Source: Crocinitomicaceae bacterium (lineage in GTDB: Bacteria; Bacteroidota; Bacteroidia; Flavobacteriales_D; Crocinitomicaceae). From it: a stretch of 64,000 nucleotides of DNA. The stretch covers positions 1-64,000 of the forward strand of contig JAQVCM010000007.1 of the NCBI GenBank assembly GCA_028689775.1. Reading direction: 5' to 3'. The notes below the pieces were generated by a model. The model was not told the origin of the DNA, ran no database searches, and worked only from the letters and a program-made list of their open reading frames with translations. Below, in pieces: positions 1 through 64,000 of the stretch. A program made the translations under genes and the position numbers. The number at the start of each line of letters is the position of its first letter. The stretch's first letter is position 1.

Positions 1-575
1 CGCGCCCTCTGCGAAAAACTCTGCACCCTTCGCGGTTAATCACCACGTCCTGCCTTGCTACTCATAATCTAAAAATCACACAAGAATAATCTCTTTTCAC
101 TCTCCGCGCCCTCTGCGAAAAACTCTGCACCCTTCGCGGTTAATCACCACGTCCTGCCTTGCTACTCATAATCTAAAAATCACACAAGAATAATCTCTTT
201 TCACTCTCCGCGCCCTCTGCGAAAAACTTTGCATCCTTTGCGGTTAATCACCACGTCCTTCCTTGCTACTCATAATCTAAAAATCACACAAGAATAATCT
301 CTTTTAACTCTCTGCGCCCTCTGCGAAAAACTTTGCACCCTTCGCGGTTAATCACCACGTCCTTCCTTGCTACTCATAATCTAAAAAATCACACAAGAAT
401 AATCTCTTTTCACTCTCCGCGCCCTCTGCGAAAAACTCTGCACCCTTTGCGGTTAAATCACCACGTCCTTCCTTGCTACTCATAATCTAAAAATCACACA
501 AGAATAATCTCTTTTCACTCTCCGCGCCCTCTGCGAAAAACTTTGCACCCTTTGCGGTTAAATCACCACGTCCTC
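1..575. repeat. Tandem array of a 104-105 bp unit, about 5.5 copies
   Basis: Copies begin at 1, 105, 209, 313, 418 and 523, so the period is 104 bp with one-base insertions in two copies. Each unit contains a GC-richer block (around CTCTGCGAAAAACT and CGCGGTTAATC) and an AT-rich block (around ACACAAGAATAATCTC). Copies differ by a few substitutions such as CTTTGCGG for CTTCGCGG. No open frame runs through the array, and the window edge may cut further copies. The reverse complement resembles the short TTTTTCGCAGAGG-type dispersed intergenic element I associate with Bacteroidota genomes; that link is from memory. The array ends about 45 bp before the mfd promoter. Confidence 0.95.
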
Positions 576-620
576 TTTTTTCAATTACCGCACTCTACTT
601 TGTTACTTATCTCCTAAACT

Positions 621-651
621 TTTGTTCCTAGAATCTAATTGATTAAATTTG
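621..651 (+). promoter_or_regulatory. Bacteroidota-type promoter of mfd
   Basis: A -33 element TTTG (621-624) is followed after exactly 19 bp by a -7 element TAAATTTG (644-651), the full Bacteroidota consensus TTTG-N19-TAnnTTTG. Transcription should begin near 657, giving a leader of about 30 nt. It is the best promoter match in the window. Confidence 0.75.
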
Positions 652-687
652 TACTCCAATTTAGTAGACCAAATTCTCTCAACATAG

Positions 688-3600
688 ATGAACATTCCAG
701 ATTTCCGCAAACGGTTTGAAAAACTTTCTCAAATAGACGATACCGCTGACCAATTACAGTACGCGGAATCTAAAATTCATTGGAAAGGACTGTCTTATTC
801 AGCAAAATCCATTTGTGCAAGTCAACTGGCGAAGCAGGTTCCGGGAAATCATTTATTTGTTTTGAACGACAAAGAAGAGGCAGCTTATTTCTTGAACGAT
901 TTAGAGAATTTATTTCCTGAGGAGAAACACATTGTTTTTTTTCCAGCATCGTACCGAGCGCCATACCAATTTGAAGAAACGGACAATGCCAACGTAGTGC
1001 TTCGTTCTGAAGTATTGGAGAAAGTCAATCGCGGAACAAATACGTGGATTATTACCTATCCGAAAGCATTATTTGAGAAAATTCCGACCAAGAAAAAGCT
1101 GGTTGAAAACACGATGAAAGTCCAGAAAGGCAAAACGTATTCGCTGGATTTTATGAATGAATTGTTGATGGAATATGGATTTGACCGCGTTGATTTCGTG
1201 TACGAACCAGGACAATTTGCAATTCGTGGTGGAATTTTGGATGTTTTTTCTTTTTCAAACGACCAACCATTTCGCGTTGAGTTTTTTGGCGATGAGGTTG
1301 ATTCCATTCGTTCGTTTGATCCTGTTGATCAGTTGTCGGTGAGTATTCACGATTTTTTTAACATTGTTCCAAACATTCAGCGACATTTAATTCACGAAGA
1401 AGCTGGAAGTATCTTGGAGTTTTCTGGAAAAGGAACGACGGTTTGGATTTCTTCCAATCAGATGATTGGTGGAGTTTTGAGTAAGGAATACGAAAAAGCA
1501 AACAAGATTTACGAAGAATTAAATCACACCGTGAAACATACAATTCCTTCTGATTTATATACCCATAAAACAGAGTGGAACGAACAATTAAAACAATTTT
1601 CGGTGATCGAATGGGGACCAGATTTCTCATTTCAACCCACTTTTATAGCGAATTTTCATGTACAGCCTCAACCCACTTTCAATAAGAATTTTGAACTCCT
1701 GAAAGAAGATTTGATTCAGAGAAAGAAGTTGGGATTTACGAATTTACTTTTTTCAAATCAGCCGAAACAAATAGAACGATTACACGCCATTTTTGAAGAT
1801 CAAAATGCAGGTGTGGAATATACGCCGATGCCGCTCGCTTTGCGTGAAGGCTTTATCATGCCAGATTTGAAATTGGTTTGTTATACCGATCACCAGATAT
1901 TTGAGCGTTACCAACGATTTAAATTGAAAGAAGGATTTTCTCAAGCCAAACAAGCCTTGACTTTGAAGGAGATTTACGATTTACAGAAAGGCGATTACGT
2001 GACGCACATCGATCATGGGGTTGGACAATTTTCAGGATTACAAACGATTGATGTCAACGGAAAACAACAAGAAGCAATTCGTTTGATTTACAAGGATGGC
2101 GACGTTTTGTATGTCAGCATTCATTCCTTGCACCGCATTTCGAAGTTCACCGGAAAGGAGGGAACTGCTCCGAAAATGAATAAATTAGGAACCCAAACTT
2201 GGGCAACTTTAAAGAACAAAACGAAAACCAAAATCAAGGAGATTGCCTACGACTTGATTCAATTATACGCCAAGCGAAAATCGCAACCAGGTTTTGCTTT
2301 TTCGCCAGATACCTATTTGCAAGACGAGTTGGAAGCATCTTTCATTTACGAAGATACGCCCGATCAATTGAAAACTACGCAGGCGATCAAAGAGGACATG
2401 GAATCGTCGACGCCGATGGATCGTTTGGTTTGTGGAGATGTTGGTTTTGGTAAAACGGAATTGGCCATTCGAGCAGCTTTCAAAGCAGTAACCGATGGAA
2501 AACAAGTAGCAGTTTTAGTTCCAACGACCATTTTGGCGATGCAACATTTCAAAAGTTTTAGCGAACGATTGAAAGATTTCCCCGTGACGGTAGATTACGT
2601 CAATCGCTTTAGATCGGCGAAAACAGTGACTGAAACATTGAAGAAACTGAGCGAAGGAAAAATTGATATTTTAATTGGAACCCACAAAATTGTCAACGAA
2701 AAAGTCAAATTCAAGGAATTGGGATTGATGATTATTGACGAGGAACAAAAATTTGGCGTATCTGTAAAAGACAAATTAAAAACCTTGAAAGCAACGGTTG
2801 ATACCTTGACATTAACCGCAACTCCGATTCCGAGAACCTTACAATTCTCCTTGATGGGTGCGCGAGATTTGAGTATTATCAATACGCCACCGCCAAACAG
2901 ACAACCTGTTCTGACGGAAATTTTACAGTACAACGAAGAAGCGATTCGCGATGCAATTGCGTACGAAGTGAGTCGCGGTGGACAAGTTTATTTTGTGCAT
3001 AATCGTTTGCAAAACATTCAGGAAATGTCTGGGATGATTCAGCGTTTGTGTCCGGGTGTTCGCGTTGGAATTGGTCACGGACAAATGGACGGAAAGCAAT
3101 TGGAGAAAATCATGATGGATTTCACTGAAGGCGAATACGACGTACTTTTAGCGACAACGATTATCGAATCCGGTATTGATATTTCAAATGCCAATACGAT
3201 GATTATCAACAACGCACAAAACTTCGGTTTGAGTGATTTGCACCAACTCCGCGGTCGCGTTGGACGATCAAACAAGAAAGCATTTTGTTATTTAATCGCG
3301 CCGAAATTTCACGAAATGACCAGCGAAGCTCGGAAACGATTGGAAGCATTGGTTCAATTTTCAGATTTAGGATCTGGATTCAACATTGCGATGAAAGATT
3401 TAGACATTCGCGGTGCAGGAAATTTATTGGGCGGCGAACAAAGTGGATTCATTGCAGACATTGGATTTGAGATGTATCAGAAAATATTAAACGAAGCGAT
3501 GGAAGAACTGCGTGAATCGGAATTCAAAGATTTATTTGCAGAACGAAATACCGATCAATTCACGCAATACGTAAAAGATTGTGTTATCGAAACCGATTTA

Positions 3601-4023
3601 GAAATCCGAATTCCAGATGATTATGTCAACAACGTCGCCGAGCGATTGAGTTTATATCAGAAACTCGACAGTTTAGAAAACAAAGAAGCTTTGGATCAAT
3701 ACGCCAAAACGATGGAAGATCGCTTCGGGCCTTTGCCAAAAGTGGTAAAAGAATTATTCCATTCCTTCGAATTGCGATGGCTCGCACAACAAATGGGAAT
3801 TGAGCGTTTGGTGATGAAATCTGGAAGTATGGTTGCTTATTTTATCTCCAATCCACAATCGCAATATTACGATTCAGAGTTGTTTCAACAGATGTTGCGA
3901 TACATTCAAAAACAACCCAAAGATTGCAAGTTGAGTGAGAAGAATGATAAGTTAAGGTTGTTGTATGCGAACGTGAATTCGATTGGTCAGGCGATTAGAA
4001 GGTTGGAGGAGATTGTTGGGTAG
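688..4023 (+). CDS. mfd: Transcription-repair coupling factor Mfd
   Basis: Mfd is a cytoplasmic DNA translocase that removes RNA polymerase stalled at lesions and recruits UvrA for nucleotide excision repair. The 1111-aa product has the normal family length. In order: a UvrB-like N-terminal region (about 1-330), the CarD-like RNA-polymerase-interacting domain (from about 430, with YVTHIDHGVGQFSG), a RecG-like helicase with Walker A GDVGFGKTE near 585, DEEQ box IDEEQKFG near 682, the motif TATPIPRTL near 711, QLRGRVGR in the second helicase lobe, and a C-terminal TRCF domain. The ATG at 688 follows a consensus promoter. No frame disruption is seen. It appears monocistronic, because a long palindrome follows. 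Confidence 0.98.
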   Translation: MNIPDFRKRFEKLSQIDDTADQLQYAESKIHWKGLSYSAKSICASQLAKQVPGNHLFVLNDKEEAAYFLNDLENLFPEEKHIVFFPASYRAPYQFEETDNANVVLRSEVLEKVNRGTNTWIITYPKALFEKIPTKKKLVENTMKVQKGKTYSLDFMNELLMEYGFDRVDFVYEPGQFAIRGGILDVFSFSNDQPFRVEFFGDEVDSIRSFDPVDQLSVSIHDFFNIVPNIQRHLIHEEAGSILEFSGKGTTVWISSNQMIGGVLSKEYEKANKIYEELNHTVKHTIPSDLYTHKTEWNEQLKQFSVIEWGPDFSFQPTFIANFHVQPQPTFNKNFELLKEDLIQRKKLGFTNLLFSNQPKQIERLHAIFEDQNAGVEYTPMPLALREGFIMPDLKLVCYTDHQIFERYQRFKLKEGFSQAKQALTLKEIYDLQKGDYVTHIDHGVGQFSGLQTIDVNGKQQEAIRLIYKDGDVLYVSIHSLHRISKFTGKEGTAPKMNKLGTQTWATLKNKTKTKIKEIAYDLIQLYAKRKSQPGFAFSPDTYLQDELEASFIYEDTPDQLKTTQAIKEDMESSTPMDRLVCGDVGFGKTELAIRAAFKAVTDGKQVAVLVPTTILAMQHFKSFSERLKDFPVTVDYVNRFRSAKTVTETLKKLSEGKIDILIGTHKIVNEKVKFKELGLMIIDEEQKFGVSVKDKLKTLKATVDTLTLTATPIPRTLQFSLMGARDLSIINTPPPNRQPVLTEILQYNEEAIRDAIAYEVSRGGQVYFVHNRLQNIQEMSGMIQRLCPGVRVGIGHGQMDGKQLEKIMMDFTEGEYDVLLATTIIESGIDISNANTMIINNAQNFGLSDLHQLRGRVGRSNKKAFCYLIAPKFHEMTSEARKRLEALVQFSDLGSGFNIAMKDLDIRGAGNLLGGEQSGFIADIGFEMYQKILNEAMEELRESEFKDLFAERNTDQFTQYVKDCVIETDLEIRIPDDYVNNVAERLSLYQKLDSLENKEALDQYAKTMEDRFGPLPKVVKELFHSFELRWLAQQMGIERLVMKSGSMVAYFISNPQSQYYDSELFQQMLRYIQKQPKDCKLSEKNDKLRLLYANVNSIGQAIRRLEEIVG

Positions 4024-4040
4024 GGGAATTGTATTTTGAT

Positions 4041-4078
4041 ATTTTGTAGATACGCAATGCATTGCGTATCTATAAAAT
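4041..4078. repeat. Perfect 26-bp palindrome inside a 38-bp near-palindrome
   Basis: The core 4047-4072 is perfectly self-complementary with 13-bp arms and no loop (centre ATGCAT, arms containing GATACGCAATG). The symmetry extends to 4041-4078 with one mismatch (G4046 against T4073). It starts 18 bp after the mfd stop and ends 19 bp before a 56-aa ORF. The lack of a loop and of a clear T-run makes it a poor intrinsic terminator; a dispersed palindromic repeat, cruciform or operator is more likely. Confidence 0.9.
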
Positions 4079-4096
4079 GTAAAAAAGTTTTGAAAA

Positions 4097-4267
4097 ATGA
4101 AAATAGAGATTGTTAAAAATCAAACTGGCAAATCTAAGTTTGACCTTGTTGAGTTTCAAAAACGGGCACAAATTATTTTTGATACAGAAGTTAAGGAGCA
4201 AAAAGCTCGCGCTTTGGCTAAATCTAAAGACTCCAAAGCATCTGTTAAAAGTAATAATCCGCTTTAA
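4097..4267 (+). CDS. Hypothetical small protein, 56 aa
   Basis: The ATG frame at 4097 ends with TAA at 4265. The product begins MKIEIVKNQTGKSK and is lysine-rich (about 20 percent) with a helical stretch containing VEFQKRAQIIF and a disordered tail ending SNNPL. There is no signal peptide, membrane segment or cysteine. Composition (amphipathic, charged, no runs) looks more like a real protein than random sequence, but no family was recognised. It sits between mfd and a convergent toxin-antitoxin operon, directly after a 38-bp near-palindrome that could carry its regulatory site. No good -7 box was seen, so expression might depend on read-through from mfd. Confidence 0.5.
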   Translation: MKIEIVKNQTGKSKFDLVEFQKRAQIIFDTEVKEQKARALAKSKDSKASVKSNNPL

Positions 4268-4388
4268 TAAAAGTTGACGATTTTTAGTAGTTAGGGAAAG
4301 TTAACGTATTCGGAAACTTCAACTAATAGTTCAATATACAGATATCATATACGCAAAGGACTGTCAGAGATAGTTAAATTATTTCAAC

Positions 4389-4769
4389 TCATTTAGCTCG
4401 TTTATTTATAGGGTCAGACTCAAGTGAGATTTCATTTTTATCATGACTTAAAAAGATCTTCTTTCTATCTGAAACTTTTCTCTCTCTTTCTAAAAATACT
4501 TCTTTATCTTCAAACGCAAAACTTGGAAATTTATCTACTTTCAGGGCAATCTCAATGATTTTCTCCATGCTAAAATTAATCTCACCATCGTTTAAAATTT
4601 GGGAAACACGACCTGGAGAAATATCCAAGTGTACAGCCAAATCTTTTCTTTTCATGTTGTGTTTTTGCATGTAAGTAACGATGGCGTCGTATAACAAACC
4701 ATTGATGCCCTCAACCCAATACTTGGGATGATTGAGCATTTTTTCTCTGAATTCATTATTTGCATTCAT
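4389..4769 (-). CDS. XRE-family antitoxin with helix-turn-helix (HigA-like)
   Basis: The 126-aa protein has a Cro/C1-type helix-turn-helix at about residues 35-75: KRKDLAVHLDISPGRVSQIL is a typical HTH_3 signature. The C-terminal half is charged and unstructured-looking. It is the second gene of a toxin-first pair, and its ATG lies 14 nt inside the end of the upstream toxin gene, implying translational coupling. The family usually neutralises a RelE/HigB-type mRNase and represses its own operon with the toxin as co-repressor. A longer-than-minimal tail might be the toxin-binding part. The alternative is a stand-alone phage-type repressor, which the toxin-like partner makes less likely. Confidence 0.8.
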   Translation of the reverse strand: MNANNEFREKMLNHPKYWVEGINGLLYDAIVTYMQKHNMKRKDLAVHLDISPGRVSQILNDGEINFSMEKIIEIALKVDKFPSFAFEDKEVFLERERKVSDRKKIFLSHDKNEISLESDPINKRAK

Positions 4770-5151
4770 GTTGATACGCTTTAATGGTTTTAACTGCCTT
4801 TTTAATGTCTTGTTCTTGATCGTTTTTTAAACCTCCAATTACAATGATTCTTCCTGTGTTCTTTTCTTGAAAATGATAGATCCGAACAGAACCATATTTT
4901 GCCTCATATAACTTCCAATCTAATTTTTGACCTTTTATCTCTCTAAACTTTGTTTTGGGTAGACTAATTAAATTTGCTGCTAACTCTAGATTTCTAATTG
5001 CTCCATAGAGATCTGTCTCAAAATTTCCTCCTTCAAGGGAAATGATGAATTGTTCAAAAATACTTTCATGATAAATACACAACTCAAAAATTGGAATTTT
5101 TGTATCACTAGAAGTATTCTGTGACAAAATTAAGGAATATTTCGACAACAT
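4756..5151 (-). CDS. RelE/HigB (Gp49-like) toxin
   Basis: The 131-aa product matches the RelE/ParE-fold Gp49/HigB group in its C-terminal half: a LYEAKYGSVRIYHF strand segment, then a basic-hydrophobic strand RIIVIGGLKN and a terminal helix with KKAVKTIKAY. Members are ribosome-dependent mRNA endonucleases that arrest translation. The N-terminal 45 residues look divergent. It is the first gene of the operon, as in higBA, and overlaps the antitoxin start by 14 nt. The ATG at 5151 directly abuts an imperfect palindrome that probably holds promoter and operator. Catalytic residues are poorly conserved in the family, so activity cannot be judged from sequence. Confidence 0.75.
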   Translation of the reverse strand: MLSKYSLILSQNTSSDTKIPIFELCIYHESIFEQFIISLEGGNFETDLYGAIRNLELAANLISLPKTKFREIKGQKLDWKLYEAKYGSVRIYHFQEKNTGRIIVIGGLKNDQEQDIKKAVKTIKAYQHECK

Positions 5152-5172
5152 ATTTAGTTATAGCTAAATTTA
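5152..5172 (-). promoter_or_regulatory. Putative operator/promoter of the toxin-antitoxin operon
   Basis: ATTTAG (5152-5157) and CTAAAT (5164-5169) form an 18-bp dyad around TTATAG. On the minus strand the sequence TAAATTTA (5172-5165) matches the -7 consensus TAnnTTTG at seven of eight positions. Start of transcription would then lie inside the dyad, so a bound antitoxin could block it. Autoregulation is inference from the family. Confidence 0.45.
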
Positions 5173-5253
5173 TTTTGTTAAATTTTGAATAGTGGGTTTC
5201 AATTCATTACTTAAGATAGCGAAATATATTCGATAAAAACAAAATACTAGTCC

Positions 5254-5289
5254 AAAAAAAATACGCTTATCCTCTCGAACAAGCGTATT
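5254..5289 (-). terminator. Intrinsic terminator downstream of yebC
   Basis: AATACGCTT (5260-5268) pairs with AAGCGTATT (5281-5289) across a 12-nt loop. On the minus strand the stem is followed by a run of Ts (A-run 5254-5261 on the plus strand). It lies about 30 nt past the yebC stop. Confidence 0.85.
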
Positions 5290-5320
5290 CTACATAAAAT
5301 ATATCCTACAACTAATTTAC

Positions 5321-6031
5321 CTATGCAATATTCGTAAAAACCTGCTGCACATCGTCATCCTCTTCAATCTTATCCAATAATTTCTCAATGGATTCCAGTT
5401 GTTCTTCTGTGAATTCGATTGGAGTTGTAGGAATGCGTTGCAAGCTTGTTTTTTCAACTTCGATTTTCAAATCTTCCAATGCTTTTGCAAGAGAACCAAA
5501 AGAAGTCCAATCTCCTGAAACGACGATGTGATCTTCGGTCACTTCAATCTCTTCGCAACCTGCGTCGATTAATTCCAGTTCCAATTCTTCTGGATCTAAA
5601 CCGTCTTTTTTCGCAATTTCAAAAACTGCTTTGCGGTTAAACATGAATTCAAATTGTCCACTCGGAACAATTTGACCGTCGTTTCTACTGAACATTGCTT
5701 TCAAATTTGCTACTGTTCGTGTAGAATTATCGGTTGCACATTCGATGTAAATCAAACAACCAAAAGGACCTTTTCCTTCGTAGTTGATTTCTGTATAGTT
5801 TGCTGTGTCTTTTTGAGTTGCGCGCTTGATTGCGTTATCAATGTTGTCTTTCGGCATGTTCTGAGCTTTCGCATTCTGAATCGCCGTACGCAATTTCGCA
5901 TTGGTGTCTGCATCGCCTCCGCCTTCTTTGGCTGCCATTGTTATTGCTTTTCCAAGTTTTGGAAAAATTCGTGACATCTTGTCCCAACGTTTTTCTTTCG
6001 CTGCTCTGCGGTATTCAAATGCTCTTCCCAT
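5321..6031 (-). CDS. yebC: YebC/PmpR-type transcription/translation factor
   Basis: A 236-aa member of the TACO1/YebC family, near the usual 240 aa. The hallmark N-terminus is present ([20 protein letters not shown], then [13 protein letters not shown] and [19 protein letters not shown]), followed by the [10 protein letters not shown] strand and the acidic C-terminal domain. Members were long described as DNA-binding regulators; more recent work ties them to translation of difficult peptide stretches. It acts in the cytoplasm. It is monocistronic: its own -7 box lies at 6061-6068 and an intrinsic terminator follows. Nothing is missing. Confidence 0.95.
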
Positions 6032-6060
6032 GATAAAATCTTTTCAATATTGAGTTGAGA

Positions 6061-6068
6061 CAAATTTA
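6061..6068 (-). promoter_or_regulatory. -7 box of yebC
   Basis: The minus strand reads TAAATTTG, a perfect TAnnTTTG, about 30 nt before the yebC ATG. No -33 TTTG is present at 19-bp spacing. Confidence 0.55.
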
Positions 6069-6342
6069 AAAAGAAATTCGATGAAAATGGATTGAAGACA
6101 TTGAAATACTCTGATTTTTTTCAATTAGACATGCATAAGGAAGCCTTGAAGGCAAAATTGCATGAATCTTATTTTATCGAATGGAGAACGATGAGAATCT
6201 CAAAAATCAGAAGTTGAAAAATGGTTTTTAAAACATGATTTTCAATCGGTATATCGGTATATTACCTTCGGTGCTGCCATAGGCGGTGCGATGTTGCATT
6301 TTCATTGTATCTATCTAATTATAGGTCGGTTAAGGTTTAGTT
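6069..6342. other. Intergenic stretch with an ATATCGG element; no gene seen
   Basis: No convincing frame was found. It holds the 12-mer ATATCGGTATAT at 6251-6262 inside a partly repetitive CGGTATATCGGTATAT segment. The same 12-mer occurs in reverse orientation at 60509-60520, also in a long intergenic gap. No promoter or terminator is clear. Confidence 0.5.
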
Positions 6343-7545
6343 TTATTTCCTAGTTACGTTCCCAAATACAATTTCTCTATCAGAAAACAATTTCTCTGAT
6401 TGGTTTGAATTATTAGCAAAAGTTCCATTCATTAAAATCCGAACTGCTTCTTCCACTTGTGAAACTTGAATCAATTTCATACAAGAATTATTTCCTTTGC
6501 AAGGTGGAATTAAAAATTCATGCACGCAAGGACTGCAGTACAAATTCATGTAGATTGGGTAAACCGTTGGACCAATTGCATATTGTTGTGGTGAACAAGG
6601 TCCAAACAAAGCGACACTTTTTTTACGCATCGTCGCCGCTAAATGCATTGGTCCTGTGTCATTTGTAATTACCAAAGAAGCTTGGGCAATCATTTTTAAT
6701 AAACCTGAAATGGATGTTTTACCGCTGAAATCCGCCACGCGTGGAGTGTCATTAAATTGAGAGGAAATTTCACTAACGTAAGACGCTTCAGATGGCGAGC
6801 CAATTAAATGAATGTCAAAGTCTGGATATTGAACGAGTAAATGTTGAATTAATTGAATGAAACTTTCTTTTGTCCACCTTCTTTCAATTCTCAAATCAGA
6901 AGCATTTGGATTGATGATAAAATACGGTTTATTTGCTTTTTCGTATTGCTCAAAAACGTATGAATCAGAAATTATTTCTTTGCATTTCAACAACCGTGCA
7001 AATTGCAAATAAGCTTCTGTGATTGGCGCATCAGTGTTAAAATACATCATGTGCGTGTACATTCCCAATCGATATTGACTTGTTTTTGAGTAATATCCGA
7101 ACCGATCGTGCGCCATGCTCATCGTTGCAATGATACTTGAATAATTTGCGTAAATTTCTAAATCGATGTATAAATCAATCTTTTTTCCAATTAGTTTTCG
7201 AACCAAATTAAAACTGGTAAAAAGCAATGAAAAAATCTTTCGGTCATCGACATAAAGACCTTCGTCAATCCAACTAATTTCGTTAATTATTTTCTGATTT
7301 TCGATTGAACTTACAAAGATAATTTTTGCGTTCGGATATTGTTTTCTAAGCGTTGCGATTAAAGGAGTTGATTGAATAATACTTCCCATTCCTTTAAATT
7401 TGCAAATGACAATGGAATGAATTGGACGTGTTAATGAATGATCGAATTTTGTGAAAAATCCAACAAGTCGAACCAATAAATTAAGTGGATAGGCCACCGA
7501 AATTCCTAAAATAGTATCTAATATTATTTTTCTTCTAGTATTCAA
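6343..7545 (-). CDS. Glycosyltransferase family 9 (heptosyltransferase-like)
   Basis: The 400-aa protein is a GT-B fold enzyme of the ADP-heptose:LPS heptosyltransferase family, expected at the cytoplasmic face of the inner membrane in lipopolysaccharide or other surface glycan assembly. Evidence: FKGMGSIIQSTPLI near 50-63, PNAKIIFVSS, and the C-terminal nucleotide-sugar site NDTGPMHLAA near 293 followed by VALFGPCSP. The start is a TTG at 7545, overlapping the preceding gene by 11 nt. No ATG precedes the conserved N-terminal block, and the N-terminus IILDTILGISVAYPLNLLVR resembles Bacteroidota homologues. Cysteines near 340-355 (CSPCVHEF, CKGNNSC) are unusual and might bind metal. The sugar donor cannot be told. 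Confidence 0.88.
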   Translation of the reverse strand: MNTRRKIILDTILGISVAYPLNLLVRLVGFFTKFDHSLTRPIHSIVICKFKGMGSIIQSTPLIATLRKQYPNAKIIFVSSIENQKIINEISWIDEGLYVDDRKIFSLLFTSFNLVRKLIGKKIDLYIDLEIYANYSSIIATMSMAHDRFGYYSKTSQYRLGMYTHMMYFNTDAPITEAYLQFARLLKCKEIISDSYVFEQYEKANKPYFIINPNASDLRIERRWTKESFIQLIQHLLVQYPDFDIHLIGSPSEASYVSEISSQFNDTPRVADFSGKTSISGLLKMIAQASLVITNDTGPMHLAATMRKKSVALFGPCSPQQYAIGPTVYPIYMNLYCSPCVHEFLIPPCKGNNSCMKLIQVSQVEEAVRILMNGTFANNSNQSEKLFSDREIVFGNVTRK

Positions 7546-10219
7546 TGTTCAATTTTTTCAAATGAATTGATTCAATTTCAATTGGTTTTTCATAATGTAA
7601 TTCAAATTCTACTTTTTCATGTAATCTCATTTCATAAGAACAACCTATCGGAAGAATGTATCCGTGGTTTCCTTTTTTTAATTCGATTACCCATTTCATT
7701 AAGATTTGATTATCAGATGCGTTAGCTTGATTAATTACTAATGTTTGATCTTCGTTACTTTTTAGTTTTAACGATAGAAAATCGTCTGAAGCTACATTTT
7801 CAAGTGTAAAAGATCTTGATTCAAATGAAATAGATTTACTCTCGCCCCACTTTTGTTGTTTTTCGGGTTTCCAAAAATAAGCGTTTAATCCAAGGTTCCA
7901 AATCTTTGTATTGTCATTTAATTCAAAAAGATTTTGATTATCTGCTGGTAATTTCTTTTCCCGAGAAATCCAAATTTGAAATCCTCCGATTACTTTGTAC
8001 GGTTGATAATTTTTGTAAATGTATTCGGTAATTCGATAATGGCGAACTGCATTTGGAATGCCATCCATGTTGTCGAAAAAATGTGCAGGTTGTCTGCTGA
8101 AAACGACGTATGGAATCTTGTAGTTCTTGAGCTGACGAATATTTTCTTCTTGCAAGAATCCATCAATGGTGTTTTGCATGTATTGCGCAAAATAGGAGGG
8201 AACATTCTTTTGAGAATAGTAATACAGCATCGGAGCGTTCGCCAAGTCGATAAATGTTTCGTCTTTTTTTAGATTCTGCTTTAAGAAAGTTACCAATTCC
8301 CATATTTCATGATTTTGTCCGCCAACTGTTCGTTCAATTTTTTGATTTTGTAGTGCAGGTAAATCCTTTACAGTGAAAGTTCGATTTTTGTTCAAGATCG
8401 CTGAGTGAAAATCAATTGAACGAATGGAAAGCAACATTCCACCTGGAATTAAAGCGACTAAAATCCAACCTTTTTTAAGTTGGGTAAAATGATAAATATA
8501 AAGGATTAAAATGATCCAAGCGATTGAAGCGATCGTCGTTTCATTTTGTTCCATGAAACTATGTCGAACCAATCCGCGTTGCAAGTTCATGAAATAGAAA
8601 CCGATTAAAAAGAGTAACGGATAAAAGAAAACCGATTTTTTGTGCTCACTGATTTTAATCAAAAGTAAAACGAAAATAACACCGATCGAAAGCGGTAAAA
8701 ATATGAAATTGATATAAAATAAATTTGAAAATTCAGGAGTTAATCTTTCGTAACCGTGCGCTTGTGAACCTGAAAAATAATGTGCCATTTGAGGCAGAGC
8801 CGTAGGATTTGAAAAATGAATTAGACCGATAATTAGTAAGCCTAACGACGCTAAAACGGTCAATAAGAATACGATTTTCTTTCGATGCATGCGCATATCC
8901 CAGAAGACAAATGGCATTATGATTGCAATTCCAACGACGATGCTGATTCCTAAATCTACTCTCCAAAAACAGAGGATTACGGTTGAAATCGCAGTGTAAA
9001 TTAAGTGCTTAAAGTTTTCAGTTTCAAAATATTTCAATAAAAAGATGAATGGAATGAAGGCAAAAGCAAAACGATACGGTAAATAAAGTTGTAAAAACGG
9101 AAGAAATAAGATGATTCCAAAAGCTAAAATGGCATTGGAAAACGTGTTTTTTACAAAGAAATATAAAACCAATGCTGAACTAATGTAAATGAATCCTTTG
9201 TAAATCGACGGATCTTGTGTGTAGTTCAAGTCATTAAAAAAAACGTAGATTGATTGCCAAAAATAATCACTCACCAAGTGAGAAGATAAGTAATCCGTAA
9301 AAGGGATTTTAGCATACAGATGATTTAACATCAATGGATTCAATTCATTAGCCGTTTCGAAAAATTCTTCGTGCCAGTTTTGAATCGGCGCGTAATATTG
9401 AAAAAGTACGTACCCAATTACAACTATTGGTAGTTGTAGATGAATTAAATTCATCCGAGAAATCCTTTTCCGAAGAGACCATAAAAAACCGAATATGCCG
9501 ATGTTAAATAAGATAATTCCTGGCAAGAAAGAACTGGAAAATATACCACGTTGATTCGCAATCATCGTAGCTTCGACACCTAAAAATAGTGTCAGTGGTA
9601 AAAGGGTTACCCATAAATTAAATAACGATTGATAAATCGAATTTAGATGTGCAAATGCAAAATTTAGAATAAATACGATCACCACAGTTATCCACCAATT
9701 CCCAACTACTAAATACAAAGCAATGAGCTGAACGAAAGCGATAAGAAGCTGCTTGTTTGAAAAATAAGAATCTTGAATTTTTTTCGGTAAAAGTGAAATT
9801 GCGATCAGGCAGAACAAAATGGTATTCAACAACCAAAATGAATTCGATTTTTGAATGTCAACAAGAATACTTAAGCTTAGTACAATTTGAATAAGTACAA
9901 TTCCTTTAATTGTATTTTCCCTCATTTTCAAAAATGAAAGCGAAATCCACTTTTTGAATATAAAATAGGAGCAAAGTGCTGTAAATATTCCCACAAACAG
10001 CGTTTTGTAAGTAAGACCAATTCTTGATGCTACATCAATTTCATTCGCCGTTGCAACTCCGATCGTAAAAGGAGTATTTTGATCTAAAAGAATGTTTTGA
10101 TTTTTGATAAAAAATAAAGTGCTAAGCAATCCTATGAAAATAGCCAAAACTAGTTTTAGGTCTAGTTTTGAAAGAAAATCTTGCTTGTTTTCTTGTATCA
10201 ATTGCTTGTCAGAATTCAT
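7535..10219 (-). CDS. Giant polytopic membrane protein, possibly GT-C glycosyltransferase
   Basis: The 894-aa protein has about 14 or more hydrophobic segments in residues 25-620, followed by a soluble C-terminal domain of about 270 residues. This layout resembles GT-C glycosyltransferases and related polytopic surface-polymer proteins that use lipid-linked sugars, but no confident catalytic DxD or equivalent signature was identified. An acidic loop around HEEFFETANELNPLMLN (near 285) could hold an active site. It is the upstream partner of the GT9 gene, which starts within its last 11 nt, so the two are likely translated together. A role in exported glycan assembly is inferred from this linkage and the nearby divergent flippase. 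Family membership is uncertain. Confidence 0.6.
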   Translation of the reverse strand: MNSDKQLIQENKQDFLSKLDLKLVLAIFIGLLSTLFFIKNQNILLDQNTPFTIGVATANEIDVASRIGLTYKTLFVGIFTALCSYFIFKKWISLSFLKMRENTIKGIVLIQIVLSLSILVDIQKSNSFWLLNTILFCLIAISLLPKKIQDSYFSNKQLLIAFVQLIALYLVVGNWWITVVIVFILNFAFAHLNSIYQSLFNLWVTLLPLTLFLGVEATMIANQRGIFSSSFLPGIILFNIGIFGFLWSLRKRISRMNLIHLQLPIVVIGYVLFQYYAPIQNWHEEFFETANELNPLMLNHLYAKIPFTDYLSSHLVSDYFWQSIYVFFNDLNYTQDPSIYKGFIYISSALVLYFFVKNTFSNAILAFGIILFLPFLQLYLPYRFAFAFIPFIFLLKYFETENFKHLIYTAISTVILCFWRVDLGISIVVGIAIIMPFVFWDMRMHRKKIVFLLTVLASLGLLIIGLIHFSNPTALPQMAHYFSGSQAHGYERLTPEFSNLFYINFIFLPLSIGVIFVLLLIKISEHKKSVFFYPLLFLIGFYFMNLQRGLVRHSFMEQNETTIASIAWIILILYIYHFTQLKKGWILVALIPGGMLLSIRSIDFHSAILNKNRTFTVKDLPALQNQKIERTVGGQNHEIWELVTFLKQNLKKDETFIDLANAPMLYYYSQKNVPSYFAQYMQNTIDGFLQEENIRQLKNYKIPYVVFSRQPAHFFDNMDGIPNAVRHYRITEYIYKNYQPYKVIGGFQIWISREKKLPADNQNLFELNDNTKIWNLGLNAYFWKPEKQQKWGESKSISFESRSFTLENVASDDFLSLKLKSNEDQTLVINQANASDNQILMKWVIELKKGNHGYILPIGCSYEMRLHEKVEFELHYEKPIEIESIHLKKLNIEY

Positions 10220-10331
10220 TCAGTTTTTTTAATGTCCCGTTCTGGAGAGAAAGTGACGAAAGCAAAGCTAATGAAAAACAATAAACTTCCGCAATCAATC
10301 GTTTTTTAATTCTATATCATTCAATTCTTTT

Positions 10332-10339
10332 TACTTTTG
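10332..10339 (+). promoter_or_regulatory. -7 box of the flippase gene
   Basis: TACTTTTG is a perfect TAnnTTTG placed 43 bp before the ATG at 10383. No -33 TTTG lies at the canonical distance. Confidence 0.5.
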
Positions 10340-10382
10340 GGCAGGAATGTGAAAAATTCCAACAAATACATTTATTTCCGAG

Positions 10383-11825
10383 ATGCAGCGTAAATTTATT
10401 GGCAATCTGATTCTTCTTGTTTTACTCAATTTATTGGTAAAGCCGCTGGCTATTTTTGGCATTGACGCGGAGGTTCAAAATCGAATCGGAGCGGAGGAAT
10501 ACGGGTTGTACTTTTCGCTTTTCAATTTTACGTATTTGTTCAACATCATCTTGGATTTTGGAATCACGAATTACAACATCAAGTACGTGGCGCAATATCC
10601 GCATTTGGTGAAGCGCTACATGGGCAAAATTATTCCCTTGCGTTTGTTGTTATTTCTCATTTACGTTGCCGTTTCTGTTGCTCTGGCACTTGGATTGGGC
10701 TACGAAGGAAAGCAATTGACCATTTTGGGAATTTTGATCTTTAATCAGTTTTTAATCAGCATTGTTCAATTTTTGCGAAGTTATTTTGCTGGACTGATGT
10801 TATTCAAAATCGACACCATTCTCTCGGTTCTCGACAAAGTATTGCTGATTTTAATTGTTGGTTATTTACTTTATTTCTCTGCTGATAAGTCCAATTTTGA
10901 ATTGAATTGGTTCATCGCAGCACAAACGGCAAGTTTCTTTTTCACCTTCTTATTTGCATTAATCTTTATTTTGTGGAAAGTTGGAATTCCAAAATTGCAT
11001 TGGTCTCCCGTCTTTAATTGGGTGATTATCAAACGCAGTTTTCCGTATGCTTTGTTGATTTTATTGATGATGTTGTACACACGCGTTGATGCGGTGATGA
11101 TTGAGCGAATTCATCCAAATGGAAAGGTAGAAACAGGAATTTATGCACAAGCGTTTCGAATCTTAGATGCTTTTGTGATGTTTGGATTGCTGTTCACCAA
11201 TTTGCTTTTCCCGATTTTCTCGAAATTAATCAATGATAAACTTTCGATTAAACCACTTTTAGATTCCGCTTCACGCTTGTTATTTACCTTCGCTTTGGTG
11301 ACAGCAATTGGCGGTTATTTTTATGCCTCGGAGATTTTGAGTTTGGTTTACGATAGTCATATCGAAAGTTCGGTGGCGGTTTTCAAGACCTTGATGTTGA
11401 CGATGATTCCGCTTTGCATGGTCATGGTTTATGGAACTTTGTTAACGGCAAACGGAAGCATGCGAATTCTCAACATCTTTGCGATGTCCGGATTGGTGAT
11501 CAACCTCATCTTAAACTGGTTCTTCATTCAACTTTGGGGTGCTTCTGGAGCGGCTACAGCAACTTTAATTACGCAATCTATTGTTGCGGTGACACAGTTG
11601 GTTTTCGTTTGGAAGTACTTTGCATTGAAATTTCTTCCGCAACTATTTTTTAGATATTTGACGATGCTCGTATTGTTATTGTTAACTGGTTATTTCTTGC
11701 AATTACAATTCACCAATTTCTCCGGGTTGCTAATCTATTTATGTGTAGCACTTGTCATTGCCTTAATTTCAGGAGTGATTCAGCCAAAAGTGTTATTAAA
11801 ATCATTGAAAAAATCGGCTGAATAA
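10383..11825 (+). CDS. Polysaccharide biosynthesis flippase (Wzx/MurJ-like, MOP superfamily)
   Basis: The 480-aa protein is almost entirely membrane-spanning with 12-14 segments and no signal peptide. The N-terminal pattern (LLNLLVKPLAIFGIDAEVQN, then GAEEYGLYFSLFNFTYLF and LDFGITNYN) is typical of Wzx-type oligosaccharide flippases of Bacteroidota, which move undecaprenyl-linked glycans across the inner membrane. It is divergent from the GT9 and 894-aa membrane genes and so plausibly serves the same glycan. It converges with the WG-repeat gene with only 3 bp between stops and no visible terminator between them. Confidence 0.85.
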   Translation: MQRKFIGNLILLVLLNLLVKPLAIFGIDAEVQNRIGAEEYGLYFSLFNFTYLFNIILDFGITNYNIKYVAQYPHLVKRYMGKIIPLRLLLFLIYVAVSVALALGLGYEGKQLTILGILIFNQFLISIVQFLRSYFAGLMLFKIDTILSVLDKVLLILIVGYLLYFSADKSNFELNWFIAAQTASFFFTFLFALIFILWKVGIPKLHWSPVFNWVIIKRSFPYALLILLMMLYTRVDAVMIERIHPNGKVETGIYAQAFRILDAFVMFGLLFTNLLFPIFSKLINDKLSIKPLLDSASRLLFTFALVTAIGGYFYASEILSLVYDSHIESSVAVFKTLMLTMIPLCMVMVYGTLLTANGSMRILNIFAMSGLVINLILNWFFIQLWGASGAATATLITQSIVAVTQLVFVWKYFALKFLPQLFFRYLTMLVLLLLTGYFLQLQFTNFSGLLIYLCVALVIALISGVIQPKVLLKSLKKSAE

Positions 11826-11828
11826 ATC

Positions 11829-13733
11829 TCAGTTTGTTGACCTTATTTGTTTTAATTTGCGCATGTCATTTTTCAATACTTTGCCTGACTTATCAATCAC
11901 TATTTTTTTATTGAAAATTTCTTTTTCCTGCGCATCTATACGAATACGTTCTTTATCTATCAAGATAGGTTTGTTTTGATCAAGAACATATAGGAATCCA
12001 TTTTTAATGAAATATGAACTTTTACGGGAATAATTGATAGCATTGTCATCTGGTTTTTTCAGATACTCAGCTTCGAAAACCTGCGAAATTGTATTTATTT
12101 GCTCACCTGTATCAACTATGTAATAGGTATATGAATTATCTAATTCTCCAACAATTAAGTTAAATTCATAACGATCGGGATAATAAATCGTGTCATAAAG
12201 TACAGGTAAAAGCATGTTCCCTCGTGAATCGAACAATCCGTAATGTTCGTCATTTCCAAAATACAAGTGTTCTACTTGGTTGTGTTGATGAGGTTTGGTA
12301 AAAGCTAATCGCGAATATATAAAAGGAACTTTTATACTACCATCAGCACGAATCATTCCGTATTGGCCTTTTTCATTTACTAAAACACGTGTTGTTGTAT
12401 CTCCTTGATTTCTGCTGTCTACACGCAAAAAATCAAGAGACTCTTCATTCAAATTGTAGGATTTTTCTTTTTTTAACTGATCATTATAAATTACAAGTTC
12501 TATTTTTTCTTTTGTGCCATCCCTTCTAAGTGCCCAAAAATAATTGGGAGCGGATTGTTTAAAATTATGACTTTTATTAAACCAGTTATTATAACTGAAC
12601 GGCAGAAGATAGTCGTATTCTACTGGGATAGATTGTTTCGAATGTACATTTGAAAGTCCAACTTTCCCTTGTTTTTTGATGCAATTTCCTGCCCAACTGT
12701 CACAGTTTTTTATTGGTTGTCCAAATTTGATTTGATAAATAAAATTGTATTCTGGAGAAAGAAAAGATATAAGGTGATCGTTGAAAAAATGAGAACCTTC
12801 AGTAAACATGTCTTCATAATTAAACGTAATCGGATCGAATTGACCCGAGCAGAAGGATAAGCCATATTTCGAATCGCTGAAAATTGGTTTGAGTTGATTG
12901 TCAAGGAGTAGCCATTTATTGTCTCTTTTCGCTGTTAAATAGTGATCTGAGAAGTGTAAATACTGAAAACCAGTGACAGGTTCTGAGCCCATACTAGAGT
13001 AGAAATCGAATTTTACCCCATCTGTAGCAATGAAACATGTATTATCCTTAAAGGTTGAAAAATGATCAGTTGGCCAATAATAATCTGTGTATTGATCAAG
13101 AACGATAACCTTGCCGTTTGCGTCTAAATAACCTGTTTTATCAGAGTTATAATCACCAAATGAGTAAATAGTACTGTCAACACTAGGAGAAGAAAAAGAA
13201 GAAGGACGGTAAGTACGAATGTACTTTTCTGTTGTGAAAAGCGTATTAAAATTTGAATTGAGAACTTCTGAACCTTTCGGACCATTTAATAAGATTAGTC
13301 GATCATACTGATTTTGATCTTTAGACAATACGATTGAACTTATATCATAAATTCCATTTTTTGTGACTGTTCGTTTGGTATCTAGGTCGAAAATTCCTGA
13401 ATGTCCATCTTTGTGAAAATAGATGCAATTATATGTAAGGTCAGGTTTAATCCAATCATATTCTCCGGGAAGGACTTCCTTTCCTTTAAAATCGAAGATG
13501 CTCATCTTAAATATTTCTTTTCTACCTTTAACGCTACGATGCGTGATATAGTAATCAGAAGCAATTCTAGATATATTGTTGAACCTAAAAGGGATTATGG
13601 TATCACCTTCTGCACTTCGGACGCCGCAGTTCTGGGTTTTCGAGAAACAGACGAATTTTAAGTCATACTGAGACCATGTTGTAAGCGGTACAAGCGCAAA
13701 AAGAAAAATTATAAGAACCGTAAATTTCTTCAT
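11829..13733 (-). CDS. Secreted WG-repeat-containing protein
   Basis: The 634-aa protein has a Sec signal peptide (MKKFTVLIIFLFALVPLTTW, cleavage near SQ) and scattered WG/KWG-type repeats: units such as KQGKVGLSNVHSKQSIPVEY, NEKGQYGMIRADGSIKVPF and GLFDSRGNMLLPVLYD. WG repeats form beta-propeller-like or solenoid surfaces; their function is generally unknown. Degenerate units fill residues 30-540, and a basic C-terminal segment ends in KLKQIRSTN. No T9SS sorting domain or lipobox was seen, so it is probably periplasmic. It is convergent with the flippase gene and stands alone on its strand. Confidence 0.75.
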   Translation of the reverse strand: MKKFTVLIIFLFALVPLTTWSQYDLKFVCFSKTQNCGVRSAEGDTIIPFRFNNISRIASDYYITHRSVKGRKEIFKMSIFDFKGKEVLPGEYDWIKPDLTYNCIYFHKDGHSGIFDLDTKRTVTKNGIYDISSIVLSKDQNQYDRLILLNGPKGSEVLNSNFNTLFTTEKYIRTYRPSSFSSPSVDSTIYSFGDYNSDKTGYLDANGKVIVLDQYTDYYWPTDHFSTFKDNTCFIATDGVKFDFYSSMGSEPVTGFQYLHFSDHYLTAKRDNKWLLLDNQLKPIFSDSKYGLSFCSGQFDPITFNYEDMFTEGSHFFNDHLISFLSPEYNFIYQIKFGQPIKNCDSWAGNCIKKQGKVGLSNVHSKQSIPVEYDYLLPFSYNNWFNKSHNFKQSAPNYFWALRRDGTKEKIELVIYNDQLKKEKSYNLNEESLDFLRVDSRNQGDTTTRVLVNEKGQYGMIRADGSIKVPFIYSRLAFTKPHQHNQVEHLYFGNDEHYGLFDSRGNMLLPVLYDTIYYPDRYEFNLIVGELDNSYTYYIVDTGEQINTISQVFEAEYLKKPDDNAINYSRKSSYFIKNGFLYVLDQNKPILIDKERIRIDAQEKEIFNKKIVIDKSGKVLKNDMRKLKQIRSTN

Positions 13734-14215
13734 AGTTAGAATTTCTAAAAATAACGAGTCTTGACATGCAGGTTACCTGAAAAGTACTTTTGATATTTCA
13801 CTGAATTTTCGATGTTTTACTATTCAATTCTTAATATTGCTGACAATGCTGCTCATCTTTCTAAAAGTCACACATTCAAGTTTTTACGTTAGTTTACCAT
13901 CTCCTGAAAAACCAGATGCATTGTTGTTGAGAACATTGCAAGAAGCTTGTTGTTCTGATCTCGGTAAAATTTTCAAATCGTAGTGCATTTTATCACCGCT
14001 GTAACTATTAACCTGAGTTCGATTATCCCATCGAATTTATATCGCTGATTATAAGATTATAATAAACTATTCAAAATCCTCTTTGTTCAGCTTTCCAATG
14101 AATGGCATCCTACTTCGTCATTTTAAATAAAAATAGTCCACTATTTTTTATTTAAAATTCCTCGTATTATACTCATTCATTGAAATATAAATCTCAATTT
14201 TACAATTGAACTCAG

Positions 14216-14268
14216 ATTATTAACTTCCCAAAAGTAGAGAAATATATCAGTTATGGGAAGTTAATAAT
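14216..14268. repeat. 15-bp inverted repeat with a third half-site
   Basis: 14216-14230 (ATTATTAACTTCCCA) pairs perfectly with 14254-14268 across 23 nt. The related segment TTACTTCCCATAAGTAG follows near 14295-14311, matching ACTTCCCAAAAGTAG at 14223-14237. No flanking gene is close: the nearest starts are more than 450 bp away. Confidence 0.8.
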
Positions 14269-14530
14269 TATTTATTTTGATTTTTTTCAATTTATTTACT
14301 TCCCATAAGTAGTTTATACATAGATTGATGGAAAGCTAATTGCTATTTAAATAGTGATAATCGGAGCTGAAAATCATTAAAAAATCTTTGTTTTTTGAGC
14401 CTTTATTATAGAAAACAATTTATTTATTCTCGCTCATTTTTCATTGATAAATTCAACATTCGAGAAATATCCACCATGTAATATCTCACTTGTTGTGCAC
14501 AGATAAGGTCCTCGAAGTAGCCATATAAAC

Positions 14531-14582
14531 ACAAAAAAAAGGAAGCTAAAAATCAATTTTCATTGACATCTAACTTCCTTTC
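14531..14582 (-). terminator. Intrinsic terminator of the 14.6-19.6 kb operon
   Basis: On the minus strand AAGGAAGTTA pairs with TAGCTTCCTT (one G-T pair), with an inner TCAAT/ATTGA stem, followed by eight Ts. It begins about 26 nt after the stop at 14608. Confidence 0.8.
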
Positions 14583-14607
14583 AGATATTGTATTAAAGAA
14601 TTTTCGT

Positions 14608-15075
14608 TTAAGAAACCAAGTTCAAAAATTCTTCTACTTGCATTTTAAATCTTGAATCCAAATCACCCAAACGGTTTACCAATGGATTGTAAACGAAATC
14701 AGATCGAGTTTCAGAAAGTTGTTTGTAAGAAACATAACTTTTTTCTCCTGCTTTATTTTCGGTAATCATTTTCAAACGGTTGAAAAAATCTACGTTCAAC
14801 TCTTTTCCCAAATCCTTGATGAAACGAACTGAATTGTCAACGGAACAACCGGAAGCAACTGCTTGTGAAGAATCAACTGCCAAAGCAACGAAATGTGAAT
14901 CTAAAACCACACCAGCTGCATGCAACTGATTTCCGTGCGCTGCCCAATCTTCTGTGTAGGCATCTAATTGCACTTGAATCCAATCGATTTCAGTTGGAGT
15001 CAATGCTCTATTTGCTTGATAAATCCACAATTTAGAATCGGGATTCATTTGTTTAAATTTATCCATAACCTTCAT
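14608..15075 (-). CDS. Conserved Flavobacteriia protein usually labelled ABC transporter ATPase
   Basis: The 155-aa product (MDKFKQMNPDSKLWIYQANR near its start) has no Walker A, signature or Walker B motif, so a label of ABC ATPase, which I recall for homologues beside these Fe-S genes, is not supported by the sequence. It has a LTPTEIDWIQVQLDAY helix and a GNQLHAAGVVLDSHFVALAV strand region, and looks like a small soluble cytoplasmic protein. The start is set at the ATG at 15075, one base after the upstream stop; an ATG at 15066 is possible. It is the last gene of the Fe-S run and is followed by a terminator. Function unknown. Confidence 0.75.
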   Translation of the reverse strand: MKVMDKFKQMNPDSKLWIYQANRALTPTEIDWIQVQLDAYTEDWAAHGNQLHAAGVVLDSHFVALAVDSSQAVASGCSVDNSVRFIKDLGKELNVDFFNRLKMITENKAGEKSYVSYKQLSETRSDFVYNPLVNRLGDLDSRFKMQVEEFLNLVS

Positions 15076-15076
15076 T

Positions 15077-15868
15077 TTATAAATCAGCTGCGTTTGCAAT
15101 CAATTCTGCAACGTCCAATACTTCGATTGCACCTTCTTTGTTGGCAGTTTTTACACCGTCTGTCATCATCGTCATGCAGAAAGGACAACCAGTTGCAACA
15201 ATTTCAGCTTTCGTTTCGACCACGTCTTCTGTTCGTTCGTCGTTGATTTCTTTATCTCCTTTTTCAGCTTCTTTGAACATTTGTGCTCCACCAGCTCCAC
15301 AGCATAAACCTTTCGATTTACAACGTTTCATTTCAACCAATTCAGCATCCAAACGCTCAATCAATTCTCTTGGTGCGTCGTAAACATCGTTTCCTCTTCC
15401 CAAATAACAAGGATCGTGGAACGTGATTTTACGTCCTTTGTAAACACCGCCATCTTGCAAGGTCAATTTTCCGTCGTTGATTAAACTTTGGATGTATTGA
15501 GAGTGGTGAACCACTTCGTAATTTCCGCCTAAACCTGGATATTCGTTTTTGATGATGTTGAAACAGTGCGGGCAAGCTGTAACAATTTTCTTAATCTCGT
15601 AAGCGTTTAAAACTTCGATATTCGCGATTGCTTGCATTTGATATACAAACTCGTTTCCAGCACGTTTTGCAGGATCTCCAGTACAACTTTCTTCGGTACC
15701 TAAAACCGCAAACTTAACGTCGCATTTATTTAAAATCTTTACGATTGCTTTGGTTATTTTTTTTGCTCTGTCGTCGAAACTTCCAGCACAACCAACCCAA
15801 AACAGGATGTCAGGCATTTCTCCCTGTGCAACCATTTCTGCCATTGTTGGCACTTTTAAAACACTCAT
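15077..15868 (-). CDS. (Fe-S)-binding CCG-domain protein, HdrB/LutA/GlpC-like
   Basis: The 263-aa protein has two CCG (DUF3483-type cysteine-rich) domains. The first has VGCAGSFDDR, TEESCTGDP and TACPHCFNIIKNEYP; the second has HDPCYLGRGNDVYD, GLCCGAGGAQMF and ATGCPFCMTM. Such domains bind a special [4Fe-4S] cluster and carry disulfide or two-electron chemistry in heterodisulfide reductase B, LutA and GlpC. The next upstream gene encodes a membrane HdrC-like subunit, so the pair probably forms a membrane-bound electron-transfer complex whose donor and acceptor are unknown. Spacing to the upstream gene is 24 bp. Confidence 0.88.
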   Translation of the reverse strand: MSVLKVPTMAEMVAQGEMPDILFWVGCAGSFDDRAKKITKAIVKILNKCDVKFAVLGTEESCTGDPAKRAGNEFVYQMQAIANIEVLNAYEIKKIVTACPHCFNIIKNEYPGLGGNYEVVHHSQYIQSLINDGKLTLQDGGVYKGRKITFHDPCYLGRGNDVYDAPRELIERLDAELVEMKRCKSKGLCCGAGGAQMFKEAEKGDKEINDERTEDVVETKAEIVATGCPFCMTMMTDGVKTANKEGAIEVLDVAELIANAADL

Positions 15869-15892
15869 ATCTTGTATAATAAAATTCGTATA

Positions 15893-17215
15893 TTATTCGT
15901 CTTTCCAATTCAAACGGTCTGCTGGCGAGAATTGCCAAGGCGCACCGTTATTTTCAATGTTGGTATTCATACCAGCTAATTCACTTGGCATTTTGGATTC
16001 CTCCATTACCAAGAATCTTCTTAAGTCGACAATGATTGTCAAAGGGTCAATGTTTACCGGACAAGCATCCACGCATGCGTTGCAAGATGTGCAAGCCCAG
16101 ATTTCTTCTGCTGTAACGTAATCGCCATTCAAACTTTTACCATCGTCGTAGTCTTTTCCGTTTTTGCGTTTCCCGTCGGCATATTCTACCAAACGATCGC
16201 GCGTATCCATCATGATTTTTCGTGGAGAAAGTAATTTTCCAGTTGTATTTGCAGGACAAACATCCGTACAACGTCCACATTCAGTACATGTGTATGCGTC
16301 CAACAAACTTTTCCAAGTTAAATCCGTTACGTCTTTTGCTCCAAATCGCTGCGGAACTTCGTCTGTTGCAGGCGCAGCATACGGATCTGCATTTGGGTCC
16401 ATCATCAATTTAATCTCAGCAGTAACACTGTCGATGTTGTTGAATTGACCTTTTGGATTTAAATTAGAATACCACGTATTTGGGAATGCCAATAAAATGT
16501 GAAAGTGTTTCGAGTAAGGTAAGAAGTTTAAGAAACCGAATACCATTAGTATGTGTCCCCACCAACCAATTCGTTCGATGATGTGCAAAGTATCCAACGA
16601 CATGTTTCCAAAAAGCATAGGCCCTATCCAGCTACTCATTGCTAATCCTAGCGAACCTTCACCAGCCAAATGAGATTGACCTTGGTTGTACAAAACTTCA
16701 TCGGCTCCATTCATCATGAAGATGAAACAGATTAATGTAATTTCAGCAATTAGAATCAAATTAGCGTCTAATTTCGGCCAACCGTTTAATTCACTTTTTA
16801 CCAATCTTGGAACTTTCAATAAGTTTCTTCTCGCTAAAAACATAAACGTAGCGATGAATGCCAAAATAGATAAAATCTCAATGAAACTCAACATAAAGGT
16901 ATAGAAACCTCCTAATGCTGCGAAAAATGTTCTGTGATTTCCAGTTACACCATCCACAATGATTTCAATCAATTCAATTTGGGTGATTACAAATGCTGCA
17001 TATAACATCAAGTGTAAAATTGCAGGAATTGGACGTGCAAACATTTTCTTCTGACCAAGTGCAACCAAAGTCATCACTTTCCAACGTTCGGCTTTGCGAT
17101 CTGTTCGGTCTAAATCGCGACCAAGTAAGATGTTTGCGCGTACTTTGGATACATTCCAACCGAAGAAACCGAAACCTATTACGGTTAAAACAATGAAAAT
17201 TAGAATAGAGATCAT
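15893..17215 (-). CDS. Membrane-anchored dicluster ferredoxin, HdrC/NarI-like fusion
   Basis: The 440-aa protein joins an N-terminal membrane domain of about five helices (residues 1-250, including LHLMLYAAFVITQIELIEII) to two [4Fe-4S] motifs, CTECGRCTDVCP near 309 and CTSCNACVDACP near 374. This architecture matches the HdrE/HdrC-type fusion paired with CCG proteins in Bacteroidota. Histidines within helices (for example at LHLMLYAAF and GWWGHILMV) could hold heme b, allowing quinone chemistry. The probable role is electron transfer between the quinone pool and the CCG partner. It is 25 bp from the MlaD gene upstream. Physiological role is not known. Confidence 0.85.
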   Translation of the reverse strand: MISILIFIVLTVIGFGFFGWNVSKVRANILLGRDLDRTDRKAERWKVMTLVALGQKKMFARPIPAILHLMLYAAFVITQIELIEIIVDGVTGNHRTFFAALGGFYTFMLSFIEILSILAFIATFMFLARRNLLKVPRLVKSELNGWPKLDANLILIAEITLICFIFMMNGADEVLYNQGQSHLAGEGSLGLAMSSWIGPMLFGNMSLDTLHIIERIGWWGHILMVFGFLNFLPYSKHFHILLAFPNTWYSNLNPKGQFNNIDSVTAEIKLMMDPNADPYAAPATDEVPQRFGAKDVTDLTWKSLLDAYTCTECGRCTDVCPANTTGKLLSPRKIMMDTRDRLVEYADGKRKNGKDYDDGKSLNGDYVTAEEIWACTSCNACVDACPVNIDPLTIIVDLRRFLVMEESKMPSELAGMNTNIENNGAPWQFSPADRLNWKDE

Positions 17216-17240
17216 AGCGATGTATTTAGTTTAAAGTCAA

Positions 17241-18278
17241 TTAATTCTGTATGGTATCTAAAAGTTTTCTCAACTTTTTCTCATCCGATTTGTTCAATGG
17301 AACTCCTTTTGTTTTGGCACCCAATACTGAGAAATGGATGTATCTTTCAGGATGCAACTGCAAGTCGTTGACTAAGTTTTGCAATTCCTTATTGGTATTA
17401 ACCAATTCATCATACAATTTTTGGTCGTGAAGCAACATTCCCAACGTTCCTTTTCCTTCGCTTGCATCTTTCAGCATGGCATTCAAAGATTGAATTGTTT
17501 TTTGCGCATCTCCAACTACTGATTTAAAATCAGCCGTAACTAAATCGTCTGTGATCTTACGCGTATTCCCTAAAATCGCTGTAATCTCTTCGTTGCTTAA
17601 TTTAAGATTCGAAGTGATCTGATCCACATTGGCTAAAATTCGGTGCAATTGCAAACGTTCAGATTTTACCATGTCTTCAACCTCAAGGGCAACAGACCCA
17701 AAACGTTGAATTGCGATTTTAACTTCGCGCATACTTCCTTCCAAAGAAGAGTTAGCAGTTGTGTCCCAAAATGCAGAAACTGAACCGATGAAATCGTCCA
17801 CCGAACCCATCATTTTCTGGAGTTTTTGATTAATTGGTTCTACATACGATTTTACTTGTGAAATCAAGTCCACCGAAGATTCTCCTTGTATTTTATCTCC
17901 CGGTTTATAATATCCTTTTGAAACGTCAATTCCGGGTGTAATTACCATTCCTTTTGTAAAGAAATCCAATGCGCCAACTTCTATTCTAGATGTTTTTGCA
18001 ATCTTAAAATCATCCATCTGAATGTTGAATGAAATCATTACTCGTTTGTTGGAATCCGGCTCTTCGGTTAACTCTACTGTCAATACTTTTCCGATTGTAA
18101 CACCATTTACTACTACGGATGCTGCTGGTGTAACACCTGTAGAATTAGAGAAGTATGCATAATATACATCGTCTCCACCAAAAAAACTATTTCCTTTCAA
18201 AAAGTTGACACCTAGTACGAGTACCGCGATGGATACGATGGCTATTATGCCCATTTTTAACTCTTTGGAAAATCTCAT
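17241..18278 (-). CDS. MlaD/MCE-domain lipid transport protein
   Basis: The 345-aa protein has one N-terminal membrane anchor (MGIIAIVSIAVLVLGVNFL) and an MCE/MlaD beta-barrel domain at about 38-115, with SNSTGVTPAASVVVNGVTIG and KGMVITPGID. A long helical periplasmic region follows (130-310). MCE proteins form hexamers that shuttle phospholipids between inner and outer membranes. No MlaE or MlaF gene is adjacent, so the permease and ATPase must be elsewhere. It has its own -7 box at 18339-18346 and is followed in 25 bp by the Fe-S genes. Confidence 0.9.
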   Translation of the reverse strand: MRFSKELKMGIIAIVSIAVLVLGVNFLKGNSFFGGDDVYYAYFSNSTGVTPAASVVVNGVTIGKVLTVELTEEPDSNKRVMISFNIQMDDFKIAKTSRIEVGALDFFTKGMVITPGIDVSKGYYKPGDKIQGESSVDLISQVKSYVEPINQKLQKMMGSVDDFIGSVSAFWDTTANSSLEGSMREVKIAIQRFGSVALEVEDMVKSERLQLHRILANVDQITSNLKLSNEEITAILGNTRKITDDLVTADFKSVVGDAQKTIQSLNAMLKDASEGKGTLGMLLHDQKLYDELVNTNKELQNLVNDLQLHPERYIHFSVLGAKTKGVPLNKSDEKKLRKLLDTIQN

Positions 18279-18338
18279 TTAATAATATTTAAGCGTAAAT
18301 TGAAGGTTTTGAACAGTTGTTCTAAATTCTTTAAAGAC

Positions 18339-18346
18339 CAAAAATA
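18339..18346 (-). promoter_or_regulatory. -7 box of the MlaD / Fe-S operon
   Basis: The minus strand reads TATTTTTG, a perfect TAnnTTTG, about 60 nt before the mlaD ATG. The leader contains GAACAGTTGTTC (18311-18322), a small inverted repeat with 5-bp arms. Confidence 0.5.
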
Positions 18347-18397
18347 AGCAATTACTTCAAAACCGTGGTTTGAAAAATCACAAACATTTATAAAATC

Positions 18398-19585
18398 TTA
18401 CTTTGTTAACTGAATTGCATGATCGATGCTGATTCTTTCTCCGTTTTGAAAAGCAACAACAAAAGCATACGGAAATCCTTTTTCGCGCATTTGATTTTTA
18501 AACTCGTTGGCACTTTTGAAATCATTTTCAAAGATTCCAGCCGTGTATTTATAGAGTCCATCTTGACTGTATTCCCAAATGTTTAAACCTCTAAATCGAT
18601 CTACGTTCGGTTGCAGTTTCTTAGCAGAAGTTTCGATTTGTACTCGAAATAAGACACTGTTTGGATTGAAAGAAGCAGTTCCATCTTTTGGATTTTTATC
18701 AGCTTCAACTTCGTGGTTGTCCGTATGGATTCCTTTCATGGTATCAACACCTTCCAACTCATTTTTGTATTTCTGAAAAGCAACAAACATCGCATTCGCC
18801 ATTTTGGTTTGCGAAGCGGTATCTCTCAAAAACTTCTCTTCGTCCGGATTGGTTAAAAAACCAGTTTCAATTAATACGGAAGGCATCGTTGTTTTGTATA
18901 AAACCAAGAATCCTGCTTGTTTCACTCCTCGATCATAGCGACCTAATCCCTTGAGTTCTGCTTGAACTTTAGAAGCGAAATTGATAGACTGATCTAAGTA
19001 AATTGCCAATTGTAATTGACGTGCGATAATTGCGTCTGGACTTAAATCAAAGTCTTTGTATTTTTCTCCTCCATCTGATTCGAGGTAAATCGTACTGTTT
19101 TCTCGTTCTGCAATTTTCTCTTGTGCGCTTGTTCTATGCAAACCCAACACGTATGTTTCAGCGCCAAAAGCACTTGAAGAAGCGGCGTTGGCGTGGATGC
19201 AAATGAATAAATCTGATTTGTTTTTATTGGCAATTTTGGCTCGTTCATCCAGTTCTACAAACACATCTTTGTCCCGGGTATAAACTACTTTGATGTTTGG
19301 ATACGTACTTTTTATTTTTTCACCTAATTTGAGCGCCATGTTCAAACAAACGGTTTTTTCGTTGGATGAAGCTCCTAAACATCCTGGGTCTTTTCCTCCG
19401 TGACCCGCATCGATACAAACGGTTCGAATTGTTTGTGCGTTTAATTCGTCTTTTTGTGCGTGAACATTTAAGGAGATGAAAAATAACGAAATCCATAAAA
19501 GGAATTGTAATTTTCCAAAGACTGTTTTTTTGCTCTCAAGAGTATTATCGGCGGATATTTTATAGCTTTGCATTCGAATTGTCAT
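18398..19585 (-). CDS. N-acetylmuramoyl-L-alanine amidase (Amidase_3) with SPOR-like tail
   Basis: The 395-aa enzyme cleaves the amide between muramic acid and peptide in peptidoglycan, normally in daughter-cell separation. An N-terminal signal or anchor (LQFLLWISLFFISLNVHAQ) precedes the Amidase_3 domain with its zinc ligands: DAGHGGKDPG (His), the glutamate after GGEKY, CIHANAASS (His) and ETGFLTN (catalytic Glu). The C-terminal 90 residues (VLFRVQIETSAKKL to the end) look like a SPOR-type septal-glycan domain. ATGs occur at 19585 and 19573; either starts within a region that also holds the promoter of divergent lptD. Confidence 0.92.
   Translation of the reverse strand: MTIRMQSYKISADNTLESKKTVFGKLQFLLWISLFFISLNVHAQKDELNAQTIRTVCIDAGHGGKDPGCLGASSNEKTVCLNMALKLGEKIKSTYPNIKVVYTRDKDVFVELDERAKIANKNKSDLFICIHANAASSSAFGAETYVLGLHRTSAQEKIAERENSTIYLESDGGEKYKDFDLSPDAIIARQLQLAIYLDQSINFASKVQAELKGLGRYDRGVKQAGFLVLYKTTMPSVLIETGFLTNPDEEKFLRDTASQTKMANAMFVAFQKYKNELEGVDTMKGIHTDNHEVEADKNPKDGTASFNPNSVLFRVQIETSAKKLQPNVDRFRGLNIWEYSQDGLYKYTAGIFENDFKSANEFKNQMREKGFPYAFVVAFQNGERISIDHAIQLTK
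19563..19570 (+). promoter_or_regulatory. -7 box of lptD, inside the amidase 5' end
   Basis: TAGCTTTG is a perfect TAnnTTTG. Transcription would start near 19576, which excludes the in-frame TTG at 19568 as lptD start and favours the TTG at 19625. The box lies within the first codons of the divergent amidase gene. Confidence 0.5.
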
Positions 19586-19605
19586 ACGTTATATTGCTTT
19601 CGTTA

Positions 19606-19613
19606 CAAAAATA
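19606..19613 (-). promoter_or_regulatory. -7 box of the amidase gene
   Basis: The minus strand reads TATTTTTG. A TTTG lies 16 bp upstream (19633-19630), shorter than the usual 19. Transcription would start near 19600, so this transcript and the lptD transcript overlap by roughly 20 nt at their 5' ends. Confidence 0.5.
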
Positions 19614-19624
19614 GTGTTATTTCA

Positions 19625-22165
19625 TTGTCCAAAAACCATTCTATATATCATTTTATCTTCGTTGCATTGTTCATAATGTTTGTGAATGAAACTGCTTTTG
19701 GACAAAACACGCTCAAAAAAGACACTATTTTCACCTTTGATGAATCTTTTAAGACCACTGCCAAGTTTAATGCCACAGATTCCTTATTCAATGATTTGAA
19801 AAATAATCAAATCCATCTTTTTGGAAATGCGAACCTCGAATACGAGGATACCAAGCTTACTGCGGACTTCATCCTGATTGATTTCAACAAAAACGAGGTT
19901 TTGGCCACGTATTCCTTAGACAAGGATAGCAATCGAGTAGGTTTGCCGAAGATGATTCAAAATGGGGAGGAAGTTGATGCCGCAAAAATTCGGGTAAATT
20001 TTCAAACTAAGAAAGCATACATTCACGAAGTTCGGATCAAGCAAGATGAAATGTATTTGCACATGGCGGTTGCGAAAAGGCAAGAAAACGAGCAAATTCA
20101 TTTCAAGCAAGGGAAATTTACAACCTGTGATTTAGATCAACCACATTACCATTTTCAATTGAGTAGAGCGGTTTTGATTCCAGAAAAAAGAATTGTATCA
20201 GGACCGATGAACCTCTGGATTCAAGGTGTTCCAACACCACTGGGATTGCCTTTTATGTTCATTCCTCAGAAAAAACCACAAGAAAGAACGCACGGAATCT
20301 TAATTCCTCGAATTGTTCCGCAATCTCAATTTGGGATGGGACTTCAAGATTTAGGGTATTACATTCCAATCAATGATAGTTTGCACACCACGTTTTTGGG
20401 AAGTTTATACTCGAGAGGAACTTGGGGACTTGGAAACAAAACGAGTTATAAAATAAAGTATAAGTTTCAAGGTGATTTTAATGTTGATTTTCAACAGTTC
20501 AAAGCGCCATTTCCGCAGTATTCAAAAAACAATAAGCTTTCTATTGTTTGGGTTCATACGCAAGACCCAAAAGCAAATCCTTTGTGGAACTTTTCTTCCA
20601 ACGTTAATTTCATATCAGACAATAGGTCGAAGAATAACTTAGATCCTTTGAATACAAACTATTTTTCCAACAGTTTTAATTCGGATATCAATGTGATCAG
20701 AAATTTTCCTGGAAAACCAATTACAATGGGTTTGAAAACTTCGATGAGACAAAATTCACAGTCTAAAAACTTTACCTTTGTGGCACCGATTTTCACGACC
20801 AACGTCACGCGTTTTTATCCTTTGAAAGGTCTTCGAAAAAATAAAATTGGATCCGATAAATGGTACGAGCAAATTGGAATGAGTTATAATTTGGAGGCTC
20901 AAAATAGTGCGACTTTCCAAGATAGTTTGTTTAAAAATAAAGCGTACGACCAAATCATGAAGAAATTCCAAAATGGAGTTTTGCATCGTGCAACCCTTCA
21001 AACTACCTTGAGTTTGTTTAAGAATACTTGGAAATTAACACCTTCTGTAAACTATTCAAATGGGATGAATTTCCAGCAAACGCGGAAGTCAATTGTGAAT
21101 AATGCGTTGATTACTGACACGTTACAACAATTTGGGATGAGTCAAAGTTTGTCCTTAAACGCTCAAATGACCACCGTTATATACAGTTATTATAAGTTTG
21201 TTGGAAAAAGAAAACCCTTGGTGAGACACATTTTAACGCCGAGTTTTGGATATCGTTATGTGCCAGCTTTGAACGGAAAAATGAGTTATGTGAACACGGA
21301 TAACACCCAAACGGTTTATTCTGCCTTTGAAAACAGTTTGTACCGCGAAGGAACGTTTAACAATCAATCGATCCTTACTTTTGGATTCAACAATACCTTT
21401 GAAATGAAACGAAAGTCTGCTAAAGATTCGATCACGGGTTTCAAAAAAACGAGGTTAATTGACGCACTTTCATTCACAGGGAATTACGATTTGATTCGAG
21501 ATTCCATGAAACTTTCAAACATTGGAGTGGATTTGAGAATCAGTCCAGTAGATTTCTTCAATTTTGTCGCCTCTGGAAGTTTTAGTCCGTATGCATGGAA
21601 CGATTCTACAGGAAGATCTATCAAGGATTACGCCTTGCAAACCGATGGAACTTTAGGTCGTTTTGTCAACGTAACCTTCAACAGTAGTTTTACAATTGCT
21701 CCTAAAAAGAGCCGTCAGAAGGTACAAGAAAATAAAGATATTTTCAACAACAATTGGAATGCTGATTTTCAATATTATGCCTTGCATCCAGAAACTTTCG
21801 TCGATTTTGATATTCCGTGGAAAGCAAGTTTGGGGCACGTTTACGGAATCAGTGCCAATCAAAATAAAAACACCTTAACGCCTGATGGTCAAAGAGATTA
21901 CTTGCAAACCCATACGCTTTCTTTCAATGGTGACGTTAGTTTTACCAAACGGTGGAAATTAGTTGCCGACATGTATTTTGACCTCAAAACCAAGGAGGTT
22001 GTGAATACTCGCTTCAATTTTACGCGGAATATGCACTGCTGGAATTTGGCTTTTTATTGGACACCAATCGGAGGAAATAAAAGTTTCTTGTTTAGCATCG
22101 CATCCACTTCTAATTTATTCAAAGATGCGAAGTTAGATTTAAGAAAACCACCAGAATTATTTTAA
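19625..22165 (+). CDS. lptD: LptD-like LPS assembly outer-membrane protein
   Basis: The product is a large outer-membrane beta-barrel with a periplasmic OstA/LptA-like jellyroll. It inserts lipopolysaccharide in the outer leaflet. With the TTG start at 19625 the protein is 846 aa and begins with a normal signal peptide (SIYHFIFVALFIMFVNETAF, cut near GQ). The jellyroll segment spans about 60-170 (LFGNANLEYEDTKLTADFIL), then comes the barrel with the family block GLPFMFIPQKKPQERTHGIL near 222. It ends in LDLRKPPELF rather than the usual terminal aromatic pattern but with F last. The next ATG (19676) would destroy the signal peptide. It is followed by a repeat array. Confidence 0.9.
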   Translation: MSKNHSIYHFIFVALFIMFVNETAFGQNTLKKDTIFTFDESFKTTAKFNATDSLFNDLKNNQIHLFGNANLEYEDTKLTADFILIDFNKNEVLATYSLDKDSNRVGLPKMIQNGEEVDAAKIRVNFQTKKAYIHEVRIKQDEMYLHMAVAKRQENEQIHFKQGKFTTCDLDQPHYHFQLSRAVLIPEKRIVSGPMNLWIQGVPTPLGLPFMFIPQKKPQERTHGILIPRIVPQSQFGMGLQDLGYYIPINDSLHTTFLGSLYSRGTWGLGNKTSYKIKYKFQGDFNVDFQQFKAPFPQYSKNNKLSIVWVHTQDPKANPLWNFSSNVNFISDNRSKNNLDPLNTNYFSNSFNSDINVIRNFPGKPITMGLKTSMRQNSQSKNFTFVAPIFTTNVTRFYPLKGLRKNKIGSDKWYEQIGMSYNLEAQNSATFQDSLFKNKAYDQIMKKFQNGVLHRATLQTTLSLFKNTWKLTPSVNYSNGMNFQQTRKSIVNNALITDTLQQFGMSQSLSLNAQMTTVIYSYYKFVGKRKPLVRHILTPSFGYRYVPALNGKMSYVNTDNTQTVYSAFENSLYREGTFNNQSILTFGFNNTFEMKRKSAKDSITGFKKTRLIDALSFTGNYDLIRDSMKLSNIGVDLRISPVDFFNFVASGSFSPYAWNDSTGRSIKDYALQTDGTLGRFVNVTFNSSFTIAPKKSRQKVQENKDIFNNNWNADFQYYALHPETFVDFDIPWKASLGHVYGISANQNKNTLTPDGQRDYLQTHTLSFNGDVSFTKRWKLVADMYFDLKTKEVVNTRFNFTRNMHCWNLAFYWTPIGGNKSFLFSIASTSNLFKDAKLDLRKPPELF

Positions 22166-22198
22166 GAGCTAAATTGTTTACTTAAAAGAGTAGAGATT

Positions 22199-22911
22199 GC
22201 AACAAACTGATCAATTGGAATGGGCCTTTAGCCCATTCAATAGGGAAATTACAGTCACAATCCGGCTTTAGCCAAAATAGCTACCCAATTTATTTGCAAT
22301 CAAAAAATTCTCCTTCAAAGCAAAAAGATTCCTCCAGCATCGAAACTGAAAAAGTTGCAACAAACTGATCAATTGGAATGGGTCTTTAGCCCATTCAATA
22401 GGGAAATTGCAATCACAATTCGGCTTTAGCCAAAAGAGTTATCCAATCTATTTGCAATCAAAAAATTCTCCTTCACCGCAAAAAGATTCCTCCAGCATCG
22501 AAACTGAAAAAGTTGCAACAAACTGATCAATTGGAATGGGCCTTTAGCCCATTCAATAGTGAAATTGCAATCACAATTCGGCTTTAGCCAAAATAGCTCT
22601 CCAATTTATTTGCAATCAAAAAATTCTCCTTCACCGCAAAAAGATTCCTCCACCATCGAAACTGAAAAAGTTGCAACAAACTGATCAATTGGAATGGGTC
22701 TTTAGCCCATTCAATAGGATAATTACAGTCACAATTCGGCTTTAGCCAAAATAGCTACCCAATTTATTTGCAATTAAAAAATTCTCCTTCACCGCAAAAA
22801 GATTCCTCCAGAATCGAAACTGAAAAAATTGCAACAAACAAATCAATTGGAATGGGTCTTTAGCCCATTCAATTAAAAAATTGGAAAGATAATCCGGCTT
22901 TAGCCAAACCA
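22199..22911. repeat. Tandem array of a 158-bp unit, about 4.5 copies
   Basis: Copies start at 22199, 22357, 22515, 22673 and 22831, an exact 158-bp period; the last is partial. Each unit contains two stem-loop cores: AATGGGCCTTTAGCCCATT and GGCTTTAGCC, separated by about 40 bp. Copies 1 and 3 carry GGGCCTTTAGCCC and copies 2, 4 and 5 carry GGGTCTTTAGCCC, which suggests duplication of a two-unit block. No frame crosses the array. Short hairpins of the type GGGCTAAAGCCC are, from memory, a dispersed feature of Bacteroidota intergenic DNA. The array lies between lptD and mscL. Confidence 0.95.
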
Positions 22912-22929
22912 GCGATAATTTTATTCTTG

Positions 22930-22978
22930 AAAATAGATTTTAATAGGCTGAATATTTTCATAAAATCTATTTTTTATT
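22930..22978. terminator. 13-bp perfect hairpin before mscL
   Basis: AAAATAGATTTTA (22930-22942) pairs perfectly with TAAAATCTATTTT (22961-22973) across 18 nt, followed by Ts. It ends 24 nt before the mscL ATG. It can terminate lptD transcripts, or, if mscL starts upstream, act as a leader hairpin or attenuator. Confidence 0.65.
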
Positions 22979-23001
22979 TAGATTAGCAAAAAAAGAAAAT
23001 T

Positions 23002-23409
23002 ATGTTAGAAGAATTTAAGAAGTTTATCATGCGAGGCAACGTCATTGATCTGGCAGTTGCGGTCGTAATTGGAGCAGCGTTTACGGCGATCGTTAACTCG
23101 CTGGTTGCAGATATCATTACACCAGCTCTTCTGAGTCCAGTAATGGAATTGTTAGATGTGAAAGAATTAGAAAACGTGATGTGGCACAACATCAAGTACG
23201 GAAAATTCTTAGCGTCGATTATCAATTTCGTGATTGTAGGTTTTGTATTGTTTATGATCATTCGTACCATGAACAAAGTACAAGAACGCATGGATAAGAA
23301 AAAAGCAGTTGAAGCTGCTGCGGAGCCAGTGGTGGTAGTGGAGCCAGTTCTTACAAAAGAAGAAGTTTTACTAAGTGAAATTAGAGATTTATTGAAAGAG
23401 AAAAAATAA
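23002..23409 (+). CDS. mscL: Large-conductance mechanosensitive channel MscL
   Basis: The 135-aa protein is a pentameric inner-membrane pore that opens under osmotic downshock. It has the family N-terminus FKKFIMRGNVIDLAVAVVIG with the first helix, the Pro-containing periplasmic entry DIITPALL, the second helix SIINFVIVGFVLFMIIRTMN, and a C-terminal bundle helix (EVLLSEIRDLLKEKK). Between the second helix and the bundle is an Ala/Val/Glu-rich linker (EAAAEPVVVVEPVL) longer than in E. coli. It is monocistronic and ends in a strong terminator. Confidence 0.98.
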   Translation: MLEEFKKFIMRGNVIDLAVAVVIGAAFTAIVNSLVADIITPALLSPVMELLDVKELENVMWHNIKYGKFLASIINFVIVGFVLFMIIRTMNKVQERMDKKKAVEAAAEPVVVVEPVLTKEEVLLSEIRDLLKEKK

Positions 23410-23541
23410 TTCAACAATCCACTTTCCAATAAATGTTAAAAATGAAGCCCTTAGGCTTAATTTTTCTAATTTCAACCAACGAAATCGACGTTAAAAACGT
23501 CTACTCATTAAGTTAAATATAGTTATTTATTGAAATTCATT

Positions 23542-23578
23542 AAAATCCGTTTCTTTGACCAAGGGAACGGATTTTTTT
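23542..23578 (+). terminator. Intrinsic terminator downstream of mscL
   Basis: AAAATCCGTT (23542-23551) pairs with AACGGATTTT, with further inner pairs including two G-T, and is followed by a T-run. Confidence 0.8.
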
Positions 23579-23668
23579 AGGGGCTTATATCTGCAATTTT
23601 TTTGCACGTACATCGGATCTGTTTTATGTAAAAATCGATGCGAGCGCTATAATAATTAAAGGAAATGC

Positions 23669-24589
23669 CTATCTCATTTTCTGACGTTTCAGCAAGTATT
23701 TCAGCAATACGGCGTCGTAACCCTCAGCAATATCTGCCGGCATAAAATCGATGCGATAATTGGCGCATTTCAGTTTCATTTGTTCAAAATAGGCTTCTAC
23801 TGCAGTTTTGTATTTTTCTTTGAAAGCGGCAGGTTGAATTTTCATCCGTTCACCAGTTTCCATATCTACCAAGGTGTAAGGGCGATTATCCAATTCAAAA
23901 TCAACTTCTGTTTTCTTGTCGATGACGTGAAAAACAATGACTTCGTGTTTGTTGTGCTTCAGATGCTGAAGTGCTTGAAAAAATTCTGTTTCTTTATCCG
24001 GATTATCCAATAAATCAGTAAAAATAACCACCAAACTTCGCTTGTGACTCAATTCTGCAATGTCGTGCAATGCCTGAATGGAATTGGTGTTTTTCTTCTC
24101 GTCGCTGGAATAAGCTTTCAATTGTTTTTCCAGTTCGCTGTATAAATAACGGTGGTGAACAGTCGATGATTTTGCCTGCGTGTGTAAATCAAGTTGATCG
24201 GTAAAGAGCGATATGCCAACTGCATCGCGTTGACGTTTGAGTAATTCGATAATCGAAGCTGCTGAATAAATCGAAAATTCTAATTTATTCAAGTCTTTGT
24301 TTTGGGGAAACAGCATCGAACTTGAGCAATCAATGACAATCTGACATCTCAAATTGGTTTCTTCCTCGTACTTCTTGGTGAATAATTTATCCGTTCGAGC
24401 AGCTAATTTCCAATCGATGTGTCGCGTAGATTCTCCTGGATTGTGCAAACGATGTTCTGCAAATTCCACCGAAAATCCGTGAAATGGACTTTTATGTAAA
24501 CCCGTAATAAATCCCTCAACTACTTGTTTGGCCAAGAATTCCAGGTTTCCAAAGTTGGCAAGTTTAAGACGGTCGATTTGTTTGCGCAT
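23669..24589 (-). CDS. DUF58 / von Willebrand A-like protein
   Basis: The 306-aa cytoplasmic protein has the DUF58 hallmark ESTRHIDWKLAARTDKLF near 55-72 and an overlapping vWA fold with MIDAS-like DCSSSM near 90. In Bacteroidota such proteins commonly sit beside a MoxR AAA ATPase and Bat proteins; here neither neighbour is present. The family is thought to assist assembly or metal loading of partner complexes, but the substrate is unknown. It is transcribed alone on the minus strand. Confidence 0.88.
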   Translation of the reverse strand: MRKQIDRLKLANFGNLEFLAKQVVEGFITGLHKSPFHGFSVEFAEHRLHNPGESTRHIDWKLAARTDKLFTKKYEEETNLRCQIVIDCSSSMLFPQNKDLNKLEFSIYSAASIIELLKRQRDAVGISLFTDQLDLHTQAKSSTVHHRYLYSELEKQLKAYSSDEKKNTNSIQALHDIAELSHKRSLVVIFTDLLDNPDKETEFFQALQHLKHNKHEVIVFHVIDKKTEVDFELDNRPYTLVDMETGERMKIQPAAFKEKYKTAVEAYFEQMKLKCANYRIDFMPADIAEGYDAVLLKYLLKRQKMR

Positions 24590-25076
24590 GGTTTACAATT
24601 AAAGGTATGAAGTTACAAAATAATTCAGAAATGAGATGAAATCAGTTGGAGATTATGCAGGTTTATTTTATTTTGAGGAGCTGAGAAGAATTTTTAGCCC
24701 AGCGTAAACTCCAATTAATAAACTGAATTCAAAAAATCCCAATTTTAAAAAAAATCTTCGTTCTCGATATGAAATGTCATAGTTAGTGGACGGTTTTTGA
24801 GACGCAATGGAAAGTGTGAACGATTGAGATAGCGATAGCTCATCGAAATGAGTCACTTTTCAGAAGTCGAAAAAACGCTGTAGTTTACGAAAGCGAGTTC
24901 AATGACGGAGACTTGATTTTTTTTGTTTCTTCTTTTTGATCAAGCAACTAGCTTTAGCGATCTCTTGGATTCAAATAAAAACATACACAATATCCAAAAT
25001 AAAAAGAAAGTAGGATAATCTTGACTCCTTAGAAACGACTTTTATCAAAGCGTGGCACTTTAAAATAAATATAACC
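24590..25076. other. Intergenic region, possible dispersed element; no confident gene
   Basis: The best frame is 24668-24856 on the minus strand (62 aa, one possible C-terminal membrane segment LGFFEFSLLIGVYAG). It has no recognisable family and may be chance. The segment 24760-24960 has stop-rich, patchy composition like a decayed repeat or gene remnant. No promoter or terminator was recognised apart from a weak TATTTTGT box near 24617-24624 for the DUF58 gene. Confidence 0.4.
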
Positions 25077-26996
25077 TTATTTCTCCATCCATTCGGCATA
25101 CCAAGCTTGAAACATAAACAAATACCAAATTTTCAATCCCAATTCCTTTTTACCAGCAAAGAACTGATCTCTAATTTGACCAACCGCTTGCGGATTAAAA
25201 ATTCCTTGTGCTTTGATTTTATCTGTTGAAAGCGCTTCTTGTACTTGTTCTCGAAGTTCATTCATCATCCAGTCTTCAATCGGAATGGCGAATCCCATTT
25301 TGGGGCGATCTAATAATTCTTTGGGAATGTAATCGTAAACTATTTCCCTTAGAATATGCTTTTTAATTCCATTGTGATATTTGAAATCATCTGGAAGTTG
25401 AGCGGCCCATTCAACCACGTTGTGATCTAAAAACGGTTCTCTTCCTTCCAAGCTGGAAGTCATGGAAGCGCGATCGACTTTTTGCATGATGTCATCTGGG
25501 AGATAAGTCTGATAATCAATCGCCAACATGTACGAAAGCGGTGAGTGAAATTCTGCTTTTAATTGGGTGCTGAAATAAGCTAATTCCAACGGTTTTACCT
25601 CGGTATTCATCAAGTGTGCAATTTGAATATCATCAAACTGGCGACTCAAACTCAGCATGATTTGTTCAGGCGAAGGATTTCTTAAAATTCCTTTTAATTT
25701 CTCGTATCGGTTGGCAAAATTGTATTTATTTTTCAGAACTGGGATTTTATCAGCTGAAACAACGTTCATCATTCCCGCAATTGATTTACGAACAATAGAT
25801 GGTATGTTGTTGATTTTCCCGCCAAATTTCATCAAGTAATCGTAGCGATTATATCCTGCGAAAACTTCGTCGCCAGCATCAGCGCTCAATGCAACAGTTA
25901 CTTCTTTGCGTGCCATTTTACAAACCAAAGTTGTTGGAATTGCACTGCTGTCGCCAAAAGGTTCGTCGTAGAAAAAAGGAATTTTCGGAATCAAATCCAA
26001 AGCTTCTTTTTGATTGCATTCTACTTCGGTATGGTCCGTGCCCAAATGTTTTGCAACATCTTTTGCATAAGGTGCTTCATTCAAACCGATGTCTGGAACA
26101 GCGATTGTGAATGTTTTTAATTTTTCGGTTCTTTCTTTTTGCAAGAGCGAAGTCACGCAAGCGCTATCAAATCCACCACTTAAAAAAACGCCAACTGGTA
26201 CGTCGGCAACCATTCTATATTCGCATGCAGTTTGTAAAACTTTCTCAGTTTCTTTCTTGGCTTCTGCGAATGGGATTGTAGTTTTTGGTTTGTTGTACGC
26301 ATCGTAAACATTCCAATATTCTTTCAGGTTTGGTTTCCAATTGGGAGTTAAATCTGAGATGTTGAATTCAAAATAATGTCCCGGTTTCAATTTGAAACAA
26401 GACTTGAAAATACAATGTGGCGCAGGAACATTTCCAAATTGCATGTATGCGGCAACCGCATCTTTATTGATTTCCTTTTGGAATTTTGGATGTTGGTGAA
26501 ATGCTTTTAATTCGGAAGAAAACAAAAACAAACCATCTTTGAAATAATAAAAGAATGGTTTTATCCCAGCGCGATCTCTGGCGCAAAAAATACGTTGGTT
26601 TTGCGTGTCGTAAATCACAAAAGCAAACATTCCGATGAATTTATCCAAACAGTTGTTTCCCCATTCCGCGAATGCATGCAAAATCATTTCGGTATCGGAC
26701 TGCGTTTTGAACGAATGTCCTAAGCCAATCAATTCTTCTTTAATTTCTTGAAAATTATACACTTCACCGTTGAAGCAAACCCACAAATGCTCAAATTGCA
26801 TCGGTTGATTGGCGTGTTCGGAAAGGTCGATGATGGATAAACGTCGGTGTCCGAAACCCAATTGAAAATTATTTTCTTCAAAGAGTTTTTGATCGCCGCC
26901 GTCGGGTCCTCGATGGATCATCGTATCCGTCATGTTCTTCAGAATAGCTTCTGAGCTTGTTTGATTTAAGTCAATTAGTCCTGTTATTGCACACAT
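25077..26996 (-). CDS. asnB: Asparagine synthetase (glutamine-hydrolysing)
   Basis: The 639-aa enzyme converts aspartate, glutamine and ATP to asparagine and glutamate. The mature N-terminus begins with the catalytic Cys2 (MCAITGLIDL), followed by glutaminase motifs FGHRRLSIIDLSEH and FNGEVYNFQEI. The synthetase domain carries the PP-loop SGGFDSACV near 265. Length is usual for the AsnB family, including members that amidate cell-wall or exopolysaccharide substrates, so a specialised role is possible. The ATG at 26996 fixes Cys2. No operon partner: the next gene upstream is divergent. Confidence 0.95.
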   Translation of the reverse strand: MCAITGLIDLNQTSSEAILKNMTDTMIHRGPDGGDQKLFEENNFQLGFGHRRLSIIDLSEHANQPMQFEHLWVCFNGEVYNFQEIKEELIGLGHSFKTQSDTEMILHAFAEWGNNCLDKFIGMFAFVIYDTQNQRIFCARDRAGIKPFFYYFKDGLFLFSSELKAFHQHPKFQKEINKDAVAAYMQFGNVPAPHCIFKSCFKLKPGHYFEFNISDLTPNWKPNLKEYWNVYDAYNKPKTTIPFAEAKKETEKVLQTACEYRMVADVPVGVFLSGGFDSACVTSLLQKERTEKLKTFTIAVPDIGLNEAPYAKDVAKHLGTDHTEVECNQKEALDLIPKIPFFYDEPFGDSSAIPTTLVCKMARKEVTVALSADAGDEVFAGYNRYDYLMKFGGKINNIPSIVRKSIAGMMNVVSADKIPVLKNKYNFANRYEKLKGILRNPSPEQIMLSLSRQFDDIQIAHLMNTEVKPLELAYFSTQLKAEFHSPLSYMLAIDYQTYLPDDIMQKVDRASMTSSLEGREPFLDHNVVEWAAQLPDDFKYHNGIKKHILREIVYDYIPKELLDRPKMGFAIPIEDWMMNELREQVQEALSTDKIKAQGIFNPQAVGQIRDQFFAGKKELGLKIWYLFMFQAWYAEWMEK

Positions 26997-27128
26997 GGTG
27001 CGAAATTAAAAAATGATTCCAACATGGAGACAAAAAGTAGGAGTAGATGTTTAAATCTCAGTTGTTTTTTGCTAAATAATTCGAGGAACTTGAAAATTAT
27101 TCCTATTTTCATAGCAAAATCAGAAACT

Positions 27129-28460
27129 ATGGATAAATACTTGCTGCAAATCTTATTGGAAACCAAAACGATAATCATTCCAGGCTTAGGTGCTTTGACG
27201 ATTACGAATGAAGAAACCGGCGAGATTATGTTCATGTCTTATCTCAAATATGACGATGGTTTATTAGTGAAACACATTGTCGAAAAAGATGGTTTTTCAG
27301 AAAATGAAGCACGTAATTTAATTGCAAAATATGTTTCAGAAATCAATGCCAGACTTGCGCAAGGAAATGAGTACGAAATGTTTCAATTTGGAAAGTTTTT
27401 CTTAAAAGATGGTGAGATTGAGTTCGAAAATTGGAGAGCTTCATCAACGAAAGAAACTACAAGTGAAAGCGAAAAGGAAGACCACGCTATTGAGTTGGAA
27501 TCAGCAGTAATTGAAACTCCGACGGAAGAGGTAATTCCTGATTCAAATGAAATTCTTGTTGAAGAAGAAATTCCCAATGAAACGCACGAAACGCTTGAAA
27601 TTTCAGAACCTCAAAAATCGTTGGATGAAATATTACATGAATCTTCGGAGGAAGAAGTAGAGCCGGAAAAGGAAATTCAAGCAGTTGAAAAAGAGGTAAT
27701 TATTGAAGAAGAAGTAATCGCTGAAGAAGTGAAAGTATCTCAGGAAAACAGCTATACGCCTCCAGCTGATGAAGTGCATATTCCGGCGGATGTTGTCGAA
27801 GTTGAAGAAGAAATTGAAGAATCTCCTGCTGACTCGGAAACGATTAGTGTGATAGAAAAACAGAATGAATCGAAAACAGTTCTTGTCAAACGGAAAAGAA
27901 AACCAATTTTCTGGATTTTAATTGTATTGATTGTCCTTTTATTAGCGCTTGGTTCCTTGACAGTTCTTTTCTACGATCAAGTGAAAGCATATTTGCCATT
28001 TATGGAAAGTCAGCGAACTGAAATAGCGCGTAAAAAGCTCGATGCTGAAGAAATAAGTGATGAGTTAAACGATTCTGCCGAAGTGTTTGAAAATGCAGCA
28101 AATAGTAACGATAGCATTTTGAATGAACCTGTAAAAGAAGAAGTTGCGATTCAGGAAGAAGCAGAGCAAGTAAGAGTTGAGCCAATCGCTGCGGTGAAAG
28201 AAACTCCCTTACCAGCGAAAGTGCTTAAACCAAGTGGAATGAATTTCTATGTGATTGGTGGCGCTTTTGAAGAAAAAGAAAATGCGGATCGCTATGTTGC
28301 GAAATTGATTGCTGATGGTAATCAATCGATTTTAATGGGGCCGTACGGAAATGTTTACATGGTTTCAATCGCATCGTTTAACTCAGAAGCAGAGGCAATG
28401 GATCAATTAGAAAAATTAAGAGGAATTTCCTCCAATGCATGGATATTCCATAAAAGATAA
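27129..28460 (+). CDS. HU-CCDC81 domain / SPOR domain membrane protein
   Basis: The 443-aa protein is bitopic. Residues 1-110 match the bacterial HU-CCDC81 pair (IIIPGLGALTI, YLKYDDGLLVKHIV, FQFGKFFLKDGEIEFE). Residues 110-255 are a Glu-rich disordered linker. A membrane helix (PIFWILIVLIVLLLALGSL) lies near 259-283, a second linker follows, and a SPOR domain occupies about 370-443 (MNFYVIGGAFEEKENADRYV). SPOR domains bind denuded septal peptidoglycan, so this protein may connect a cytoplasmic HU-like module to the division site. The start at 27129 is preferred over longer frames because the family begins at MDKYLLQILL. It lies 5 bp before dinB-like. Confidence 0.88.
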   Translation: MDKYLLQILLETKTIIIPGLGALTITNEETGEIMFMSYLKYDDGLLVKHIVEKDGFSENEARNLIAKYVSEINARLAQGNEYEMFQFGKFFLKDGEIEFENWRASSTKETTSESEKEDHAIELESAVIETPTEEVIPDSNEILVEEEIPNETHETLEISEPQKSLDEILHESSEEEVEPEKEIQAVEKEVIIEEEVIAEEVKVSQENSYTPPADEVHIPADVVEVEEEIEESPADSETISVIEKQNESKTVLVKRKRKPIFWILIVLIVLLLALGSLTVLFYDQVKAYLPFMESQRTEIARKKLDAEEISDELNDSAEVFENAANSNDSILNEPVKEEVAIQEEAEQVRVEPIAAVKETPLPAKVLKPSGMNFYVIGGAFEEKENADRYVAKLIADGNQSILMGPYGNVYMVSIASFNSEAEAMDQLEKLRGISSNAWIFHKR

Positions 28461-28465
28461 AAAAA

Positions 28466-28981
28466 ATGAAATCATCTGAATTAAAACCAACCAATTACCC
28501 AGAATCATACGCTGGATATATTTCCATTTTAAAAGACGTGGAATTGATCTCTGGATTGGAAGAATCGCTTAACAGCTTTGTTGAGTTTGCTCACGGAGTT
28601 CCCTTGGATAAATTGGAATATGCGTATGCTGTCGGAAAATGGACCTTGAAAGACATCATTCAGCACAACATCGATTGTGAACGAATTTTCAATTATCGCG
28701 CTTTGCGAATTGCTCGAAAAGATCAAACCAACATGTTGTCTTTTGACGAGGACATGTATGCCGCGAATGTCGATGCAAATCAACGAACATTGGAAAATTT
28801 ATTGGATGAATTGAAAGCTGTTCGTGCAGCTTCGATTGCGTTATTCAGCTCATTTTCTCAAGAACAATTGGACCAAGAAGGAATGGCTTCCGGAAAAATA
28901 ATTTCAGTTGCTGCTCTTGGGTTTACGATTATTGGTCATGAAGCGCATCATGCTAGGGTTTTTAGAGAAAGGTATTTGTAG
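28466..28981 (+). CDS. DinB-like four-helix-bundle metalloprotein
   Basis: The 171-aa protein belongs to the DinB/YfiT family, which uses three histidines to bind a divalent metal; several are thiol-dependent S-transferases. Candidates are the His in KDIIQHNIDCERIF and the pair in GHEAHHARVF. WTLKDIIQHNI and LALGFTIIGHEAHH-type blocks match the family. Whether it is an enzyme is unknown. It follows the SPOR gene with 5 bp and shares a terminator on the far side. Confidence 0.85.
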   Translation: MKSSELKPTNYPESYAGYISILKDVELISGLEESLNSFVEFAHGVPLDKLEYAYAVGKWTLKDIIQHNIDCERIFNYRALRIARKDQTNMLSFDEDMYAANVDANQRTLENLLDELKAVRAASIALFSSFSQEQLDQEGMASGKIISVAALGFTIIGHEAHHARVFRERYL

Positions 28982-29017
28982 GATTGGATTAGACTTTTTT
29001 AAAAATAAATTGAAACG

Positions 29018-29048
29018 AAAAAGCCTTTGAATTTTCAAAGGCTTTTTT
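29018..29048. terminator. Bidirectional intrinsic terminator
   Basis: AAAAAGCCTTTGAA (29018-29031) pairs over 14 bp with 29034-29047 through a 2-nt centre (folding in practice to a 4-nt loop), with T-runs on both strands. It serves the DinB-like gene on the plus strand and gapA on the minus strand. Confidence 0.9.
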
Positions 29049-29067
29049 AGTAATATCACTTATGTAA

Positions 29068-30066
29068 TTATTTAATCTTCACCATCAAATCAATCAATCG
29101 ATTGGAATAACCTGCTTCGTTGTCGTACCAACCTACAATTTTCACCATGTTTTCAATTACACTGGTCAGTTCACTGTCAAAAATCACACTGTGTGAATCG
29201 CCAACAATATCAACCGAAACAATTGGATCTTCGGTGTAACTTAAAATTCCTTTTAATGTTGTTTCAGAAGCTTTTTTAAATGCGGCATTAATGGCTTCAA
29301 CACTAGGAGGATTGCGAACTACCAAGGTTAAATCCGTTAAACTTCCGTCTGGAACAGGAACACGCATTCCGCAGCCACCCATGTGACCTTCCAACTCAGG
29401 AAAAATTTTGGTCAATGCTTTTGCTGCTCCTGTTGTTGTAGGCACAATTGATAAAGCTGCAGCTCGCGCTCTTCTCAAGTCTTTGTGTGGCGAATCGTGC
29501 AAGCGTTGATCGGTTGTGTAACTGTGAATCGTTGTAATGTATGCGCTTTCAATTTCACATAATTCCAGCATCGTTTTTACCAGCGGTGCAGCGGAATTGG
29601 TGGTACAAGATGCGTTGGAAATGATGATGTCATTATCGTCTATGATGTTGTCATTTACTCCTAAAACGATTGTCTTCGTTTCGTCTTTAGACGGAGCGCT
29701 TAAAATGACTTTTTTGACACTGCCTGAAATATGCGGTTTTGCTAAATCGTGCGTTAAGAAAAGTCCTGTTGATTCTAAAACGTATTCAACTCCTGCATTA
29801 GACCAAGGAATTTTAGAAACTTCTTTTTCTTGGGTGAAGACAATTTTTTTTCCGTTGCTGAAAATCATTTGATTGCCTTCGAGGGTGAATTCTTCTTTCA
29901 AACCACCGTGAACACTGTCGTATTTAAAAAGATGCGCCAAGGTCTTGATGTCTGCCAAATCGTTCACCGCAACCACATCGAGGTTTGGATTTTGAAGACT
30001 CAAACGTGTAAAATAGCGTCCAATTCTTCCGAAACCATTTACACCAACTTTTTTAATACCGTTCAT
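29068..30066 (-). CDS. gapA: Glyceraldehyde-3-phosphate dehydrogenase, type I
   Basis: The 332-aa enzyme oxidises glyceraldehyde 3-phosphate with NAD and phosphate. The N-terminal nucleotide-binding VGVNGFGRIGR, the catalytic SNASCTTNSAAP with Cys154, the HSYTTDQRLHDSPHKDLRRA block and the C-terminal WYDNEAGYSNR are all present. The coenzyme-binding Asp (VAVNDLAD) suggests NAD preference. The ATG at 30066 lies about 25 nt after a perfect -7 box. It is not in a glycolytic operon here. Confidence 0.98.
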   Translation of the reverse strand: MNGIKKVGVNGFGRIGRYFTRLSLQNPNLDVVAVNDLADIKTLAHLFKYDSVHGGLKEEFTLEGNQMIFSNGKKIVFTQEKEVSKIPWSNAGVEYVLESTGLFLTHDLAKPHISGSVKKVILSAPSKDETKTIVLGVNDNIIDDNDIIISNASCTTNSAAPLVKTMLELCEIESAYITTIHSYTTDQRLHDSPHKDLRRARAAALSIVPTTTGAAKALTKIFPELEGHMGGCGMRVPVPDGSLTDLTLVVRNPPSVEAINAAFKKASETTLKGILSYTEDPIVSVDIVGDSHSVIFDSELTSVIENMVKIVGWYDNEAGYSNRLIDLMVKIK

Positions 30067-30091
30067 CGCATTTGTTTTAATTTGTTACAAT

Positions 30092-30099
30092 CAAAAGTA
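30092..30099 (-). promoter_or_regulatory. -7 box of gapA
   Basis: The minus strand reads TACTTTTG, a perfect TAnnTTTG, 26 nt before the ATG. No -33 TTTG was found at 19 bp. Confidence 0.55.
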
Positions 30100-30155
30100 C
30101 AAAAAAAACGATGGATTTTGAAAGGTTCTTCTGCTTTTTTTAGATTCGGATTACG

Positions 30156-30173
30156 CTTTGTTGCTTATCTTTG
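30156..30173 (+). promoter_or_regulatory. -7 box of the truncated hemoglobin gene, with shared extension
   Basis: CTTTGTTGCTTATCTTTG contains TATCTTTG (30166-30173). The same 18-mer with two changes lies upstream of the next gene at 30598-30615, suggesting a common factor. Confidence 0.5.
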
Positions 30174-30228
30174 AATAAAGTTTGATTTGAATGATTGAGC
30201 TTGTCAAATAGATAATTAAAAGAAAACC

Positions 30229-30582
30229 ATGCAACACGAAATTACGACAAAAGAAGACATCGAAAATTTAGTCGATGTATTTTACGGAAAAGTGATGAAA
30301 GATGAGGTGCTCGCTCCTTTTTTCAAATACTTGGATTTTGGGAAACACATTCCGAAAATGGTTCACTTTTGGAGCTTTGTTTTGTTGGATGAAGCGGGAT
30401 ATACAACCAATGTGACTGAAAAACATTTGAAAATGCCTTTGAAGAAGGAACATTTTGACCGTTGGATCGCTTTGTTTCAAGAAACAATCGATGAATTATT
30501 CGAAGGTGAAAAAGCAGAACAGGCGAAGCAACGAGCCATTTTGGTCGGGTGGACAATACAACATAAAATAGAGAATCAATAA
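30229..30582 (+). CDS. Group III truncated hemoglobin
   Basis: The 117-aa protein is a 2-on-2 globin of group III. FYGKVMKDEVLAPFF contains the conserved helix-B region with Tyr19, VHFWSFVLL is the helix-E region, and KKEHFDRWIALF carries the likely proximal His75. Proposed roles in relatives are NO or peroxide handling and oxygen delivery under low oxygen, but no specific partner gene is next to it. It has its own -7 box about 55 nt upstream of the ATG and no terminator before the next promoter. Confidence 0.9.
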   Translation: MQHEITTKEDIENLVDVFYGKVMKDEVLAPFFKYLDFGKHIPKMVHFWSFVLLDEAGYTTNVTEKHLKMPLKKEHFDRWIALFQETIDELFEGEKAEQAKQRAILVGWTIQHKIENQ

Positions 30583-30597
30583 GCTCGATTCTATTCA

Positions 30598-30615
30598 CTT
30601 TGTTTCGTATCTTTG
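30598..30615 (+). promoter_or_regulatory. -7 box of the TerB-like gene, with shared extension
   Basis: CTTTGTTTCGTATCTTTG contains TATCTTTG (30608-30615). The TTG at 30613 is inside this box and is therefore not the start codon; the ATG at 30652 fits a 30-nt leader. Confidence 0.55.
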
Positions 30616-30651
30616 TCTACGAATTTTGAAAATCAATATAGAACAAAAAAT

Positions 30652-31080
30652 ATGACAACACTTGCCCAAATCTTTGAAACTGGTGAACAATCTAGCCAGA
30701 AAGGACATTTTAGAAATTTAGTTTTATTAAGCCGTTTGGATGGAGAAATAACAGCTTCGGAAGAAAAACTGTTAAAACGAATTGCTCAACGTTTGTCTTT
30801 GACAGATGAGCAAGTGAAGGAAATCAAAAACAATCCAGAAAGATATCATTCAATTCCTCCTTATGACAAGGAAGAGCGAATTTCTCGATTGATTCACTTT
30901 TTCCAAATTGCAATGGATGATAATGTGATTACGGCTGAAGAAAAAGTTGCAATTGGAAGATGTGCGACTTCTCTTGGATTTTCAGATGAATACATGACAG
31001 CGAATTTTGACACGATTCAAGAACATATCTTGAAAGGAAAAAACAAAGATGAAATTATGACGCTTTTGATGGGCGAATAA
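30652..31080 (+). CDS. TerB-like / DUF533-type alpha-helical protein
   Basis: The 142-aa protein has the repeated pattern DGEITASEEKLLKRIAQRLSL and DDNVITAEEKVAIGRCATS, each an acidic loop followed by a helix, as in the TerB tellurite-resistance fold. The acidic loops may bind metal. Function is unknown in this clade; the name of the family should not be read as resistance here. The ATG at 30652 is preferred over a TTG 39 nt upstream, which lies in the -7 box. It is separated from the truncated hemoglobin by its own promoter. Confidence 0.75.
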   Translation: MTTLAQIFETGEQSSQKGHFRNLVLLSRLDGEITASEEKLLKRIAQRLSLTDEQVKEIKNNPERYHSIPPYDKEERISRLIHFFQIAMDDNVITAEEKVAIGRCATSLGFSDEYMTANFDTIQEHILKGKNKDEIMTLLMGE

Positions 31081-31098
31081 GATTTTCGAGCAGATATT

Positions 31099-31137
31099 AA
31101 AAATCCACTTGTTCATTAAATTGACAAGTGGATTTTT
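31099..31137. terminator. Bidirectional intrinsic terminator
   Basis: AAAAATCCACTTGTT (31099-31113) pairs with GACAAGTGGATTTTT (31123-31137), with T-runs on both strands. It ends just before the stop of the convergent GtrA gene at 31139 and serves both genes. Confidence 0.85.
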
Positions 31138-31138
31138 T

Positions 31139-31621
31139 TTAATCCTTTATTTTTTTCACTTTAAATGTGAAATGTTTTTGACTTAAATAGCTGTATGCCA
31201 CAACCAAAACGATGGTCAGTATTTTGGCGGGCGTAGGATAAAATCCGAAATATTCGATGAAGAGTTTCAAGAAGAAATAATTCAAAAAGAAATTGGTCAA
31301 TACCAACAAGAAATAACGAAATAATTGAATTCTTCCTTTCAAGTTCGAACTTGTCCAGACGATGTATTTGGACATCCAAAATCCTGTGGGAAAAGTGATT
31401 ACGAAAGCAACAAGAAATGCAGCAATGTATGGCTCAAAGGCGATAAAACCCAAATGAACGACTTCTTTGTGAAATAAGAAATGGTAACTCAAAAAGTAAA
31501 TCACCAAATCCAACAGCATGTTCGATCCACCGCACACTGCGTACCGATAGGTTTGCAAAGGCATGAATCTCCTGAAAATAGGATAAAAGAAATCGATAAA
31601 TGCTGTAAACTTCTCCTTCAT
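31139..31621 (-). CDS. GtrA family membrane protein
   Basis: The 160-aa protein has four membrane helices and the GtrA motif pattern RYAVCGGSNMLLDLVIYFL near 27-45, ATFVITFPTGFW-like, and a basic C-terminus. GtrA proteins flip undecaprenyl-phosphate-linked glucose or assist in glycosyl transfer across the inner membrane. It could feed sugars into the surface glycan genes at 6-12 kb, but there is no direct link. It is monocistronic or the last gene of the 31.1-32.9 kb minus run, with a 53-bp gap to the methylase upstream. Confidence 0.85.
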   Translation of the reverse strand: MKEKFTAFIDFFYPIFRRFMPLQTYRYAVCGGSNMLLDLVIYFLSYHFLFHKEVVHLGFIAFEPYIAAFLVAFVITFPTGFWMSKYIVWTSSNLKGRIQLFRYFLLVLTNFFLNYFFLKLFIEYFGFYPTPAKILTIVLVVAYSYLSQKHFTFKVKKIKD

Positions 31622-31674
31622 GGAAATCGTCCGACTATTTTTAAGTTTGTTTTAGTTTTTGAAAATGGATTGGA

Positions 31675-32391
31675 TTATTGAACCAATTTACCAACCGCAA
31701 ACATGGCTGGAATTTTCCCAAAATCGTATGCGTTTTCTCTCCAGTCAACGATTCTTCTTGTTTTGATACGCTCATCTGGCATCGTCAAGTTGGAAGCGAT
31801 GCACAAATAGGTGTCGTCCATCAAATCGTTTAATAGATCTTCGAAAATGTGCATATTTCTGAACGGTGTGTCCATGAATAAATGCGTCATTCCAGTTCTA
31901 CGTGCAGAGCTTTCAAATTCTTTCAATTTGCGAATACGGTCTTTTCGCTCGCGCGGTAAATATCCGTGGAACGAAAATTCTTGTCCGTTAAATCCACTTC
32001 CCATCAAGGTTAACAAGATAGAAGAAGGTCCAACTAGCGGATAAACAAATACATCTTGTTGATGCGCCATCGCGACCAAGTTTCCTCCCGGATCAGCTAC
32101 ACCTGGGCAACCTGCTTCAGAAATAATTGCCATGTTGTGACCTTCCCTAACAGGTTTCAACATCATGTTTAAATCCTGAGGAACGGTGCGTTTGTTTAGA
32201 ATGAAAAACGTAGAATCATCAATTGGAAATTCACGGTCTAATTTTCGGAGGTATCTTCGAGCAGATTTTAAATCTTCTACCGCGAAATAGCGTGTTTGTT
32301 TTGCAATTTCAATGACTTCTGTTGGAATAACGTGCGCTGTTGTTTCACTTCCTAAAGTGGTTGGTAATAAAAATAATTTTCCTGATGCCAT
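31675..32391 (-). CDS. Tetrapyrrole-methylase family SAM-dependent methyltransferase (short RsmI paralogue)
   Basis: The 238-aa protein has the family blocks LFLLPTTLGSET, AVEDLKSARRYLRKLD, ISEAGCPGVADPGGNLVAMA and LVGPSSILLTLMGSGFNGQ. It is shorter than RsmI, which modifies 16S rRNA C1402, and its N-terminal signature differs (LPTTLG for the RsmI type LPTPIGN). Bacteroidota often carry such a short paralogue beside true RsmI, of unknown substrate. Its ATG lies 3 bp after the stop of the phosphatase gene, so the two are co-transcribed. Confidence 0.85.
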   Translation of the reverse strand: MASGKLFLLPTTLGSETTAHVIPTEVIEIAKQTRYFAVEDLKSARRYLRKLDREFPIDDSTFFILNKRTVPQDLNMMLKPVREGHNMAIISEAGCPGVADPGGNLVAMAHQQDVFVYPLVGPSSILLTLMGSGFNGQEFSFHGYLPRERKDRIRKLKEFESSARRTGMTHLFMDTPFRNMHIFEDLLNDLMDDTYLCIASNLTMPDERIKTRRIVDWRENAYDFGKIPAMFAVGKLVQ

Positions 32392-32394
32392 GTT

Positions 32395-32862
32395 TTAAAT
32401 TCCTTTATTTTTTAATTTTTCTATAATTTGATCTGTTGCTTCGTTAAGTAAATCGTAAACTTGCGCAAAACCGTCCTGACCACCAAAGTACGGATCTGGA
32501 ACCTCCGCATCGCTAGTTGGATTTATTTCATTTAAGATCAAAGAAACTTTGGATGCTTGTGACTCGTTTTCAGCTAGTTCAAGAACATCTTCCAAGTTGC
32601 TCTTGTCCATCACATAAATGTGGTCAAAGTCTGTAAAATCAGATTTTTTAAAGGCACGAGCTTTGAGGTTTTCGATTGAAATACCACGGTGATTCGCTGT
32701 TAATATCATTCTTTTATCCGGAGCATTTCCTGCGTGGTACGATGAGGTTCCAGCAGAATCAACTTCTACATTGAGTTTATGATCGGCAACCTTTTTTCTC
32801 AAGAGACCATCCGCCAGCGGAGAGCGACAGATGTTGCCCAAACAAACCATTAATATTTTCAT
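32395..32862 (-). CDS. Low-molecular-weight protein-tyrosine phosphatase
   Basis: The 155-aa enzyme has the P-loop MVCLGNICRSPLADG with nucleophile Cys7 and Arg13, and the general acid in VPDPYFGG (Asp129 by rough count). Members dephosphorylate tyrosine on proteins, in bacteria often on exopolysaccharide kinases; arsenate reductase is a related fold but lacks this pattern. It is the first gene of the operon with the tetrapyrrole methylase. No tyrosine kinase gene is near. Confidence 0.92.
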   Translation of the reverse strand: MKILMVCLGNICRSPLADGLLRKKVADHKLNVEVDSAGTSSYHAGNAPDKRMILTANHRGISIENLKARAFKKSDFTDFDHIYVMDKSNLEDVLELAENESQASKVSLILNEINPTSDAEVPDPYFGGQDGFAQVYDLLNEATDQIIEKLKNKGI

Positions 32863-32979
32863 GCATGCAAAGTTACGTAGAAAAACGAAATTGAGGGGAA
32901 TAATTATGAATGTGTTTCATCTGGTCAATTTTTCCGATATTTCTATTTATCTTCGCAGACAAGTTTTATTGAAAGAATT

Positions 32980-34371
32980 ATGAATTACGATATTATAGTG
33001 ATCGGAAGTGGTCCAGGCGGTTATGTTACCGCAATACGCGCTTCTCAATTGGGTCTTAAAACGGCAATTGTTGAAAAAGAATCTTTAGGAGGTGTCTGTT
33101 TAAACTGGGGATGTATTCCTACGAAAGCATTGCTGAAGAGCGCAAATGTTTATGAATATTTACAGCATGCAGCTGATTACGGTATAACTGTAAAAGATGC
33201 AAGTGCTGATTTCAGTGCAATCATCGATAGAAGTAGAGGTGTTGCCAATGGAATGAGCAATGGTATTCAATTCTTGATGAAGAAAAATAAAATTGATGTG
33301 ATCCAAGGAACTGGAGCAGTGAAAGCTGGTAAAAAAGTTGCTGTTACGGATGCAGATGGTAAAGTAACTGAATATACTGCTGATAAAGGAGTAATCATCG
33401 CTACGGGTGCAAGATCTCGTAAGTTGCCAAACATTCCTCAAGATGGTGAGAAAATCATCGGTTACCGCGAAGCAATGACCTTGAAAACAATGCCAAAAAG
33501 ATTGGTAGTAGTTGGTTCTGGTGCCATTGGAGTTGAGTTTGCTTATTTCTACAAAACCTTGGGTACAGAAGTAACCATCGTTGAATTTATGCCAAACATC
33601 GTTCCAGTTGAAGATGAAGAAGTTTCTAAACAAATGGAGAAATCTTTCAAAAAGTCTGGAATTAAAATCATGACCAATGCTTCTGTTGAATCCGTTGATA
33701 CTTCTGGAAAAGGATGTGTTGTTAAGATTAAAACAGCGAAAGGCGAAGAAACAATCGAATGCGATGTGGTTCTTTCTGCGGTTGGAATTGAAACAAATTT
33801 AGACGGTATTGGATTGGAAGAAGTTGGTATTGCAACGGATAAAGGGAAAGTGTTGGTAAATGAATATTACCAAACAAACATCCCAGGATATTATGCAATT
33901 GGGGACATCGTTCCAGGTCCTGCATTGGCTCACGTAGCTTCTGCGGAAGGAATTATTTGCGTTGAGAAAATCGCTGGACACAATCCAGAACCATTGGATT
34001 ACGGAAATATCCCAGGTTGTACGTATGCTTCTCCAGAAATCGCATCTGTTGGAATGACAGAAAAAGCAGCGAAGGCAGCAGGTTTGGATATCAAAGTTGG
34101 TAAGTTCCCATTCTCAGCTTCCGGTAAAGCAAGTGCTGCTGGTGCGAAAGATGGTTTCGTTAAATTAATTTTTGATGCAAAATACGGTGAGCTTTTAGGA
34201 GCACACATGATTGGTGCAAACGTGACCGAAATGATTGCTGAAATCGTTGTTGCTCGTAAATTAGAAGTAACTGGCGAAGCGTTAATCAAAACGGTTCACC
34301 CACATCCAACCATGTCTGAAGCTGTTATGGAAGCTGCTGCTGCTGCTTATGGTGAAGTAATACATTTGTAG
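32980..34371 (+). CDS. lpdA: Dihydrolipoyl dehydrogenase (E3)
   Basis: The 463-aa flavoenzyme reoxidises lipoamide of 2-oxoacid dehydrogenase complexes. It has the FAD motif VIGSGPGGYVTAIRA, redox-active cysteines Cys40 and Cys45 (GGVCLNWGCIPTKALL), the NAD motif VVGSGAIGVEFAYFY, GDIVPGPALAH and the C-terminal catalytic His-Glu (VHPHPTMSEAVME). Codon use is smooth throughout. It is monocistronic, so E1 and E2 are elsewhere, and its gene is followed by a strong bidirectional terminator. Confidence 0.97.
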   Translation: MNYDIIVIGSGPGGYVTAIRASQLGLKTAIVEKESLGGVCLNWGCIPTKALLKSANVYEYLQHAADYGITVKDASADFSAIIDRSRGVANGMSNGIQFLMKKNKIDVIQGTGAVKAGKKVAVTDADGKVTEYTADKGVIIATGARSRKLPNIPQDGEKIIGYREAMTLKTMPKRLVVVGSGAIGVEFAYFYKTLGTEVTIVEFMPNIVPVEDEEVSKQMEKSFKKSGIKIMTNASVESVDTSGKGCVVKIKTAKGEETIECDVVLSAVGIETNLDGIGLEEVGIATDKGKVLVNEYYQTNIPGYYAIGDIVPGPALAHVASAEGIICVEKIAGHNPEPLDYGNIPGCTYASPEIASVGMTEKAAKAAGLDIKVGKFPFSASGKASAAGAKDGFVKLIFDAKYGELLGAHMIGANVTEMIAEIVVARKLEVTGEALIKTVHPHPTMSEAVMEAAAAAYGEVIHL

Positions 34372-34416
34372 AGGAAATTGCAGATTGCAAATTATATGCA
34401 AGCAAAAAATAAGAAA

Positions 34417-34449
34417 TAAAAAACCGATGGTATCACCATCGGTTTTTTA
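34417..34449. terminator. Bidirectional intrinsic terminator after lpdA
   Basis: TAAAAAACCGATGGT (34417-34431) pairs perfectly over 15 bp with 34435-34449 across a 3-nt loop, with T-runs on both strands. It separates lpdA from the convergent outer-membrane protein gene. Confidence 0.95.
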
Positions 34450-34475
34450 TTAATATGCAATTTGCTAATTTATTT

Positions 34476-35198
34476 CTAGTTTCCGATCCCACATTTAATA
34501 CCAATCGATAGTACAACGTTTGCTGAGGAGGATTTTTTATCTTGCCATTGTTCCTTCCATTCATTAGAAACACCATCATAGTAGGAGTTTGCGATTGATG
34601 TGCGATCCGTGTAATGACCAATTCCAATTCCTACGTAATAATCCAAAGCGAACTGCTTAGCAACCCACTGTTGTATTCCAAAATTGAATGAGAAAATGTT
34701 TTGTTTTGAAAACCCTTTACGATTTTCCAACGCACTTCCTGCTTTTGGGGAAAACATTTCGTTGTATTGTTTGTACTTGTATTTTGGTGAGATATAAAAT
34801 TGATTCAAGGCTGGTCTTCCATCCAGAGGATAAAAACGAAGAGCAATCGAACCAAATCCGCCCATACTTGTGTTTCTAGAACCATTGATTGAGCCGTCGT
34901 TATGTAAACTAAAACGGTTAATTCGAAGATTGGAAACAGTTGGGCCAGCTTCAATTTCGAAAGATGTTTTTTGTCCAATTACGCGTTCATAAGACAAGGC
35001 AATGTCACCAATCATTAAACGCATGGCGTCAAACTTAAACACGTTATCGTGTTCTACCCAATCTCTAGATAAATAATCTTCTTCGTGAGATTTATTCCTT
35101 TTTTCTGGCGCTGCATTTCGGTCAATAACAATTACTTCACGTTGCGCAAAAACAGATAAACTAGTTAAAAAACAGCCGATTAAAAACACTTTTTTCAT
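34476..35198 (-). CDS. Secreted outer-membrane beta-barrel protein of unknown function
   Basis: The 240-aa protein has a signal peptide (MKKVFLIGCFLTSLSVFAQ) and alternating strands with a typical barrel composition (IALSYERVIGQKTSFEIEAG, GFGSIALRFYPLDGRP, LDYYVGIGIGHY). A DRNAAPEKRNKSHEED segment follows cleavage. It resembles the DUF3575-type or general porin-like barrels of Bacteroidota but was not assigned. The ATG at 35198 is used; a TTG six nt upstream is not needed. It is transcribed alone. Confidence 0.75.
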   Translation of the reverse strand: MKKVFLIGCFLTSLSVFAQREVIVIDRNAAPEKRNKSHEEDYLSRDWVEHDNVFKFDAMRLMIGDIALSYERVIGQKTSFEIEAGPTVSNLRINRFSLHNDGSINGSRNTSMGGFGSIALRFYPLDGRPALNQFYISPKYKYKQYNEMFSPKAGSALENRKGFSKQNIFSFNFGIQQWVAKQFALDYYVGIGIGHYTDRTSIANSYYDGVSNEWKEQWQDKKSSSANVVLSIGIKCGIGN

Positions 35199-35514
35199 AT
35201 TCAAAATTTTAATTTACAAATTAAAAGGAGAATGATTTGTAGAGAGATTAAGAATAAAGTTAATCAATTATTTGAAGTACGTTCAATTACACTGAAAATT
35301 TAACCTAGATCTAGTCGTTGATCAACGGAAAATGAAAATTGTATTCCGATATGATAGCGGTAAACATATTTATTGAATAAGGAAGAAAATCTGTCCCATA
35401 ACTGCTAGGACAGTTTTGTAGTATTTCCCACCTTAAGTTTTACCAATAAAAATGTTGATACCTTTAAAATCTACAATTTTCATGGTATCACAATCAGACA
35501 GTCACATTAATAGA
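35199..35514. other. Intergenic stretch; nothing recognised
   Basis: About 315 bp between two minus-strand genes. Only a short plus-strand frame (35452-35661) exists and it overlaps the nucleotidase coding end. No terminator for the nucleotidase operon was recognised after 35515. Confidence 0.4.
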
Positions 35515-36417
35515 TTAATCAATCAAAATCAATTGCGATTCATTCTTAAAGTTTTTCCCAACATAAAAATCAATTCTCCCCAATTGAACACCAGCCCAAC
35601 CCACTTGATTGATCAAGGTTGGATTGCCTTTTACGTTCATTTCAACGGTTGGTTTTTCTAAAAATGTATGCGTATGACCACCGATGATTAAATGGATTCC
35701 TTCGGTTTGTTGTGCGAGTTTGATATCGGATATTTTATCGTTTCCGTAGGAATAACCTAAATGCGAAAGACAGATGATCAAATCTGCACCTAATTCTTGC
35801 AATTCGCGAACGCGGTCTTGGGCAATTTCAACCGGATTTAAATATTCCACTTCTTTGCACAAAGCATCGGGTACCAAGCCTTTTGTTTCAACTCCCAAAC
35901 CAAAAACGCCTATTTTGATGTTTCCTTTTTGGAAAAGGTGGTGTTTTTTTGTTTGACCGTCTAAAATGGTGTTTTTAAAATCGTAATTGGAACACAAGAA
36001 TGGAAAATCGGCATAGGCTTTGGCTTTTAGAAATCCATCCATTCCTGCATCAAAATCATGGTTTCCCATGGTTGCGGCATCGTATTTCATGGAAGTCATC
36101 AATTTCAATTCCAAAACACCTCCAAAACGATTGAAGTAGGGCGTACCTTGAAAAATGTCGCCGGCGTCTAATAATAAAACATGCTCTTCTTGTTGTCGAA
36201 TCTCTTGTACCAATTCATAGCGACGAGAAACGCCACCCAAACCAGGATATTTGGCATGATTGGCAGGAAAAGCATCGATGTTGGAATGCGTGTCGTTGGT
36301 ATGAAGAATGGTTATTTTGGTGGTTCTTTTTAAATTGGGTGCCGCAATTAAATTCGGAGCGATTGCCAATCCGCCTAAAACCAATCCGGTATTTTGTATG
36401 AATTTTCTTCTTTCCAT
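35515..36417 (-). CDS. Metallophosphatase half of a split 5'-nucleotidase
   Basis: The 300-aa protein is the calcineurin-like catalytic domain of the UshA/5'-nucleotidase family, which releases phosphate from extracellular nucleotides. Metal motifs in order are ILHTNDTHSN, LLDAGDIFQGTP, TMGNHDFDAGMD and IGGHTHTFLE; all ligands are present. The N-terminus has RRKFIQNTGLVLGGLAIA, a twin-arginine-type signal (RRKF), so a folded, cofactor-loaded export is likely. The C-terminal nucleotide-binding domain is absent and is encoded by the next gene upstream, 6 bp away. It is last in the proposed DNA-scavenging run. Confidence 0.93.
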   Translation of the reverse strand: MERRKFIQNTGLVLGGLAIAPNLIAAPNLKRTTKITILHTNDTHSNIDAFPANHAKYPGLGGVSRRYELVQEIRQQEEHVLLLDAGDIFQGTPYFNRFGGVLELKLMTSMKYDAATMGNHDFDAGMDGFLKAKAYADFPFLCSNYDFKNTILDGQTKKHHLFQKGNIKIGVFGLGVETKGLVPDALCKEVEYLNPVEIAQDRVRELQELGADLIICLSHLGYSYGNDKISDIKLAQQTEGIHLIIGGHTHTFLEKPTVEMNVKGNPTLINQVGWAGVQLGRIDFYVGKNFKNESQLILID

Positions 36418-36423
36418 CGTGTT

Positions 36424-37131
36424 TTATTTAATTCTCGGTTGCTGATTGTCTTTTAAAATCGCTTGTTTTTGAACGGATTCAATCAATACATCTCGGAATA
36501 AAATTCCCGGTTCGATGGTTTCCAAACGCTTTTGAAAAAAGTACATGCGATCGCCGCCATTCATCAAGTAATCAGATGTAATGACCCAAAAGTCTTTCGC
36601 CTGCCATGGATTTCCATAGACATCGAAAACGTTTAAACTGTCGATGCTGAATCCAGCAATAGGTTCACCACCTGATTGTTTTAAATACGCTCTGATTTCC
36701 TCCATGGTTTCAGCAGGCATTTTTACCAACACCATTTGATTGTCAAAAGGCATTACTTTAAAAATGTCTCCCAAGGTGATATCTCCTTTATTCAACGGCG
36801 CACGAAGTCCACCAAAGTTCAAGAGACAAACTACGTGGGAATCCGCAACCAAAGTTTTTCCCTTTTCAAGGATGATATCGGCAATCAAATTTCCCAAGTT
36901 TCCCCAAGGTTTGTTGTTGACGAAATCCACTGCGGCGTGCGTGATGACTTGATTCATTTCCGCATCCAATTGGGTTTTATACGGCGTTACAATCGAATCT
37001 ACTTTGGCAGAATTCGGATAGGTTTTGTCTATCGGAATGCTTGCCGTTTTCACAAAAGTCTCTTTACCAAAAGAGCAGGCCGTTAAGCCTGCTCCGATGA
37101 TAAATATCAATATATTTAATTTCAATTTCAT
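36424..37131 (-). CDS. 5'-nucleotidase C-terminal domain lipoprotein
   Basis: The 235-aa protein is a 5_nucleotid_C domain without a catalytic domain. The lipobox LTACS (Cys19 by count) predicts a membrane lipoprotein. Substrate-binding elements are present: NFGGLRAPLNKGDITLGDIF and FDNQMVLVKM, plus the C-terminal MNGGDRMYFF. It most likely pairs with the metallophosphatase product to make a complete nucleotidase. Its ATG overlaps the endonuclease stop region by 1 nt (TAATG on the minus strand), so coupling is likely. Confidence 0.9.
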   Translation of the reverse strand: MKLKLNILIFIIGAGLTACSFGKETFVKTASIPIDKTYPNSAKVDSIVTPYKTQLDAEMNQVITHAAVDFVNNKPWGNLGNLIADIILEKGKTLVADSHVVCLLNFGGLRAPLNKGDITLGDIFKVMPFDNQMVLVKMPAETMEEIRAYLKQSGGEPIAGFSIDSLNVFDVYGNPWQAKDFWVITSDYLMNGGDRMYFFQKRLETIEPGILFRDVLIESVQKQAILKDNQQPRIK

Positions 37132-39311
37132 TACTCAATAATCAATGAACGTTGAACATCTCCGTAAGGAGTTGAAACGCGAACGATGTAAGAACCTGAT
37201 TTCAATAAAGAAGTATTCACTTTCACAACCGAAAGGTTAGTCGTTTCATGCATCACTTTTCTACCTTGCATGTCGATGATTTCAAAAGCATCGATAGAAG
37301 TTCCATCTACATTCAAGAACAATTCGTTTTTCGCTGGATTTGGATAAACGATGAAAGCATTTGCTAATTTCTCTTCTACTCCTAAACCTTCACAACCTTC
37401 AGCAAAATAATTCATGGATGAGAAGTTGATGTAGCAAGCGAATTCTGGATGATCTACGAATGGATTACGGTTTGACTGTAATGAATCGATAAAATCATTT
37501 CGAGCAATCTCCCAATTACTTGGAGGATCCATGATGTTCCATTGTTTCAAAATCGTTTGATCTTGACCGTAGTTAATTGTAGAAGAAATAGGATTTGGGA
37601 AAGCCCAGTTTTTACCATCTACAGAGTTGTAAGTAATTGCTTCGTAAAACAGAGCTCTTGCAGCATCCCCTTTGTGGTCATCTTTCGGTTCGTAAACGAA
37701 TCTTCCGTTGATGTCTTTACCAAATTTAGCATTCATAAACGTACTTGTAACCGTAACTACTTCTCCTAAAGGATAGTTGCTTCGTATTGCATTTGCATCA
37801 TTTTGGTTTGCTGGAAATAAATGGTGGTAATCACTGTATTCTTTTGAATCTGTATTGTTAGGGGATGTTGGCATCCAAGAATGACAATAGGTGTGTTCAC
37901 GACTAAAATTATTTGCTGTATATGCAAATGGCTCCGTGTAAACTACATTCTGACCACTATACACACAAGTCAACACACGTTGATTGTTCACGGTATCTCT
38001 TGCGATGAACAAGTTGATGAATTTACTGATGTAATCACTGTAATAACGTTGTGTATGTGGGTATGTTTTATCGTGTAAATCTGCAACAAATGTATTGCTT
38101 AATGGGTCGATTGTAGAATAATAACCGGCTGGCATCATAGTAGCAGGTGTAGTTGCAACTGCCGTTAATGGAGCTGTTGTATTGTAAGCAATTCCCGATC
38201 CAGTTCCATTGTATGTAAATACCGCAAAGTGGAAATTACTACCTGCTGTAATGTTACTTGGGTAAAAAGAAGTTTGTGTTCCGCTGTAAACTACTTGTGC
38301 ATCGCCTACAATATCACCTCGTTGATACGTCATTCCATTTGTTGGAGCACCAGTAATTGGAGCACCATTTTTTCTAAGAACAATGTAACCTGCTACATTC
38401 GCTGCTGGAGTGAATGCACCTTTAAAACGGTACGTTTTCACATCTGTAAAAGTCAAATTAGTTGCTTGAACCGTTGGTGCAGAAGCTAAACCATTTCCAT
38501 AACCAATCAAGTTGATGATGTACGGATTTTCATCTGCATCGTTGTTTCCAATCGTTAAAACGGCATTTCGTGTTCCTGCTGCAGCAGCGGTAAACGTAAT
38601 GGTGAAGTTTTGGGAGGAAGCAGCAGTTACAGATGTAGGAACTGTTCCAAGTACAAAATCACTTGCGTTAGCACCAGTTATTGCAGAAGAAGTAATGTTC
38701 AATAAGTTTACAGTTCCTAAGTTTTCAATGCTCATTGTTTTAGGATTGGCAACACCTACGTTACTTGAGAAAATCAAATCAGAACCACTAATGATTGTAC
38801 TTGCTCCATCTTTGATGTTGATTTCTTGTTCTGGCCCTGCTGGAGCTGGAGTTATTGTTACGTTATCTAGACCAACATTTCCAGCTGTTTTCAAGGTGTA
38901 AATAAATTTCACGTATCTACTTGCTGCATTCAAAGTTTGAACTTTTGCAACATACGTCCCACCACCTGAAGAAGCGATATCAGCTCCGTGAGAGAAAACA
39001 GTTGTAAATGTAATTCCATCTACAGACTCTAGCACGTCAAAAATACCTGGAGCAAAAGAGTTTCCGGCAATATCATACGTTACTGTTCCTGGATTACTTG
39101 CAAAGTGGATTAGTAAAAACTTTCCAGTTTGCGCCAACTTAAGCGAAGGACCTGGATTTCCACCTGCATAGGAATCTAAACCTGTATTGGAAGTCCAATT
39201 GGCAGGTAGCGTTGTTGTTGCGAAATCATAAGTTGTCGGTAAAACCGCTTGAGCGATACCTGAAAGTTGAAAAGCAACGATCAGCAAGGCTGAATAAATT
39301 ATTTTTTTCAT
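37131..39311 (-). CDS. Secreted endonuclease I with choice-of-anchor and T9SS sorting domains
   Basis: The 726-aa protein starts with a signal peptide (MKKIIYSALLIVAFQLSGIA), has a jellyroll region (30-150), an ASH/choice-of-anchor D domain (about 158-270, GPEQEINIKDGA), a linker (275-385), and an endonuclease I domain (about 400-640): FSREHTYCHSWMP, DYHHLFPANQNDANAIRSNY and DDHKGDAARALFY. The His, Asn and Asp/His residues fit the beta-beta-alpha-Me nuclease site. The tail (650-726, FIVYPNPAKNELFLNV) is a type A T9SS sorting signal, so it is exported across the outer membrane. It probably degrades extracellular DNA. It follows the receptor gene by 23 bp. Confidence 0.93.
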   Translation of the reverse strand: MKKIIYSALLIVAFQLSGIAQAVLPTTYDFATTTLPANWTSNTGLDSYAGGNPGPSLKLAQTGKFLLIHFASNPGTVTYDIAGNSFAPGIFDVLESVDGITFTTVFSHGADIASSGGGTYVAKVQTLNAASRYVKFIYTLKTAGNVGLDNVTITPAPAGPEQEINIKDGASTIISGSDLIFSSNVGVANPKTMSIENLGTVNLLNITSSAITGANASDFVLGTVPTSVTAASSQNFTITFTAAAAGTRNAVLTIGNNDADENPYIINLIGYGNGLASAPTVQATNLTFTDVKTYRFKGAFTPAANVAGYIVLRKNGAPITGAPTNGMTYQRGDIVGDAQVVYSGTQTSFYPSNITAGSNFHFAVFTYNGTGSGIAYNTTAPLTAVATTPATMMPAGYYSTIDPLSNTFVADLHDKTYPHTQRYYSDYISKFINLFIARDTVNNQRVLTCVYSGQNVVYTEPFAYTANNFSREHTYCHSWMPTSPNNTDSKEYSDYHHLFPANQNDANAIRSNYPLGEVVTVTSTFMNAKFGKDINGRFVYEPKDDHKGDAARALFYEAITYNSVDGKNWAFPNPISSTINYGQDQTILKQWNIMDPPSNWEIARNDFIDSLQSNRNPFVDHPEFACYINFSSMNYFAEGCEGLGVEEKLANAFIVYPNPAKNELFLNVDGTSIDAFEIIDMQGRKVMHETTNLSVVKVNTSLLKSGSYIVRVSTPYGDVQRSLIIE

Positions 39312-39334
39312 ATATATAATTATTTATTTTAAAC

Positions 39335-42166
39335 TTAAAACTGTAATGCTATTCCTAGGTTGAATCTTAATCCAGAACCATACATCACGCCAACTGAGTT
39401 TTGATCAAAACCAGGACCGTATGTGCTTGATAAATTTGCATCTGAAATAAAACGTGTATCCAATACATTGGTAATCGAACCACTAAATACCAATTCAGAT
39501 CTTCTTAGTTTTGTTTTTTTCGTTTGAGAAGAAAGGTGCGCTAGTATTTCGGAACTGGAACCAGTTCCAACGTGCGATTTAAAGCGATATCTATATCCCG
39601 CAAATAAATTCATCAATCCATAAGATGGAGATTTCCAAGAATCTCTACCTGCATTGGCTCCTGTTAAGATGAATGGATTAAATTCAGAGTAAAAACGGTC
39701 AAAGTACATGTATTGAACTTTAATGTAGATGTTCTTTTTCGGTTCGTATCGAAGTCCTGCTGTGTAAGTCGATTGTGGTGCATCACCTACGTGAACGCCT
39801 TTGGCATCAAAAGAAACTGTAGTGTTGTATGCTGGAAGAACAACCGTTTGAGATGAGTTCCAAGTCCAATCACCATAAGAAACCGCTGCTTCTAAGGATA
39901 GTTTTTTACTGATTGCAAAAACTCCATCTACTTCAACTCCTAAGTGAACGGCATCCATTCCTTGTACGTTTACACGAATTGTTGATAATGGATCTTCTGG
40001 ATCTGGAACTGCTAATCCGTTCGGGAAAGGTTTGTTTTTCCAGTTCGTTGCGTATGCATTCACATTAATTCCAAAACGTTTGTGAGAAATGTTGTACCCC
40101 AATTCAAGCGCTGAAATGACTTCATTTTTTATTTCTGCAAAGAAACGGTTATAATTATTATCAATCACGTTGGTAAACATCGGTGTACGAGATAAATAAC
40201 CGATATTGATGAATACATTTGAGTATTCATTCAGATTGTATCCAGCACCTGCTTTGATTGTTGCGCCTGGAATCCATTTCCAATCGGTTTGATTGTCTTT
40301 TAATCCGGAGCTATTTGCAGTGTATGCTTGACCACCATAATTCACCGTGTCATTCAAGCCGATGTATAGCACCGTGTCACTCAAATGCATTTCTTTTTTA
40401 CGGAAATAATCTGTTCCCTTGTAACCATTGTAAACTCCAGTTATGTTCACGAAAGCTGTCCATCTTGCACCACTGTATTCAGCTTGACCAAATACACCAG
40501 CCCATTGAACCAATCCATCGCGGTTGTTTTCATACGGTTTTCCGGCATCTGCTATTTTGTCTCCTTTTCGTTTGATGTTATCAGAGTTCGCATTTCCACT
40601 GTTTACGTAGTAATCACCGCCTAATAAATCAACGACTTCACGGTAGTGTTCTCCTTTGTACATGCGGTAATCCACACCTCCAGAAAAACTCCATTTTGAA
40701 TTCATTTCATAATTGAACTGACCTAAGTAACCCAACCATTTGTGGTTGTTTACACTTGCAGTCAACACATTACTAGCTTTGAATTCGTTTGGAGAGTAGA
40801 AAGGATCGTAGTTTGGTTTTGTAACTCCAAAAACAGTCGTATACTGATTCGCTTTGATTACTCGATCCCAATCGATCAAGCCTCTTGAATCTCTAGGTAC
40901 ACCAGAAAAGTTGGATAGTTTGGTTCCACCTCCGCTTCCCACAGAAGCATAAATGATATTGGAAATGGATAATTTGTTATTTACTTGCCAGAAATCTTTT
41001 AAAGTGAATTGATTTTTGTTGTAGTAATTAGTTTTCTCAGAAATAATGTTTTTTCCGTCTACTCGAAAAGTAGCTAAACCTTTTTCATAATCGCCTGAAA
41101 CATATCCGTAATGCTCATTATAGCGAATTCCTCGATTCAAATTTTTCGCCGTTGGAAGATAATCTACGTCGTATTTATCCGCGTCTTCTTTACTCCAATA
41201 TGGTATTTTTTGGTTGAAAGATCGTTGACCGTGTTTTTGAGGAGCCCCAAATGCACTGAACGATATCAAATGTTTTTTGTATTTCTTCTGAACTTTTGCG
41301 TAATAGAAACCACCAATTGAAGGCGTTCCATCTACCCATCCATCCGATTTTTTGAAAGAACCAGCAAGGGTAATTCCCCAACCTTTCTTCATCATTCCGG
41401 AATTATATGCCAATGAAGTTCGCAACATATTTCCTGATGCGTATTCTTGTTTTACAGTTAGTTTTCTTTGATTTCCAACACCTGCAGTCAGAATGTTTAA
41501 AGTTCCACCAACGGAAGGCATGGCTAATTTAGTTGCACCCAAACCTCTTTGTACTTGGATACTTTGGGTAATGACATCCAATCCAAACCAGTTGGACCAA
41601 TAAACGGAACCATTTTCCATGTCGTTTACTGGAACACCGTCAATCATTACACCTACATTTCGTTGACTAAATCCACGAACCGTAATTCGCGAATCGCCGT
41701 CACCACCACCTTGTTGCGTAGCATATACACCCGGCGTAGCATTTAAAAGCATTGGAATATCGCGAGAACCTAATTCTTCTTCAATTCGTTTTGGATCGAT
41801 GCGCGTTACAGGTACAGGAGTTCTTCTACCGGTAACGATACCTCCAATTACTTGAATTTCTTCTAGTTCCAATGTTTGACCAATTGCAACAACAAGAGTT
41901 GTCGTTGGTTGATTGATTTTGATTTTTCGGACTAATGTGTCTTGCAGAGAAGCAATTAGTGTGTAGTCGCCGTAGCTTACTTTCGTGAAAGTAATTTTAC
42001 CATCTACGTCGGCTGTGCCTTTGATATTTTGATTTAAACTTACCTTCGCAAAAGGTACTGTTTCTTTGGTGCTATAGTCCGTTACAACAATCGTAACTTC
42101 ACTAGTTTGTTGAGCAGCAGCGAAAAAAGGGATAATAAAAAGGGAAAGGATTAGAAAACGGTTCAT
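39335..42166 (-). CDS. TonB-dependent receptor with carboxypeptidase-D regulatory domain
   Basis: The 943-aa outer-membrane importer has a signal peptide (FLILSLFIIPFFAAA), a CarboxypepD_reg-like domain (22-95), a plug (about 120-225 with DSRITVRGFSQRNVGVMIDG) and a 22-strand barrel ending LGIALQF with the terminal Phe. It uses TonB energy to import a substrate that is too big or scarce for porins. Cargo cannot be read from sequence; the following secreted nuclease and nucleotidase point to DNA fragments, nucleotides or nucleosides. No SusD partner is encoded. It is downstream of the lamin-tail gene past a hairpin at 42191-42224. Confidence 0.93.
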   Translation of the reverse strand: MNRFLILSLFIIPFFAAAQQTSEVTIVVTDYSTKETVPFAKVSLNQNIKGTADVDGKITFTKVSYGDYTLIASLQDTLVRKIKINQPTTTLVVAIGQTLELEEIQVIGGIVTGRRTPVPVTRIDPKRIEEELGSRDIPMLLNATPGVYATQQGGGDGDSRITVRGFSQRNVGVMIDGVPVNDMENGSVYWSNWFGLDVITQSIQVQRGLGATKLAMPSVGGTLNILTAGVGNQRKLTVKQEYASGNMLRTSLAYNSGMMKKGWGITLAGSFKKSDGWVDGTPSIGGFYYAKVQKKYKKHLISFSAFGAPQKHGQRSFNQKIPYWSKEDADKYDVDYLPTAKNLNRGIRYNEHYGYVSGDYEKGLATFRVDGKNIISEKTNYYNKNQFTLKDFWQVNNKLSISNIIYASVGSGGGTKLSNFSGVPRDSRGLIDWDRVIKANQYTTVFGVTKPNYDPFYSPNEFKASNVLTASVNNHKWLGYLGQFNYEMNSKWSFSGGVDYRMYKGEHYREVVDLLGGDYYVNSGNANSDNIKRKGDKIADAGKPYENNRDGLVQWAGVFGQAEYSGARWTAFVNITGVYNGYKGTDYFRKKEMHLSDTVLYIGLNDTVNYGGQAYTANSSGLKDNQTDWKWIPGATIKAGAGYNLNEYSNVFINIGYLSRTPMFTNVIDNNYNRFFAEIKNEVISALELGYNISHKRFGINVNAYATNWKNKPFPNGLAVPDPEDPLSTIRVNVQGMDAVHLGVEVDGVFAISKKLSLEAAVSYGDWTWNSSQTVVLPAYNTTVSFDAKGVHVGDAPQSTYTAGLRYEPKKNIYIKVQYMYFDRFYSEFNPFILTGANAGRDSWKSPSYGLMNLFAGYRYRFKSHVGTGSSSEILAHLSSQTKKTKLRRSELVFSGSITNVLDTRFISDANLSSTYGPGFDQNSVGVMYGSGLRFNLGIALQF

Positions 42167-42190
42167 TTCTTAAACTTAAATTATTAAATA

Positions 42191-42224
42191 AAAAAAGAGG
42201 CAGAAATGAATCTGCCTCTTTTTT
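42191..42224 (-). terminator. Intergenic terminator/attenuator between lamin-tail gene and receptor
   Basis: AAAAAAGAGGCAGA (42191-42204) pairs with TCTGCCTCTTTTTT (42211-42224) across 6 nt, with a T-run on the minus strand. No TAnnTTTG lies between it and the receptor ATG at 42166, so the receptor run may depend on partial read-through. Confidence 0.85.
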
Positions 42225-42229
42225 TTGTT

Positions 42230-43261
42230 TTAGTTTTTAACAATTAATCTTTTTGTAGCAGTACCTGCTGCTGTTTCAATTTGAACAATAAACAAACCTG
42301 GAGAATTTCCGATTTGAACGTTCGCGTTGTTTGTATTTGGTCTTGTTTTCTTCACAACTTGTCCTAAAGTATTGTAAACTGTAATAGACTTGATGTTTTC
42401 AGAAGAAATCACATTAAATGTTCCATTTGAAGTTGGGTTTGGATAAACATCCATTTGAACTGCTTCAACAACTGAAGTTGATAATGAGTTACAGTTACAA
42501 TCGTGAGAACCTAAAGAATCCCAATTTCCAAATCTAACCGGTGCACCAGCAGCACTTTTGATTGTATCACCGTTTGCATCAAATCTGAAAACCAATGGTG
42601 GTAAAGAATCCCATTCTACTAAGGCATTGAATTCGGCTGGAATTGCATCTGTGTTTCCTTTTAGAATCGATGCTTTACGAATTAAAGAGTGATCTTTCGT
42701 AATCGCAACACCAGCTCCAGCAGAACCGTCGTATGGTGCAGCTGTTGACCAACCTCCATTCGGTCTTTCACCAACTTTACCAATCACGTCAATTACTTCT
42801 GTGTTTGGAATTGTTGACAACTCAACGTTTAAAGCAAAACCAGCAACACTTCCTTTCATTAATAATACGGCATCATCACCGTTAAAATTCATTGCATTAC
42901 TTACATCGTAAGAAGAACAGAAGAAACCATCAGCCAATGCTTGAAGTTCATCCCAAGCTGCTGGGTCAGATGCTGTAGCATTTCCTGCGTTACGGTCGAT
43001 AACTGCTACAAATGTTCCGTGTGCTGGAACTGTTCCGATCAATTGAACCGCATTTTGAACCGTTGCTGCTGTTGTTCCATTGTTATATCTCGCTAGGAAA
43101 TATTCACTTAAATCAATTGGTGCATTGGTTGGATTGTAAATTTCCAATGCTTTGTTGTTTCCTAAACCTTCAACATATTCAGAAATAAAAATTTTCGTAC
43201 AATCTTGAGCGAATGATGATCCGATTGTAAAAAGGCTGACAAAGAGTAAAACTTTTTTCAT
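42230..43261 (-). CDS. Secreted lamin-tail-domain protein with T9SS sorting domain
   Basis: The 343-aa protein has a signal peptide (MKKVLLFVSLFTIGSSFA), an LTD (lamin-tail) domain at about 20-180 (KIFISEYVEGLGNNKALEIY and APIDLSEYFLARYNNG are characteristic), a linker, and a type A T9SS sorting domain at about 270-343 (VYPNPTSNGTFNV, ending KRLIVKN). LTD domains occur in bacterial secreted nucleases and polymer-degrading enzymes and may bind DNA or polymers; no nuclease motif is present here. The start at 43261 is favoured over an ATG 30 nt upstream. It is likely the promoter-proximal gene of the scavenging run. Confidence 0.9.
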   Translation of the reverse strand: MKKVLLFVSLFTIGSSFAQDCTKIFISEYVEGLGNNKALEIYNPTNAPIDLSEYFLARYNNGTTAATVQNAVQLIGTVPAHGTFVAVIDRNAGNATASDPAAWDELQALADGFFCSSYDVSNAMNFNGDDAVLLMKGSVAGFALNVELSTIPNTEVIDVIGKVGERPNGGWSTAAPYDGSAGAGVAITKDHSLIRKASILKGNTDAIPAEFNALVEWDSLPPLVFRFDANGDTIKSAAGAPVRFGNWDSLGSHDCNCNSLSTSVVEAVQMDVYPNPTSNGTFNVISSENIKSITVYNTLGQVVKKTRPNTNNANVQIGNSPGLFIVQIETAAGTATKRLIVKN

Positions 43262-43657
43262 AATTATAGATTTTATTTGTGGGAAATACATAAGCAGTGC
43301 GTGTTTTCTTTCTCCTGAATAGGATGAAAACGGACGTCTTTAAAACAAGTATCGATACGTTGAAACCTGATGGTATTCAAGAGTATGAACATTTATTTCT
43401 CTTTTTTTGTTTTGTTTTTTAAATGGTTTCAGTCTGTTCTTACGAACACCGTCAAGGGTAACACTCAAAAACTTAATGCAAATGTAAGACTTTTTTTTCG
43501 GTCTACAGATTACTAAACTATTAACATTACAATAGTTTTTATACACAATTTGCTCCTTTTACACGTAGATATGGAGGTGTAAATAGCATTTGAAAACGAG
43601 ATTTGCATCGTATTTGGTGGAAAAGAAGTATTTTTATCTTTTCAAAAACCCTCAATT
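43262..43657. other. Divergent intergenic region; no gene seen
   Basis: About 395 bp between the lamin-tail gene and the plus-strand peptidase gene. The frame 43340-43546 (minus, 68 aa) has low-complexity basic sequence and is judged spurious. No perfect -7 box for the minus run was found, so its promoter remains unknown. Confidence 0.5.
43613..43642 (+). promoter_or_regulatory. Putative promoter of the first DPP-IV-type gene
   Basis: TTTG (43613-43616) is followed after 18 bp by TATCTTTT (43635-43642), which matches TAnnTTTG at seven of eight positions. Transcription would begin near 43648, giving a leader of only about 10 nt. Confidence 0.5.
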
Positions 43658-45874
43658 ATGTTTCAAAAAATTAAATTACTTTCTTTTGGTTTTTCGCTGC
43701 TATTTATTCAAGCAGCATTTGCGCAAAATGTACCAGCTAAGCCGTCCGGAATTGTAAAAGCGCCAATCACGGTTGAAAGTATCTGGAAGAATTATGAATT
43801 TTCTTCAAGAGGTTTTGCCGGTTTTAAAGGAATGAAAGATGGTGAACATTTCACCAAAGTAAATCAAACCAAAACTTCTTTCAGCATCACCAAGCAGAAA
43901 TACATGCAACACGATGGAGTAGGTGAAGTACTCTTGACAAATTCAGACTTGATGTTTGAAGGAAGAAAGATTTCAATCGATGATTACGATTTCAATCAGC
44001 AGGAAGATAAAATTTTGATAACGAGTGAAATGCAATCGGTTTACCGAAGAAGTTACGTCGCGAATTTTTTCATCTTTGATTTAAAAACAAAGAAAATTTC
44101 AGCTTTGGATTCTAAACGATTGGGTTCGACTTTGGCTGAATTTTCTCCGGATGGAACGAAAGTTGCCTATGTTTTTGAAAACAACATGTATGTGAAAGAT
44201 TTAGCCAGCAACAAAATCACAGCGATTACGACGGACGGTTTGTCCAATTCAATTATCAATGGAACAACAGACTGGGTTTACGAAGAGGAATTTGCGATCA
44301 CCAAAGGTTTTTCTTGGTCATTTGACAGCAAGAATATCGCGTTTTTGCGTTTTGATGAATCGGCAGTAAAAGAATTTCAGTTGGAATATTACGGTAATTT
44401 ATATCCAGATATTTACACCTATAAATACCCGAAAGCTGGAAAAGATAATTCGAAAGTGACGACACACATCTATAATTTGACAACGAAGAAAAAATCGAAA
44501 TTAGATCTAGGATCTTATGAATACATTCCAAGATTCAAATGGTCGGGAAGTGCAAATCAGTTGGTGGTTCAGACTTTGAACAGACATCAGAATCACGTTC
44601 AATATCATTTGTTTGATTGGACTCAAAAGAAAATGACTTCCAAAGTGATTTTCGAAGAGAAATCAGACACATACGTAGAGATTGATGACAATTTATTGAT
44701 TTTGAAAGATGGAAAAACCATTTTAAGAACGAGTGAAATGGATGGGCACATGCACATCTATGAAGTTGGTTTTGATGGTTCAAACAAGCAAGTCACCAAA
44801 GGAAATTGGGATGTAATCGAATTTTTAGGAATTGATGAAAGTTCACAAACTATTTATTACACATCCGCAGAAAAAGGTGCGATTTACCAAGGAATTTATA
44901 GTATTCAAATCGACGGAAGTAATAAGAAAGCAATCAGTGAAGAAACCGGATACAATGCGGCTGAATTTGCGCAAGGAATGACTTATTTCGTGAAAAGAAG
45001 TTCGACAGCAAACACACCAACCGTAACCAGTTTATGCTATAAAACGGGTGAAGTAGTTGCTGTATTAGAAGACAATCAGACTTTAAATGAAAAGCTTTCA
45101 GTTTACGATTTAACGACCAAGGAATTCATCACCATTAAAGGTGCGACGGAAGATTTGAATGCGTGGATCATGAAACCAAAGAATTTTGATGCAAGCAAAA
45201 AATATCCAGTTTACATGACCATTTATGGCGGACCTGGAAGCAATACCGTAAAAGATGCTTTTGGAGGAAACGATTACATGTATCATCAATTGTTGACGCA
45301 GCGAGGTTATATCGTTATAAGTGTTGATCCAAGAGGAACCATGTATCGTGGAACGAAATTTAAAAAATCAACGTACTTGCAATTGGGTAAATTAGAGACA
45401 GAAGATTTCATTGCAGTTGCCAAAGAATTGGGAAAAATGGATTTCATCGATAAAAACCGAATTGGAATTCAAGGTTGGAGTTATGGTGGTTACATGTCTT
45501 CATTAGCGATGACAAAAGGAGCAGACTACTTCAAAATGGGAATTGCGGTCGCACCGGTTACCAATTGGAGATATTACGACAACATTTACACGGAAAGATT
45601 CATGCGAACGCCGCAGGAAAATGCGGCTGGATATGACGATAATTCACCGATTAATTTTGTGAAAAACATCAAAGGAAACTACTTTTTAATTCACGGTTCG
45701 GCAGATGACAATGTGCATAATCAGAATGCGATGGAAATGGTGAATGCATTGGTGAAATCAAACGTACAATTTGATTTATTTATCTACCCAAATCGCGATC
45801 ATGGAATTTACGGAGGGAATACCCGAAACCATTTATTCAACATGCTTTTAGATTATACGCTTAAAAACTTGTAA
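43658..45874 (+). CDS. S9 family dipeptidyl peptidase IV (paralogue 1)
   Basis: The 738-aa periplasmic serine peptidase has a signal peptide (FGFSLLFIQAAFAQ), an N-terminal eight-bladed propeller (DPPIV_N), with the Glu pair in DWVYEEEFAITKGFSWSF, and a C-terminal prolyl-oligopeptidase catalytic domain. The triad is Ser in GWSYGGY (near 607), Asp in GSADDNVH (near 682) and His in NRDHGIYGG (near 714). It removes Xaa-Pro dipeptides from peptides and so takes part in protein use. A second homologous gene lies at 49.3-51.4 kb on the other strand. Confidence 0.95.
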   Translation: MFQKIKLLSFGFSLLFIQAAFAQNVPAKPSGIVKAPITVESIWKNYEFSSRGFAGFKGMKDGEHFTKVNQTKTSFSITKQKYMQHDGVGEVLLTNSDLMFEGRKISIDDYDFNQQEDKILITSEMQSVYRRSYVANFFIFDLKTKKISALDSKRLGSTLAEFSPDGTKVAYVFENNMYVKDLASNKITAITTDGLSNSIINGTTDWVYEEEFAITKGFSWSFDSKNIAFLRFDESAVKEFQLEYYGNLYPDIYTYKYPKAGKDNSKVTTHIYNLTTKKKSKLDLGSYEYIPRFKWSGSANQLVVQTLNRHQNHVQYHLFDWTQKKMTSKVIFEEKSDTYVEIDDNLLILKDGKTILRTSEMDGHMHIYEVGFDGSNKQVTKGNWDVIEFLGIDESSQTIYYTSAEKGAIYQGIYSIQIDGSNKKAISEETGYNAAEFAQGMTYFVKRSSTANTPTVTSLCYKTGEVVAVLEDNQTLNEKLSVYDLTTKEFITIKGATEDLNAWIMKPKNFDASKKYPVYMTIYGGPGSNTVKDAFGGNDYMYHQLLTQRGYIVISVDPRGTMYRGTKFKKSTYLQLGKLETEDFIAVAKELGKMDFIDKNRIGIQGWSYGGYMSSLAMTKGADYFKMGIAVAPVTNWRYYDNIYTERFMRTPQENAAGYDDNSPINFVKNIKGNYFLIHGSADDNVHNQNAMEMVNALVKSNVQFDLFIYPNRDHGIYGGNTRNHLFNMLLDYTLKNL

Positions 45875-46034
45875 GGAGTTATTGAAGCTTAAAAATGACC
45901 AAATTCTCGATAAAAATCCGTACTTTGTGAAAAATGAAAATATTTTTTCATTTCGGCAATCTTTATTCGTATTTGTTTATTAATTTAGTTGCCGTTATTA
46001 AAAGAATGACATACACACATAATCCGTTAACGAA

Positions 46035-47321
46035 ATGGGCGAAATTGCAAAATTAGAATTAGATGGGAAAGTTTATGAGTTTCCCGTTATCGAAGGAACC
46101 GAAAATGAGAAAGCTATTGATATCAGTAGTCTCCGCTCTGCAACAGGTTACATTACACTTGATTTAGGATACAAAAACACAGGTGCAACCAAAAGTGCGA
46201 TCACGTACTTGGATGGTGAACTAGGGATTTTAAAATACCGTGGTTATTCCATTGAGGATTTGGCATCTAAAGCTACATTTATTGAAGTTGCTTATTTATT
46301 GATTTACGGAAATCTTCCATCTCAGGAGGAATTAGATAATTTTACATCTAGTATTACCAAACACACGTTGGTACACGAAGACATGAAACAATTTTTTGAA
46401 GCATATCCTTCAAAAGCGCATCCAATGGGCGTATTGGCTTCCATGGTTTGTTCTTTGTCTACATTTTATCCAGAGGCATTAGATCCAAATAGAGATTCAG
46501 AATCTGTTGATATAACCATTCACAGGTTGTTGGCTAAATTGCCTACTTTGGCTGCTTGGTCATACAAAAACTCGATTCGCCATCCTTTCATGTACCCGAA
46601 AAATGAGTTCGACTATTGCAAGAACTTCATGTACATGATGTTTGCAATGCCGACTGAAGATTATAAAATTGATCCAGTTGTTACGGAAGCAATGAATACA
46701 TTGTTGATTCTTCATGCAGATCACGAACAAAACTGTTCTACTTCAACAGTAAGAATGGTTGGTTCAGCTCAAACAAATTTATATGCATCTATCTCTGCAG
46801 GTATTTCTGCACTTTGGGGACCACTTCACGGTGGAGCAAACCAAGCAGTGTTAGAAATGTTGCAAAAAATCCACGAAGATGGTGGAGATGTTGACAAATG
46901 GATTTTGAAAGCAAAAGACAAAAATGATTCTTTCAGATTGATGGGCTTTGGTCACCGAGTTTACAAAAACTTTGATCCAAGAGCAACGATTATCAAGAAA
47001 GCGTGTGATGATGTATTACAGAAATTAAATATCAACGATCCTTTATTGGCTATCGCATTGAAATTGGAAAAAGTAGCATTGGAAGACGAATATTTCAAAG
47101 CAAGAAGTTTATATCCAAACGTAGATTTCTACTCTGGAATTATTTACAGAGCTTTGGGAATTCCAACTGAAATGTTTACCGTAATGTTCGCGATCGGACG
47201 TTTACCAGGATGGATTGCACAATGGAAAGAAATGAGAGAAAATGGAGATCCAATTGGTCGCCCTCGTCAAATCTTTACAGGTGAAACGGATCGTAAATAC
47301 GTTGAGATTAACAAAAGATAA
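46035..47321 (+). CDS. gltA: Citrate synthase
   Basis: The 428-aa enzyme condenses oxaloacetate with acetyl-CoA. Type II citrate synthase features are seen: N-terminal small domain (LELDGKVYEFPVIEGTENEK), TYLDGELGILKYRGYSIE, LHADHEQNCSTSTVRMVGS, the active-site GPLHGGANQAVLEM, MGFGHRVYKNFDPRA and the catalytic Asp in VDFYSGIIY. Length is normal. It is monocistronic and ends in a strong terminator. No clear -7 box was found in the 160 bp upstream. Confidence 0.98.
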   Translation: MGEIAKLELDGKVYEFPVIEGTENEKAIDISSLRSATGYITLDLGYKNTGATKSAITYLDGELGILKYRGYSIEDLASKATFIEVAYLLIYGNLPSQEELDNFTSSITKHTLVHEDMKQFFEAYPSKAHPMGVLASMVCSLSTFYPEALDPNRDSESVDITIHRLLAKLPTLAAWSYKNSIRHPFMYPKNEFDYCKNFMYMMFAMPTEDYKIDPVVTEAMNTLLILHADHEQNCSTSTVRMVGSAQTNLYASISAGISALWGPLHGGANQAVLEMLQKIHEDGGDVDKWILKAKDKNDSFRLMGFGHRVYKNFDPRATIIKKACDDVLQKLNINDPLLAIALKLEKVALEDEYFKARSLYPNVDFYSGIIYRALGIPTEMFTVMFAIGRLPGWIAQWKEMRENGDPIGRPRQIFTGETDRKYVEINKR

Positions 47322-47343
47322 TTCTCTTATTATAGATTTAAGA

Positions 47344-47378
47344 AAGGTTGTAGATTTTATTTACAACCTTTTTTTTGT
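47344..47378 (+). terminator. Intrinsic terminator of gltA
   Basis: AAAGGTTGTA (47344-47353) pairs with TACAACCTTT (47363-47372) across 9 nt, followed by a T-run. Confidence 0.9.
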
Positions 47379-47485
47379 TTCAGATTTTTCACATTAATTA
47401 ACTCGCAAATCCCCTAGCAATCGGAATTTTAAAAGTAATTTGGTCTATACGTTTATTTTTAGATAACTTTTAAATACTTGAAATT

Positions 47486-47827
47486 ATGGAAAATCACAAA
47501 ATGAAAACATTGTCAGAATGTATGGCCACTTTAAAAACACATGGTTTTGAACAAGATTTTTTCGTTACCGAAGAAGGATGTATTAAAAATTATGAAAGCG
47601 ACAAAACTTGGTGTCCTGAGGAAGTTAAAATAGAAAATTTTTACCGTTTTGAAGGACAATCAGATCCTGGAGATAGCAGCATCTTATATGCTTTGGAAAC
47701 CAAAGACGGTGTAAGAGGAATGATTTCTCATCCTTATGGAGCAGACAGCGACGGAAAAGTAGAAGACTTTATTAAGCAGGTAGAAGATGTTTCAAAAAAA
47801 GATCATGGACATTCAAAAGATTGTTAA
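47486..47827 (+). CDS. Small conserved protein (family often labelled phosphoribosylpyrophosphate synthetase)
   Basis: The 113-aa soluble protein has the pattern ECMATLKTHGFEQDFFVTE, then PEEVKIENFYRFEGQSDPGD and ILYALETKDGVRGM-like strands. Relatives in Bacteroidota carry, from memory, a phosphoribosylpyrophosphate synthetase label, which the size and lack of PRPP motifs do not support. The C-terminus has a HGHSKDC tail with a possible metal or thiol role. Function unknown. It is monocistronic, between two terminators. Confidence 0.75.
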   Translation: MENHKMKTLSECMATLKTHGFEQDFFVTEEGCIKNYESDKTWCPEEVKIENFYRFEGQSDPGDSSILYALETKDGVRGMISHPYGADSDGKVEDFIKQVEDVSKKDHGHSKDC

Positions 47828-47940
47828 TCTATATTGAGAATTCGTACAACCATTCAAGAAAGATATGCAAGTCTTTGTAATTAATATGGGTTGTATTTAT
47901 GTTTCTATGATGAAAGAAGAAAGCGAAATATTATAGTTCT

Positions 47941-47971
47941 AAAGGCTGCATTTTTATGTAGCTTTTTTTTT
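47941..47971 (+). terminator. Intrinsic terminator after the 113-aa gene
   Basis: AAAGGCTGCA (47941-47950) pairs with TGTAGCTTTT (47957-47966, two G-T pairs) across 6 nt and is followed by Ts. Confidence 0.75.
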
Positions 47972-48015
47972 GCGCGTAATAATTCTTATTTTTATTGGTC
48001 ACTAGTGAAGAATAA

Positions 48016-48870
48016 ATGAAAAAAATATTATTTTTAGCATTATCAGTTGTTAACATATCTTTTTCACAGAAGGAGGAAATTGATCTTTATAATAAAATTA
48101 GAATTGCAACAACTTCAAACTTGCTTGATTCTTCGTACTATTATTCAGTGTTGTTTATTGAATCCACTGCGAATTTTGACTCACTCGTTGGGTTTGTGAT
48201 AGATACTGATTTGGAAATCCTTAGAGAGAATCCTTACGGCTTTAAAATTGATTCTTTATTATTAGCAAAATATGTTAGACAATATAGAAATGTTATAGCA
48301 CCTCAATTAGGATACCAACTATGGAAATTTGGAATTGAAGACCAAAAGACACGCTCATTACAGCGATTTATAAGAGACCAATCCTATTTGATTGAAGATA
48401 AGGACTCACTATACTTAGCAATTAAAAAAAGGGAGTATTTTGTCATAGAGAATTTGAAGCGGTATAAATTTTTGACTAATTCGATTGTTGGTTCTCCTGG
48501 TTCTAAAGGCGCGTTCTTGGTTATTCAACATTCGGGAAGCGTAGATTATCTCAAACTTTACTCTAAAAGTTTAAAACGTAGAATGCAAGATATAGATCCA
48601 CGATTATATGCATTAGCAAAAGACCGCTTACTTATTAAAAAAGGAAAAAAACAAATTTACGGAACTCAAGTTGGGAAAATATCAGGAATTGTTACACAGG
48701 GTGTTTTTGTAGAGACAAGTCTTGCAAAATTAGCCCCAATTAGAGGTAATGAAATTAAAGTAGATAGACGCAGAAAGAAAATAGGATTGGAGCCACTTAA
48801 AGACGACCCAGTTTGGGAATTAATAAAAAACATTAATGAAAAAGTGGATGAAAGAACAAAACAAAACTAA
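48016..48870 (+). CDS. Secreted DUF6624-like hypothetical protein
   Basis: The 284-aa protein has a signal peptide (MKKILFLALSVVNISFSQ). A helical middle region includes SQKEEIDLYNKI and a conserved-looking GAFLVIQHSGSVDYLKLYS, which fits the DUF6624 pattern of an LVQH-type core, and then a basic C-terminal region. No catalytic motif or membrane anchor was seen. Function unknown; the DUF assignment is from memory and uncertain. It has no partner gene and is followed by a 33-nt repeat and a convergent peptidase gene. Confidence 0.65.
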   Translation: MKKILFLALSVVNISFSQKEEIDLYNKIRIATTSNLLDSSYYYSVLFIESTANFDSLVGFVIDTDLEILRENPYGFKIDSLLLAKYVRQYRNVIAPQLGYQLWKFGIEDQKTRSLQRFIRDQSYLIEDKDSLYLAIKKREYFVIENLKRYKFLTNSIVGSPGSKGAFLVIQHSGSVDYLKLYSKSLKRRMQDIDPRLYALAKDRLLIKKGKKQIYGTQVGKISGIVTQGVFVETSLAKLAPIRGNEIKVDRRRKKIGLEPLKDDPVWELIKNINEKVDERTKQN

Positions 48871-49173
48871 TTTGGTTCTATTTCCGGCAAAGTAAACAAA
48901 GTATTTGGAAATTTTTCAACAAAATCAGCACAAATCACAATATCTATATATCAATAGTGAATTGGGCTTCCCTGAAAGAATCGGAATGCGACCAGAAATA
49001 ACCCTGACTTTGTGACAAAAATAGTTCAAAACACACCTGACTTTGTTACAGAATAAATCAAAAACACCCCTGACTTTGTGACAAATTGATAATTTTAAAT
49101 CCTTTTAATTTAACGCAATATATTTAATTTCAATTGATTGTAATTATATTGTCTTGTCATAAAAGGACGGAAC
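48871..49173. other. Intergenic region with possible gene remnant
   Basis: It holds a three-unit 33-bp repeat (49003-49085). In one frame the repeat reads as an 11-residue unit TPDFVT plus five, broken by stops, so it could be a decayed coding end. No other feature seen. Confidence 0.45.
49003..49085 (+). repeat. 33-bp direct repeat, about 2.5 copies
   Basis: CCTGACTTTG begins at 49003, 49036 and 49069, an exact 33-bp period. Each copy continues with TGACA or TTACA and an A-rich spacer. As 33 is a multiple of three, each unit translates as PDFVT plus six residues, but a TAA interrupts the second copy. Confidence 0.85.
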
Positions 49174-49209
49174 AAAAAAAGCCATGAATTAACTAAAATC
49201 CATGGCTTT
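49174..49209 (-). terminator. Intrinsic terminator of the second peptidase gene
   Basis: AAAGCCATG (49178-49186) pairs with CATGGCTTT (49201-49209) across 14 nt. On the minus strand it is followed by Ts. It lies about 75 nt past the stop at 49284. Confidence 0.8.
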
Positions 49210-49283
49210 CAAAATTACAGTCAAAATTGAATAATCTTCAATGTGAATCATCTTTCACCGACCACTTAATCCCGATCACCCAA

Positions 49284-51410
49284 CTACTTATTCTTCTCAA
49301 TCACATAATTCAATACTTTTTCCATCAAATGCACGCGGTCTTTTCCGCCTACGTTGTGTTTGTGCATTGGATACGGGAAGAAATCCATTTGAATTCCGTT
49401 ATCAACGAATTTCTTTACCAAAGCTAAATTATGTTGCATCACAACAACATCATCAACCGTTCCGTGAATTAACAACAAATCGCCTTTTAATTTGTCAGCA
49501 TAATTCAACAAACTACTTTTCTTATATCCTTCCGGATTTTGTTCTGGACGATCCATGTAGCGTTCTCCGTACATCGCTTCGTAATATTTCCAATCGGTAA
49601 CTGGTCCGCCAGCAACACCAACTTGGAATACGTCTGGGTGACGCAATAGCAATGAAGTTGTCATGAAACCACCAAACGACCAACCGTGAACTGCCAAGCG
49701 ATTTCCATCAACGTATGGCAAAGATTTTAAGTATTCAACACCCGTCAATTGATCTTCCATTTCTAAATCGCCCAATCTTCGGTGAATTCCGCTTTCGAAA
49801 GCAAAACCTCTTTCGCCAGAACCGCGGTTATCCAAGGTGTAAATCAAATAGCCTTGCTCCGCCATCCAATGCATCCACAAACTAGAACCGTCCAACCAAG
49901 AGTTGGTGATCATTTGTGCGTGCGGACCACCGTAAACATATACCAAAACGGGATACTTTTTAGATGCATCGAAATCACTTGGTTTGATTAAACGCGTGTA
50001 TAATTTGGTTCCGTCATTTGCAGTAAGCGAACTGATTTCTGTTTTTCCAATCTTATAATCCGCTAATTTGTTTTCAGAAGTCATTAAGGTTTGAACTTCT
50101 TTTCCTGTTCCGTCTAATAAAAGCGATTTGGAAGGCGTGTCGTGATTGGAATATTCATCAAAAATCCATTTTCCGTTGGATGAAACCCAAACAGAATGCG
50201 TTCCTTCATTTGTCGTAAGCAAACGTTGTTTTCCATTCATGTCAACAGCGTAAAACAAAGAGTTTGTTGGATTTTCACCCGTTGCTTCAAAAACAATTTC
50301 TTGTCCGTTTAAAGTCGATGAATGGATGTTTTTAGTTACAAATTTATTGTTCGTCAATTTGGTTTTTAAATTTCCATCGATGTCGTATAAGTACAAGTTG
50401 TTAAAACCATCTCTCTCACTAATCCAAACAAAATCAGTTGAGTTATCAGCAGGGAAAAATGCTGGATGTTCTGGTTCAATCCATTTATCGTTTGTTTCTT
50501 CAAACAACGTTTTGATGAATTTTCCTGATTTCGCATCGTATTTATTCAACCACATGTGGTTTTGATCGCGGTTTACTTCAGCAATCAACAGATAACTTTC
50601 GTCAGATGACCAAGAAACATTCGTCAAATAGAAATCTGCATCTCCGCGCGGACAAATGTAGACTGCCTTTCTAGTTTTGAAACTGTAAATGCCAATTTTA
50701 GGTTTTTCAGATTTCTGACCAGTCATTGGATATTTAATCGACTTTAATTCTCCAGGAGTTGGATTGATGTCCAACAAAGGATAATTATGAACTTCTGATT
50801 CATCTTTCTGAGCAAAAGCCAAATAACTTCCTTTTGGTGACCAGAAAATGCCGTTTGTAATTCCAAATTCACTTCGAGCGTATGTTTGACCAGAAACGAT
50901 GTTTTTATCTTTGTTTTTTGTAATCACATGTGTTTTGCCTTCTGTATCCGTAACTGATAAATTGTTCTCGATTGTAAAAGCTACTTTTTCAGTTTTTGGT
51001 TCGATGGTCGCATTTTCTCCATTTTCAGGAACTGAAACAATTTTCTTACCCGTTTTTAATTCGGTGTTGAAAGAATAGTAATTCGCTCCGTCAGTCAACC
51101 AAAATGTTTTGGAGTCTTTCCATTCCATTCCAGAAAACCAATTTAATTTTGAACCTAAAATTTCGTTCACTTCTGCAATTGTAAACCATTGAGTCGGTTT
51201 TTCAGTCACCGAACCCTTCATCAAAGTGACATATCCTTTTAAATAGGTGTAATTTTCCGTTTCAGGAATCCATTTGAAAAAAATCATTTGATCTGGAACA
51301 AAAGCGCGGTATTGGTTCATCACTGCATCTTTTAATGTCAGTGATTTGGTTTGAGAAATGCTGATTGAACTTATCAGACAAAAACCAATAAAGATTAGTT
51401 TTTTGAACAT
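49284..51410 (-). CDS. S9 family dipeptidyl peptidase IV (paralogue 2)
   Basis: The 708-aa periplasmic serine peptidase has a signal peptide (KLIFIGFCLISSISISQ), a DPPIV_N propeller and the catalytic domain. Active-site residues are Ser in GWSFGGFMT, Asp in GTVDDVVVMQ and His in PMHKHNVGG. FGITNGIFWSPKGSYLAF in the propeller carries the conserved region. It differs from paralogue 1 in the N-terminal Glu motif (ARSEFGI, single Glu instead of EEEF), so substrate N-terminus recognition may differ. It follows the DUF2461 gene by 14 bp. Confidence 0.95.
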   Translation of the reverse strand: MFKKLIFIGFCLISSISISQTKSLTLKDAVMNQYRAFVPDQMIFFKWIPETENYTYLKGYVTLMKGSVTEKPTQWFTIAEVNEILGSKLNWFSGMEWKDSKTFWLTDGANYYSFNTELKTGKKIVSVPENGENATIEPKTEKVAFTIENNLSVTDTEGKTHVITKNKDKNIVSGQTYARSEFGITNGIFWSPKGSYLAFAQKDESEVHNYPLLDINPTPGELKSIKYPMTGQKSEKPKIGIYSFKTRKAVYICPRGDADFYLTNVSWSSDESYLLIAEVNRDQNHMWLNKYDAKSGKFIKTLFEETNDKWIEPEHPAFFPADNSTDFVWISERDGFNNLYLYDIDGNLKTKLTNNKFVTKNIHSSTLNGQEIVFEATGENPTNSLFYAVDMNGKQRLLTTNEGTHSVWVSSNGKWIFDEYSNHDTPSKSLLLDGTGKEVQTLMTSENKLADYKIGKTEISSLTANDGTKLYTRLIKPSDFDASKKYPVLVYVYGGPHAQMITNSWLDGSSLWMHWMAEQGYLIYTLDNRGSGERGFAFESGIHRRLGDLEMEDQLTGVEYLKSLPYVDGNRLAVHGWSFGGFMTTSLLLRHPDVFQVGVAGGPVTDWKYYEAMYGERYMDRPEQNPEGYKKSSLLNYADKLKGDLLLIHGTVDDVVVMQHNLALVKKFVDNGIQMDFFPYPMHKHNVGGKDRVHLMEKVLNYVIEKNK

Positions 51411-51424
51411 AATTATTTGAGTAT

Positions 51425-52093
51425 TTATTTAGATATTAATTTATTAAAGAAATTTTCAACCGGTCGACCCGCATCGTAGCAATCCAAAATGATTTTGTCG
51501 AGTTGATCGCTTAAGATGGTTTCGGGCTCAAATTCGGTGTAAAAGTACCATTGTTTATTAAAAATCAGCGCTTCTTTCGCTGCAGCTTCTTTCAAATCTT
51601 TGGCGATTATTTTATTCTTATTGCCAATCAGTTCGCCAAAAGTTTCAACGAATTTTGGATCGGTATATGCTTTTTTAAATCCTGCTAAATCTTTGGCAAT
51701 TCCCTCACGAACGATCATCAAATCTTCTTTTTCGATTTCGAAGATTCCACCGTAAACACGCATTTTTTCAGGACCTAATTCAAAATATACGCCCTTTACG
51801 CCCCTACTTTTTTTTCCACCAGGAGTGATGATGGCAGAAACTTGTAATTTGTACGGTTGTTTGTCTTTTGAAAAGCGAATGTCTCTGTTGATTCTGAAAA
51901 TACAATCTTTGGCTTCCAAGTCACTAAAATCAGCATCTTTTTTAGACAATTCTGAAATCAAATGGCTTACAAAAGCTTTGAAAGGTTCCTTAACAGAATT
52001 CTCATATCGTTTGCGATTGATGTCAAACCAATCTTTGTGATTATTGGGAGCTAACTCCATGAAAAAGTTTAAAAAGTCTTGCTTAAAATACAT
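51425..52093 (-). CDS. DUF2461 domain protein
   Basis: The 222-aa protein matches the DUF2461/TIGR02453 family: LAPNNHKDWFDINRKRYEN near 13-31, DCIFRINRDIRFSKDKQPYK and the GVYFELGPEKMRVYGG strand region. No activity has been assigned to the family to my knowledge. It appears cytoplasmic, with no signal peptide. It is the first gene of a two-gene run with peptidase paralogue 2 and is divergent from sppA. Confidence 0.88.
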   Translation of the reverse strand: MYFKQDFLNFFMELAPNNHKDWFDINRKRYENSVKEPFKAFVSHLISELSKKDADFSDLEAKDCIFRINRDIRFSKDKQPYKLQVSAIITPGGKKSRGVKGVYFELGPEKMRVYGGIFEIEKEDLMIVREGIAKDLAGFKKAYTDPKFVETFGELIGNKNKIIAKDLKEAAAKEALIFNKQWYFYTEFEPETILSDQLDKIILDCYDAGRPVENFFNKLISK

Positions 52094-52250
52094 CAGCTAA
52101 ATTTTTTCTGTAAAATTAACACTATTTTTGAATTGGCTGGAACGATTGATTCACAAAGAAAATAGGACGGTTTTTAGTTGATAAAGAAGTTTTCAAAACG
52201 CTTTTCGACCTTCTGTATAGATTCGATGTTTATTTTTCATTATTCTGCCT

Positions 52251-52258
52251 TACATTTG
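52251..52258 (+). promoter_or_regulatory. -7 box of sppA
   Basis: TACATTTG, a perfect TAnnTTTG, ends 20 bp before the sppA ATG, giving a leader of about 15 nt. A second plus-strand TATTTTTG at 52123-52130 could start a longer transcript. Confidence 0.55.
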
Positions 52259-52278
52259 ATAAAATAAAAAAATATAAA

Positions 52279-54075
52279 ATGACAGATAAACCAGTTAAAA
52301 AAGTAACGTTCGGAAGAATATTTTGGCCATCATTAGTCGCCATCTTAGTTGCTTCTTTCATTACCATGATTTTATTCTTCACCATTTTGGGTGGAGTAAT
52401 TGGAAGTTTTATGAACCCAAGTTCTGATGAAGTTAAAAGTGGACCAGTTTTACACATGACCTTAGAAGGTCAGATTTCTGAAGGCGACAATAAATTCAAC
52501 CCATCTACTTTGGGAATGGATAGTAAAATTGGATTGAGTGATATTTTATATGGTATTGAAGCTGCAAAAAAAGACAGTAAGATCAAAGGGATTTTCTTGG
52601 AACTTAAAAATCTAAATTGTGGATTTGCAAGTGCGAGAGAAATTCGAAATGCAATCAATGATTTTGAAGAATCTGGGAAGTTTGTAGTTGCATACAATGC
52701 AGGCGAAGTAATTACTCAAAAAGAGTATTACGTTTCTAGTGCTGCAAGCGAAAATTACGGTTTCCCAACATCTACTATGGAATTCAACGGTTTGGGAGCA
52801 GAATTGATGTTCTTCAAAAATACCTTGGATAAATTAGAAGTTGAAATGCAAGTGATTCGTGGCAATAACAACGATTTTAAAAGTGCAGTTGAACCATTTT
52901 TTAGAACAGATATGAGTGATTCAAGTCGGGTTCAAATTGAAAGATACTTATCAAGTATTTGGTTAGATATCCGAAATGACATTTCAAAAGACATCGAAGT
53001 TTCTGCTGACGAATTGAATGAGATTGCTGAAAACTTGAAAATTCACCGTGCACAAGACGCAGTTGATTTCAAATTGTTAGATGGCACAAAATACAGAGAT
53101 GAAGTCTTGGCAATTGTTGCTAAGAAAGCAGGTGAAAAAACGATTGTTGAAAAAGACATGATCGCTTTTGAAAAGTATGCGAAACAAGGATTAATTGACA
53201 ATCAGATTCTTGCAAAAACCAAAGATGCAAACGTAGCAGTTATTCTTGCTGAAGGAGACGTTTCTGTCTCTGGTGAAGGATTATCTTCTGATAAAATTTG
53301 TAAATACGTGCGTGAAGCTCGTGAGAATAAATCCATCAAAACGATTGTTTTGCGCATCAATAGTCCAGGTGGAAGTGCATTGGCAAGTGATGAGATTTGG
53401 AGAGAAGTGCAATTGGCGAATAAAACCAAAAAAGTAATTGTTTCCATGGGAGATGTTGCTGCATCAGGTGGTTATTACATCGCTTCACCAGCAGATCGTA
53501 TTTTTGCGGAGCCAACAACAATCACAGGTTCAATCGGTGTTTTTGGAACAATTCCATTCATTGGCAAAATGTTGGAAAACAAATTAGGTTTAACTTTTGA
53601 TCGCGCGCAAACCAACAAACATTCGGTGATGTCCTTGAATAGAAAGTTGACCGAAGACGAATTAGCAATCATTCAAATGGAAGTAGATGCAATATACGCA
53701 CAGTTCTTAAGCCGCGTTTCTGAAGGAAGAGGAATTTCTGTTGAAAAAGTGAATCAAATGGCTCGTGGACGTGTTTGGACAGGTACTGATGCGAAAAAAA
53801 TCGGCTTAGTTGATGAGTTAGGAGGAATGAATGATGCAATTGCGTATGCAGCTAAGAAAGCTGGAATTAAGGATGTAAGCATTCGTTACTGGCCAGAAAA
53901 GAAAACAGATCGTTTGACAGAATTGATTGAAACTTTTGGCGGTTCAGAATCAACAGAAATGATGACGCAAACTAAAATGCCAGAAAATCTAATTTATTAT
54001 TACGAACAGTTGAAGAAATTAGAAGGCATGCAAGGAATTCAAATGAGAATGCCTTATGAGATTATTTTGAGATAA
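52279..54075 (+). CDS. sppA: Signal peptide peptidase SppA, long form
   Basis: The 598-aa membrane protease degrades cleaved signal peptides. One N-terminal membrane helix (ILVASFITMILFFTILGGVI) precedes two S49 domains, as in the E. coli 67K type. The catalytic dyad is probably Lys in NNNDFKSAVEPFFR (N-terminal repeat) and Ser in GDVAASGGYYIA (C-terminal repeat). Length is near the usual 610. A RINSPGGSALASD block is also conserved. It is monocistronic, with a perfect -7 box upstream and a terminator downstream. Confidence 0.97.
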   Translation: MTDKPVKKVTFGRIFWPSLVAILVASFITMILFFTILGGVIGSFMNPSSDEVKSGPVLHMTLEGQISEGDNKFNPSTLGMDSKIGLSDILYGIEAAKKDSKIKGIFLELKNLNCGFASAREIRNAINDFEESGKFVVAYNAGEVITQKEYYVSSAASENYGFPTSTMEFNGLGAELMFFKNTLDKLEVEMQVIRGNNNDFKSAVEPFFRTDMSDSSRVQIERYLSSIWLDIRNDISKDIEVSADELNEIAENLKIHRAQDAVDFKLLDGTKYRDEVLAIVAKKAGEKTIVEKDMIAFEKYAKQGLIDNQILAKTKDANVAVILAEGDVSVSGEGLSSDKICKYVREARENKSIKTIVLRINSPGGSALASDEIWREVQLANKTKKVIVSMGDVAASGGYYIASPADRIFAEPTTITGSIGVFGTIPFIGKMLENKLGLTFDRAQTNKHSVMSLNRKLTEDELAIIQMEVDAIYAQFLSRVSEGRGISVEKVNQMARGRVWTGTDAKKIGLVDELGGMNDAIAYAAKKAGIKDVSIRYWPEKKTDRLTELIETFGGSESTEMMTQTKMPENLIYYYEQLKKLEGMQGIQMRMPYEIILR

Positions 54076-54116
54076 GATTTTAAGAATAGGTTTTTAAAGA
54101 CCAATGAAATAGATTT

Positions 54117-54148
54117 AAAAGAGATGGAGGAGACTTTATCTCTTTTTT
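54117..54148 (+). terminator. Intrinsic terminator of sppA
   Basis: AAAAGAGAT (54117-54125) pairs with ATCTCTTTT (54138-54146) across 12 nt, with T-run. It lies only about 22 nt before the murB -7 box. Confidence 0.85.
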
Positions 54149-54169
54149 GTTTTTTATGGATTTCCCCGT

Positions 54170-54177
54170 TATCTTTA
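54170..54177 (+). promoter_or_regulatory. -7 box of murB, leaderless context
   Basis: TATCTTTA matches TAnnTTTG at seven of eight positions and ends only 4 bp before the murB ATG. As transcription usually starts 5-7 nt past the box, the mRNA would be leaderless or nearly so. Confidence 0.45.
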
Positions 54178-54181
54178 CAAC

Positions 54182-55189
54182 ATGATTTCAGAAAACGTAA
54201 GCCTTAAACCATTCAACACCTTTGGAATTGATGTCAAAGCAACTCGCTTTGCAACTTTTGCTTCTCCAGAAGAATTGGGTCAAATTCTTAAAGACAATAA
54301 AAACAAGCCGCTTTTGATTTTGGGCGGCGGAAGTAATTTATTGCTCACAAAAGATTTTGACGGTTTGGTTTTGAAAAATGAAATCAAAGGAATTGAGGTG
54401 ATTTCTGAAACAGCAGATGAAGTGCTCATTCGCTCTGGAGCAGGAGAAGTTTGGCACGAATTCGTTTTGTATTGCATTTCCAAAAACTATTGTGGAATCG
54501 AAAATTTATCTTTGATCCCTGGAAGTGTCGGCGCAAGTCCGATGCAAAACATCGGTGCATACGGTGTTGAGATTAAAGATGTATTTGATAAGTTGGAAGC
54601 CGTTGAAATTGCTACAGGTGAAATTCATACCTTTGATAATGAAACGTGTGAGTTCGGCTATCGTGAAAGTATTTTCAAGCATGCGGTGAAGAATCAATAC
54701 GTCATTACCAACGTTTATTTCAAGCTTTCCAAAACGCAAAATACCAATACTTCGTATGGCGCAATCAATCAGCAATTGGAAGTGATGGGAATTGGAAATC
54801 CGACCATCAAAGATGTCAGCGATGCGGTAATTGCCATTCGTAGCAGCAAACTTCCGAATCCAAAGGAAATTGGAAATGCGGGAAGTTTTTTCAAAAATCC
54901 GGTGATAGAGCATGCGCATTACCAAGAAATCTTAAAAAATTATCCAAACGCTCCAAGTTATCCTGTCGGTGAACAGCATGTAAAAGTTCCTGCGGGATGG
55001 TTAATTGAAACCGCTGGATGGAAAGGAAAAGTAGTTGGTGAAACAGGCGTTCATAAAAATCAAGCCTTGGTTTTGGTAAATTACGGTGACGCAACAGGAA
55101 AAGAAATTTACCAACTTTCAACGGATATTATTGAAGATATAAATCAAAAGTTTAAGATTTTATTGACGAGAGAAGTGAATATTTTGTAA
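54182..55189 (+). CDS. murB: UDP-N-acetylenolpyruvoylglucosamine reductase
   Basis: The 335-aa FAD enzyme makes UDP-N-acetylmuramate for peptidoglycan. The family pattern begins SLKPFNTFGIDVKATRFA, with FAD-binding LILGGGSNLLLTKDF, PGSVGASPMQNIGAYGVEI, the Tyr/Arg motif CEFGYRESIFK, the catalytic Ser in GNAGSFFKNP and GEQHVKVPAGWLIE. This is a type I MurB of E. coli-like length. The ATG at 54182 is almost on the -7 box. No other murein gene is adjacent. Confidence 0.97.
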   Translation: MISENVSLKPFNTFGIDVKATRFATFASPEELGQILKDNKNKPLLILGGGSNLLLTKDFDGLVLKNEIKGIEVISETADEVLIRSGAGEVWHEFVLYCISKNYCGIENLSLIPGSVGASPMQNIGAYGVEIKDVFDKLEAVEIATGEIHTFDNETCEFGYRESIFKHAVKNQYVITNVYFKLSKTQNTNTSYGAINQQLEVMGIGNPTIKDVSDAVIAIRSSKLPNPKEIGNAGSFFKNPVIEHAHYQEILKNYPNAPSYPVGEQHVKVPAGWLIETAGWKGKVVGETGVHKNQALVLVNYGDATGKEIYQLSTDIIEDINQKFKILLTREVNIL

Positions 55190-55306
55190 GCTAAAAATGT
55201 TCAAGTTGCTCTGTGTAACTACTGCATGAAAGCAGAATCTGAATGATCGATTAAACAGATGTATTTTTATTCTCTAAAAAAGTAATATTCATTAACAGGC
55301 AAGCTT

Positions 55307-56152
55307 ATGAAAATTTTAATTCCGCTGATTTTTGTTTTAATTGAGCTAAGTTGTTTCAGTCAAGATTTTAATTATTTTGATTTCGAGAAGAGATTTGATT
55401 GGTCTCCGTATGAACACGTTTCTGCTGAAATACTAAAATCAAACTTCAAACTTTTAAAAGAGAAACCGTATCCAGAATTAAAACATCTTCTTGATAATAA
55501 GGATAAATTTCACTTGGTAGACATCGACAACGACCAAATAAATGAAGTTATTTACAACGGTTGGAATGGAGGAGAAGGAGAAATGGTCGTCATTTTTAAA
55601 TTATCCAAAAATCAACTGGTAGAAGTCCAAAATTTCTATGGACGAATACTGGCGAAACGCAAAAATGAGATGAATCAAACGCAATTGCTTGTTTTGGATT
55701 ATTCTTGTTGTGCGGGATATGTTGATCATTTGCAAACCTTTGATTTTAATCTGCAAACAGGTCAATTTGAAATTGTAAAAGCAATTGTAAAATTAACTGA
55801 TACTGAAATTCCAAAAGAACGCATTGAATCGAAACGCTTTGAAGTTTTGAATACACCGTATTATCTGAGACATTCTCCAGAATTTGTTTCAGGCATTAGC
55901 GATATCGATTTTGAGTTTAAACCACTTGTCGGACAAAATATTGGACAAAATATTGCTGCAATCTATCAGAAAGGTGATCAAGGAACCGTTTATTCTGAGA
56001 CGACAGATAGTACGGGAAGAGTTTGGTGGTTTGTAGTTATGGATTCAAAACCCGATTTTAAAAACATGTTATTTTACGACGGAAATAATGAATTTGATGA
56101 TTATCAACCAATTGGCTGGATGTCTAGTAAGTTCTTAAAAGAATTGGAGTAA
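55307..56152 (+). CDS. Secreted hypothetical protein with SH3-like tail
   Basis: The 281-aa protein has a signal peptide (MKILIPLIFVLIELSCFSQ). A calcium-loop-like or VCBS-type segment VDIDNDQINEVIYNGWNGG lies near 70, followed by a mixed beta region with DYSCCAGYVDH. The final 75 residues (IAAIYQKGDQGTVYSETTDS, then WWFVVMD and GWMSSKFLKELE) resemble a bacterial SH3 domain. No lipobox or T9SS domain was seen, so it may be periplasmic. No family was recognised with certainty. Confidence 0.7.
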   Translation: MKILIPLIFVLIELSCFSQDFNYFDFEKRFDWSPYEHVSAEILKSNFKLLKEKPYPELKHLLDNKDKFHLVDIDNDQINEVIYNGWNGGEGEMVVIFKLSKNQLVEVQNFYGRILAKRKNEMNQTQLLVLDYSCCAGYVDHLQTFDFNLQTGQFEIVKAIVKLTDTEIPKERIESKRFEVLNTPYYLRHSPEFVSGISDIDFEFKPLVGQNIGQNIAAIYQKGDQGTVYSETTDSTGRVWWFVVMDSKPDFKNMLFYDGNNEFDDYQPIGWMSSKFLKELE

Positions 56153-56353
56153 TTTCACTTTTCAAAACCATTTCTTTTCTGCAACTCATTCTCCAAAAAT
56201 TAAACTATTTTTGTTCACATGATTTTAAAAAGACAATCAACTTTGACTAAATCACTTTTATAAACGATAGAATTACTAATTTTAAGATAGAAAGCGAATT
56301 TCAAGAAGGATTAAGCAATTCATTCTTCTCGACTCTTGAACAATAGAAGCAGC

Positions 56354-57775
56354 ATGTTATTTAACAGTATTACATTTATTTTTGTCTTCTTGCCCGCCAT
56401 TTTGTTGCTGTATTATTGCACACCTTCCAAATACAAGAACTATACGCTTCTACTTGCAAGTTTACTTTTTTACGCTTGGGGCGGATTTTCGTATGCAATT
56501 ATCTTAATCGCCTCGATTCTCATCAATTATCTTTTTGTAAAACAAATCGAAAAAGATCGACCGTCAAAGAAAACATGGTTGATTGTAAGTCTCGCTTTCA
56601 ATGTCATCATCATCGTTATCTTTAAGTATTTGGATTTTATTCTGAGTAACTTAAACCTTCTTGGATCAGCACTGAATGCCGGTTTTTCTGAAATTCCACT
56701 CAAGCACATCGTCTTGCCTTTGGGTATTTCATTTTACACCTTCCAACAAATGTCCTTGTTGTGGGATGTTTATCGCGGTGAAAACACAGAAAAAACATCA
56801 CTTACAAACATCGCTTTGTACATCAGTTTATTTCCACAACTCATCGCAGGTCCAATTGTTCGATACAACGACATTGTAGAACAAATCAAAGAACGTGTTT
56901 CTACTTTTCCGCTTTTTAGATCAGGAGTTCAACGCTTTGTTCTCGGGCTATTTAAGAAAGTCATCCTTGCAAACACCTGTGGTGAACTTGCCGATTTAAT
57001 TTTTGCAACACCATTTGAATCCATTGGTACATCGACCGCTTGGCTCGGTATTGTCGCTTATTCATTTCAGATCTATTTCGACTTTTCTGGATATTCCGAC
57101 ATGGCGATTGGTTTAGGAAGAATGTTTGGTTTCAGAATTCTGGAAAACTTCAATTTCCCATATATAGCGAAAAGTATTCAAGAATTTTGGAGAAGATGGC
57201 ATATCTCGCTTTCAACTTGGTTCCGTGATTACGTTTACATTCCGCTTGGCGGAAATAGAAAAGGTCCGTACAAAACCTATTTTAATTTAATACTTGTCTT
57301 TTTCCTAACGGGACTATGGCACGGTGCAACGTGGAGTTTTATTGTTTGGGGTTTATTTCACGGCTTGTTTCTGATTATTGAGCGACTTGGATTCAGCACA
57401 ATCTTAAAAAGATTACCTGCCGTAATTCAATGGATCTACATGATCTTGGTTGTGATGATTGGTTGGGTTTTATTTCGAGTAGAAGCATTTTCGGATGCAA
57501 TCTCTTTCATCGGAAAGTTATTTAGCATGGGTTCTGCCAGCAACGATAGCTTCATGCTTTACCTAAACAACGAACGAATTATCGTGCTAGTTCTTGCAGC
57601 ACTTTCAAGTTCCTTGATTTTGTTCAAACTAAAGAAATTTGTAGAGGCCAAAAAGTTTTCACAAACCATTTTCTCCCAATCACTTTACGATTTGGGCGTT
57701 GTGCTTTTATTCTTAATCAGCCTGGTGTATATCAACTCTGGCTCATACAGTCCATTTATTTATTTTAGATTCTAG
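56354..57775 (+). CDS. MBOAT family O-acyltransferase (AlgI/PatA-like)
   Basis: The 473-aa inner-membrane protein has about ten helices. GTSTAWLGIVAYSFQIYFDF, SGYSDMAIGLGRMFGF and the active-site block TGLWHGATWSFIVWGLFHG (two conserved histidines) identify an AlgI-type MBOAT, which carries acetyl groups across the membrane for polysaccharide O-acetylation. The start at the ATG 56354 is preferred over a TTG 18 nt upstream. The next gene, 91 bp downstream, encodes an AlgJ/AlgX-like partner, so the pair probably acetylates a surface glycan. Confidence 0.93.
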   Translation: MLFNSITFIFVFLPAILLLYYCTPSKYKNYTLLLASLLFYAWGGFSYAIILIASILINYLFVKQIEKDRPSKKTWLIVSLAFNVIIIVIFKYLDFILSNLNLLGSALNAGFSEIPLKHIVLPLGISFYTFQQMSLLWDVYRGENTEKTSLTNIALYISLFPQLIAGPIVRYNDIVEQIKERVSTFPLFRSGVQRFVLGLFKKVILANTCGELADLIFATPFESIGTSTAWLGIVAYSFQIYFDFSGYSDMAIGLGRMFGFRILENFNFPYIAKSIQEFWRRWHISLSTWFRDYVYIPLGGNRKGPYKTYFNLILVFFLTGLWHGATWSFIVWGLFHGLFLIIERLGFSTILKRLPAVIQWIYMILVVMIGWVLFRVEAFSDAISFIGKLFSMGSASNDSFMLYLNNERIIVLVLAALSSSLILFKLKKFVEAKKFSQTIFSQSLYDLGVVLLFLISLVYINSGSYSPFIYFRF

Positions 57776-57866
57776 TCTATGAAATAAGCCATAACGACAA
57801 ATCGATACACCTGCGAAGCAAGCAACGCAGTTAAACACTGATGAAGATTTCAAATGGCGATACCAT

Positions 57867-59024
57867 ATGACCATTAAAAAAACAAATAAAATACATATGA
57901 AAAACTCGTTTGTAAAATATCAGTTGGCGATCATTTTCATTTTCATCATTTCCATTCCGGGAATTTTAAAAATCGCAGGCGTGAAAAGTTTTGAGCGCAA
58001 AGATGAAAATAGACGCTTTAAAGATGAGCTGAAAATTGACTTTGGAAGATTGGATTATTTCCCAGCCGCTGCGGATTCATTTACGAACGATAATTTTTTC
58101 TTTAGATCTCCACTGCTTGATTTTTTTCACCGAATGAAATTCTTTGCTCTAAAGGTTTCTCCGCATCCAGAACAGAGTATCATTGGAAAAGACGGTTGGT
58201 ACTTTTTGGCAGGAAAAGAATTGGATGTCATCAGCGGAAAGTTAGATTTTTCACCATTGGCAATGGATTCTTTTGCCCATGAATGGAAGGAAAGAACAAA
58301 CTATTTTAAATCAGTAAACATACCGGTGTTTTTAATCATGGCACCGTTTAAACATCATGTTTATACTGAAAAATTGCCGTACAATATTTATCAGTCCAAA
58401 ACGAACAGAACGACTGAATTAGCAAACCATTTGGAATCAAAATTTCCAGGATTAGTCATCGATCCTTTACCAGTTTTAAAGGCGAATAAAGACAAAGAAC
58501 AACTTTATTTTAGATTGGATAACCATTGGAATACGCGAGCGGGATACCATGCAACTCAATTAATCATTGAGAAATTAAGAGCAGCTTTTCCAGATAAAAA
58601 CATTCCTAATATTCCTCCTTTTGATTGGAAGGGCGAAAAAATTAGAAATGGAATTCATTATCATGTCATGGGAATTGAAGAACTGGAAGAATATGCGGAA
58701 AATCCAGTCTTTAAAGATCCGAAGTCTTCAGAAGCTGAAAGTTTTAATTTCAAAGTAGTTCCCGATTTTGCTTATCCCGATCAATTTGAAAAACACTTCA
58801 AAAACGAAAGCCTTAAAAACGGACTTCGAGTGCTCTTCATTCGAGACTCGTATGCAGACGCACTCATTCCTTTTGCACGAGAAGTGTTTTCAGAAAGTCT
58901 CTTTATCTTTGATGCTTGGCAGTATAAAATAAATCAGGAAATTGTCGAAAGTTATCAACCAGACGTGGTGATCTTTTTAGGTTTAGAAACACTAATCGAT
59001 CATTACATCATCAAATACGATTGA
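57867..59024 (+). CDS. AlgJ/AlgX-like SGNH acetylation protein (DHHW family)
   Basis: The 385-aa protein has one N-terminal membrane anchor (QLAIIFIFIISIPGILKIAG) and a periplasmic SGNH-type domain: GKDGWYFLAGKE, then RLDNHWNTRAGYHA (the DHHW-like motif) and LFIRDSYADALIPFA with the likely nucleophile Ser in RDS. AlgJ and AlgX use this fold with an MBOAT partner to O-acetylate alginate or related glycans. The target glycan here is unknown. ATGs exist at 57867 and 57897; both keep the anchor. No terminator was recognised after it. Confidence 0.9.
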   Translation: MTIKKTNKIHMKNSFVKYQLAIIFIFIISIPGILKIAGVKSFERKDENRRFKDELKIDFGRLDYFPAAADSFTNDNFFFRSPLLDFFHRMKFFALKVSPHPEQSIIGKDGWYFLAGKELDVISGKLDFSPLAMDSFAHEWKERTNYFKSVNIPVFLIMAPFKHHVYTEKLPYNIYQSKTNRTTELANHLESKFPGLVIDPLPVLKANKDKEQLYFRLDNHWNTRAGYHATQLIIEKLRAAFPDKNIPNIPPFDWKGEKIRNGIHYHVMGIEELEEYAENPVFKDPKSSEAESFNFKVVPDFAYPDQFEKHFKNESLKNGLRVLFIRDSYADALIPFAREVFSESLFIFDAWQYKINQEIVESYQPDVVIFLGLETLIDHYIIKYD

Positions 59025-59177
59025 GAATAAAGGAGTGCGATTCTCAAAAAAAAGAAAGACAAAATAGGAATAAGTTACTCGATTTCAATTTTTTAGATTA
59101 GAAAATAGTCGTGCTTAGAAATGACGATAAGTTTTGAAAACGGAATGTCAATTGCTAAAATCAGTCAGCATGAACAA

Positions 59178-60404
59178 TTACCATTCATTCCCATTATCCT
59201 TCTCAGCGTCATCAATCAACTTCTTCCAGTTGTTTGAACCGTCTTCTGTTGCGCCTAAAATGTCTTCGTATTCTCCGTTGGTCAATTCAAATTGTTGAAT
59301 GTCTTCCCCCGTATATTCTTCAATATCTTTCAAGAATACCAGCTCGTCTTTGCTGCAAAATGAAAGTGCTTGACCACGTTTCATGCCACGACCTGTTCTA
59401 CCAACTCGGTGAACATAATTCTCCGAAACGTCTGGTAAATCGTAGTTGATCACATAATCCACATCTGGAATATCAATTCCTCGAGCGGCAACGTCCGTTG
59501 TAATTAAAACGCGATTTTCATTGGTTCGGAAACGGTCCAAGATTTTAAAACGTTCTTGTTGCTCAACGCCTCCGTGTAAAAATTCTGTTTTCACTTGCAC
59601 CCGTTCCATCGCTGCAACAACTCGTTCTGCGCGAACTTTTGTACGAACAAATACGACGAATTTTTTATCGTCATATTCTTTCAAAACGTTTTCCAAGAAA
59701 AAACGTTTGTCGTCCATTTCAATGAAAACCACTGCGTGATCGATGTTTTTAGCAACTGGATTTTTTGGTGAAATTTGAATACGAATCGCATTATTCACCA
59801 CGGAATAAGCTAGTTTTTTAATTTTAAGTGTAATCGTCGCAGAGAAAAACAAAGTTTGTCTTTTCTTCGGAATGAACTTTAATAAATCCTCAATGTCTTT
59901 GTAGAAACCTAAATCCAACATTAAATCTGCTTCATCCAAACATAAAATCTCTAAGTTTTTCAAGTTCAAATGTCCTTGAGAAACCAAGTCAAACATTCTC
60001 CCTGGTGTTGCCACCAAAATATCCACTCCAGAATTTAGTTTCGAGATTTGCGGATCTTGTTCCACACCACCGTGAATACAAGCAGAGACAACTGGTAATT
60101 TCTCGCCAATTGCTTGAAAGACTTTTGAAATCTGAATTGCCAACTCTCTGGTTGGAGCCAAAACCAAACATTTTACGCCTTCCACTCGTTGTTTATTGTT
60201 CACATGTTGCTGATCCAATTTCTGGAGAATCGGAATTACAAACGCAGCTGTTTTTCCAGTTCCCGTTTGGGCAATTGCCAACACGTCCTCTCCTTTTAAA
60301 ATTGGGTCAATGGCTTTGAATTGAATGTCGGTAGGTTTGTTATAACCTAATTCCTTCAATTGACTTTTAATTTTTGGGGAGATTTTGTAATCTTCGAATT
60401 TCAT
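59178..60404 (-). CDS. DEAD-box RNA helicase (RhlE-type)
   Basis: The 408-aa ATP-dependent RNA helicase has all motifs: Q motif (YNKPTDIQFKAIDPIL), Walker A AQTGTGKTAAF, PTRELAIQ, TPGR, DEAD in LCLDEADLMLD, SAT, and in the second lobe FVRTK, TTDVAARGIDIPDVDYVINY and HRVGRTGR. A short acidic tail after residue 370 follows. Relatives assist ribosome assembly or RNA decay, often with cold-induced expression, which cannot be judged from this sequence. It is monocistronic on the minus strand. Confidence 0.96.
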   Translation of the reverse strand: MKFEDYKISPKIKSQLKELGYNKPTDIQFKAIDPILKGEDVLAIAQTGTGKTAAFVIPILQKLDQQHVNNKQRVEGVKCLVLAPTRELAIQISKVFQAIGEKLPVVSACIHGGVEQDPQISKLNSGVDILVATPGRMFDLVSQGHLNLKNLEILCLDEADLMLDLGFYKDIEDLLKFIPKKRQTLFFSATITLKIKKLAYSVVNNAIRIQISPKNPVAKNIDHAVVFIEMDDKRFFLENVLKEYDDKKFVVFVRTKVRAERVVAAMERVQVKTEFLHGGVEQQERFKILDRFRTNENRVLITTDVAARGIDIPDVDYVINYDLPDVSENYVHRVGRTGRGMKRGQALSFCSKDELVFLKDIEEYTGEDIQQFELTNGEYEDILGATEDGSNNWKKLIDDAEKDNGNEW

Positions 60405-60824
60405 GGTGAAAATATTGAGTCTGTAAAGTTATGAAAATTGATTGAGTTGATGTGCTAAAGGATTTGTTTATTCCAAAGTGTGGTTAAATGTAAGATTGCC
60501 ATATCGGCATATACCGATATAGCGAAAATTAGCGTTTTTCCTGTGAGAAAAGCGATTTGTAAAAGAAGAAAATAGCTTGCTTCGCACAAAAAGGAATAAA
60601 GTTGGAATCAAAAAAAACAAGCTATTGACTACGATTTATTTATGTATGCATAGCTAATTTCTCTTCAAGTTTTATCAATTATTTCACAAATATTCGGTAT
60701 TTAAATTCTTTACAGTACGAAGTAAAGCTTAACTTTATGGTCTGAAAGATTTAAGTCAATGTTAGAAAATGAATATTGATTTTTAAAACTGAATTTCAAT
60801 GTTGGATTGCTTAATTCAAGAATT
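60405..60824. other. Intergenic region with ATATCGG inverted repeat; no gene
   Basis: About 420 bp between divergent genes. It holds ATATCGG (60501-60507) and CCGATAT (60514-60520), 7-bp arms around CATATA. Weak -7 matches TAACTTTA occur on each strand near the two start codons (60425-60432 minus, 60731-60738 plus). Confidence 0.55.
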
Positions 60825-62093
60825 ATGACACAAATAAAACGAAAAAAAATAGTCTTACTTGGCGGTGGATTTGCAGGAATGGAATTTGCAAAACGCCTCA
60901 TGAATAAGAATTACGATCTGTTGATGATCGATAAACAAAATCACCATCAATTTCAGCCTTTGTTCTACCAAGTTGCGTGTTCGATGCTCGAGCCGAGTAG
61001 CATCATCTTTCCTTTTCGCCGCATGTTTCAAAAAGCGAAGAACATGGAATACCGAATGGCAACAGTTACCGAGGTTGACACCAAGAATAAAAAAGTACTT
61101 ACCGATGCAGGTGAATTTGAATACGATTATTTAGTAGTTGGAATTGGTTGTAAAACAAATTTCTTTGGAAATGAGACCATCGCCGAAAATGCGATGACAT
61201 TAAAGTCCACACAAGAAGCAATTCACGTTCGAAATCACATCTTGACCAATTTTGAAACGGTTTTAACCAAAGTCGGCGAAGAACGCGAAGAATATTTGAA
61301 CATTGTGATTGTGGGTGCAGGACCAACTGGAGTTGAATTAGCGGGTTCTTTCGCTGAGATGAAAAACAACATCTTGCCGAAAGATTATACCTTTTTTGAT
61401 TTCAGTAAATTAAACATCCTTTTAATTGAAGGAAGTCCGTATACCTTGAATCCAATGAGTGATAAAGCGCGGGCTAATTCTCGAAAGTATCTGGAAGAAA
61501 TGGGTGTAACCATTCGTACGGAAACGGTTGTGAAAGAATACGATGGTCATGAATTGACTTTGAGTACTGGAGAAATCATCAAATCTCGAAATGTGATTTG
61601 GGCTGCAGGTGTAATCGGAAATTCTTTAAAAGGATTGGACCAAGCCGAAATGATGCGTGGAAACCGAATGAAGGTAGATCGACTGAATTTGGTGCAAGGA
61701 TATGAGGATATTTTTGCCATTGGCGACATTGCCTACATGGAAACACCAAAATATCCGAATAGTCATCCACAAGTAGCAAACGTTGCTGTGAATCAGGCCA
61801 AAAATTTAGCGAAAAACTTCTTGAAAAATGATTCAATGCAAGATTGGAATCTATACGAATACAAAGATTTAGGTTCGATGGCAACCGTTGGAAAGAATAA
61901 GGCGGTGGTAGATTTACCGCATTATAAATTCAAAGGTTGGTTTGCTTGGTTGGTTTGGATGTTCTTACACTTGATGTTAATCTTAACGGTTCGAAACAAA
62001 CTGATTATCCTAATCAATTGGGCTTGGAGTTATTTTACGTCCGATTCTTCTTTGCGTGTTATTTTGTCTTCACCAGAAAAACGAGATAAATAG
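60825..62093 (+). CDS. ndh: Type II NADH dehydrogenase (NDH-2)
   Basis: The 422-aa monotopic flavoenzyme passes electrons from NADH to the quinone pool without pumping protons. Two Rossmann motifs are visible, VLLGGGFAGMEFAKRL (FAD) and IVGAGPTGVELAGSFAEM (NADH), with the signature RNVIWAAGV and FAIGDIAYM. A C-terminal hydrophobic stretch (WFAWLVWMFLHLMLILTVRN) anchors it in the membrane. The start at the ATG 60825 is favoured over a TTG 18 nt upstream. The family protein at 62144 follows by 50 bp. Confidence 0.92.
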   Translation: MTQIKRKKIVLLGGGFAGMEFAKRLMNKNYDLLMIDKQNHHQFQPLFYQVACSMLEPSSIIFPFRRMFQKAKNMEYRMATVTEVDTKNKKVLTDAGEFEYDYLVVGIGCKTNFFGNETIAENAMTLKSTQEAIHVRNHILTNFETVLTKVGEEREEYLNIVIVGAGPTGVELAGSFAEMKNNILPKDYTFFDFSKLNILLIEGSPYTLNPMSDKARANSRKYLEEMGVTIRTETVVKEYDGHELTLSTGEIIKSRNVIWAAGVIGNSLKGLDQAEMMRGNRMKVDRLNLVQGYEDIFAIGDIAYMETPKYPNSHPQVANVAVNQAKNLAKNFLKNDSMQDWNLYEYKDLGSMATVGKNKAVVDLPHYKFKGWFAWLVWMFLHLMLILTVRNKLIILINWAWSYFTSDSSLRVILSSPEKRDK

Positions 62094-62143
62094 AGGGATT
62101 CACCTTAGAATTGTCTATATTTACAATCTTGAAATTCAAAGAA

Positions 62144-63574
62144 ATGAGATACGAAAACAGACTGACAACAGAGGAAAAAGCATTGAAGATTAATTTGATA
62201 CCGGAGATTTACGGTTGTTTTGCTGAAATTGGTGCTGGACAAGAAGTTGCAGGAAATTTTTTCAAAGCAGGCGCTAGTTCTGGAACGATTGCCTACACAC
62301 AATCTGCGTATGACATGAAAGTGTCGGATTCCATGTACGGTGCTACAAATCGGTATGTTTGTGAAGAACGTTTGAATATGATGTTGTTTACGGAATATGA
62401 AACGCTTCGTTATCGATTGCCTGAAAAAGCGAAAGAAACCAAGTTTTTTGCTTTTTGTAATACCGTTGAATCTTTGAATTATCACAAATCCAATCAAGGA
62501 CATGGTTGGGTTGGTTTGCGTTTTCAATTGAACAAAGATTCCAAACCAAATGACATTGTTTTACACGTAAAAATGCACGATAATACCAACAGAGCGCAAC
62601 AAGCAGCTTTGGGTATTCTAGGAGTCAACTTGGTGCATGCTGCTTATTTTCACAGCGACAATGTGGATGATTTCTTTGCGGCATTGACCGATCGTTTGCC
62701 TCCTGAAAAAATTGAAATTGACATGTTACGTGTAACCGGTCCAGACTTTGAACGTGTTGACAATCGGTTTATCGCCTTGAATTTGGTAAAGAAAGATTTA
62801 ACGCACGCAACGATGTTTGACATGTGCGGAAACGTGATGCAACCTTCTGAAGCCTTATATAAGAAAAACATTCTTCTAATTCGTGGTCGATTTAGACCGG
62901 TTACGAAAGTGCATTTGGACATGATTGAAAATGCTAAAATGCAATTTTTGAAAGAAAAGAATGTCAAGGAAGAAGATGTGGTCATTATTTTTGAATTAAC
63001 CATTCGAGGCCTGACTTCTGATGGTGTAATTTCAGATCGAGATTTTGTAGAACGCACCAATTTACTTGGTTCTTTGGGATATACGGTGATGATTTCAAAC
63101 TACATTCACCATACCAACATGGTGAAATACATCTCAACCATTTCGAGAGGTGAAATCATAGGATTGGTTTTAAATGTCAATAACATCCACACGATTTTTG
63201 ATGAATCCTATTATACCGATGTTTCCGGTGGAATCATGGAAGCTTTGGGAAGAGGTTTTGGTCAAAAAGTGAAAATGTATGTTTATCCTGCGTTGGATAC
63301 AGAAACTGGTCAATTGCATAAATTTGAAGATTTGACAGTAGCACCGCATTTGAGTGGTCTACTAGATTATTTCAAAATGAACAATAAAATTGAGGCAATC
63401 GAAGATTATGACTATGATTTGTTGCATATTTATCCGGGAGATGTACTTCAGAAAATTATTTCTGGAGATGAAACTTGGAAGTTAGATGTTCCAGATCGCG
63501 TAGCCAAAGCGATCACTTTTTTACAAATTTTCGGTTATCAAAGAAAATCTGAAATCAAAGAAACATCAGAATAA
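62144..63574 (+). CDS. Conserved cytoplasmic protein with a cryptic nucleotidyltransferase-like motif
   Basis: The 476-aa soluble protein has no signal peptide or membrane segment. It starts with a conserved block (FAEIGAGQEVAGNFFKAG, then GTIAYTQSAYDMKVSDSMYG), and a second half begins ILLIRGRFRPVTKVHLDMIE near 245, similar to a GRFxPxHxGH nucleotidyltransferase motif with the usual HxGH reduced to KVHLDM. From memory, homologues occur widely in Bacteroidota and some Cyanobacteria, sometimes misnamed TonB-dependent receptor or nicotinate-nucleotide adenylyltransferase. A receptor is excluded by the absence of a signal peptide and barrel. The ATG at 62144 is preferred over a TTG 33 nt upstream. 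It follows ndh by 50 bp. Confidence 0.75.
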   Translation: MRYENRLTTEEKALKINLIPEIYGCFAEIGAGQEVAGNFFKAGASSGTIAYTQSAYDMKVSDSMYGATNRYVCEERLNMMLFTEYETLRYRLPEKAKETKFFAFCNTVESLNYHKSNQGHGWVGLRFQLNKDSKPNDIVLHVKMHDNTNRAQQAALGILGVNLVHAAYFHSDNVDDFFAALTDRLPPEKIEIDMLRVTGPDFERVDNRFIALNLVKKDLTHATMFDMCGNVMQPSEALYKKNILLIRGRFRPVTKVHLDMIENAKMQFLKEKNVKEEDVVIIFELTIRGLTSDGVISDRDFVERTNLLGSLGYTVMISNYIHHTNMVKYISTISRGEIIGLVLNVNNIHTIFDESYYTDVSGGIMEALGRGFGQKVKMYVYPALDTETGQLHKFEDLTVAPHLSGLLDYFKMNNKIEAIEDYDYDLLHIYPGDVLQKIISGDETWKLDVPDRVAKAITFLQIFGYQRKSEIKETSE

Positions 63575-63621
63575 TAACAATTATCTGACTTATTAAATTG
63601 CACGTACGAGCGTTTATTTTT

Positions 63622-63629
63622 TAGCTTTG
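63622..63629 (+). promoter_or_regulatory. -7 box of the aminotransferase gene
   Basis: TAGCTTTG, a perfect TAnnTTTG, ends 26 bp before the ATG. A TTG lies 21 bp upstream (63598-63600), a plausible -33. Confidence 0.55.
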
Positions 63630-63655
63630 TACGTTATTTACACAAAAAACAATAA

Positions 63656-64000
63656 ATGATTCAATTATCAAATCGATTGCTGTCGATGGAAGAGTCGGCA
63701 ACACTAGCAATGTCTCGTATTTCAAGAGAATTAACAGCACAAGGAAAAGATATCATTTCTTTAAGCTTGGGAGAGCCTGATTTCTTCACGCCTCAATTCA
63801 TCAAAGATGCGGCCGTAGAAGCGATGAATCAAAATTTCACAAAGTACACGCCTGTTTCTGGGTATGACGACCTCAGAGAAAGTATTTCAGATAAATTCAA
63901 AAGAGATAATCAACTTAACTATACCAAAGATCAAATCGTTGTTTCCACAGGTGCCAAACAATCCATAGCCAACGTGGTAATGAGTTGTATCAACGCCGGA
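63656..64000 (+). CDS. Aspartate/other class I aminotransferase, 5' part
   Basis: The first 115 residues are visible before the window ends. They carry the class I/II signature order: MSRISRELTAQGKDIISLSL, GEPDFFTPQF, KYTPVSGYDDLRESI and VVSTGAKQSIANVV, typical of the Ib-type aspartate aminotransferase. The PLP-binding lysine lies downstream and cannot be checked. It has its own -7 box. The gene continues past the window. Confidence 0.9.
   Translation, partial: MIQLSNRLLSMEESATLAMSRISRELTAQGKDIISLSLGEPDFFTPQFIKDAAVEAMNQNFTKYTPVSGYDDLRESISDKFKRDNQLNYTKDQIVVSTGAKQSIANVVMSCINAG

Follow-up and report, generated by a model that had tools for sequence, protein, structure and literature searches.

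A lamin-tail protein, a TonB-dependent receptor and an exchangeable nuclease encoded together in Bacteroidia form a probable cassette for nucleic-acid acquisition at the outer membrane

Members of the Bacteroidota play a prominent part in the degradation of environmental DNA. Natural competence occurs in some of them that have no recognisable pili, and no established route is known that takes DNA or pieces of it through their outer membrane. In the duck pathogen Riemerella anatipestifer, in which no pilus homologues were found, transformation fell below detection after insertion into RA0C_RS04915, a mutation that is polar on RA0C_RS04920; the two genes encode a carboxypeptidase-regulatory-like outer-membrane protein and a DUF5689/DUF5017 protein, respectively, and a variant in F. 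columnare carries an extra gene between their counterparts (PMC8459023). Transformation of R. anatipestifer was also impaired in tonBA and tonBB mutants, the tonBB effect being ascribed to iron by the authors (PMC8383284). Phosphate (Pi) depletion of F. johnsoniae led to induction of Fjoh_4721 and Fjoh_4723 (4.66 and 4.13, probably log2 values; PMC8115612), and Fjoh_4723 (NucA) is a substrate of the type IX secretion system (T9SS; PMC10994853). Removal of the lamin-tail domain (LTD) from ExeM of Shewanella slowed activity in vitro and hardly affected it in vivo, where DNA was degraded without need of the domain (PMC6085458).

We analysed a stretch of 64,000 nucleotides from a Crocinitomicaceae bacterium (GenBank GCA_028689775.1, contig JAQVCM010000007.1, positions 1 to 64,000), referred to as the window. 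Five of its minus-strand genes probably constitute a TonB-powered, nuclease-centred cassette for DNA acquisition at the outer membrane. A sequence-only reading had placed these genes in the order lamin-tail protein, TonB-dependent receptor (TBDR), endonuclease I, 5_nucleotid_C and metallophosphatase with gaps of 68, 23, -1 and 6 bp. The order stands, and the intergenic gaps measure 63, 23, -1 and 6 bp, so that the first value had to be corrected. All five families were confirmed with Pfam and NCBIfam profiles against their curated cut-offs, as were the T9SS sorting domains claimed for the lamin-tail protein and the endonuclease (TIGR04183, 52.8 and 48.7 bits, cut-off 23).

The first gene (42230 to 43261, minus strand; start ATG at 43261 in the ORF list, with another in-frame ATG at 43291) encodes a protein of 343 aa with a signal peptide, an LTD (PF00932, 50.9 bits, cut-off 34.3), a conserved extension carrying the motifs GxxGEDP, DHTLIRK and GxHxCxC, and a T9SS type A tail matched by Por_Secre_tail (38.4 bits) and TIGR04183. 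The protein is acidic with a pI of about 4.4, a point against the reading as a DNA-acquisition cassette. Foldseek comparison of its AlphaFold2 model (pLDDT 87) retrieved T9SS C-terminal domains and, weakly, lamin A/C 1IFR (probability 0.99, rank 28, low TM). The model also matched the DUF4876 protein BT_1938 (4q1z; probability 0.98, low TM), and DUF4876 may be a surface family related to the lamin-tail protein. We tentatively propose a function in surface capture or docking, with the caveat that loss of the LTD from ExeM hardly matters in vivo.

An intrinsic-terminator-like hairpin with a 15-bp stem and a T tail, which reads on both strands, lies between the lamin-tail gene and the receptor gene (42190 to 42225, minus strand); the sequence-only reading had not mentioned it. 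Application of one fixed rule to all loci in which this gap exceeds 15 bp (n=96) revealed a terminator-like hairpin in 42 of them, with differing stem sequences, compared with 0.26% of shuffles that keep base content but not dinucleotides. In the receptor-nuclease gaps the same rule gave 0/40. Owing to the hairpin at 42190 to 42225, transcription is probably not even across the five genes. We propose that it acts as an attenuator, by which the lamin-tail protein would be made in excess of the receptor and the nuclease.

The receptor (39335 to 42166, minus strand; 943 aa) consists of a CarboxypepD_reg-like N-terminal domain, a TBDR plug (Pfam Plug, 58.8 bits) and a beta-barrel, the latter deduced from Foldseek matches, and belongs to a clade conserved across the class. 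Its AlphaFold2 model (pLDDT 82.5, pTM 0.78) resembles generic TBDRs including PqqU, Fiu and FhuA (best E 3.7e-41). A search of solved structures with the single receptor sequence gave no match, and a search with a receptor profile matched mainly the N-terminal region and the plug. Charge lends no support to polyanion transport, as the pI is not raised in comparison with other TBDRs (median 7.4 vs 8.8). A SusCD-type locus was considered and rejected because none of the five proteins belongs to the SusD family and the neighbour of the receptor is an LTD protein in 110/114 loci.

The third gene (37131 to 39311, minus strand) encodes a secreted endonuclease I (EndI) composed of a jelly-roll-like N-terminal module, a choice-of-anchor D domain, the catalytic domain and a T9SS type A tail. 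Endonuclease_1 (PF04231) matched with 97.9 bits (cut-off 25), accompanied by choice_anch_D and TIGR04183 (Pfam, NCBIfam). The EndI profile aligns with Vvn (1OUP) around its N-x-x-R-S-N site (E 8e-17), and R471-E472-H473 and N507 are invariant in 16 homologues. Following the literature on Vvn, we take the Glu-His pair to be catalytic and the Asn to be part of the metal site. With these residues intact, family membership suggests that EndI cuts DNA.

The two remaining genes encode the halves of a 5'-nucleotidase. The C-terminal (substrate) domain is a separate lipoprotein (36424 to 37131, minus strand; 5_nucleotid_C, 63.3 bits), and the N-terminal metallophosphatase domain is a separate protein with a Tat-like signal (35515 to 36417, minus strand; Metallophos, 66.3 bits) and the motifs DxH, GD, GNHD and GHTH. 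Both UshA/CD73-type domains are thus above cut-off, but on separate chains, which align to residues 319-413 (C-domain) and 2-261 (metallophosphatase) of the fused 5'-nucleotidase 2z1a. A lipobox-like N-terminus is present in 46 of 62 C-domain homologues, and 58 of 60 metallophosphatase homologues carry a Tat-like RRx motif followed by a hydrophobic residue. A broken single nucleotidase gene was rejected as an explanation, since the gene for the C-domain comes before that for the N-domain and relatives, too, have a separate export signal on each half. Besides the EndI and C-domain genes of the cassette, the genome (3.47 Mb) yielded no member of the Endonuclease_1 and 5_nucleotid_C families.

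The neighbouring genes scanned are housekeeping-like or unrelated (pyridine-nucleotide-disulphide oxidoreductase, DPP-IV peptidases, citrate synthase, GAPDH and an Mfd-like helicase). Two DPP-IV-type S9 peptidases are encoded in the window at 43658-45874 (plus strand) and 49284-51410 (minus strand); the former is divergent to the cassette, an arrangement kept through most of the family. A conserved 242-aa protein without Pfam match is encoded 310 bp downstream of the metallophosphatase gene (34476-35204, minus strand) and about nine relatives have it in the same place. It may be set apart from the metallophosphatase gene by a terminator-like hairpin (35391-35413).

Receptor homologues were collected from 199 genomes of the order and by a contig scan, lamin-tail homologues from 247 genomes of the class. 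Neighbourhoods were labelled with the proteins of the window prior to labelling with profiles built from the loci found. Among receptor homologues above 400 bits in loci of at least 9 kb (n=114), 110 have an LTD gene directly upstream, and the four others include two at contig edges or broken (L064, L088). A secreted nuclease is encoded at most four genes downstream in 101 of these 110 LTD-receptor loci (EndI 82, PLD 19). The full five-gene order is present in 54 loci, mostly from the family of the window, and the three-gene core of LTD protein, TBDR and nuclease in about a hundred loci from many families of the class Bacteroidia. This core was recovered both by the receptor search and by the LTD search, and it stays where the flanks change outside the family. 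Whether the gene order recurs in other genomes had been left to be checked; the core does so across the class, which rules out conservation among close relatives only. The constant part of the cassette is the LTD protein with the receptor; its nuclease can be EndI or PLD, and its nucleotidase is exchangeable as well. The nucleotidase pair is largely a family-level addition that most loci of other families lack; it is divergent and adjoins the LTD gene in loci L167 and L168. We found no description of the LTD-TBDR-nuclease order in the literature searched, whose silence does not establish novelty.

In many families the product of the third gene is of the PLD type, secreted, and equipped with DUF5689, fn3-like and T9SS domains, and two HxKx4D motifs are present in 20 of 21 PLD proteins. 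On a tree of 66 receptors and the receptor of the window, the nuclease type switches between EndI and PLD six times by parsimony, at least three switches being forced by supported branches. As EndI and PLD are unrelated folds that have nucleic-acid cleavage in common and occupy one slot, their exchange points to nucleic acid as substrate and is the strongest evidence for it that sequences provide. The argument is tempered by the fact that phospholipids, too, can be substrates of the PLD family. The N-terminal module of EndI is swapped too, being of the jelly-roll type in the window and DUF5689-like in L034, L068 and L069; DUF5689 modules occur on EndI, on PLD and as partner of a sister receptor described below. 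In locus L187, EndI, fn3, LTD and T9SS tail are fused in one protein with the same Pfam set as Fjoh_4721 and Fjoh_4723. In L187 (5604-10724) and L174 (8804-12802), a purL-type gene is directly preceded by tandem genes for EndI-type T9SS nucleases, of which at least one has fn3 and LTD fused to it.

A second system, likewise absent from the sequence-only reading, combines a TBDR with a DUF5689 lipoprotein. In 18 of 20 loci the lipoprotein gene comes next after the TBDR gene or is separated from it by one small gene, and 16 of the 20 contain an EEP nuclease gene. Examples found class-wide are L228, L233, L240 and L242-L246, mostly with a divergent Exo_endo_phos_3 nuclease. L228 and L233 carry the same PLD nuclease as the window-type system, and in L242 and L243 the nucleotidase pair (C-domain and metallophosphatase) adjoins the sister system. 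In L243, a gene for a Calx-beta-containing T9SS protein (7260-9230, minus strand) stands between those of the DUF5689 lipoprotein and the nucleotidase halves. The arrangement of L236 and L238 resembles the F. columnare variant. The TBDR-DUF5689 architecture matches RA0C_RS04915/RS04920, the two being likened by architecture, not by sequence. A search of the window's genome with PF18942 (DUF5689) gave no match, and the receptor studied here is without a DUF5689 lipoprotein partner. LTD receptors, DUF5689 receptors and a small third group (L296, L101) form one clade (99/97 support) that stands apart from the other TBDRs sampled, with long branches calling for caution. The third group is nearer to the LTD receptors than the DUF5689 receptors are. 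Its L296 receptor lies after an apparent pgi (read by eye). L101 (4373-14190) has a tandem pair of superclade receptors whose neighbours are an RND pump of the AcrB family and a fusion protein of CusB/HlyD type, and this branch is possibly metal-linked. Because of these neighbourhoods clade membership alone is no proof of DNA as substrate, and with the L101 receptors beside an RND pump the ancestral substrate may have been a different one.

The two systems were never found together. With presence called at E <=1e-78 for LTD and E <=1e-28 for DUF5689, the 199 genomes of the order comprised 129 with the LTD system, 47 with the DUF5689 system, 23 with neither and 0 with both. The expected overlap was 30 genomes unstratified and 11 stratified by family (P 9e-12, too small a value, because members of one family enter the exclusion tests as independent genomes). 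In the class sample (n=247), 62 genomes had the LTD system, 58 the DUF5689 system and 0 both. Genera g3, g29 and g39 contain both kinds in different species, and of the 66 genomes from the window's family, 62 have exactly one system. Four near-complete genomes of this family have neither system (G026, G157, G165, G183). The never-both pattern is as expected from isofunctional replacement.

In our preferred reading, the acquisition of nucleic acid, the lamin-tail protein and the nuclease would be exported by the type IX system, for which both carry the tails. The lamin-tail protein, presumably made in excess by virtue of the terminator, may hold DNA or dock the nuclease at the surface, where EndI, to judge from its family and its residues, would cut DNA. 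The receptor would then move DNA pieces or products across the outer membrane. Tat-exported metallophosphatase and lipoprotein substrate domain, if they assemble, would remove phosphate from nucleotides; the cell could feed on phosphate and nucleosides and, where DNA stays intact, possibly use it for transformation. Cooperation of the gene products on DNA, as put forward by the sequence-only reading, gains strong support from the conservation, the nuclease exchange, the Pi-induced fusion counterparts and the exclusive sister system; the cargo of the receptor may be nucleosides, phosphate, oligonucleotides or long DNA, to be used for feeding or for transformation. Tentatively, the LTD-TBDR pair could even be a TonB-powered DNA-uptake channel interchangeable with RA0C_RS04915/RS04920 for feeding and transformation, although we lean against this extension.

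Two further explanations are versions of DNA acquisition and overlap with the main reading. A gate for natural transformation, in which receptor and lamin-tail protein are mainly the outer-membrane channel for transforming DNA, on a functional par with RA0C_RS04915/RS04920, and nuclease and nucleotidase handle the excess, is rather unlikely. The sister receptor clade, the exclusion even within genera g3, g29 and g39, the one-of-two pattern in 62/66 family genomes, the RA0C_RS04915 insertion phenotype and the tonBA/tonBB mutants argue for it. On the other hand, RA0C_RS04915 was placed in the sister clade by architecture, not by sequence, the tonBB effect was put down to iron, and the distribution of ComEC as a transformation test was uninformative, since ComEC is nearly universal and offers no contrast. 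A degrading nuclease and a 5'-nucleotidase also suit feeding better. Scavenging of phosphate and nucleosides only, the version of the sequence-only reading, with DNA cut to nucleotides outside the cell, a receptor that imports nucleosides, nucleotides or phosphate and no DNA strand crossing the outer membrane, is to be judged unlikely in the same way. It is consistent with the split 5'-nucleotidase linked in 54 loci, the Pi-depletion response of the fused EndI-LTD proteins of F. johnsoniae (PMC8115612) and the assimilation of DNA by Lutibacter populations (PMC8289736). It is at odds with the sister system, which is needed for uptake of transforming DNA, and with the lack of the nucleotidase pair in most loci outside the family. 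Moreover, porins normally let nucleosides and phosphate pass, so that a receptor driven by TonB would be expected to carry something larger or scarce.

We consider it improbable that the nuclease trims biofilm or competitor DNA while the receptor imports something else, for instance a metal for the metal-dependent enzymes. Biofilm DNA is a frequent target of secreted nucleases, and the superclade receptors beside RND pump and CusB/HlyD-type fusion protein in L101 would fit a metal; this explanation fails to account for unrelated nucleases swapped beside a constant receptor, for a nucleotidase linked to two different receptor systems and for a sister system tied to transformation. Chance or mere synteny through slow rearrangement, to which the divergent upstream DPP-IV gene kept inside the family might point, is hardly credible, as the flanks change outside the family where the LTD-TBDR-nuclease core persists, and the linkage of 110/114 and 101/110 refutes a chance neighbourhood.

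With its class-wide occurrence, its interchangeable nucleases and its exclusion of a sister system that has a genetic link to DNA uptake, the cassette is a concrete candidate for the passage of DNA through the outer membrane. If the acquisition of nucleic acid by this cassette is true, TonB-dependent import would extend to nucleic acid and lamin-tail domains would gain a suggested bacterial role. If, as in the tentative extension above, the LTD-TBDR and RA0C-type pairs are interchangeable channels, they would together be the missing outer-membrane DNA gate of pilus-less Bacteroidota.

Among known systems, UshA/CD73-type 5'-nucleotidases share both domains and the catalytic motifs with the cassette, which splits the domains into two proteins with reversed gene order and lipoprotein versus Tat export signals. 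SusCD polysaccharide loci and phosphate Pus loci likewise encode secreted enzymes with a TBDR and a surface partner, whereas the cassette is without SusD and has a nuclease and a nucleotidase in place of glycosidases. In Izemoplasmatales, the loci for DNA degradation also unite LTD-linked nucleases, phosphohydrolases and transporters, but their LTD is part of the nuclease chain and they have ABC transporters without TBDR or T9SS (PMC8289736). ExeM shares the association of an LTD with an extracellular nuclease, again within one chain (PMC6085458). EndA1 and EndA2 of F. johnsoniae (Fjoh_4721/4723), phosphate-depletion induced and linked to T9SS export, resemble the locus in EndI, LTD and T9SS tail (PMC8115612, PMC10994853); they are fused proteins from orphan genes without a receptor, whereas separate LTD and EndI genes flank the receptor in the window. 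The R. anatipestifer-type system differs in its downstream DUF5689 lipoprotein and EEP nuclease, where the window has a T9SS lamin-tail protein upstream. RA0C_RS04915-RS04920 and the cassette have in common a TBDR-type receptor, probably of a related clade, with a surface partner, the presence of one or the other system per genome and, in some genomes, the PLD nuclease or the split nucleotidase.
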